Below, in pieces: positions 1-25,773 of a stretch of DNA of 25,773 bases. Made by a program: the position numbers and the translations under genes. The stretch comes from a virus. The notes beneath the pieces are model-generated. The model searched no databases, had not been told where the DNA came from, and was given only the letters and a program-made list of their open reading frames with translations. Where the stretch lies: positions 1 through 25,773 of the IMG/VR virus record IMGVR_UViG_3300012920_000232. The stretch is one strand, 5' to 3'. Each line of letters begins with the position of its first letter. Positions within the stretch are counted from its first letter, which is position 1.

Positions 1-1407
1 GCAAACGGATTTACTGGTAGTTTCTCAGGAATCCAAGAGATGACCGATGTGGAAATCGGTGATACTTTTGGTCGTAGGATGGGTAGTAGGGTCATGAACT
101 CTACAAATGGTGTTGGTGCTTACTTAATTAAAAGTGCAACTCAGGGTGCGCCTAGTGAAACTGGTACTTGGGTTGCTATGGGGACTGCCACAGATACAAG
201 GCAGGGGACAGTCAATACAGATTATACTAGGAACTTTACAAGAACCAGAACATCAAATTATGGTGAAGCATTTACCAGAGATTTCGCAGGTAATTACATA
301 GGTAACTTTACTGGAGATTATACCAGAGATTTTATAGGTGACTATTCCAGAAACTATGAGGATGATTATCAAAGAACATCTACTAGAGACTCTACAGTAG
401 ATAGGTCAAGCACATACACCAGAACTTCGACAAGAACTAGAACCTCTTCATATACCACAGACTTCGAAGGTAATTACGCAAGGAACTTTGAAGGTAATTA
501 TGCAAGAAACTTCAGTGCTGATTACACCAGAACTTCAACTAGAACAAGGTCTAGTGCTGATGGTACGACATATACTGGTAACTACACTGGGGACTTTACA
601 GGTAACTATGCAACAAACTACTTAGGGAATGCCGCCTATACTGGTAACTTTGGGGGTAACTTCGCAGGTAACTTTGCTCGTAACTTCTCTGCAAACTATG
701 CTCGTGCTTTTACTCGTGCTAGAGCAGTTACCTATACTGGTAACTTCTTAGGTGACTATTCCAGAAGTATTTCTACTTTTTATGGCGTTCTTACAACTGC
801 TTACACAAGAACTCGTGTAACAAACTATGTTGGTAACTTTACAGGTAACTATGCAAGAAATTATCTAGGTAACTATGCTCGTGCATATACCAGAACTTCG
901 ACAAGAACTTCGACAAGAACAAGTAATAACGCAGACGGTACAACATACACAGGTGACTTTACAAGAAATTCAACCAGAACATCAAGCACGAATTTCTTAG
1001 GGAATGCTGATTACGCAGGTAACTTTACAGGTAATTATGAGGGTAACTATGCTAGAAACTATAGTGCTAATTATGCGAGAAACTATGTTGCCACATACAC
1101 TGGTGATTTCACTAGAGACTTCGCAGGTGATTACACAGGCAACTATGCAAGAATATTTACAGGTAACTTTGCAGGTGAATTCTTAGGTAATTACATAGGT
1201 AATTACTCTCGTGATTTCACAAGAACTAGAACATCAAACTATACTAGAGATAGTCAACGAGATAGTCAAAGAACCAGAACATCAAGTTATTCTGAAACTT
1301 TTAGTAGAAACTTTGAAGGGAATTATACAGGAGATTTTGCAGGGACAACAATTAGTAACTTTATAGGAAGTGTAGAAACATATACTCTATATCTAAGAAC
1401 TGCATAA
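1..1407 (+). CDS. Tetrapeptide-repeat fibre-like protein (5' truncated)
   Basis: The reading frame is open from the first base, so the gene starts upstream; the ATG at 40 is probably internal. Residues encoded from about 223 to 1371 are an almost unbroken run of four-residue units of the form aromatic-x-(G/R)-(N/D/T), such as YTGN, FAGN, YARN, FTRD and YTRT, with serine/threonine-arginine blocks (STRT, RTSS) between them. I count roughly 95 units with only a few slips in register. There is no enzymatic motif, cysteine cluster or transmembrane segment. Regularly spaced aromatic residues suggest an elongated beta-structured fibre shaft. The place beside other fibre genes and ahead of the neck genes supports a tail fibre or other adhesin-like virion protein. 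The fibre role is inferred; the repeat is seen directly. The C-terminus ends with a short non-repeat tail, VETYTLYLRTA. Confidence 0.75.
   Translation, partial: ANGFTGSFSGIQEMTDVEIGDTFGRRMGSRVMNSTNGVGAYLIKSATQGAPSETGTWVAMGTATDTRQGTVNTDYTRNFTRTRTSNYGEAFTRDFAGNYIGNFTGDYTRDFIGDYSRNYEDDYQRTSTRDSTVDRSSTYTRTSTRTRTSSYTTDFEGNYARNFEGNYARNFSADYTRTSTRTRSSADGTTYTGNYTGDFTGNYATNYLGNAAYTGNFGGNFAGNFARNFSANYARAFTRARAVTYTGNFLGDYSRSISTFYGVLTTAYTRTRVTNYVGNFTGNYARNYLGNYARAYTRTSTRTSTRTSNNADGTTYTGDFTRNSTRTSSTNFLGNADYAGNFTGNYEGNYARNYSANYARNYVATYTGDFTRDFAGDYTGNYARIFTGNFAGEFLGNYIGNYSRDFTRTRTSNYTRDSQRDSQRTRTSSYSETFSRNFEGNYTGDFAGTTISNFIGSVETYTLYLRTA
223..1371 (+). repeat. 12-bp coding tandem repeat (tetrapeptide units)
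   Basis: About 95 tandem 12-bp units encode aromatic-x-(G/R)-(N/D/T). Units differ mainly at third codon positions and by Phe/Tyr, Gly/Arg and Asn/Asp swaps. The register slips at only a few places (residue pairs AA and AD, and a TTA triplet). Because the unit is a multiple of three, other frames also stay open in patches; these are by-products of the repeat. Confidence 0.9.
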
Positions 1408-1410
1408 ATA
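1403..1410 (+). promoter_or_regulatory. Late-promoter-like box CATAAATA
   Basis: One mismatch from the T4 late promoter consensus TATAAATA. It overlaps the stop codon of the fibre gene and lies about 39 bases before the next start. A second imperfect box, TATAAACA, follows at about 1423. It could drive the 1449 gene, the glycosyltransferase and the oxygenase. AT-rich sequence makes chance matches likely. Confidence 0.35.
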
Positions 1411-1448
1411 AAACATATATATTATAAACACTATATTAGGAGATTGAA

Positions 1449-1901
1449 GTGGCAGATAGAAAATGGTTAGATAATGCTTTTTGGGAGACTCCCAGAAAAC
1501 ACATTCTAAATTGTATTAGTGAAGAAGACCTTGGTGGAAAGACCAGAAGGCAAGTTCACAAACTAGATAAATTTAATTCAGATGGAACAGAAAATGTACT
1601 CTTCAAGGAGTGTGTAGACTTCCTTGGGGTTGAATCAATTGATGCTTCTACTAAAAGAAGATATGAGACAAAAGCAAAAGAAGCAGAACTTAACAAACAA
1701 AGAAAACTTGAAGAAGCAAATTCTAAAAAGTTAGAAAAACTTTTCGAATACAAACTTGAAACTTTTGAGATTCCAGAAATCAAGGAATCAAAGAATCGTG
1801 CGTTGAAAAGTAAATTGCGTAGGTCTAAGTCAATACCTGAAGTAAATCTTTATGCTATGATGCTCGTGAAGGAATCGATTGAAAATGCAGAACAAGAGTA
1901 A
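1449..1901 (+). CDS. Basic coiled-coil protein of unknown function
   Basis: A 150-residue protein starting at GTG, chosen because AGGAG at 1438-1442 sits six bases upstream. The N-terminus has a distinctive WLDNAFWETPRKHILNCI segment. Residues about 70-105 are rich in K, E, L and A with heptad character and probably form a coiled coil. A basic stretch (KSKLRRSKS) follows, then a short helix. No catalytic motif is visible. It lies immediately after a fibre gene, so a fibre assembly chaperone or small virion protein is possible, but nothing in the sequence proves this. Its 3' end overlaps the glycosyltransferase start, implying translational coupling. Confidence 0.7.
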   Translation: MADRKWLDNAFWETPRKHILNCISEEDLGGKTRRQVHKLDKFNSDGTENVLFKECVDFLGVESIDASTKRRYETKAKEAELNKQRKLEEANSKKLEKLFEYKLETFEIPEIKESKNRALKSKLRRSKSIPEVNLYAMMLVKESIENAEQE

Positions 1902-2628
1902 AGGATTTGTAATAGTTGCATCCAGAAATGTAAACTTTTACAAATATGCTTGTAACTTGATTTCAGGTATTCGTGATTTCTATGAAGACGCAAATATAAC
2001 TCTTGTTACTGAACCAAGATTTCTTGATGACAATCATGAAGCAGACAATGTAATACATTGTGATAATCACTATCGTGCCAAACTATGGGGTATGGCACAA
2101 TCTCCATATGATATCACGATGTATCTGGATGCTGACATGGATTGTGAACATGAGGATATCATTAAAGTTTGGGATGAGATGAAAGACTATGATATGGTGT
2201 TTCATCAATTGACTCAAGAAAGGGAAAAGTTTTATGCAATACGAGAGTTTATATATGATGGTGGTATAGAGAAGTATACTTTATGTGGTGGGGTTTGTTT
2301 GTACCGTAGTGAGAATCCTTTGGTTATGGAGTTTATGTCTGATTGGTATGAATTATTTGTTCAACAACAAAGTAATCATTGGCAACCAAAAGGATTTGAT
2401 GAATCACAATGGAACAATGATTTGAAACACTTTGACCAAACAACCCTTTGGTGGTTAACAGAAAGAGTAGACAAATACAAAGACTTAAAGATAGGTATAT
2501 TTGAAGATGATATAAGATGGAATTATTTTTCGCAGTATGCTCATGAAGGATTGAAATCTAAAGAAGGTAAACCACCTATCTTGAGACACTACTCAGGTTC
2601 TTTGAAAAAGGATGTGTTATTAGTATGA
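1885..2628 (+). CDS. GT-A fold glycosyltransferase-like protein
   Basis: A protein of about 247 residues. It begins with a beta strand of the type expected for a nucleotide-sugar binding fold (GFVIVASRN). At residues 79-87 it has a hydrophobic strand ending in a DxD motif (MYLDADMDC; D82 and D84), the usual metal/nucleotide-sugar ligand of GT-A enzymes. A CGGV segment and two WW/WQ-rich acceptor-side regions follow. No transmembrane segment is present. Known GT-A enzymes transfer a sugar from an NDP-sugar to an acceptor; donor and acceptor here are unknown. AGGA at 1870-1873 lies 11 bases before ATG 1885 and 5 before an in-frame TTG at 1879, so the start could be two codons earlier. It overlaps the previous gene and shares ATGA with the following oxygenase-like gene. 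Modification of fibre proteins, DNA or a host surface glycan are all open. Confidence 0.65.
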   Translation: MQNKSKGFVIVASRNVNFYKYACNLISGIRDFYEDANITLVTEPRFLDDNHEADNVIHCDNHYRAKLWGMAQSPYDITMYLDADMDCEHEDIIKVWDEMKDYDMVFHQLTQEREKFYAIREFIYDGGIEKYTLCGGVCLYRSENPLVMEFMSDWYELFVQQQSNHWQPKGFDESQWNNDLKHFDQTTLWWLTERVDKYKDLKIGIFEDDIRWNYFSQYAHEGLKSKEGKPPILRHYSGSLKKDVLLV

Positions 2629-3296
2629 TGAAAGATATCCCAATAAACAATCAAGAAGTTTTAGATGGTTTAAATAATTTCTTATGGATGTATGATGAAA
2701 GGGAAGAAATACAAAAGAATTTTCGTTTACATTCACAAGGTGCAGATAAAGATTACTTTACAGGTGATGAATACCGTGATATAATAGTTAAGCAAGATAC
2801 CCAACATGAGGGTTACCCTGATGAAGGGAGAAACTATAATATGAAACCAACCCAGATGGAAAAGGGTGAAAATCCTAATCCAGACTATGTTGCCAAAGCA
2901 ATTAGTAACTGGACAAAATATTCAACTAATTTACAAAATATTTTGTGTACAAGATTTAATGCATTAACAGTATTATATCCACCTGATGGGTTTCTTTCTT
3001 GGCATAATAATTGTAATGCGTCTGCTTACAATTTAGTGTTTAGTTGGTCTGAGACTGGTGATAGTGATTTTAGGTATATGGATACTGAAACAGGTGATAC
3101 TGTCATCATGAAAGATGTAAAAGGATGGCAATGTAAGGCAGGATACTTCGGTTCATATACTGACCCATGGACTCAAAGAGTGTATCATGCCGCTCGAACT
3201 GACTGTTGGAGAATGACAGTTTCCTTTATGTTTGACCGAAGTGCCATGTCTGAAGGCATTCAAGATGATGTAATTAGTGAAATAATGTTAAAATAG
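2625..3296 (+). CDS. 2OG-Fe(II) oxygenase-like protein with HxN motif
   Basis: A 223-residue protein whose ATG overlaps the glycosyltransferase stop (ATGA); a second ATG follows directly at 2628. The C-terminal half resembles the double-stranded beta-helix of 2-oxoglutarate/Fe(II) oxygenases. It has a first metal-ligand region GFLSWHNN (H127, N129), a core strand region YNLVFSWSETGDS, then the distal histidine and 2OG-binding arginine in VYHAARTDCWRMTVSF (H188, R196). The canonical HxD reads HxN here. That may be a family variant or may alter iron chemistry. Related proteins in phages are thought to hydroxylate proteins, nucleotides or glycans; the substrate is unknown. Its coupling to the glycosyltransferase suggests successive modification of one target. 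Confidence 0.55.
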   Translation: MMKDIPINNQEVLDGLNNFLWMYDEREEIQKNFRLHSQGADKDYFTGDEYRDIIVKQDTQHEGYPDEGRNYNMKPTQMEKGENPNPDYVAKAISNWTKYSTNLQNILCTRFNALTVLYPPDGFLSWHNNCNASAYNLVFSWSETGDSDFRYMDTETGDTVIMKDVKGWQCKAGYFGSYTDPWTQRVYHAARTDCWRMTVSFMFDRSAMSEGIQDDVISEIMLK

Positions 3297-3319
3297 TAAT
3301 TCTTAAAGCACAAAATTCA

Positions 3320-3327
3320 TATAAATA
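3320..3327 (+). promoter_or_regulatory. T4-type late promoter (TATAAATA)
   Basis: Perfect match to the T4 late promoter -10 octamer recognised by the gp55/gp33 late sigma system. It lies in the 69-base gap between the oxygenase-like gene and the 3366 gene. Initiation would fall near 3333, leaving a leader of about 33 bases. The downstream bases AGAGTATTAG resemble those after the 12309 box. Confidence 0.7.
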
Positions 3328-3365
3328 AGAGTATTAGTTAAACACTCAATCATGGATTTTGTCGT

Positions 3366-3734
3366 ATGGCACTAACGAATTACGAAGACATAGTTATAAA
3401 TCAAGGCACAGACACCGCAATAGAGATTCACTTACAACATGATAGTGGGTCTGCCTTTGATTTGACTAGTAGGTCTGCATCTGCGAAAATGAAAAGAAGA
3501 TTCGCAGATTCGGCAAATGACCCAGATACCGTTGCATTTAATGCAATCATTGCGACTCCACCCCAATCAGGAATCGTAACTCTATCCTTGACAAATACCC
3601 AAACTGATGCTCTTAAAACAAGAGGAAGGTATGTATATGATGTAGAGATATCTCACACAGATAGTGATGGGAATACAATCATCCAAAGAGTATTAGAGGG
3701 ACAAATAGAAGTGTCTCCTTCGGTAACAAAATAA
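3366..3734 (+). CDS. BppU-like N-terminal-domain virion structural protein
   Basis: A 122-residue protein, all beta in character, with a pattern I associate with BppU-like/Ig-like virion proteins of marine T4-like phages. It opens with DIVINQGTDTAIEIHL, then a DLT-Y/R-type strand, an alanine/lysine strand (ASAKMKRR), an SGIVTLSLT strand, and finishes with GRYVYDVEIS and a VLEGQIEVSPSVT strand. This fold links baseplate or receptor-binding parts in other phages. It is preceded by a perfect late promoter and followed nine bases later by the giant fibre gene, so it is probably a fibre-attachment or baseplate-periphery protein. The start has only a weak upstream GGA. The family call rests on remembered pattern, not on a search. 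Confidence 0.7.
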   Translation: MALTNYEDIVINQGTDTAIEIHLQHDSGSAFDLTSRSASAKMKRRFADSANDPDTVAFNAIIATPPQSGIVTLSLTNTQTDALKTRGRYVYDVEISHTDSDGNTIIQRVLEGQIEVSPSVTK

Positions 3735-3743
3735 GAGGTAGGT

Positions 3744-6700
3744 ATGACCGAAAAAATAGTTGTCAAGAAGGTTATAGTAGGCACACCTGTCAAGAAAGTT
3801 ACGGCAGGTTCTTTTGCTATCACAAACCTTGGTGGTGTAAATGTCACTGCTACAGAAAGTGATGGTTCTATACTTGCCTTTAAAAAGACCACCCAGAATT
3901 ACGAAGTAACAAAACTTACTGGTGATAGTGCATCTATACATGTTGCATTTGATAGTGCAAACAGTGAATATGTATTCTCACTTGTAGGTAACAGAATTAA
4001 TCAAAGTCTGATTCCAGATACAGATTCCGCATATGACCTAGGTGCATCCGATAAGAAATGGAAAGACCTTCACCTTAGTGGGGGTACAATAAACTTAGGT
4101 GGTCTTAGAATAAAAGACCAAAATGGTACATTTGTCGTTTCAGACAGTAGTGGAAATACTTTATTACAAAACACTAAATTTATCTCTGTCAAAGGTGACA
4201 CGGATATTCTTGCGTATGATAGTTCAACATCAACAATAACATGGAATGATTCAGATGTAGCAAGAACAGATAGAATCGAAACATTCCACAAAGCAATTAA
4301 AGTTACAGACAGTGCAGAGATTACAAGCAATCTGACTGTGGGTGGTAACCTGAATGTAACAGGTGACCTCGTATATGATGATATGACTGCTGACTCCGCA
4401 ACCTTTAGTGGAAGTGTTGCGATTGGAACGAACCTAAGTGTAGGTGGTAATCTAAATGTCGCAGGTGATTTAGTCTATGATGACATGACTGCTGATAGTG
4501 CCACATTTGCAGGTACAGTTTCAGTAGGTACAAATATTACATCACCATTAGGTCGTATTGTCAACCTTACTGGTGATTCTGCCACAGTCACAAACATTGC
4601 AAATACCCAATTTACTGGGTCTCAAGCAACGATTGATTCTGCTGATATTACCACACTTAAAGTTGGTAATCTAGTAGTAACAAGTGGTGACTCTGCTACA
4701 ATTACAAACATTGCTAACACACAGTTCACTGGTTCTCAGGCAACCTTTGATTCCGCAAATATAGGTGGAGTCTCTATTGAGAACAATAATATTACTACCG
4801 AAGGTAAGATATATTATGCTAATGTGTTTAACAATGAGGGAGACCTTCCAAGTGCAGATGCCTATCACGGTATGTTTGCCCATGTCCATGGAACTGGTCG
4901 TGGATATTTCGCACACGGTGGAGCATGGCATAGATTAGTTGATTCATCAATGACTGATGAACAACAAGTATTCAGATTATTCTCAAGTAATGCTAGAGTT
5001 ACAAATGCACAGATTGATAGTGCCACAGTAACTAATCTAGCAAATACTCAGTTAACAGGTTCACAAGCAACTTTTGATTCTGCGAACATTGGTGGTGTAT
5101 CAATAGAAAACAATAATATCACCACGAGTGGTAAGATATACTATGCTAATGTATTCAGTTCTGAAGGAGACTTGCCAAGTGCAAGTGACTATCATGGTAT
5201 GTTTGCTCATGTGCATGGAACTGGTAAAGGTTACTTTGCACACGCTGGTGCATGGCATCAACTATTAGATAAGTCAACTGCTAATGACAGTGCGACAATA
5301 ACAAATCTAGCAAACACACAATTCACTGGGTCACAAGCAACAATTGACAGTGCAGATATCGGAACTCTAAAAGTTACTGGTAATGCTTCTGTTGTAGGTA
5401 ATCTAGATGTTACTGGTGACCTAAACTTTGATGATGTAACTGCTGACTCTGCATCCTTCAGTGGAACAGTATCAGTCGGAACAAATGTTACATCACCTAA
5501 TGCAACAATAACAAATATTACAAACACACAATTGACAGGTAGTCAAGCAACTCTTGATTCTGCCACAATTACTAACATTAGGTTCGATAATGTAGATGCA
5601 CAGACAACTACAACTATTAGAAACTTATTCTCTGCATCTGGAGACCTATCATATGATAGTGCTTCTGGACAGTTCTCGTTTGATGTAGAATCTGTTTATA
5701 CTAAGGCAAACTTTGATAGTGACCTTGGTGATGCAAACACAGGACAACTTCCAGAAGGAACTAACCTCTATTATACTACTGCAAGAGCAGATAGTGCTTT
5801 TGATGTAAGACTTGCTACCAAATCAACAAGCAATCTAGCAGAGGGTTCAAACCTCTATCATACCGTAGAAAGAGTACAAGATATCGTAGGTGCTATGGTA
5901 TCGTCTAATACTGAGAGTGGTATTAGTGTAACTTACGAAGATGGAGATGGTACTTTAGACTTTAATGTCAATGACCCAACACTATCCTACACAGGAGATG
6001 TGACTGGTTCTGGAACTATGACCGACCTAGGCAATACTAGTATTGCTATGACTATTTCCGCAGGTGCGGTAGACAATGATATGTTATCAGGGTCAATCGC
6101 AAATGCTAAACTTACAAATTCAACTATTACAGTTTCAGATGGTTCAAATACAAGTCCAATAGCATTGGGTGGTACTCTAACATTCTCTGGAACAAGTAAT
6201 GAAGCAACTGTTGCAGAAAATGCAGGAACAATAACAGTAGGATTACCAAGTGATGTCACAGTATCAAATGACTTAACTGTTAGTGGTAACTTGAATGTTA
6301 CTGGTACTACGACTCAAACTGGTTCTGTGGTAACTGATAACAACTTCCAAGGTCTAACTAACTCTAATACAGGAAACGCAACTGACTTTGGTTTCTATGG
6401 TAAGTATGTAGAATCAAGCACAACTAAGTATGCAGGTATTTACTACGATGCATCGACAGACAACACATTTAGATTATTTACAGATACCCAAACAGTACCT
6501 TCAACAACAGTCAATACTGGTGCTACAGGTTATGCTGATGCAAATCTAGTTGTTAACAATATAACAGGTAATGATTTAGTTCTGTCAGGTAATCTGACCG
6601 TCAATGGGACAACAGTAACTAACAGTGCTACCAATACAACTATCGAAGATGCATTGATAGAACTTGGTTCTGGTAATACTGGAGCAAACTCTAATGACCT

Positions 6701-7883
6701 AGGTCTTATTCTTGAAAGAGGAACAACTGGTGATAATGTATTCTTAGGTTGGGATGAGAGTCAAGATAGAATTGTTTTCGCAACAACAACTGCGACTGGT
6801 GCATCGACTGGTGACCTAACACTTACAGACGCAATTATACAAGCATCAAGACTGTTCGGTAATGTAACTGGTGCATTAACAGGTAATGCTGATACTGCAA
6901 CAACTCTTGCTAATGCTAGAGACTTTAGTATCACAGGTGGTGATATTACTGCCAATGCCATATCATTTGATGGTTCAGGTAATGTCGCATTAAGTGCATC
7001 AATAGATGCAACTGGAGTTGATTCAGGTACATATGGTTCTGGTTCATTAGTCCCAGTATTTACAGTCAACGCAAAAGGACAGATTGATAGTGCAGGAACA
7101 GTTTCCGTTGCAGGTGTCTCATCGACATCTTTTGATAGTGCAACTAATAAATTCACAATTAACACTGCTGATGGTAATAGTTTTGTTACTACAGTAGCAT
7201 CAAGATTCTCTGCAATACCTGATAGTGACCTTACATTATCAAGTAATACTATAAGAGCAAATGACCTTTTTGTAGGTAATCTGCATGTAGACTCCGCAGA
7301 TATTATTAAGATAGCAAGAGATAATCTATCGATTGCTGATGCAGGTGGGGACGGTTCGTTTGCTTATGATAGTGCATCTGGACAGTTTACATATACAGGC
7401 CCAAGTGCATCCGAAGTAAGAGCGCATTTCTCCGCAGGTGGAGACTTAGTATATAACAGTGGAACTGGTGAGTTCTCCATATCAAGACCTGAGATTGATT
7501 CGGCAGGAGTTAGAGCATTAGTATCTGTAACAGATGCAGGTGGAGATGGTTCACTCGCATATAATAATAGTACAGGAGTGTTCACATATACAGGGCCTAG
7601 TGCTTCAGAGGTAAGAGCGCATCTGACCGCAAACAAAGGTTTATCTGTATCATCTGGTGAATTTAATATTGACTCTGCCAATGTGAAAGGTATGTTTAGT
7701 GCTACTGGATTTGGATATAATTCAGGAACAGGTGCATTCACTGTAACTGGACAGAATGTAATGGACTTAATTAAGACTGTGGATTCTAATGGTTCTGGTT
7801 TGAATGCTGATACTCTGGACGGACAACAAGGTTCTTATTATCGAATCGATGTATTTAATGCTTCAGGGTCACTTCTGAACTAA
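3744..7883 (+). CDS. Giant repeat-rich tail fibre protein
   Basis: A 1379-residue protein starting at ATG after AGAGGTAGGT. It is rich in D, S, T, G, N and A and nearly free of cysteine. Its repeated short motifs are typical of marine T4-like phage fibres: GNLNVTGDLVYDDMTADSA (twice), NTQFTGSQAT-(F/I)DSA (several copies), NLYYTTARADSAF, and GPSASEVRAH (twice). Two copies of a GDLPSA-x2-YHGMFAHVHGTG module form part of a tandem duplication at 4689-5285. The C-terminus carries NADTLDGQQGSYYR, a motif often seen near the tips of phage fibres. It should form a long trimeric beta-structured fibre for host contact; trimerisation and receptor are inferred. It stops just before the neck gene 13. Confidence 0.88.
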   Translation: MTEKIVVKKVIVGTPVKKVTAGSFAITNLGGVNVTATESDGSILAFKKTTQNYEVTKLTGDSASIHVAFDSANSEYVFSLVGNRINQSLIPDTDSAYDLGASDKKWKDLHLSGGTINLGGLRIKDQNGTFVVSDSSGNTLLQNTKFISVKGDTDILAYDSSTSTITWNDSDVARTDRIETFHKAIKVTDSAEITSNLTVGGNLNVTGDLVYDDMTADSATFSGSVAIGTNLSVGGNLNVAGDLVYDDMTADSATFAGTVSVGTNITSPLGRIVNLTGDSATVTNIANTQFTGSQATIDSADITTLKVGNLVVTSGDSATITNIANTQFTGSQATFDSANIGGVSIENNNITTEGKIYYANVFNNEGDLPSADAYHGMFAHVHGTGRGYFAHGGAWHRLVDSSMTDEQQVFRLFSSNARVTNAQIDSATVTNLANTQLTGSQATFDSANIGGVSIENNNITTSGKIYYANVFSSEGDLPSASDYHGMFAHVHGTGKGYFAHAGAWHQLLDKSTANDSATITNLANTQFTGSQATIDSADIGTLKVTGNASVVGNLDVTGDLNFDDVTADSASFSGTVSVGTNVTSPNATITNITNTQLTGSQATLDSATITNIRFDNVDAQTTTTIRNLFSASGDLSYDSASGQFSFDVESVYTKANFDSDLGDANTGQLPEGTNLYYTTARADSAFDVRLATKSTSNLAEGSNLYHTVERVQDIVGAMVSSNTESGISVTYEDGDGTLDFNVNDPTLSYTGDVTGSGTMTDLGNTSIAMTISAGAVDNDMLSGSIANAKLTNSTITVSDGSNTSPIALGGTLTFSGTSNEATVAENAGTITVGLPSDVTVSNDLTVSGNLNVTGTTTQTGSVVTDNNFQGLTNSNTGNATDFGFYGKYVESSTTKYAGIYYDASTDNTFRLFTDTQTVPSTTVNTGATGYADANLVVNNITGNDLVLSGNLTVNGTTVTNSATNTTIEDALIELGSGNTGANSNDLGLILERGTTGDNVFLGWDESQDRIVFATTTATGASTGDLTLTDAIIQASRLFGNVTGALTGNADTATTLANARDFSITGGDITANAISFDGSGNVALSASIDATGVDSGTYGSGSLVPVFTVNAKGQIDSAGTVSVAGVSSTSFDSATNKFTINTADGNSFVTTVASRFSAIPDSDLTLSSNTIRANDLFVGNLHVDSADIIKIARDNLSIADAGGDGSFAYDSASGQFTYTGPSASEVRAHFSAGGDLVYNSGTGEFSISRPEIDSAGVRALVSVTDAGGDGSLAYNNSTGVFTYTGPSASEVRAHLTANKGLSVSSGEFNIDSANVKGMFSATGFGYNSGTGAFTVTGQNVMDLIKTVDSNGSGLNADTLDGQQGSYYRIDVFNASGSLLN
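4689..5285 (+). repeat. Tandem duplication within the fibre gene
   Basis: Copy one starts at 4689 and copy two at 5016, a spacing of 327 bp (109 codons). Both encode DSAT-(I/V)-TN-(I/L)-ANTQ-x-TGSQATFDSA, then IGGVSIENNNITT, GKIYYANVF and a His-rich YHGMFAHVHGTG-(R/K)-GYFAH segment ending in AWH-x-L-x-D. Copy one has an extra tail of about 24 residues before the second begins. A third partial unit (the DSAT-ITN part only) starts at 5286. Synonymous differences are numerous, so the duplication is not recent. Confidence 0.85.
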
Positions 7884-7884
7884 G

Positions 7885-7892
7885 GATAAATA
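7885..7892 (+). promoter_or_regulatory. Late-promoter-like box GATAAATA
   Basis: One mismatch from TATAAATA, placed between the fibre stop and the gene 13 start at 7898. Initiation would fall at or just after the start codon, so a promoter here could serve gene 14 onwards better than gene 13. Weak evidence. Confidence 0.25.
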
Positions 7893-7897
7893 GAGAT

Positions 7898-8692
7898 ATG
7901 CCTAGAAAAAGATTAAACACAAGAGATGACTTTATAGACTACTGTCTTCGTAGATTAGGTCATCCAGTTATCGAAATCAATATCGATGACCAACAGATAG
8001 AAGACCGTGTAGACGATGCATTACAAATCTTCCAAGATTATGTTGCTGAAGGTTCTTTCCGTGCGTACATCCCTGTGACAATCACTCAAACTATGATTGA
8101 CAATGCAAAGATTGATTTCGACACAGATGTTACTTTCACAACAATAAATGCAGAGAACATAATTCAAGTGGTAAAGGTTTTACCATTCGATGATTCAGGG
8201 TCATCAACAAACTTCTTTGATATCAAGTATCAAATGAGGTTGAATGACTTTTTCCAATTAGAACAGACTGTAGGTGACCTTGCATACTACGAACAGATGC
8301 AACAGTATATCGGATTGATTGATATGAAACTGGTAGGAACACCACAGATACAATTTAGTAGAAACGGAAACACTCTACAGATATGGGGTGACCTAGTAAA
8401 CAACGGTGACTTGAAAGTCGGTAAGACAATTGCGATTGAGATGTATGTTGCCGCTGACCCAGATGAAACTGGGAATAGACTATGGGATAATCAGTTTCTA
8501 AAAGAATATGCTACTGCCTTAATCAAAAGACAATGGGGTGAAAACCTCAGTAAGTTTGAAGGAATGCAACTTCCAGGCGGTGTAACAATCAACGGTAGAC
8601 AAATCATAGAGGACGCAAACCAAGAGATTGAAGTCGCAAGACAAAGAATTTATAATGAATATGACACTCCACCAGACTTTTTTATGGGATAA
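7898..8692 (+). CDS. gp13: Neck protein gp13
   Basis: A 264-residue protein matching the marine T4-like gp13 pattern. It begins with LNTRDDFIDYCLRRLGHPVIE and then DDQQIEDRVDDALQIFQDY, the recognisable N-terminal helices. The C-terminal part carries YATALIKRQWGENLSKF, a GGVTINGRQI segment and an ending rich in PP and FF. T4 gp13 is longer (about 309 residues). In T4, gp13 joins gp14 to form the neck ring sealing the packaged head and docking the tail. It is followed three bases later by gene 14, the order found in T4. The start ATG follows the fibre stop by 14 bases. Confidence 0.92.
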   Translation: MPRKRLNTRDDFIDYCLRRLGHPVIEINIDDQQIEDRVDDALQIFQDYVAEGSFRAYIPVTITQTMIDNAKIDFDTDVTFTTINAENIIQVVKVLPFDDSGSSTNFFDIKYQMRLNDFFQLEQTVGDLAYYEQMQQYIGLIDMKLVGTPQIQFSRNGNTLQIWGDLVNNGDLKVGKTIAIEMYVAADPDETGNRLWDNQFLKEYATALIKRQWGENLSKFEGMQLPGGVTINGRQIIEDANQEIEVARQRIYNEYDTPPDFFMG

Positions 8693-8695
8693 ACC

Positions 8696-9568
8696 ATGGC
8701 AACCAATAGGTTTTTCAAATATGATGTGCGTTCAGAACAGAATCTTTACGAAGATATAACTATTGAAGCACTCCAAATGTATGGGCAAGATGTATACTAT
8801 CTGCCCAGAGAGGTAATCAATAAGGATAAAATCTTCCTTGATGATGTTCCTTCTCGTTTTGGTAACGCATATAAAATCGAAATGTACATCGAAAACACCG
8901 AAGCATTTGACGGTGAGGGTGACTTATTCACAAAATTTGGTGTAGAACTCAGAGACCAAGCAAACTTTATTGTTGCTAGAAAGAGATGGACTAAACTCAT
9001 TGGTGATAGATTAGCATCTGCTAACTTTCGTCCAAGAGAAGGTGATTTAATATTCTTGCCTTTATCTAAGTCTATCTTTGAGATTCGTAAGGTTGAGACT
9101 GAGACACCATTCTTTCAAGTAAGTCAACTTCCCACATTTAGAATGCAATGTGAGTTGTTCGAATACAATGATGAAGACCTTGATACTGGTATTGCAGATA
9201 TCGATGTTGTAGAGTTTGAAGGTGCATACACATACAAACTTACAATGGATTCGGCATCTTCAGGTTATGTAACAGGTGAAAAAGTATCACAATCTGGTGG
9301 TACATATGATATGGTTGGTGAAGTATCACACTTTAGTGATTCAGACAGAGTTTTACAGATTGTACATGCAGGTGCTACAGATGGTAAATATCATACTTGG
9401 ATAACGACCCAACAAGTAATTGGAGCAGAATCAGGTGCGGTAGCAACACCCACACTAGTAGAAGAATTAAACAAGATACAAGAAGATAATCAAAATAAAG
9501 TATTTGATGACTTTGAGAATGACTTCTTAGACTTCTCTGAGTCTAATCCATTCGGAGATATTTCATAA
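8696..9568 (+). CDS. gp14: Neck protein gp14
   Basis: A 290-residue protein with the gp14 signature near the N-terminus: SEQNLYEDITIEALQMYGQDVYYLPR. This is followed by acidic, beta-rich sequence and a region that begins RPREGDLIFLPLSKSIFEIRKVE. The acidic C-terminus (FDDFENDFLDFSESNPFGD) is also characteristic. With gp13 it completes the head neck and forms the attachment surface for the tail. It is slightly longer than T4 gp14 (about 256 residues). The start ATG lies after a GGGA sequence in the end of gene 13, and the stop overlaps the start of gene 15 (TAATG), implying coupled translation. Confidence 0.92.
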   Translation: MATNRFFKYDVRSEQNLYEDITIEALQMYGQDVYYLPREVINKDKIFLDDVPSRFGNAYKIEMYIENTEAFDGEGDLFTKFGVELRDQANFIVARKRWTKLIGDRLASANFRPREGDLIFLPLSKSIFEIRKVETETPFFQVSQLPTFRMQCELFEYNDEDLDTGIADIDVVEFEGAYTYKLTMDSASSGYVTGEKVSQSGGTYDMVGEVSHFSDSDRVLQIVHAGATDGKYHTWITTQQVIGAESGAVATPTLVEELNKIQEDNQNKVFDDFENDFLDFSESNPFGDIS

Positions 9569-10353
9569 TGTTTGGAACACATTTCTATCATAAGAGAGTT
9601 AGAACCGCAGTATCCGTCTTTGGGTCACTGTTCAATAACCTGTATGTGATAAGAAAAAATAGTTCTAACGAGGTAATCTCACAGGCAAAAGTTCCTTTGT
9701 CATATGCACCAAAGAGAAACTTCTTGTCAAGAATCGAAGAGATGAATAAGGGTGAGGATGCAGAAAGACGAGTAGCAATCAAGTTACCAAGGATGTCTTT
9801 TGAGATTACTCAGATGACATACGATGCAGAGAGACAACTGCCTAAAACAAACAATATTTCAACTGCTATTGCCAACAGTGTGAATAGCAGACAAAAACTA
9901 TTTACTTCGACTCCGTATAATATATCGTTTCAATTGAATGTATATGCGAAGTCGCAAGACGATGCCCTACAGATTGTAGAGCAAGTGTTACCGTTCTTTA
10001 CACCACAATATACTGTGACTGTAAAACCTTTTAGTGATATCGCAACTCTAACAGAGGATGTACCTATCACATTGACTGGTGTACAGATGCAGGATGACTT
10101 TGAAGGTGCAATAGAACAAAGAAGAACCATTGTGTATTCTTTAGATTTTGATATGAAGATTGCGTTCCATGGGCCTCTGAATGATGGTAAAATCATTCGT
10201 GATGTCCGTAACGAATTCTTTATTATTGGAGCAGGACTTGCAGACTCCGATGAGTATCTGCAAACATTGAAAGTAACTCCTAACCCTGTAAGTGTAAGCA
10301 TGGACAGTGACTATGGATTTACAGAAACAATCTTAGACAGTGACGGTAGTTAG
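9568..10353 (+). CDS. gp15: Proximal tail sheath stabiliser gp15
   Basis: A 261-residue protein beginning MFGTHFYHKRVRTAVSVFGS, the recognisable gp15 N-terminus (MFGT-x-FY and FGSLFN). Later conserved elements are RVAIKLPRMSFEITQMTYD and the segment starting FFTPQYTVTVKP. T4 gp15 (about 272 residues) forms the terminal hexameric ring of the tail that caps sheath and tube and binds the head neck. The start codon overlaps the gene 14 stop, with GGAG about ten bases upstream. Its stop is directly abutted by the gene 16 ATG at 10354, so genes 13 to 17 form one translationally linked block. Confidence 0.92.
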   Translation: MFGTHFYHKRVRTAVSVFGSLFNNLYVIRKNSSNEVISQAKVPLSYAPKRNFLSRIEEMNKGEDAERRVAIKLPRMSFEITQMTYDAERQLPKTNNISTAIANSVNSRQKLFTSTPYNISFQLNVYAKSQDDALQIVEQVLPFFTPQYTVTVKPFSDIATLTEDVPITLTGVQMQDDFEGAIEQRRTIVYSLDFDMKIAFHGPLNDGKIIRDVRNEFFIIGAGLADSDEYLQTLKVTPNPVSVSMDSDYGFTETILDSDGS

Positions 10354-10698
10354 ATGAATGACAAAGTAAAAAATGATTACGAATACTCTCGTGACACATA
10401 TTATGAGTTATTAGAAAAAGGTAAAGAGAGTCTTGAGTTGATGATTGATGTTGCTCGTGAAAGTGAACACCCCAGAGCATTTGAGGTGTTATCCACTATG
10501 ATGAAAAACATGGCAGACATCAACGATAAATTAATGGATTTGAATAAAAAGAACAAAGACATTAACAAAGAGGACGAACCTAAACAATTAGGTAATACCA
10601 CGAATAACTTGTTTCTTGGCACGACAGTAGACTTACAAAGACTAATACAAGACGAAAACAAAGGCGTGGTAATTGATGCAGAACCTACAGACAAATGA
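10354..10698 (+). CDS. gp16: Terminase small subunit gp16
   Basis: A 114-residue, highly charged and mainly helical protein. The central segment EKGKESLELMIDVARESEHPRAFEVL matches the conserved core of T4-like small terminases, including the SEHPRA motif. A lysine-rich coiled-coil stretch (MDLNKKNKDINKED) follows. It is shorter than T4 gp16 (about 164 residues) but typical for marine relatives. The small subunit forms an oligomeric ring that recognises DNA ends or concatemers and stimulates the gp17 motor. It starts immediately after gene 15 and overlaps the gp17 start by 23 bases. Confidence 0.9.
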   Translation: MNDKVKNDYEYSRDTYYELLEKGKESLELMIDVARESEHPRAFEVLSTMMKNMADINDKLMDLNKKNKDINKEDEPKQLGNTTNNLFLGTTVDLQRLIQDENKGVVIDAEPTDK

Positions 10699-12289
10699 CC
10701 ACTATCTTGGCAATGTAAATGTCAAGAGAGATGGAGTCAAGCATCAATTTACAGAAGAAGAGGTCAAAGAATATGTCAAGTGTGGCAAAGACCCAGTATA
10801 CTTCTGTAAGAAATACCTAAAAGTTATTTCACTTGATGATGGATTAGTTCCGTTTGAACTGTATCCTTATCAGGAGAAAATGTTCGAGCATTTCAATAGT
10901 CAAAGATTTTCTATCATTCTTGCTTGTAGGCAATCTGGAAAATCGATATCGTCTGTCGGTTATCTATTATGGTATGCTTGTTTTCATAGCGAGAAAACGA
11001 TTGCAATTCTCGCAAACAAGGGTCAGGTGGCAAGAGAGATGTTATCTCGTGTTACACTCATGCTTGAGAATCTGCCGTTCTTTCTACAGCCTGGGACGAA
11101 GGCACTTAACAAGGGTTCTATTGAGTTTAGTAATAATAGTCGTATTATTGCCAGTGCTACCTCTGGTAGTTCCATTAGGGGTCTGTCTGTTAATTTACTA
11201 TTTCTTGACGAGTTTGCATTCGTGGAAAGAGCAAACGAATTCTACACCTCAACCTACCCAGTTATCTCCGCAGGTAAGGACACTAAAGTCATCATTACAA
11301 GCACTGCGAATGGAATTGGAAACACTTTCCACAAAATCTGGGAAGGAGCAACACAAGGAGTAAATGAATTTAAACCGTTTACAGTCAACTGGTGGGATGT
11401 CCCAGGCCGTGATGAGGAATGGAAAAGACAAACAGTAGCAAACACATCCCAATTACAGTTTGACCAAGAGTTTGGTAATACCTTTTATGGAACAGGTGAT
11501 ACCCTTATCAATGCAGATACATTGCTATCATTTAGGGCAAGTCCACCCAAAGAAGTGCATGAGGGTGGTGATTTATTAGTTTACAAACAACCTCAGTCAG
11601 AACACGAATACATCATGACTGTGGATGTATCAAAGGGAAGAGGACAGGATTATTCTACCTTTACGGTAATCGACATTAGCAGGAGACCGTTCACACAAGT
11701 TGCTGTCTATCGCAATAATTCTATATCTCCAATACTCTTTCCTAATATTATATATAAGTATGCACATCTCTATAATGATGCATATGTAGTGATTGAGTCC
11801 AATGATTCTGGACAAGTGGTATGTAATGGTCTATATCATGACTTAGAATATGACAATATACACCTCGAATCGGCAATCAAGGCAGACCGAATCGGTATCG
11901 AAATGAACCGTAAGGTCAAAAGACTTGGTTGTTCTGCAATCAAAGATATACTTGAACACAAAAAATTAGAAATTCAAGACGAACAAACGATATTAGAAAT
12001 ATCAACATTTGTTTCTAAAGGACAGTCCTATGAAGCAAGTGATGGTAATTATGATGATTTAATGATGAATCTAGTTATGTTTGGATACTTTGTATCCACT
12101 AGTTACTTCAGTGAGATGACCGATATCAACCTTAAAGAAATGATGTTTAAGAAGAAAATGGAAGAAATTGAACAAGATATTCCACCTTTTGGACACATAG
12201 ATGATGGGGTTGATAACTTTGAAAGAGACCAAGAAGCAAAATATTGGCAAGAAAAGTTCGGTCAAGGTACGGTATCAGACTGGGAATAG
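10676..12289 (+). CDS. gp17: Terminase large subunit gp17 (packaging motor)
   Basis: A 537-residue protein with both terminase domains intact. The ATPase part has Walker A ACRQSGKS (83-90), Walker B NLLFLDEFAF with D178 and E179, and coupling motif TSTANG (208-213). The nuclease part has the metal-binding acids D317 (TVDVSKGRGQDYS), E374 (VVIESNDSG) and D460/D461 (GNYDDLMMN). It hydrolyses ATP to drive DNA through the gp20 portal and cuts the concatemer. It is somewhat shorter than T4 gp17 (610 residues). An in-frame TTG lies directly before ATG 10676; I prefer the ATG. The ribosome site is weak (AAGG about 11 bases upstream), so translation is probably coupled to gene 16. Confidence 0.96.
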   Translation: MQNLQTNDHYLGNVNVKRDGVKHQFTEEEVKEYVKCGKDPVYFCKKYLKVISLDDGLVPFELYPYQEKMFEHFNSQRFSIILACRQSGKSISSVGYLLWYACFHSEKTIAILANKGQVAREMLSRVTLMLENLPFFLQPGTKALNKGSIEFSNNSRIIASATSGSSIRGLSVNLLFLDEFAFVERANEFYTSTYPVISAGKDTKVIITSTANGIGNTFHKIWEGATQGVNEFKPFTVNWWDVPGRDEEWKRQTVANTSQLQFDQEFGNTFYGTGDTLINADTLLSFRASPPKEVHEGGDLLVYKQPQSEHEYIMTVDVSKGRGQDYSTFTVIDISRRPFTQVAVYRNNSISPILFPNIIYKYAHLYNDAYVVIESNDSGQVVCNGLYHDLEYDNIHLESAIKADRIGIEMNRKVKRLGCSAIKDILEHKKLEIQDEQTILEISTFVSKGQSYEASDGNYDDLMMNLVMFGYFVSTSYFSEMTDINLKEMMFKKKMEEIEQDIPPFGHIDDGVDNFERDQEAKYWQEKFGQGTVSDWE

Positions 12290-12308
12290 TTCTCAAAACC
12301 TGTCTTTG

Positions 12309-12316
12309 TATAAATA
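12309..12316 (+). promoter_or_regulatory. T4-type late promoter (TATAAATA) for gene 18
   Basis: Perfect late box in the 94-base gap between genes 17 and 18. Initiation near 12322 would leave a leader of about 60 bases before gp18. The box lies in the loop of a 7-bp inverted repeat (TTCTCAA at 12290-12296, TTGAGAA at 12323-12329). Confidence 0.75.
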
Positions 12317-12383
12317 GAAGTATTGAGAAACTACCGTATTATGAATTAACTTATAATTAGATTAACGAAAAAAGGAAAAGGTT

Positions 12384-14159
12384 ATGGCACTTTTTACACC
12401 CTCTGCTTCTCCTGCCGTATCAGTTAAAGAAATAGACCTAACAGGCGTAGTGCCTAATGTTCAAACTTCTACTGGTGCGTTTGTGGGGAACTTCGGATGG
12501 GGGCCTGTAGGTATTACTACTCTAGTCTCTGATGAGTCTGGATTAGTTAGCACCTTCTCTGCTCCAACCGATGATAATTCGGTAGACTTTCACTCTGCCG
12601 CTTATTTCCTTCGATATTCTAACTCACTATTCGTTGTAAGAGAATGTGATAGTGATGCTAAGAATGCCGTAGGAAACCATACCAGTCTTGGTTCTTTAAC
12701 TGCACAAAAAGTGAACAATCTAGATGCTTTCGAAGCATTAAGTATTGATTCTTCTGATGGTGCATTTATTGCCAAATACCCAGGCTCCCTTGGTAACTCT
12801 ATCAAAGTTTCTATCTGTGGTTCAGATAGTGACAATGGTGGTGCAACCAACTTTAACGCATGGACTCATAAAGATGAGTTCGATGGTGCGCCTGGAACAT
12901 CAAAGTTCGTTTCTGACCTAAATGGTAAGAATGACGAAATTCATGTTGTAGTATTAGACCAAGATGGTTTAATAACAGGAACACCTGACACTGTTCTAGA
13001 AACATTCCCATTCCTCTCTGTGGCAAAAAATGCTAAGAGAGCAGACGGAACATCAAACTACTATAGAGATGTTCTAAAACTTCAATCTGACTGGGTATAT
13101 GCAGCTAGACTCCACACTGGAGACTCTGCTGGCGTATCCGACTTTATTGGGTCAAACTGGGATACTAACTCAGTAAAAGGAGAAACAACTCAAGACTTTA
13201 AGTCTGACTTTGTATTCTCTTCTGCTCAGAATGACTGGAGTCTCTCTGGCGGTGTCACATCATCTACTTTAGGAACAGACGATGTTCTTAGAGGATTTGA
13301 TAAGTTCGAAGACAAAGACAATATAGAAGTTGACTTCTTAATTGCTCCAGAGTCGTTGACAGATACAACTGCATCGACTATCGTAAATGACTTAGTATCA
13401 ACAGCTGCATCTCTCCGTAAGGATTGTGTTGCCGTTGCATCACCAAGTCGAAACGCTGTTGTAACACTAGGTACTAACACTGGTATCCTAGCATGTAACA
13501 ACAACTATACAAAGTCCTCATACTTGGTACAGGACAACAATTATCTGAAAGTATTTGACAAATATAACGACAAATACATTAAGATACCTGCTAACTCTTC
13601 AACCGCAGGACTAATGGCAGCCACTGATTTGGTCGCCGCAAACTGGTTCTCACCAGCTGGTTCTCGAAGAGGTAGATATCTAGGTATTACAGACATTATT
13701 GTTTCTCCTTCCAAGGCAGAAAGAGATGCTCTGTATAAAGCAGGAATCAACCCAATTGCTAATATCCCAGGCGAAGGGATAATTCTATTCGGTGACAAGA
13801 CAAACGAATCAAGACCTTCTGCATTTGACAGAATTAATGTTCGTAGATTGTTCCTTGGTATCGAAAGAGCAATTGCTATCGCAGGACGAAATGTCATGTT
13901 TGAATTCAACGATGAATTCACTCGTGCAGAATTCGTCAATATCGTAGAACCTTTCTTGAGAGAAATCCAAGGTCGAAGAGGTATTACGGACTTTAGGGTT
14001 GTGTGTGATGCTACAAACAACACACCAGCTGTGGTTGATAGAAATGAATTTATCGCATCTATCTTCATCAAACCAGCAAGAAGTATTAACTTCGTGACAC
14101 TTAACTTTGTCGCAGTTAGAACTGGAGTTGAGTTTGAAGAAGTAGTAGGCACAGTTTAA
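12384..14159 (+). CDS. gp18: Tail sheath protein gp18
   Basis: A 591-residue contractile sheath subunit. The N-terminus (PAVSVKEIDLTGVVPNVQTSTGAFVGNFGWGPVG) is the conserved sheath arm and handshake strand region. The C-terminal domain holds FDRINVRRLFLGIERAIA, NDEFTRAEFVNIVEPFLREIQGRRGI and the closing KPARSINFVTLNFVAV strand that interlocks neighbouring subunits. The middle part, about residues 90-350, is the more variable protruding domain. T4 gp18 is 659 residues. It has its own perfect late promoter and a strong ribosome site (AGGAAAAGG) just upstream, in keeping with a highly abundant product. A gp19 gene follows 13 bases later. Confidence 0.95.
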   Translation: MALFTPSASPAVSVKEIDLTGVVPNVQTSTGAFVGNFGWGPVGITTLVSDESGLVSTFSAPTDDNSVDFHSAAYFLRYSNSLFVVRECDSDAKNAVGNHTSLGSLTAQKVNNLDAFEALSIDSSDGAFIAKYPGSLGNSIKVSICGSDSDNGGATNFNAWTHKDEFDGAPGTSKFVSDLNGKNDEIHVVVLDQDGLITGTPDTVLETFPFLSVAKNAKRADGTSNYYRDVLKLQSDWVYAARLHTGDSAGVSDFIGSNWDTNSVKGETTQDFKSDFVFSSAQNDWSLSGGVTSSTLGTDDVLRGFDKFEDKDNIEVDFLIAPESLTDTTASTIVNDLVSTAASLRKDCVAVASPSRNAVVTLGTNTGILACNNNYTKSSYLVQDNNYLKVFDKYNDKYIKIPANSSTAGLMAATDLVAANWFSPAGSRRGRYLGITDIIVSPSKAERDALYKAGINPIANIPGEGIILFGDKTNESRPSAFDRINVRRLFLGIERAIAIAGRNVMFEFNDEFTRAEFVNIVEPFLREIQGRRGITDFRVVCDATNNTPAVVDRNEFIASIFIKPARSINFVTLNFVAVRTGVEFEEVVGTV

Positions 14160-14172
14160 GGAGTAAGGTAAG

Positions 14173-14700
14173 ATGGCAATTCTAGGAGTAGATGACTTTA
14201 AGTCAAAACTAAGAGGTGGTGGAGCAAGACCTAACCTATTTAAGGCAACGGTTAACTTCCCAGGCTATGCAGGTGGTGATGTAGAACTTACATCATTCCT
14301 ATGTAAGGCCGCCCAGTTACCTGCATCTGTAATGAATGTAGTTGAAATACCATTCCGTGGTAGACAACTTAAAATCGCAGGTGATAGAACTTTCGAATCT
14401 TGGACTGTAACTGTCCTGAACGATACGGACTTCAATGTTCGTAACGCAATGGAAAGATGGATGAATGGTATCAATGCTCACCAAGCAAATACAGGTCTGA
14501 CTAATCCAGTGGATTACCAAGCAGACTTGATTGTAGAGCAACTCGACAGAGATGAGTCCATTCTGAAGACCTACAACTTTAGAGGTTGTTTCCCTATTAA
14601 TGTCAGTGCTATTGATGTTAACTACGAGACAGTCGATACAGTTGAGGAGTTTACAACTGAGTTCGCAGTTCAATACTGGGAATCTGGAACAACTAGTTAA
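14173..14700 (+). CDS. gp19: Tail tube protein gp19
   Basis: A 175-residue tube monomer. Recognisable parts are VDDFKSKLRGGGARPNLFKA at the start, FLCKAAQLPAS with EIPFRGRQLKIAGDRTFE, then the WTVTVLNDTDF strand and RNAMERWMNGI helix. T4 gp19 is 163 residues. Hexameric rings of this protein form the inner tube through which DNA passes. AAGGAG and AAGG precede the start. It directly follows the sheath gene and is followed by a hairpin terminator, so genes 18 and 19 appear to be one late unit with high, equimolar output. Confidence 0.95.
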   Translation: MAILGVDDFKSKLRGGGARPNLFKATVNFPGYAGGDVELTSFLCKAAQLPASVMNVVEIPFRGRQLKIAGDRTFESWTVTVLNDTDFNVRNAMERWMNGINAHQANTGLTNPVDYQADLIVEQLDRDESILKTYNFRGCFPINVSAIDVNYETVDTVEEFTTEFAVQYWESGTTS

Positions 14701-14716
14701 TCTAGTTATACATATA

Positions 14717-14753
14717 AAGGGGAAGGGGAGATTGTTCTTCTTCCCCTTAATTT
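14717..14753 (+). terminator. Hairpin terminator after gene 19
   Basis: Inverted repeat AAGGGGAAG (14717-14725) and CTTCCCCTT (14740-14748). Further G-U/G-C pairs can extend it inward to a 4-base loop. It is followed by TTAATTT, a short, imperfect U tract, so termination may be partial and allow some read-through into gene 20. Confidence 0.6.
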
Positions 14754-14767
14754 GAGAGTTATAATAT

Positions 14768-16288
14768 ATGGCAGAGCAAGATAATAGTATACTAAAACTC
14801 TTTGGTTTCGAACTGCGTAGAGCAGGTTCTACTGCGGAACTAAAGGATAAGGAAAAACTGAAATCTATTGTTACCCCTACCGATGATGACGGTGCAGGGT
14901 ATGTTACTGCGTCTGGTTCACATTATGGTCAGTTTATTGACATGGATGGTGCGAAGGCAAAAGACAACGCACAGTTAATCCTAAGATATCGTGGTGTAGC
15001 ACAACATCCAGAAGTGGATGCCGCTATCGAAGATATTGTAAATGAATCAATCGTAGGTTCAGAAGGTGTCTCTTGCGAACTTAACCTTGATAGGGTTGAT
15101 AAAGTAAGTGATGCAATTAAGAAACAGATTGTAGAAGAATTTAATAACATCTATACCATGCTCAAGTTCGGTGAACTTGGACATGATATATTTCGTTCAT
15201 TCTATGTAGATGGTAGACTTTATTTCCATCTCGTAGCAAACGAATCAAATCTAAAAGCAGGTATTCAAGAGATTAGACCTATTGATGCTTCAAAGATTCG
15301 TAAAGTAAAAGAAGTCAAGCATAAGAAAGACCCTGTAACTGGGGCAAAGATAGTTGAAAAGGTAAATGAGTTTTACATCTATCAGGAAAAGGCAGGTACT
15401 AATCAAGGTGTCAAGTTGTCTCCTGATGCTGTTTCTTACACTACCAGTGGTCTAACAGACCCATCTAAGAAGCAGGTAGTATCTTATTTACATAAGGCAC
15501 TCAAACCCATCAACCAGTTAAGGATGATGGAAGACTCTCTTGTTATCTACAGATTAGCAAGAGCGCCTGAAAGAAGAATTTTTTACATCGATGTCGGTAA
15601 CATGCCTAGGAATAAATCCGAAGCATATATGAGAGACATCATGTCTCGTTATAGAAACAAGATTGTCTATGACGCAGGAACAGGAACAATTAAAGATGAC
15701 CGTAAGCATATGTCAATGCTTGAGGACTTCTGGTTGCCAAGAAGAGAAGGTGGTAGAGGAACAGAGATTACCACACTTCCAGGCGGTGAGAACCTAGGTC
15801 AGATTGATGATATTCTGTATTTCCAAAAGAGACTGTATCGTTCACTGAATGTACCTTTAAGTAGATTAGAACAAGAAGCACAGTTCTCTCTTGGTAGAAG
15901 TACAGAGATTAACAGGGATGAGGTCAAGTTCCAGAAGTTCGTTGACCGACTCCGTAAAAGGTTTTCAACTCTCTTCATTAACATTCTGAAGAAACAACTT
16001 ATTCTAAAGGGTGTAATTACCGAAGAGGATTGGGAAGGTTGGAAGTCAGACCTTTATGTCGATTTCCAAAGAGATAACCATTTTACAGAACTAAAGGATT
16101 CGGAGATTCTCAGAGAGAGACTCCAGACTTTAGACCAGATTTCACAATATGTTGGGGAATACTTCTCTAGAGAATGGGTTATGAAAAATGTAATGATGAT
16201 GTCTGATGAAGACATTGACCAAATGAAACAAGAAGTCGAAGGCGAAAATTCCGTAAAGGATGAAGACGAAGACGAATTCGGAGCATAA
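14768..16288 (+). CDS. gp20: Portal protein gp20
   Basis: A 506-residue portal close to the T4 length (524). Recognisable segments are RYRGVAQHPEVDAAIEDIVNE near residue 80, LRMMEDSLVIYRLARAPERR, FYIDVGNMPR, and LNVPLSRLEQEAQFSLGRSTEINRDE. The latter part contains the long crown-side helices, and the C-terminus is very acidic (DEDEDEFGA). Twelve copies form the ring at the special head vertex, which nucleates prohead assembly and serves as the channel for gp17-driven packaging. GAGAG lies about nine bases before the start. TATAATAT directly upstream of the ATG looks promoter-like but would give no leader. Confidence 0.95.
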   Translation: MAEQDNSILKLFGFELRRAGSTAELKDKEKLKSIVTPTDDDGAGYVTASGSHYGQFIDMDGAKAKDNAQLILRYRGVAQHPEVDAAIEDIVNESIVGSEGVSCELNLDRVDKVSDAIKKQIVEEFNNIYTMLKFGELGHDIFRSFYVDGRLYFHLVANESNLKAGIQEIRPIDASKIRKVKEVKHKKDPVTGAKIVEKVNEFYIYQEKAGTNQGVKLSPDAVSYTTSGLTDPSKKQVVSYLHKALKPINQLRMMEDSLVIYRLARAPERRIFYIDVGNMPRNKSEAYMRDIMSRYRNKIVYDAGTGTIKDDRKHMSMLEDFWLPRREGGRGTEITTLPGGENLGQIDDILYFQKRLYRSLNVPLSRLEQEAQFSLGRSTEINRDEVKFQKFVDRLRKRFSTLFINILKKQLILKGVITEEDWEGWKSDLYVDFQRDNHFTELKDSEILRERLQTLDQISQYVGEYFSREWVMKNVMMMSDEDIDQMKQEVEGENSVKDEDEDEFGA

Positions 16289-16289
16289 T

Positions 16290-16646
16290 ATGTTAGAAGA
16301 AAATGAAGTACAACCTACTGAAGAAGTAGTAGAACCAAATGCAGTAGAAGACTTAATCAACCAAATCAGTGTTGGTGAGTTGAATAAAGCAGAAGGTTCT
16401 TTTAAATCAATCATTCAAGATAAAATGAATGATGCATTGAACGCACAAAAAGTTGCAACGGCAGGACAAATCTTCAATGATGAAGATGAGGACATTGCTG
16501 ATATTAGTGACGAAGAAGTAGAAGAGTTCTTTGCAGACGCAGATATGTCTGAAGAAGAGTTCGATGCTGAAATGGACGAACTAGAAGCAGAGCAAACGGA
16601 AGAGGAAAGTGCTGACGAAGATATCGAACCTACTGACGAAGTTTAA
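16290..16646 (+). CDS. gp67: Acidic prohead core protein (gp67-like)
   Basis: A 118-residue, strongly acidic protein. Residues about 18-63 (VEDLINQISVGELNKAEGSF, then IIQDKMNDALNAQKVATAGQIF) resemble the conserved segment of T4-like gp67 prohead core proteins. The remainder is almost all D and E. The gene position directly after gene 20 matches T4. The start ATG at 16290 is chosen because GGAG at 16280-16283 has six-base spacing; an upstream in-frame ATG at 16260 lies inside gene 20 without support. The product would be an internal scaffold component, later degraded by gp21. Its 3' end overlaps the desaturase start by 38 bases in another frame. Confidence 0.78.
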   Translation: MLEENEVQPTEEVVEPNAVEDLINQISVGELNKAEGSFKSIIQDKMNDALNAQKVATAGQIFNDEDEDIADISDEEVEEFFADADMSEEEFDAEMDELEAEQTEEESADEDIEPTDEV

Positions 16647-17367
16647 CGACTTCTTACTTGTCAACACAGGTAAACTACTACTAAGTGTGTTCTGGGGATG
16701 TCTTGCGTATTTAATATATGATATTGCATACCTTGGCAACTGGCAAACACTTTTGTGGTATCCCTTTGTTGCATTTATAGGTTGGGTAGTAATCTCTGCT
16801 TTTTATCACAGGGCATTGGCACATCCATCATGGGAATGTCCTGATTGGTTAAAATATCCATTCGCATTCTTTGCGCCTGGATTGGGAGTTACTCCTGCGA
16901 TTGTCTGGTGTTCTTTACACAGAGAGCATCACAGACATTCAGATATCGAAGGTAAAGACCCTCACGGGCCTGCCTACAGTTGGTGGAAGAATTTACATAT
17001 ACTTCTATACAATCCGAAGTTTATGTATTCAAAGAACCTACTGAGAGACCCACTCATGGTTGCTCAGATGAAGCAATACTGGAGTTGGTTTCTAATATCA
17101 GTAGCATTCTTTATATCGGTATTCGGTGCTAGTGTATGGGCATTAATGGTTGTTGCATTGACCGCAACACAGATTAGTATCAATATGTTAGGACACTATC
17201 CGATTGGACAAGAACGAAAACAAAACATAAAACAACACATACTCAGTTTAATATACACACCAGAAATATATCACGGACAACATCACGATACACCGAATAG
17301 AGCAAAATTAGGTGCATTTGATGTAGTTTACTACACTTTAATAAGGTTTTTTCCACATAAGTCCTAA
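16609..17367 (+). CDS. Membrane fatty acid desaturase
   Basis: A 252-residue integral membrane di-iron desaturase. All three histidine boxes are intact: HRALAH (67-72), HREHH (104-108, followed by R and H) and HGQHH (222-226). A further H196 in NMLGHYP matches the extra ligand seen in acyl-CoA/acyl-lipid desaturases. Hydrophobic segments at about 22-43, 47-66, 84-103 and 158-194 fit the usual four-helix topology. It would introduce a cis double bond into a fatty acyl chain, probably of the delta-9 class; regiochemistry is inferred. The only start is GTG 16609, close to a GAAGAGG ribosome site and within the end of the gp67-like gene. No in-frame Met occurs before residue 139. It interrupts the usual gp67-gp68-gp21 order and is a likely auxiliary metabolic gene altering host membrane lipids. 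Confidence 0.85.
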   Translation: MLTKISNLLTKFNDFLLVNTGKLLLSVFWGCLAYLIYDIAYLGNWQTLLWYPFVAFIGWVVISAFYHRALAHPSWECPDWLKYPFAFFAPGLGVTPAIVWCSLHREHHRHSDIEGKDPHGPAYSWWKNLHILLYNPKFMYSKNLLRDPLMVAQMKQYWSWFLISVAFFISVFGASVWALMVVALTATQISINMLGHYPIGQERKQNIKQHILSLIYTPEIYHGQHHDTPNRAKLGAFDVVYYTLIRFFPHKS

Positions 17368-17380
17368 AAAGACTTGTTTT
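17359..17380 (+). terminator. Possible weak terminator after desaturase
   Basis: A 5-bp stem, AAGTC/GACTT, with a 7-base A-rich loop, followed by GTTTT. It sits just before the late promoter at 17396, a sensible place for a boundary, but the stem is short. Confidence 0.35.
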
Positions 17381-17395
17381 GGAAACATCTATTTG

Positions 17396-17403
17396 TATAA
17401 ATA
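17396..17403 (+). promoter_or_regulatory. T4-type late promoter (TATAAATA) for the prohead genes
   Basis: Perfect late box six bases from the ATG at 17409. With T4 geometry, transcription would begin at about 17409, giving a leaderless first gene or serving mainly genes 21, 22 and 23 downstream. Confidence 0.65.
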
Positions 17404-17408
17404 AAGAT

Positions 17409-17639
17409 ATGAAAACATATAAGCAGATTGTGACAGAACTGCGTGGACGCAAACCCAAGGGGGAAGTGGTCTTTGACAAGAAGGTCAAAGGCAGACGCAT
17501 GAAAGTTCCTGCTTTAATAACAAGAGAGAAAGGGTCATTACCTTTTGTTGCCTATGTTGATGGTGACAGACTGGATGCCTTCAAATCGCAGAAAGATGCG
17601 GAGAAAGCAATAATGACAATCGTAAAGGAATTAGGTTAG
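17409..17639 (+). CDS. Small basic protein at the gp68 position
   Basis: A 76-residue basic protein beginning MKTYKQIVTELRGRKPKG, with a basic middle (KKVKGRRMK) and a C-terminal half, DRLDAFKSQKDAEKAIMTIV, that looks like a strand-helix element. ATG 17409 is chosen over an upstream in-frame TTG at 17379 because the late promoter lies between them. It sits between the desaturase and gene 21, where T4 has the prohead core gene 68, and basic prohead core proteins fit there. I do not see enough similarity to call it gp68. Gene 21 starts four bases after its stop. Confidence 0.7.
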   Translation: MKTYKQIVTELRGRKPKGEVVFDKKVKGRRMKVPALITREKGSLPFVAYVDGDRLDAFKSQKDAEKAIMTIVKELG

Positions 17640-17643
17640 TGCA

Positions 17644-18306
17644 ATGAAACTGATTACAGAATTTACAGATAACAACACTCTTAACTGTCTCGTAGAAAAG
17701 AAAGAGAACGGTGAGAAGAACTATGTTATCGAAGGTGTCTTTGCACAAACAGACACAAAGAACAGAAATGGTCGTGTTTATCCAAAACCAATTATGGAAA
17801 AGGCAGTTGCCAAATACGACCAAGAACAGATTTCTAAGAACCGTGCGGTAGGTGAATTGAATCACCCAGAAGGCCCAACGGTAAACTTAGACAAGGTTTC
17901 GCATCTCATCAAGGAACTCAAATTTGAGGGAAAAGATGTGGTCGGAAAGGCACAAATACTTGATACTCCTATGGGTAAGATTGTAAAAGGTCTCCTAGAT
18001 GGTGGTGTTCAATTAGGTGTGTCAACTCGTGGTATGGGTAGTCTTGAACAGAGGAATGGTGCAATGGTCGTCAAAGACGATTTTATTCTTAGCACTGTTG
18101 ACATTGTGCAAGACCCATCTGCTCCAGAAGCATTTGTTAATGGTATAATGGAAGGAGTAGATTGGGTTTGGGATAACGGCATTCTGAAGGCTCAAGAAAT
18201 TGAAAAAATGGAGACTGAAATTAAAAACGCTCCTCGTGCGTTTCGTCCAGAAACGCAAATTAGAGAGTTTAAGAATTTCCTCTCGTTAATTAAATCTAGC
18301 ATGTAA
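17644..18306 (+). CDS. gp21: Prohead maturation protease gp21
   Basis: A 220-residue protease close to T4 gp21 length (212). The conserved blocks are KNRNGRVYPKPIM (39-51), GELNHPEGPTVNLDKVSH (70-87) with candidate catalytic H74, LGVSTRGMGS (124-133) with candidate nucleophile S127, and STVDIVQDPSAPEA (150-163). It assembles inside the prohead and cleaves the scaffold and capsid proteins after sequences of the form (I/L)-x-E. An IRE near its own C-terminus (QIREFKNF) could be a self-cleavage site. It lies between the small basic gene and scaffold gene 22, as in T4. Confidence 0.95.
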   Translation: MKLITEFTDNNTLNCLVEKKENGEKNYVIEGVFAQTDTKNRNGRVYPKPIMEKAVAKYDQEQISKNRAVGELNHPEGPTVNLDKVSHLIKELKFEGKDVVGKAQILDTPMGKIVKGLLDGGVQLGVSTRGMGSLEQRNGAMVVKDDFILSTVDIVQDPSAPEAFVNGIMEGVDWVWDNGILKAQEIEKMETEIKNAPRAFRPETQIREFKNFLSLIKSSM

Positions 18307-18316
18307 GGAGTCAAAT

Positions 18317-19423
18317 ATGACTGAAGAAGTAAAAAATGATGAAGTCATCGAAGAAACGACTCACGATGAAGTTGTTAACGAAGAAATCGTGGATGAAACT
18401 CTCGATGAGCAGAAAGTAGAGAAAGAGCCTATGACTGCACAGAAGAAAAAAATGATGGCACAGAAAGAACCAGATGGCGCTGTTTCTGAACCAGAATCTA
18501 TTGCTTCCGTGGATAAGGCAGCTGATGCTACTAAAGCAAACCAAGCTCCTGCACCGAAAACTAAAGCAGGTATGATTAGTGCTATGACTAGCAAAATGTT
18601 GAAAATGTCTAAAGCAGACATGGAAAGCATGTATGCTCAGTATAACAAAGAGTCAGTAGAAATGGAAGAAGATGAAACAATTGCTGAACAACCAGTGATT
18701 GATACTACTGCTGAACTTGATGCATTAGTCGAGTCTGAGGCGACACTCAGTGATGAGTTCAAAACCAAGACTGCCGTTATTTTCGAAGCAGCTGTAAAAT
18801 CTAAATTGTCAGAAGAAATTGACAGATTAGAAGAGCAGTACAAGGATGAATTAGAAGCAGAAGTATCTGCAACTAAATCTGAACTTGTAGAGAAAGTAGA
18901 CAACTACCTAAACTATGTAGTTGAGACTTGGATGGAAGACAATAAGGTTGCAGTACAAAACGGTCTTAGAACCGAAATTGCTGAATCCTTTATGGACAAA
19001 TTGAAAGACTTATTTACTGAGTCTTACATTGATGTTCCAGAATCCAAGGTTGACCTAGTTGATGAACTGTCTGACCAAGTAGAAGAACTTGAGACTAAAC
19101 TCAATGAATCTACTCAGAAAATCATTGACGCTACTGGTGAATTGGAAGGTTTTAAAAGGGATGAAATCATTCGTGAAGCATCCAAAGACCTTGCTGACAC
19201 ACAGGTAGAAAAGTTAAAGTCACTCGTTGACGGATTCGATTTTGACGATTCTTTTGAATCAAAAGTCGCAACTGTTAAAGAGTCACACTTTAGCAAAAAA
19301 GAAACTTCGTCTGAGGAAGTTCTTGAAGAAGATGTAGATGCAGAAGACACAACTACTGTAGAAACATCTGAAAGCATGGACAGGTATCTTCAGGCAATCA
19401 GAAAAACCGCTCGTAGAGCATAA
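18317..19423 (+). CDS. gp22: Prohead scaffold protein gp22
   Basis: A 368-residue, acidic, strongly helical protein with long coiled-coil stretches (for example SEEIDRLEEQYKDELEAEV and LSDQVEELETKLNESTQKI). It ends with YLQAIRKTARRA, a basic tail like those that contact the capsid shell. The first 100 residues are low in complexity (E, D, V, K, A, Q). It is longer than T4 gp22 (269 residues). It forms the prohead core around which gp23 assembles and is then destroyed by gp21. AAGGAG precedes the ATG, and gene 23 follows after 20 bases. Confidence 0.92.
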   Translation: MTEEVKNDEVIEETTHDEVVNEEIVDETLDEQKVEKEPMTAQKKKMMAQKEPDGAVSEPESIASVDKAADATKANQAPAPKTKAGMISAMTSKMLKMSKADMESMYAQYNKESVEMEEDETIAEQPVIDTTAELDALVESEATLSDEFKTKTAVIFEAAVKSKLSEEIDRLEEQYKDELEAEVSATKSELVEKVDNYLNYVVETWMEDNKVAVQNGLRTEIAESFMDKLKDLFTESYIDVPESKVDLVDELSDQVEELETKLNESTQKIIDATGELEGFKRDEIIREASKDLADTQVEKLKSLVDGFDFDDSFESKVATVKESHFSKKETSSEEVLEEDVDAEDTTTVETSESMDRYLQAIRKTARRA

Positions 19424-19443
19424 CTAAAATAGGATAAGTAACA

Positions 19444-20754
19444 ATGCAAGTATCTTACGACCAACTTATTGAGAAGTGGAGTCCAGTATTGGACGAAACT
19501 TCCGCTGGTGAGATTACAGACTCACATCGTAGAGCAGTTACAGCCGCAGTCCTTGAAAACCAAGAAAAAGCACTTATCGAAGAACAAGCTGCTTCTCAAG
19601 GTTTCATTACTGAAGCTTCACCTGCTAACAACACTGCATCTGTCAATAACTTTGACCCAGTATTAATTTCACTGGTAAGAAGAGCAATGCCTAACCTCAT
19701 CGCTTATGACATCTGTGGTGTACAACCAATGAACGGCCCAACTGGTCTTATCTTTGCTATGAAAGCAAGATATCAAGGTGGTTCAACTTCTAACAGAGAA
19801 GCACTCTATAATGAAGCAGAAACTCAGTTCTCAGGTGACTCATCTGGAACTCATGATTCTGACAACGCTTCTGGTTGGAATGGTATCGACTCAGAAGGTG
19901 CGAGATTAACATCTCTTGCCGCTGGTGGTATGCCAACTGTTGACGCTGAAGCACTTGGAAGCACTGGTGGTTCATCTTTCAACGAAATGGGTTTCACCAT
20001 TGAAAGACAAACCGTTACTGCTAAATCAAGAGCATTGAAAGCAGAATACAGTCTTGAACTAGCACAAGACCTAAAAGCAATCCACGGTCTAGACGCAGAA
20101 ACAGAATTGGCAAACATCTTGTCAACTGAAATTCTTGCTGAAATCAACCGTGAAGTCATTAGAACTGTCAACTCTCAAGCAAAAACAGGGGCTCAACAGT
20201 CCAATGTTACTGCAAAGGGTATCTTTAATGTAAGTTCTGATGCTGATGGTAGATGGTCTGCTGAGAAGTTCAAAGGACTAACAGTCCAAATCGATAGAGA
20301 AGCAAACACTATCGCTAAAGAGACTCGTAGAGGTAAAGGTAATGTAGTAATCTGTTCTTCAGATGTTGCTACTGCCCTAGCAGCTGCAGGAACTTTGGAT
20401 TACTCTCCTGCTATTTCTAACAATTTGCAAGTAGATGACACTGGAAACACTTTCGCAGGTGTCTTGAACGGAAGACTTAGAGTATACATCGACCCTTATG
20501 CTAACACTGATTACATCAATGTTGGTTATAAAGGAACAAACAGCTATGACGCTGGTGTATTCTATTGCCCATATGTTCCATTGCAAATGGTTAAAGCAGT
20601 CGGTGAAGACACTTTCCAACCTAAAATTGGTTTCAAAACCAGATATGGTATGGCAAGTAACCCATTCGTAGGGTCTACACCATCTGACGGTCTTGCTACA
20701 GTTAAGACTAACCAGTATTACAGAATCTTTAAGGTAACTAACATCTTAACATAA
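19444..20754 (+). CDS. gp23: Major capsid protein gp23
   Basis: A 436-residue capsid subunit of the HK97 fold. Recognisable blocks are FDPVLISLVRRAMPNLIAYDICGVQPMNGPTGLIFAM, EMGFTIERQTVTAKSRALKAEYSLELAQDLKAIHGLDAETELA, and the C-terminal VPLQMVKAVGEDTFQPKIGFKTRYG. It is shorter than T4 gp23 (521 residues), as in marine relatives. A candidate gp21 cleavage site is ITE-A at residues 55-58, which would remove a 57-residue propeptide. AGGA lies upstream of the start. The gene is followed by two hairpin terminators, as expected for the most abundant virion protein. Confidence 0.96.
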   Translation: MQVSYDQLIEKWSPVLDETSAGEITDSHRRAVTAAVLENQEKALIEEQAASQGFITEASPANNTASVNNFDPVLISLVRRAMPNLIAYDICGVQPMNGPTGLIFAMKARYQGGSTSNREALYNEAETQFSGDSSGTHDSDNASGWNGIDSEGARLTSLAAGGMPTVDAEALGSTGGSSFNEMGFTIERQTVTAKSRALKAEYSLELAQDLKAIHGLDAETELANILSTEILAEINREVIRTVNSQAKTGAQQSNVTAKGIFNVSSDADGRWSAEKFKGLTVQIDREANTIAKETRRGKGNVVICSSDVATALAAAGTLDYSPAISNNLQVDDTGNTFAGVLNGRLRVYIDPYANTDYINVGYKGTNSYDAGVFYCPYVPLQMVKAVGEDTFQPKIGFKTRYGMASNPFVGSTPSDGLATVKTNQYYRIFKVTNILT

Positions 20755-20770
20755 TCTGTAAATAAAAAGA

Positions 20771-20793
20771 GTTGGGTCAACCAACCGTTTTTT
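20771..20793 (+). terminator. First of tandem terminators after gene 23
   Basis: Short hairpin GTTGG/CCAAC (20771-20775 and 20781-20785) with a 5-base loop, then CG and six T. It would act with the much stronger hairpin that follows. Confidence 0.5.
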
Positions 20794-20821
20794 AGGGGAG
20801 ACTTCGGTCTCCCCTTTTTTT
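20794..20821 (+). terminator. Strong rho-independent terminator
   Basis: Perfect 9-bp stem AGGGGAGAC/GTCTCCCCT closed by a very stable TTCG tetraloop and followed by a run of T to 20821. It isolates the capsid operon from the island downstream. Confidence 0.95.
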
Positions 20822-20833
20822 GTAAAAAAACGC

Positions 20834-20862
20834 TTGACATTTTATGTTGAACTTGTTATTAT
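20834..20862 (+). promoter_or_regulatory. Sigma70-type promoter P1 with palindromic -10 region
   Basis: TTGACA (20834-20839), 17-base spacer, TATTAT (20857-20862) with an extended TGT element just before it. A 16-base perfect palindrome, TGTTATTATAATAACA, spans 20854-20869, covering the -10 and the likely start near 20869. It heads the 20889-21812 gene group. The first 12 and last 24 bases of the region 20831-20875 are identical to the promoter at 23173-23217. Confidence 0.85.
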
Positions 20863-20888
20863 AATAACATAATGAAGAGAGGTAAACT

Positions 20889-21152
20889 ATGATTAGTAAA
20901 ATACTTAAACAGGAACTCCTCAACCTGAACTCTGTTTCGGAGTTAAATGAGGTAATCGCATTTGCAAGAGATGCAATTGCAATAAATGCCAAAGCATCGA
21001 TTGCTGTTGGTGATGAAGTTTTCGTAGTCCAAAAGACTAAGAGAACTGTTGGTGTTGTTGAGAAAGTCAACATCAAAAAAGCATTGGTTAAAATCCCTAG
21101 TAAGGGCAATGCAGTTTACAGTGTTCCATTATCTATGTTGGAGGCTGCGTGA
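20889..21152 (+). CDS. Small KOW/SH3-like protein
   Basis: An 87-residue protein. The N-terminal 35 residues form a helix (LKQELLNLNSVSELNEVIAF). The C-terminal half is a small beta barrel pattern, VGDEVFVVQKTKRTVGVVEKV, with spaced valines and lysines followed by KKALVKI, as in KOW or SH3-like domains that bind RNA, DNA or RNA polymerase partners. The domain call is by pattern only. AGAGG at 20878-20882 lies six bases before the ATG, and promoter P1 is just upstream. Its stop overlaps the next gene's GTG (GTGA), so the genes are translated together. A regulatory role is possible but unproven. Confidence 0.75.
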   Translation: MISKILKQELLNLNSVSELNEVIAFARDAIAINAKASIAVGDEVFVVQKTKRTVGVVEKVNIKKALVKIPSKGNAVYSVPLSMLEAA

Positions 21153-21400
21153 TTCTAAGAAACGGACTGGTCGGTTCGTTTCATCACGACCTTTATGCGT
21201 TTGATGAAGAACACTTCGAAGGGGAAGAACTCGAACTTCCCCTTAATGCTAAAGAAATGCAGTTAGCATTTTTACAACAAGATAACAAGTCATGGCAAAT
21301 GATGGTTGACTCTGTTCATCATAGAACAGGTTTCATGATTGCAGGAAACATGAACATTGATTGGATTGTTGTTAATGGAGTCCCTCACAAGTTTCACTAA
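21149..21400 (+). CDS. Small protein of unknown function
   Basis: An 83-residue protein starting at GTG with GGAGG at 21140-21144, four bases upstream. It is rich in H, D, E and aromatics (SFHHDLYAFDEEHFEGEELELP near the start, SVHHRTGF in the middle, VPHKFH at the end). Seven histidines could bind metal, but no known arrangement is visible. There is no signal peptide or membrane segment. It overlaps the previous gene (GTGA) and the next (TAATG), marking it as the second member of the P1 operon. I do not recognise the family. Confidence 0.7.
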   Translation: MILRNGLVGSFHHDLYAFDEEHFEGEELELPLNAKEMQLAFLQQDNKSWQMMVDSVHHRTGFMIAGNMNIDWIVVNGVPHKFH

Positions 21401-21666
21401 TGATTGACCAAATGATTAAGGTCAGAATGACCAATGGCAAGGATATCTACGGAACTAATCTAGATATCGGTAGATATTCTGTCAAGCATAACTGTGAAGT
21501 AGAGCATGAATATGAACATGTCAATCCTTCTACAGTTTACAATACATTTGAATATGTGGGTAATAGAAAACCATCACCCATCTCTGTATCTGTTCCATTT
21601 GATTATAGAATGAACAGAGCAATGGGTACATTCAACACTCGTGGAGTTAACTTAGACAAATGGTAG
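21400..21666 (+). CDS. Small protein of unknown function
   Basis: An 88-residue, soluble, mixed-charge protein with an initial strand-turn-strand pattern, MIKVRMTNGKDIYGTNL, and a later VSVPFDYRMNRAMGTFNTRG segment. No recognised motif. The ATG overlaps the preceding stop (TAATG) with no clear ribosome site of its own, so it is probably translated by coupling. The third member of the P1 operon; its end overlaps the start of the small membrane protein gene. Confidence 0.68.
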   Translation: MIDQMIKVRMTNGKDIYGTNLDIGRYSVKHNCEVEHEYEHVNPSTVYNTFEYVGNRKPSPISVSVPFDYRMNRAMGTFNTRGVNLDKW

Positions 21667-21812
21667 ATTGGATAATAGCAATAGGTGCGAATGCACTAAT
21701 CGTATATGCATGTTACAAGTTTGTAACATTTGGTATATCTGGTGGATTTCAACGCCTTTTCAGTAAAAAGAAAAAGAAGAAAGATGTGAATTCAGGTCAA
21801 CTATTCGGTTGA
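21660..21812 (+). CDS. 50-residue single-pass membrane protein with poly-lysine tail
   Basis: A small open frame starting at an ATG that overlaps the previous stop (ATGGTAG). It encodes a hydrophobic helix, WIIAIGANALIVYACYKFV (residues 4-22), then FGISGGFQRLFS, then six lysines in a row and a short polar end. The pattern of one membrane helix followed by a positively charged cytoplasmic tail is typical of tiny phage membrane proteins. Coupled overlap with the upstream gene supports reality. Its TGA stop lies inside the TTGACA -35 box of the next promoter. No function can be assigned; host membrane targeting is an inference. Confidence 0.65.
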   Translation: MVDWIIAIGANALIVYACYKFVTFGISGGFQRLFSKKKKKKDVNSGQLFG

Positions 21813-21837
21813 CATTTTACGCTACATAGTGTATAAT
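21809..21837 (+). promoter_or_regulatory. Consensus sigma70 promoter for the methyltransferase
   Basis: Exact TTGACA (21809-21814), 17-base spacer, exact TATAAT (21832-21837). Transcription should start at about 21843-21845, essentially at the ATG 21845. It lacks the palindrome of the other two island promoters but shares their TTGACATTT start. Confidence 0.85.
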
Positions 21838-21844
21838 GGTCGTT

Positions 21845-23179
21845 ATGAATCAAGAATTATATGCTCTTCTAGGTAAGTGTGCAGATAGCACTGGTCTTCC
21901 TGTTATGGATGAGACCCAGTTTACCGATGTCACAGAACGGTATGGTAAGGATGTCTTTAGAAAGACTCTTGCTGAATATATCTTTCAAGAGAGACCACCA
22001 TTTCCTGCTAATCAGGTTACTGAGAAACGCAGGGACGATGCGTGGTGGAAACTAAAACAATACGATATCTGGAAGGGTGTCACCCATATTAATAACCAAC
22101 AAAGGGAAGTCATTGAGAAGTTTGATGACTACAAGTATCCCTTTAGTGAACATGGACTAGGAGTAATCGATGCTCCTGCTAGACCTTATAATGATGTATC
22201 TGATTGGTTTATGAAACCCCTGCGTTGGCAGTGTAACAGTTACTCATTCAAAGCACCTCTCACCGTATGGAACGAAGGAACTGCTCATGAGATATGGGCA
22301 TGTCTTGGTGCTATATGGAGAGGTATAAACGATGTCAAGAAAGTCACAGTCCGTGACCTTGATGGGAATGAAAAAGATAAGTTGGTCGGTGGTGTCTTGC
22401 AACAAAACTCGTATGTTGCTACCTTCCGTTTGGCAACATACATTGCCACCCAGTTCAAACCCAGTATGGCAAAGACCATCTATCAGATGACTAATGCCAA
22501 AAGAGTTCTTGATACATCTATGGGTTGGGGTGATAGACTTACAGGATTCTACGCCTCAGACGCAGAAGTTTATATTGGATGTGACCCCAACCCTAATACC
22601 TTTGACAAGTATCATGATATGATACCATACCTAGAGAAGATGTCTGGTAAGCAAAAGACTGTCCATATGTTTAACTGTGGTGCAGAAGACCTACCATGGG
22701 ATAGAATTACAGACATTGATTGTGCCTTTACATCACCACCGTACTTTGCTACAGAAAGGTACAACGAAGGTGGTAAGAATGAGGATGCACAATCGTGGAA
22801 GAAGTTCTCTGAATATGAGCAATGGAGAGATGATTTCTTCCTACCAGTATCACAAAAAACCTTTGATTCACTATCTAAGGATGGTCATATGATTATCAAT
22901 ATCATGAATCCAAAGGTAAAGAATGTAGTCTATCCGTCTTGCGATGAGTTAGTAGACCTGCTCAGACCCCATTTTAAGGGTCAGATAGGGATGCGTATCA
23001 TGCAAAGACCACAGGGTAAGTCTGTATTCAAGGACGAAGAAGGTAACTTCGATAAGGAGCAACTACAGGATTTCTTTGACCAAATGTACATTGAGAACTG
23101 TTGGTACTTCGGAAAAGAGGACACACCAGACATATTTTTGAGGGCAGAAAAAAACAATTTAGATGATTTTTTCGCTTGA
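21845..23179 (+). CDS. DNA methyltransferase (SPPY type)
   Basis: A protein of about 444 residues with a class I SAM-dependent methyltransferase core in its second half. It has motif I VLDTSMGWGDRLTGF (221-235), an acidic strand end YIGCDPNP (243-250), NCGAEDLPW (277-285) as motif III, and catalytic motif IV DCAFTSPPYF (292-301). A (T/S)PPY tetrad is typical of amino-methyltransferases acting on N4-cytosine or N6-adenine in DNA; target and base are unknown. The order is motif X-like region, I, then IV. The first 200 residues show no known domain. An in-frame ATG at 21836 overlaps the -10 box and is unlikely. ATG 21845 would be almost leaderless with no ribosome site; a later Met at residue 21 is an alternative. 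It may protect phage DNA from host restriction or mark host genes. Confidence 0.82.
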   Translation: MNQELYALLGKCADSTGLPVMDETQFTDVTERYGKDVFRKTLAEYIFQERPPFPANQVTEKRRDDAWWKLKQYDIWKGVTHINNQQREVIEKFDDYKYPFSEHGLGVIDAPARPYNDVSDWFMKPLRWQCNSYSFKAPLTVWNEGTAHEIWACLGAIWRGINDVKKVTVRDLDGNEKDKLVGGVLQQNSYVATFRLATYIATQFKPSMAKTIYQMTNAKRVLDTSMGWGDRLTGFYASDAEVYIGCDPNPNTFDKYHDMIPYLEKMSGKQKTVHMFNCGAEDLPWDRITDIDCAFTSPPYFATERYNEGGKNEDAQSWKKFSEYEQWRDDFFLPVSQKTFDSLSKDGHMIINIMNPKVKNVVYPSCDELVDLLRPHFKGQIGMRIMQRPQGKSVFKDEEGNFDKEQLQDFFDQMYIENCWYFGKEDTPDIFLRAEKNNLDDFFA

Positions 23180-23204
23180 CATTTCCTGCTAGTCTTGTTA
23201 TTAT
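23176..23204 (+). promoter_or_regulatory. Sigma70-type promoter P2 with palindromic -10 region
   Basis: TTGACA (23176-23181), 17-base spacer, TATTAT (23199-23204), extended TGT. The same 16-base perfect palindrome as P1 spans 23196-23211. The -35 box contains the TGA stop of the methyltransferase gene. It drives the 23232-23882 group. Confidence 0.85.
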
Positions 23205-23231
23205 AATAACATAATGAGAAAGGAACTGATT

Positions 23232-23537
23232 ATGGAAAACAATTTTGGACTGATTTTTGCTGAGAATTGTGAACCTACTGAAGAGAATGTTCAAGGGTTT
23301 GCTAATTATTGCATGGACTTCTACGGTGAGAATAATGACGATGCTCTTTATCCTACCGAAGGATTTACCATGGGAACTGCCATGATTGCCATCAATGAAT
23401 ATTTGACTGGTAACTATCCTTGTTGTGAAGAGAACTTTGAAAATGGAGTTCCTACTCATCTGTATGGTGGTGGTGATACCATTGACCGTGAGAAAGTTCT
23501 TGGAATCTTTTTGGAACAAATGGAGATGGTAGCATAA
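23232..23537 (+). CDS. Highly acidic small protein of unknown function
   Basis: A 101-residue protein with about 19 acidic and only 2 basic (K/R) residues, and four cysteines (C13, C27, C64, C65). There is no membrane segment. ATG 23232 is preferred over ATG 23214 because AAAGGAA at 23219-23225 has six-base spacing and the likely transcript start is near 23211. Such charge is seen in DNA-mimic and anti-restriction proteins, but no specific family is recognised, so that is only a hypothesis. It is the first gene of the P2 unit and shares TAATG with the next gene. Confidence 0.72.
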   Translation: MENNFGLIFAENCEPTEENVQGFANYCMDFYGENNDDALYPTEGFTMGTAMIAINEYLTGNYPCCEENFENGVPTHLYGGGDTIDREKVLGIFLEQMEMVA

Positions 23538-23719
23538 TGTGTGGTGCATTTACTGGTGAATACGATTTTGATGGTTTTGTAGTTAAAGAAACTGTCACTG
23601 GAAAAATTCTTGCAGGGTTCTTTGACCCAATCAAGACTATCGAAGAAGCAGAAGAACTTCAAGTAGGATTGAAGAACCGTTTTAATGTTAAAACTATTAT
23701 AGAGGGATATTATGAATGA
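23537..23719 (+). CDS. Small protein of unknown function
   Basis: A 60-residue acidic protein (MCGAFTGEYDFDGFVVKETV at the start, then a helical KTIEEAEELQVGLKNRF). It starts in a TAATG overlap with the preceding gene and ends within the next gene's start region, so it is embedded in a three-gene coupled set. The pattern of two beta strands and one helix suggests a small compact fold. No family recognised. Confidence 0.65.
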   Translation: MCGAFTGEYDFDGFVVKETVTGKILAGFFDPIKTIEEAEELQVGLKNRFNVKTIIEGYYE

Positions 23720-23882
23720 TGCAATGAATGCAAAACATGCTCGACACTTGACTCGCATCCTTAATGTTAAGGTTGCGTTGTCAAAATGTGAAGAGTCAAA
23801 GAGTGAGTGGGGCATTGAATACTGGTCAGGAGTTCTGAAAGCACTTCAGAATAAACGACTAGATGGTGTCAAGTTCCACTAA
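23712..23882 (+). CDS. 56-residue basic protein of unknown function
   Basis: A short frame from ATG 23712 with AGAGGG at 23701-23706, five bases upstream, overlapping the preceding gene's end by eight bases. The product is basic and mainly helical (KHARHLTRILNVKVALSKCEE, then YWSGVLKALQNKRLDG). The good ribosome site, coupling and tight fit before the late promoter at 23890 support a real gene. It is the last gene of the P2 group. No family recognised. Confidence 0.62.
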   Translation: MNDAMNAKHARHLTRILNVKVALSKCEESKSEWGIEYWSGVLKALQNKRLDGVKFH

Positions 23883-23889
23883 AAAATCG

Positions 23890-23897
23890 TATAAATA
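23890..23897 (+). promoter_or_regulatory. T4-type late promoter (TATAAATA)
   Basis: Perfect late box eight bases after the island's last stop codon. Initiation near 23903 would give a leader of about 17 bases containing the AAGAGGA ribosome site. It marks the return to the late programme. Confidence 0.78.
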
Positions 23898-23919
23898 GAC
23901 ATATAGAAGAGGATTTTAT

Positions 23920-24456
23920 ATGCCTATTAACAGTACAACTATTACTACGCAACTCAAAGATGATGAGTTGACGAGTAATCTTAACTATCTGCAACCCACT
24001 GGGTTCAGGGTAGTTATTGATAGAACAAGGTATCCTAACTTAGAATACTTTGCTCAACAGGTAACGCATCCAGGCGCACAGTTAAATCCACTGGAGTTAC
24101 CTGCCAGAAGAATTACATCTGTTCCTTTAGCAGGGGACAAGATAACTTTCAGTGAAGTCTCATTCAATATTATACTGGATGAGAACATGACTGCATATAG
24201 AGAGATGTATGATTGGATGACTAGAATAACTAATGAGGGTCAAGTATCCGCAGGGTCAAGGGGTGAAAAGAAACCTACCTATTCTGATATCACCTTGAGT
24301 GTATTATCAAGTCATAACAATCAGACCTTGAGGGTAAGATACAAAGATTGTATTCCTACTTCTCTTGGTACTATTAATTTTCAGTCAACTACTGGGGATG
24401 TCCAGTTCTTGACTTTCGATGCTAGTTTTAGATTTGCTCAGTTTGAAATAGTCTAA
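23920..24456 (+). CDS. Tail-tube-fold structural protein
   Basis: A 178-residue protein with the layout of the tail tube fold. It has an opening strand, TGFRVVIDRTRYPNLEYF, then a Q-x5-G and LPARR region, AGDKITF, a second strand with NIILDEN and a helix ending in YDWMTRI. The end reads SDITLSVLSSHNNQTLRVRY, DCIPTSLGTINFQS, then VQFLTFDASFRF. The same elements occur in this phage's gp19 (FPGYAGGDVEL, IAGDRTF, ERWMNGI), so the two are probably paralogous. In marine T4-like phages this position before uvsY holds a tail structural gene (gp3 or tube-initiator type). Which of gp3, gp54-like or another it is cannot be settled here. It has its own late promoter and good ribosome site. Confidence 0.75.
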   Translation: MPINSTTITTQLKDDELTSNLNYLQPTGFRVVIDRTRYPNLEYFAQQVTHPGAQLNPLELPARRITSVPLAGDKITFSEVSFNIILDENMTAYREMYDWMTRITNEGQVSAGSRGEKKPTYSDITLSVLSSHNNQTLRVRYKDCIPTSLGTINFQSTTGDVQFLTFDASFRFAQFEIV

Positions 24457-24488
24457 ATACTACATTATTGTTTTATAATGGAGAGTGA

Positions 24489-24938
24489 ATGTTAGATTTA
24501 GAAAGCATATTGGCAGAGTGGAAAGAAGACTCAAAGATTGATATTTCCACCCTTGCTGAATGTTCCAAAAATACCCCAGAGTTACATGCTAAGTATCTTG
24601 AGTATCATGCACAGACAAGACTGCGACTCAAGAAAGCAGAGTTCAAACAAAAAGAATTACTAAAAGATAAGTATCTCTATTACGAAGGTAAGATGTCTCA
24701 GGAAGACATTGAATCTCGTGGTTGGGCATTTGACCCATATGATGGTCTAAATGTAAACACTAAAAACTTCAAAGAGTATTATTATGATACTGATAAGGAG
24801 ATTCAAGATTCGGAACTGAGAATACAGTACCTAAAAACCATTATAGATACTCTAGTAGAAATTATAGATAATCTAAAGTGGAGACATCAAACTATTTCCA
24901 ACATAATTAAATGGAGACAGTTCGATGCAGGAATGTGA
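24489..24938 (+). CDS. uvsY: Recombination mediator UvsY
   Basis: A 149-residue helical protein (T4 UvsY is 137). The start is LDLESILAEWKEDSKID, then an ELHAKYLEYH segment and a KEL-x2-KYLYYEGKM segment. WAFDPYDGLNVNTKN and a C-terminal helical region ending in IDNLKWRHQTISNIIKWRQFDAG are characteristic. UvsY loads UvsX recombinase onto gp32-coated single-stranded DNA for replication restart and repair. GGAG at 24480-24483 precedes the ATG. It is followed by uvsW with overlapping ends, as in T4-like genomes. Confidence 0.93.
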   Translation: MLDLESILAEWKEDSKIDISTLAECSKNTPELHAKYLEYHAQTRLRLKKAEFKQKELLKDKYLYYEGKMSQEDIESRGWAFDPYDGLNVNTKNFKEYYYDTDKEIQDSELRIQYLKTIIDTLVEIIDNLKWRHQTISNIIKWRQFDAGM

Positions 24939-25773
24939 CATTACCGAATACCATAACCGCAAAACTTAAAGACCATGCAATGATGCACATTGAGTGCGAA
25001 GCACATCAAGTGCCAGAGTTGCGTGATTACTTTTCATTCTATGTCCCAGGCTTCAAGTTCATGCCAATGTATAAGGCAAGGAAGTGGGACGGTAAAATCA
25101 AACTATTCAATTCAGTTACTCGTGAACTGGGTGCAGGACTGTATGACCATCTGAGAAAGTTTTGCTCAGATAGAATGTATCCTCTGCAATTAGAGGAGAC
25201 TAAGTATGGTCACCCTGCCCAGAAGAACGGTGTATCCCATATCAATCTAACTAAGTTCATTGAAGAACTTAACAGTCCGTTTGATATCCGTGACTATCAA
25301 TACGATGCGGTCACACATGCAATCACTAATAAAAGAGCAATCCTACTATCACCAACTGGTAGTGGTAAGTCATATATCATCTATTGTTTATTGCGTTGGT
25401 ATATGGATAACTATGATAAGCAAGTTATGATTGTTGTTCCGACAACAAGTCTTGTCGAACAGATGTACAAAGACTTTGAAGAGTATGGATTTGATGTAGA
25501 TAAACACTGCCACCGAATCTACTCAGGTAAGGATAAAACCACTGATAAACAGATTATCATTTCTACATGGCAATCTATCTACAAGTTTCCACCCAAATGG
25601 TTTGAGAACCTAGGGTGCATCTTTGGTGATGAAGTCCATCTCTTCAAAGCAAAGTCTTTGTCTGGTATCATGAACAAGTGTAAGAATGCTGAGTATCGAT
25701 TCGGTACTACAGGTACACTAGACGGTACAGAGACTAATAAACTTGTACTGGAAAGTCTCTTTGGTTCTGTACA
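24935..25773 (+). CDS. uvsW: DNA/RNA helicase UvsW (3' truncated)
   Basis: The reading frame runs off the end of the window, so the protein is partial, about 280 residues seen. The N-terminal domain matches UvsW (MHIECEAHQVPELRDYFSF and YKARKWDGKIKLFN). The helicase domain has DIRDYQYDAV (Q motif-like), Walker A SPTGSGKS, motif Ia VVPTTSLVEQM, a DEVH box (FGDEVHLF) and TTGT as motif III. UvsW unwinds branched DNA and R-loops and controls the late shift of replication. The start is uncertain: GTG 24935 fits the T4 length best but its AGGA is only two bases away; ATG 24911 or ATG 24980 are alternatives. The frame overlaps the uvsY end by a few bases. Confidence 0.93.
   Translation, partial: MTLPNTITAKLKDHAMMHIECEAHQVPELRDYFSFYVPGFKFMPMYKARKWDGKIKLFNSVTRELGAGLYDHLRKFCSDRMYPLQLEETKYGHPAQKNGVSHINLTKFIEELNSPFDIRDYQYDAVTHAITNKRAILLSPTGSGKSYIIYCLLRWYMDNYDKQVMIVVPTTSLVEQMYKDFEEYGFDVDKHCHRIYSGKDKTTDKQIIISTWQSIYKFPPKWFENLGCIFGDEVHLFKAKSLSGIMNKCKNAEYRFGTTGTLDGTETNKLVLESLFGSV

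Follow-up and report, generated by a model that had tools for sequence, protein, structure and literature searches.

The stretch of viral DNA analysed here, 25,773 nucleotides of IMG/VR record IMGVR_UViG_3300012920_000232 (hereafter the window), begins inside a gene for a protein built in large part of tandem tetrapeptides. Sequence comparison indicates that this array and the domain that anchors it form a previously unnamed phage protein family, outside the families described in Pfam, PHROGs and the PDB. We assign the protein to the phage tail appendages, as one with an unusual repeat and a dedicated gene cassette. The explanation that we prefer, and to which we would give somewhat less than an even chance, is that the protein forms an adhesion arm on the virion of a T4-like marine myovirus, and that its units are hydroxylated and glycosylated by the products of its own cassette.

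Period and Extent of the Repeat

The window holds the 3′ two thirds of the array gene at positions 1–1407, where the plus-strand frame is open and ends with a stop at 1407, the left edge of the window cutting the gene; the remaining five frames each contain 16 to 66 stops. This visible frame comprises 468 residues. Following the gene upstream, as a first-pass annotation made from the letters alone had proposed, was possible through a near-identical locus (L002, 97.8% nucleotide identity to the window), in which the gene is complete, with its start 609 nt before the counterpart of window base 1, and encodes a protein of 669 residues. The features of the window are collected in Table 1.

Table 1. 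Location of the array gene, its cassette and the adjoining features in the window, with the evidence for each.
Feature	Position	Strand	Remarks
Anchoring domain, 3′ end	1..201	+	About residues 204-270 of the full protein; outgoing strand GTWVAMGTATDTR last; L002 match, family conservation
Tetrapeptide array [F/Y]-x-[G/R]-[N/D/T]	202..1380	+	393 residues (residues 68-460 of the visible frame); segmentation, period test
Closing C-terminal strand YTLYLRTA and stop	1381..1407	+	Family motif ETYTLYxR; confident strand in the AlphaFold2 model
CATAAATA, candidate late promoter (T4-type) of the cassette	1403..1410	+	Motif count in the window not above chance
150-residue cassette protein	1449..1901	+	Charged, probably helical; directly after the array gene
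Glycosyltransferase-like protein	1879..2628	+	Invariant Y-x-D-x-D (DxD); conserved C-terminal H-x-S and K; alignments A1, A8
2-Oxoglutarate/Fe(II) oxygenase-fold protein (predicted)	2625..3296	+	Conserved H127-x-N129, H188, R196; AlphaFold2, fold search
L-shaped tail fibre assembly homologue	3366..3734	+	phrog_1084, phrog_3304; context, not array-specific

Segmentation from residue 65 onward gave 98 four-residue units with 12 off-unit residues; F/Y occupies unit position 1 in 72 of the 98, G/R position 3 in 72 and N/D/T position 4 in 83. Within the array itself (residues 68–460), 66 of 71 distances from one aromatic to the next are divisible by four, whereas 20,000 shuffles averaged 12.8 such distances and never exceeded 28, which confirms that the four-residue period of the window protein is real and far above chance. 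The first-pass count of about 95 tandem tetrapeptides with an aromatic every fourth residue and few slips in register is thereby borne out, as is its view of a four-residue period within a tail and fibre gene cluster, unlike the repeats of the neighbouring 3744 fibre. Two details needed correction. The first 67 visible residues are not repeats and form the end of a conserved domain, the array proper covering residues 68–460; and the G-N and R-D/T units, described as alternating, occur instead in blocks.

The Array Family Across Viruses

Scanning IMG/VR with the window array protein returned 39 loci, and scanning with its glycosyltransferase-like neighbour returned 331 relatives, the best 80 of which were examined. 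The array family is carried mostly by uncultured marine viruses of bacteria, and the complete members share a common plan: an anchor domain of about 270 residues, the array, and a C-terminal ETYTLYxR or a close variant of it. Array length, inserts included, ranges from 165 to 3,080 residues in 34 non-redundant members, and the highest number of units in one protein is 527. Loci L085–L089 have merely 4–7 strict unit pairs, keeping the aromatic at every fourth residue in places. Several arrays are interrupted by non-repeat inserts of roughly 60–140 residues, for which a search of Pfam returned no match. In the window's group two array genes of the same architecture stand in tandem (4057–7383 and 7392–9401 in L002). 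The sister gene is split into three frames in one locus (L022, 3791–7353) and intact in another (L021), probably reflecting a sequencing or assembly error.

An array protein is carried by one of 50,697 phage records, that of C48C1 (OQ984149.1, unclassified Kyanoviridae), which is also the only record matched by the anchor domain. Its CDS0201, annotated only as a hypothetical protein, has the same anchor domain, a tetrapeptide array, an ETYTLYVR end and the same order of cassette genes. It differs from the window protein in its length of 3,347 residues, in its several non-repeat inserts and in its occurrence as a single long array gene, in the whole C48C1 group, with no tandem sister. The inserts of this protein (L041, 2647–12690), without a Pfam match, may be receptor-binding modules. 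Searches by sequence of Pfam, PHROGs and the PDB gave nothing above the cut-off for the array protein, and no match for the anchor domain.

To probe for a cellular origin, a five-unit DNA pattern was scanned over 84,980 prokaryote genomes. Only one real array was found among the matches listed, on a 142-kb contig in a Sphingobacteriales metagenome-assembled genome (L189; JAAXIF010000028.1). Since this contig carries the array gene beside the whole phage cassette, it probably represents phage DNA, either misbinned or from an infection, and the idea of a cellular origin was rejected. The other matches that we looked at turned out to be 12-bp minisatellites, short and almost without mismatches, or stretches of low complexity.

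The Anchor Domain and a Candidate Hairpin

The anchor domain contains a module of the form GVYKLGSSxP...VFxDTR-(~12 residues)-YxLYxK. A similar pair of elements flanks the array, with GxYxLRSSxQGAP..GTWxxxGTAxDTR directly before it and YTLYxR directly after it. When the pre-array part and the tail were cut at fixed positions (alignment A4), hhalign matched the module to the two together with E 1.2e-5 and a probability of 81%, and to the tail alone with E 2.5e-4, as against 10% or less for other parts of the anchor domain. A motif-anchored version of this duplication test (E 1e-6) is biased, its ends having been picked by motif, and the position-cut version was used in its place; a further, third module inside that domain (IGTYTDT..TTTSLYQR) was not significant.

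The single-chain AlphaFold2 model of the L002 protein is confident for the anchor domain and approximately the last 20 residues (pLDDT ~86–94), while residues 280–646 lie below 50 and the array at ~23–38, so that the regular structure implied by the first-pass annotation was not obtained from it. On the simplest account the array fills the loop of a duplicated beta-hairpin, and both of its ends would then be held by one domain. The internal sequence duplication and the model together suggest that the array is the giant loop of a single beta-hairpin whose ends lie in the anchor domain, and the confidence values and the duplication point to contact between the C-terminal strand and that domain. 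With the full model as query, Foldseek found nothing at E <= 0.001 in the PDB or BFVD, and a fold likeness to perforin-2/MPEG1 region 376–578 (VIA Z 5.5 over 121 residues, 5.1 Å, model range 42–669) was too weak to be retained.

Autocorrelation over 34 arrays reaches 0.19–0.27 at multiples of four, stays near the random level of ~0.10 at lags of 2 modulo 4, and falls to 0.03–0.04 at odd lags, a pattern that stems in large part from the period itself. Of the off-period distances between aromatics, 6 and 10 occur more often than 7 and 11, with 1, 3 and 5 also present; the keeping of a two-residue alternation across slips is a tendency and not a rule, and fits an extended beta-type chain. Lysine (0.2%), proline (0.65%) and cysteine (0.01%) are scarce in the 34 arrays, and methionine and histidine nearly absent. 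A mirror test of outgoing against returning array halves revealed no pairing signal, which counts against the arm that we favour. N-x-S/T sequons are frequent (1,058 in the 34 arrays) and were considered as N-glycosylation sites; S/T two places on is commoner after a position-4 T than after N, giving no sign of sequon selection, and this candidate was dropped.

Length Change and Selection

The 12-bp DNA repeat, which the first-pass annotation saw as inviting slippage or recombination, proved weak: what Tandem Repeats Finder recovered was confined to patches holding 2.1 to 3.7 copies, and where neighbouring units have identical residues, the codon is the same in 23 of 51 cases, compared with 26.5 expected from codon usage. 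The period is maintained at the protein level, and the DNA repeat of the window is degenerate. The array measures 393 residues in the window and 391 in each of its two nearest relatives, L002 and L003 (the latter with 87% nucleotide identity to the window). Given these near-equal lengths and the divergence of the DNA units, ongoing slippage in the window gene is unsupported. At the scale of the family, the expected change in length is evident, unit number being far from constant among relatives and array length varying ~19-fold over the range given above. Between two loci that are 99.9% identical (L093 and L095), the difference in length is exactly 72 bp, equal to six units, and lies at a long direct repeat; collapse in short-read assembly could also account for it. 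The dN/dS of the array between the window and L003 is ~0.28 (0.1055/0.3738), indicating that its amino acids are under purifying selection.

The range of lengths, together with the very low AlphaFold2 confidence over the array and the non-repeat inserts inside several arrays, would be expected of a flexible disordered spacer, an entropic brush on the virion that spaces inserted domains, has no fixed fold and is nearly neutral in length. However, the purifying selection argues against near-neutrality, thousands of units that keep an aromatic at every fourth position are untypical of disordered spacers, and the low confidence may reflect an array that cannot be aligned as much as disorder. We regard a disordered spacer as quite improbable.

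A Cassette That Travels with the Array

Downstream of the array gene, the 150-residue protein, the glycosyltransferase-like protein and the oxygenase-like protein follow in a fixed order, succeeded by the L-shaped fibre assembly gene, and all loci whose sequence reaches far enough downstream keep this order. The 150-residue protein is perhaps an assembly factor. The designation of the second protein as glycosyltransferase-like rests on D84 and D86, invariant in 30 sequences and corresponding to the DxD metal/sugar-nucleotide motif of the GT-A fold, and on weak hits to Pfam GT2, obtained for 14 of 30 members with a best E of 0.0014, the protein of the window falling below the cut-off. Profile searches of the PDB with this protein gave nothing credible.

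In the best 80 of the 331 loci with this putative glycosyltransferase, all 80 carry both the 150-residue protein and the oxygenase, and 79 have an array or ETYTLY protein upstream, the remaining one (L051) ending at a contig end; when these best 80 are clustered at 95% identity, each of the 42 clusters has an array or ETYTLY protein alongside. Each of the three cassette proteins matches C48C1 only among the 50,697 phage records, compared with 77 records for the fibre-assembly neighbour, which ties the glycosyltransferase-like gene to the array and not to the fibre. It is single-copy in six long genomes.

The model of the third protein (pLDDT 93.2) predicts the double-stranded beta-helix fold of 2-oxoglutarate/Fe(II) oxygenases, with a Foldseek E of 1.3e-5 and VIA Z of 10.7–11.4 over ~150 residues against a list of prolyl hydroxylases and other 2-oxoglutarate oxygenases. 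H127, N129, H188 and R196, candidates for the iron triad and for the basic residue that would bind 2-oxoglutarate, are invariant in 16 or 17 sequences, an asparagine standing where D/E is usual in the iron triad. PHD2 and the Pseudomonas putida P4H share this predicted fold at ~7–13% identity, and differ in having H-x-D instead of H-x-N. The likeness to prolyl hydroxylases is a mismatch for modification of the array, which is almost without proline; an oxygenase acting there would have to act on a residue other than proline, and proline is probably not its substrate. One or two oxygenase paralogues lie elsewhere in five of the six long genomes, away from arrays, so that the substrate need not be the array. 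In C48C1 (L358), one such paralogue (18267–18920) directly follows the tail tube gene, and another is found at record position 40130–40792.

These paralogues are among the observations that would suit an unmodified trimeric tail fibre, in which three chains would be wound as a regular beta shaft that repeats every four or eight residues, while the enzymes would act on something else, such as DNA, the host envelope or the downstream fibre. It is established that phage fibres are as a rule trimeric, and the strict four-residue period and the position of the gene among fibre genes are equally in keeping with such a structure. On the other side, the putative glycosyltransferase and the 150-residue protein occur only with arrays and do not accompany the fibre-assembly gene in its 77 phage records, and the closing strand looks like one of the strands of the anchor domain, not like a tip domain. 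A trimeric fibre without modification is a serious competitor that we nevertheless consider unlikely.

Genomic Setting and Lineage

The cassette is followed by genes for L-shaped fibre assembly, a fibre, a head-tail adaptor, the portal and the capsid, which places the array gene in the tail and fibre gene cluster, as would be expected of a phage tail fibre. The L-shaped tail fibre assembly genes of cyanophages and pelagiphages (phrog_3304; Mosig EXVC030M, P-HM2) sit in the same neighbourhood and include a homologue of the gene at 3366–3734, but these phages are without the array, the glycosyltransferase-like protein, the 150-residue protein and an oxygenase of the window type. In its terminase the window shares 77% identity with C48C1 and ~45% with cyanophages, which points to T4-like marine myoviruses of a separate lineage. 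ATAAATA cores occur six times, on the plus strand in every case (1404, 3321, 7886, 12310, 17397 and 23891) and mostly shortly upstream of ORF starts, and suggest T4-type late promoters, their count alone not being above chance. By eye, an ORF in the structural cluster (16609–17367) with HRALAHP, HREHHRHSD and HGQHHD looks like a fatty acid desaturase, and another (21836–23179) with a TSPPY motif looks like a DNA methyltransferase.

Synteny with structural genes suggests that the array protein is located in the virion. A secreted or intracellular product made late in infection would be compatible with the sources used, in which no proteomics for this lineage was found; against such a product stand the structural-cluster synteny in every locus and the tandem sister gene with the same architecture, and we judge it very improbable.

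Discussion

A literature search for a tetrapeptide-repeat tail fiber of a bacteriophage returned no paper. A likeness is offered by glycan-coated fibrils with linear tetrapeptide repeats reported from fresh water (CryoSeek II, PNAS 2025, as cited in PMC12967142). The array resembles these glycofibrils in being a long protein of tetrapeptide repeats, and differs, in a comparison made by description only, in being almost devoid of proline, phage-borne and seemingly anchored at both ends. By analogy with the glycofibrils, we propose that the phage array may bear a glycan coat. There is precedent for glycans on phage particles: in mycobacteriophage virions the capsid and tail tube proteins are glycosylated at their C-termini (Freeman et al., 2023, as summarised in PMC12619734). 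Glycosylation is here a prediction only, and it would concern a tetrapeptide arm with a dedicated cassette adjacent to it in place of capsid and tail tube C-termini.

The adhesion arm that we favour takes its period, family plan, closing motif, cassette linkage and length range from the sequences and its hairpin topology and oxygenase fold from the models; virion location, modification and host contact are what we infer from these. The ~270-residue domain would anchor the protein, probably at the tail. The last beta-hairpin of this domain would be opened, an array of hundreds or even thousands of residues replacing a loop of about a dozen, and the array would return to the domain via the C-terminal strand. 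Between its ends the array probably runs as an extended beta-type chain, which has the aromatic and G/R residues on one face and the small and polar residues on the other. The oxygenase would likely hydroxylate Asn/Asp or another residue of the unit, Asn/Asp at position 4 being a guess, and the glycosyltransferase-like protein would likely act on Ser/Thr/Tyr or on the hydroxylated residue. Units modified in this manner could give a stiff, soluble, sugar-coated arm that reaches the surface layers of the host.

A broader reading can be put forward, although we think it rather doubtful: that the family represents a class of appendage new to viruses, in which tens to hundreds of tetrapeptides form the giant loop of a beta-hairpin, the phage's own enzymes hydroxylate and glycosylate each unit in turn, and the number of units sets the length of the arm. 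Such an appendage would be a viral counterpart of the environmental tetrapeptide glycofibrils.

The repeat, unmatched in the protein libraries searched, and the two-enzyme cassette strictly linked to it define an unnamed phage family, and relatives of the glycosyltransferase-like protein are present on hundreds of viral contigs. If the enzymes do modify the array, these phages would build an appendage as a sugar-coated tetrapeptide fibril, and this would provide a concrete viral candidate for the tetrapeptide fibrils of environmental cryo-EM.

Follow-up and report, generated by a model that had tools for sequence, protein, structure and literature searches.

What is a block of genes behind host-type promoters doing between the late genes of a T4-like phage? 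The window (the whole stretch of DNA analyzed, 25,773 nucleotides) comes from an uncultured marine T4-like phage and carries an eight-gene island at 20889-23882, flanked by gp23 and a gp3-like tail gene. We consider it fairly probable that the island is an early accessory slot with exchangeable cargo, and that its orphan methyltransferase protects phage DNA from restriction. All eight island ORFs of the original prediction were present in the ORF scan, and three exact promoters lie within the island, consistent with the predicted eight-gene sigma70-promoted unit. The features are as follows.

20794..20815, plus strand: strong hairpin terminator, end of the gp23 unit and left border of the slot (9-pair stem, UUCG loop, T-run)
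20834..20862, plus strand: promoter P1, TTGACA-17-TATTAT, for ORFs A-D (exact; 11/12 to consensus; 55 bp before ORF A)
20889..21152, plus strand: ORF A, 87 aa, basic, no known family (homologues hypothetical in HTVC008M and Melnitz)
21149..21400, plus strand: ORF B, 83 aa (intact in relatives L005 and L004)
21400..21666, plus strand: ORF C, 88 aa (pN/pS 0.05 against L005)
21660..21812, plus strand: ORF D, 50 aa, hydrophobic N-terminal stretch and Lys-rich tail by eye (conserved in L004 and L005)
21809..21837, plus strand: promoter P2, cargo-type, TTGACATTTTACGCTACATAGTGTATAAT, for the methyltransferase (12/12 to consensus; fits the cargo-promoter pattern)
21845..23179, plus strand: orphan DNA methyltransferase, 444 aa, N6_N4_Mtase, SPPY motif (Pfam PF01555)
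23176..23204, plus strand: promoter P3, TTGACA-17-TATTAT, for ORFs E-G (exact; overlaps the methyltransferase stop codon; similar to P1)
23232..23537, plus strand: ORF E, 101 aa from the given start, very acidic (phrog_7799, function unknown, PHROG E 4.1e-12)
23537..23719, plus strand: ORF F, 60 aa, recurring slot protein (slot-homologue profile built without the window, E 2.9e-8)
23712..23882, plus strand: ORF G, 56 aa, small family often preceding gp3 in relatives (profile of the 18-locus cluster c2, E 6.8e-8)
23890..23897, plus strand: late promoter TATAAATA of gp3, right border of the slot (exact match)

The borders agreed with the original prediction in part. Two hairpins stand in tandem before the first promoter, but of the predicted strong terminators only that at 20794-20815 is strong, the second, at 20771-20785, being weaker. 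The Rfam search took in the window together with 22 loci. The island does lie between gp23 and gp3, and its predicted embedding in the late structural cluster needs only qualifying: in relatives it stands where the virion run gp18-gp23 meets the replication run uvsY-uvsW-gp55-gp47-gp46-gp45, gp3 being the sole known late gene past it. The gp22-gp23 gap measures 12-44 bp across loci. Comparison of the gp23-uvsY interval among relatives, which had been proposed as a check for hypervariable content, revealed a gp23-gp3 gap of 100-4920 bp and exchange of cargo. These observations suggest that a clade of uncultured marine T4-like phages has an accessory-gene slot between the late gp23 unit and gp3.

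The predicted shift of promoter style to TTGACA-17-TATNAT was borne out: exact matches occur at 20834, 21809, and 23176, all in the island, and neither strand of the window has any other (0.32 expected; three reached in 2/100 dinucleotide shuffles). The predicted return to late TATAAATA at 23890 was likewise found as an exact motif. Judging from promoter class, the terminator before and the late promoter after, the island would be transcribed separately from its late neighbors, as had been proposed, and its host sigma70-type promoters in place of late TATAAATA are those of a putative T4-like early cassette. The palindrome GTTATTATAATAAC was considered as a special operator and discarded, since it is exact at P1 and P3 only, is not significant at 3 mismatches, and is partly a by-product of the extended -10. 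Within one mismatch, TATAAATA is no commoner in the window than chance (43 sites versus 45 expected), and its weight rests on placement, not abundance: it lies within 90 bp upstream of gp3 in 27/27 testable loci, and gp3 lacks a sigma70-like site. The exact motif does not serve as a general mark of late genes, being rare at the other virion genes tested (gp18 1/1, gp19 3/19, gp20 4/24, gp21 1/42, gp22 0/29, gp23 0/56), which may be co-transcribed or use variants of the motif.

The same promoter arrangement was found in relatives. Across 36 complete non-redundant loci, the window included, 59 sigma70-like promoters fell in 115,833 bp of gp23-uvsY interval versus 4 in 173,069 bp upstream; shuffled sequence gave about 4 for each. 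At the chosen stringency, 12/36 intervals had no such site, and 229/300 accessory ORFs had none within 90 bp, many of which may be in operons. In parts of eight relative records (G001-G008, partial sequences), removal of near-identical promoters reduced 93 sites to 82, of which 31 precede replication genes, 35 precede other ORFs, 2 lie inside core genes, and 14 have no clear ORF downstream. A late or structural origin of the island was rejected: none of the 82 sites precedes the virion markers gp18, gp19, gp20, gp21, gp23, or gp3 in these eight records, and Pfam and PHROG gave no convincing virion-family match for any island ORF. A point against this rejection is a sigma70-like site at 1/19 gp19 starts in a second locus set.

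The replication genes that carry such sites in relatives are gp43, gp44, gp45, gp46, gp47, gp55, gp61, and uvsY. Since the same promoter class precedes replication genes, 'early' could be 'middle', and it is possible that the sigma70-like sites confer middle or constitutive expression, which would make the island the front of the replication (middle) module, not an immediate-early cassette. Melnitz, like other marine T4-like phages, is reported in the part of PMC9004378 used here to have no identifiable middle promoters, so that early and middle classes would be inseparable by sequence alone. Against the middle-module reading, a G in the spacer (about -23) is commoner in interval promoters (41/45) than in replication-gene promoters (18/31; Fisher p 0.0015; near-identical promoters removed, 89 to 45), an excess that hints at a subclass of promoters and is no demonstration of different timing. 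The spacer TG motif was weakened as a slot-only signature because replication-gene promoters carry the G too. For the early accessory slot that we favor, host sigma70 RNA polymerase would read the slot genes early, from self-contained promoter-plus-gene units.

The contents of the slot were compared in 63 loci, which remained of 95 after intervals with coverage above 80% at 95% identity were dropped; 27 of the 63 end at a contig edge. According to a Pfam scan of one representative per protein cluster, the large gene of the slot is DruA-like, D12, C5, or N6/N4 methyltransferase, and GmrSD_N plus HNH and HNH proteins occupy the slot as well. At least one named cargo was present in 26/63 loci, and two of the five exchangeable families never occurred together (0/63). 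The DruA-like representative matched PF14236 (E 2.5e-10); the DruA domain is absent from the window, and slot maps have no helicase-size (DruE-like) protein beside slot DruA genes. A distinctive promoter with a GCTATATACTGTATAAT core is common to the methyltransferase of the window, a C5 methyltransferase, and the majority of slot DruA genes, and it stands before cargo at 20/20 sites in the comparison loci; it was found at 0/7 slot D12 genes and is absent from 2/15 DruA loci. A scan of viral contigs, with a pattern drawn up after the promoters were seen, gave at least 119 stretches in at least 80 loci (at least 19 of the 80 already in the comparison set); among the matches listed, the pattern preceded cargo in 58/80 loci and another ORF or none in 22/80. 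In two junction alignments, unrelated ORFs are swapped directly behind the cargo promoter, which shows that different ORFs recombine into the slot at a conserved cargo-specific promoter.

These data admit a more speculative proposal, to which we attach limited credence: TTGAC-N7-GCTATATACTGTATAAT, its -10 overlain by a TATAC-N-GTATA inverted repeat, may be the dedicated promoter/operator of a regulon in marine T4-like phages whose DNA-acting cargo is interchangeable, and in which DruA-like, C5, and N6/N4 proteins at gp23-gp3-uvsY and in the hsp20-gp43 region would be functional equivalents. If so, phage DruA-like proteins would share with methyltransferases the role of protecting or marking phage DNA, and the whole cargo class would be under the control of a single trans-acting factor. 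To our knowledge, the biochemical role of DruA is unsettled, and the replacement of DruA-like proteins and methyltransferases for one another behind one promoter offers a testable hint about it. It is unlikely that the slot is instead a hypervariable ORFan region of a generic kind, without a shared function, whose DNA-acting cargo are chance occupants among many: its 94 protein clusters, 47 of them singletons, and the 37/63 loci without named cargo families would fit such a region, but the same specific promoter stands, at two positions in the genome, before three unrelated families of DNA-acting proteins.

The predicted DNA methyltransferase of the island was supported by a Pfam N6_N4_Mtase match just over the cut-off, with a small margin (PF01555, 27.1 bits versus 26.7, E 4.9e-6); each of the 6 family members scanned matches the domain with an E value of 0.01 or better. 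SPPY is invariant in 6 family members and agrees with the [DNS]PP[YF] rule, which we take to be the catalytic motif of N6/N4 methyltransferases. A structure model (moderate, pLDDT 63) matched SAM methyltransferases in general, CmoB best, and so together with the motif points to a SAM-binding Rossmann-fold enzyme. With pN/pS 0.08 against L005, the gene is, to judge by its substitutions, under purifying selection. Other matches were weak, to Type II methyltransferases in a defence library and to a PHROG 'minor tail protein' (E 0.086). No PDB relative was found by sequence, and a search of 50,697 phage records turned up no full-length relative of the methyltransferase. No restriction enzyme occurs in the window, where the methyltransferase is without a recognizable nuclease partner. 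The enzyme has a long N-terminal part outside the Pfam match. Its family is common in marine viral contigs and elsewhere lies directly 3' of gp43 in 51/84 loci and within four ORFs of it in 64/84. Beyond the clade of the window it mostly adjoins DNA polymerase, and the cargo promoter core is found in 0/76 loci (2 of 78 left out for want of upstream sequence or a start).

The window cargo would thus be an N6/N4-type methyltransferase of a family that elsewhere is mostly next to DNA polymerase. This proximity to gp43 also favors the idea that the enzyme has a part in the DNA metabolism of the phage, be it replication, repair, packaging, or control of late genes, and that its move into the slot was neutral shuffling. 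We regard this as rather improbable: the slot methyltransferase is exchanged for DruA or C5 and some relatives, such as L040 and L035, have no large cargo, so the slot methyltransferase is evidently dispensable. Arming against competing phages by superinfection exclusion or phage-borne defence, rather than against host restriction, is quite doubtful: the DruA-like, GmrSD_N plus HNH, and HNH proteins of the slot do resemble bacterial defence parts, but the window has a lone methyltransferase with no nuclease and the family's place beside DNA polymerase better fits DNA marking than attack. For the protective role that we favor, the enzyme most likely methylates replicating phage DNA, and progeny would therefore be protected from host or competitor restriction.

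Orphan phage DNA methyltransferases are lone enzymes without a partner nuclease. The window enzyme resembles them in lacking such a partner and in its PF01555 domain, and differs in having moved into a slot with its own promoter, in its long N-terminal part, and in its isolation among phage records. PeSLs, described in the consulted part of PMC4503421 as mobile promoter-early stem-loop cassettes of T4-type phages, likewise have early promoters flanking shuffled accessory genes and gene swapping beside a regulatory element, whereas here the homology observed at the swap lies in the promoter and leader, and the genes exchanged act on DNA. Membership among PeSLs was rejected, upstream stem-loops not being enriched (10/47 promoters, near-identical ones removed, versus a random mean of 6.5 and maximum of 11); P1 has one, and P2 and P3 are not among the promoters that do. 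Pelagimyophages and cyanomyophages similarly have conserved core modules parted by variable regions (PMC7029224); the regions named in the consulted part of that paper are VrlC-gp14 and one between replication and structural modules, and a gp23-gp3 slot with methyltransferase/DruA cargo is not among them. As far as the available part of PMC11065993 describes them, archaeal viruses also have a conserved early regulatory sequence that marks accessory counter-defence genes; those are experimentally validated, whereas here the promoters are bacterial-type, the cargo are DNA-acting enzymes, and the evidence is from sequence. In uncultured ocean phages, homology is a poor guide to counter-defence genes, and fixed slot borders with a recognizable cargo promoter would allow their discovery by scanning for the promoter and reading the next gene. 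The alignments also provide natural before/after pairs for gene swapping behind conserved T4-like promoters.

The original prediction of an early host-directed or anti-defence cassette was supported in part. The methyltransferase, which is exchanged for DruA-like and other methyltransferase genes, points in that direction, but not the small proteins, which had no convincing match in Pfam, PADLOC, or NCBIfam and fell in no anti-defence family; ORF G had one defence-library match (E 0.026). ORFs A-D and E-G may most likely be host-takeover or counter-defence accessory proteins, the least secure part of our account. ORF A (pN/pS 0.20 against L005) had been called KOW-like, a designation that no family match supports; it has weak PHROG matches of unknown function and hypothetical homologues. 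ORFs B and C had no match among the phage records. The leader of the three-gene set, ORF E, is very acidic as predicted (pI 4.1, net charge about -17); considered as a DNA mimic, it had that charge and a model of pLDDT 71, for which every PDB match had E of 3 or more. Homologues of ORF E occur at 6 further slot loci (profile E 5.9e-8).

In the window, a 25.8-kb record of a T4-like phage (virus), eight ORFs sit between gp23 and a gp3-like gene, and the gp23 DNA matches that of marine T4-like phages at 65–74% (among the best matches listed). All three exact TTGACA-17-TATNAT promoters of the window lie within this 3 kb and none in the rest of it; the gp23 unit closes with a strong hairpin terminator, and gp3 is preceded by the late-promoter motif TATAAATA. 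Relatives were gathered via the methyltransferase, ORF E, gp23 and gp3, plus five named isolates, and 95 gp23-downstream intervals were reduced to 63 non-redundant loci (window counted), 36 of which extend to uvsY. At a threshold of at least 11/12 matches, the gp23–uvsY intervals of these 36 loci contained 59 sigma70-like promoters in 115,833 bp (shuffle mean 4.0), against 4 in 173,069 bp of sequence up to the gp23 end (shuffle mean 4.5), and 24 of the 36 intervals had at least one. A whole-locus scan returned 60 sigma70-like sites, 48 of them 27–66 bp upstream of a called ORF. Within 90 bp upstream of gp3, TATAAATA was present in 27/27 cases and a sigma70-like site in 0/27. Among 300 accessory interval ORFs, a sigma70-like site was found within the same distance of 71 and TATAAATA of 11, and uvsY had a sigma70-like site in 6/35. 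The portions analysed of eight relatives' records yielded 82 distinct spacing-17 sites, which preceded replication genes (31) or other ORFs (35), lay inside core genes (2) or had no clear ORF downstream (14). None of the 82 preceded any of six virion markers, and the 35 other ORFs could include further virion genes; two of these records, G005 and G008, have many promoters in common and are apparently close relatives. Sigma70 early and TATAAAT late promoters, with no identifiable middle promoters, have been predicted for the related phage Melnitz (PMC9004378) and likewise for T4-like cyanophages (PMC5780444), as far as the accessible text of both reports goes. The P1 region of the window (20831–20882) and its P3 region (23174–23223) match crosswise at ~85% over 51–52 bp, in the window and in the near-identical locus L005, and in L034 and L111 several promoters within one phage have an almost identical leader; the alignments look as if promoter-leader units had been duplicated. 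gp3 is opposite in strand to gp23 in L058, L059, L068, L076, L084, L086, L089 and L093, where TATAAATA precedes it on its own strand, and also in L021, L022 and L041, whose right end is open.

The original prediction had suggested, as a check, looking for hypervariable content between gene 23 and uvsY across relatives, and the comparison showed it: the gp23–gp3 gap ranged over 100–4920 bp (n = 39), and the 339 called proteins of the 63 loci fell into 94 clusters, 47 of them singletons. The gp22–gp23 and gp21–gp22 gaps measured 12–44 bp (n = 39) and 12–54 bp (n = 35); other variable gaps were gp20–gp21 (497–1612 bp, n = 27) and gp3–uvsY (19–3022 bp, n = 27). Large slot genes, named by the Pfam match of the cluster representative, were distributed as follows.

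DruA: 15/63 loci
D12 methyltransferase: 7/63 loci
The window's N6_N4-type methyltransferase (21845–23179, +): 2/63 loci
C5 methyltransferase: 1/63 loci
Second, different N6_N4 methyltransferase: 1/63 loci
GmrSD_N + HNH protein: 1/63 loci, in a DruA locus

At least one named cargo gene was present in 26/63 loci and in 16/36 complete loci, and no two of DruA, D12, the window N6_N4, C5 and the second N6_N4 occurred together in any of the 63. Four DruA loci, the C5 locus and the second N6_N4 locus had the cargo between gp3 and uvsY rather than between gp23 and gp3, and the position of four further cargo loci could not be assigned. The window methyltransferase family runs on the same strand as gp23 in the window, L004, L005 and L010, whereas L006–L009 and L044 have it on the other strand; large cargo is absent in L040 and L035.

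Two junction alignments show directly that the promoter stays in place while the ORFs behind it are swapped. L276 (C5 methyltransferase) aligned with L272 and L288 (DruA) over the gp3 end, promoter and leader as far as the start codon, and the ORFs that follow bear no relation to each other. L253 (window methyltransferase family) aligned with L273 and L241 (DruA) over both the cargo promoter and the divergent promoter upstream, and the similarity ends just past the -10. The promoters of slot DruA, the window methyltransferase and the C5 methyltransferase have TTGAC-N7-GCTANATANNGTATNNT in common, and all 20 distinct sites in the collected loci are upstream of cargo (DruA 16, window family 3, C5 1). 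Because this pattern had been defined from promoters already seen, it was then used to scan IMG/VR. Among the matches listed, it preceded DruA in 38 of 80 loci, the C5 family in 18, the window family in 2, another ORF in 16 and no ORF in 6, and 19 or more of these 80 contigs were already in the earlier locus set. The strict ACTGTAT core was upstream of cargo in 47/51; counted by distinct 29-mer, 28/46 sites and 20/23 strict cores preceded cargo (all among the matches listed). The nearest core gene of the DruA sites was gp3 or gp23 in 38/38, and 10/18 C5 sites adjoined hsp20, 3 had gp43 or gp61 nearest, 1 lay by gp3 and 4 were unplaced or distant from every marker (again among the matches listed). 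Thus, the cargo promoter tracks cargo type across two genome positions. It was found at 0/7 slot D12 genes and was absent at the second N6_N4 gene, the L087 DruA and the L073 DruA fragment. Shuffling mediated by PeSL in T4-likes (PMC4503421) and hypervariable regions in pelagimyophages (PMC7029224) are described in the accessible parts of those papers; those of PMC12458937 and PMC12753301 contained nothing on the gp23–gp3 locus, and the literature searched, with partial coverage, yielded no description of the methyltransferase/DruA slot or its promoter. tRNA genes occurred in 11/23 scanned sources (L016, L017, L022, L025, L034, L043, L050, L052, L061, L094 and L099), most of them immediately behind gp23 or close to cargo, and could be recombination sites.

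Marine viral contigs commonly carry the window methyltransferase family (at least 500 confirmed of at least 599 stretches), and a single pattern-based search across 84,980 cellular genomes placed it in 6 loci, all in metagenome-assembled genomes. Among 50,697 phage records there was no full-length match, and nine gave partial matches of at most 39% coverage. Outside the window clade, 51/84 copies lie directly 3' of gp43 and 64/84 within four ORFs of it, and 12 others have hsp20 as the only marker; in the 76 whose upstream sequence was long enough, a sigma70-like promoter was found at 2 and the cargo core at none. The slot copy is therefore atypical of its family both in where it lies and in its promoter, the simplest reading being that the promoter was gained on the move into the slot. 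Read by the motif rule for such enzymes, SPPY would make N4-cytosine a likelier target than N6-adenine. At the usual place (L011, L013, L143, L157 and similar), a PLP-enzyme-like or acetyltransferase-like gene (names by eye) often comes next after the methyltransferase and might indicate more complex DNA modification.

Against L005, pN/pS was 0.08 for the methyltransferase, demonstrating selection on this gene, 0.09 for gp23, 0.33 for ORF E and 0.87 for ORF F; against L015, E gave 1.01 and F 0.33. All these values rest on small counts and vary with the pair. Other relatives carry ORFs E, F and G too (profile E-values 5.9e-8, 2.9e-8 and 6.8e-8), the ORF E homologue of P-SSM4 sitting among a run of small hypothetical genes, and among the loci searched ORFs A–D were confined to near-identical contigs. 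We propose that, after DNA entry, host RNA polymerase would transcribe ORFs A–D from P1 (20834), the methyltransferase from P2 (21809) and ORFs E–G from P3 (23176), presumably early, and that the terminator behind gp23 and the late promoter of gp3 would hold the two programmes apart. Between ORF G and uvsY there is one terminator-like site, weak and inside gp3, so early transcription from P3 may extend into gp3 and uvsY. The methyltransferase would mark new phage DNA, possibly with an anti-restriction effect, and the small proteins may serve in host takeover or counter-defence. In archaeal viruses, anti-defence genes have been found via early regulatory sequences (PMC11065993, accessible part).

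Between the gp23 terminator and P1, L005 carries ~340 bp (4645–4982), absent from the window at 20820/20827, which encode a small protein with YRGV repeats and contain both a late promoter and a glutamine riboswitch (RF01739, 52.5 bits). The same class of riboswitch stands behind gp23 in L050, L052, L060 and L061, making 5/23 scanned sources (L005 counted), and the window has none. Elsewhere in the window, an ORF between gp20 and gp21 (16609–17367) has histidine boxes like those of a fatty-acid desaturase, judged by eye, and a 455-residue ORF (40–1407) consists of short GNFTGNY/RTRT-type repeats.
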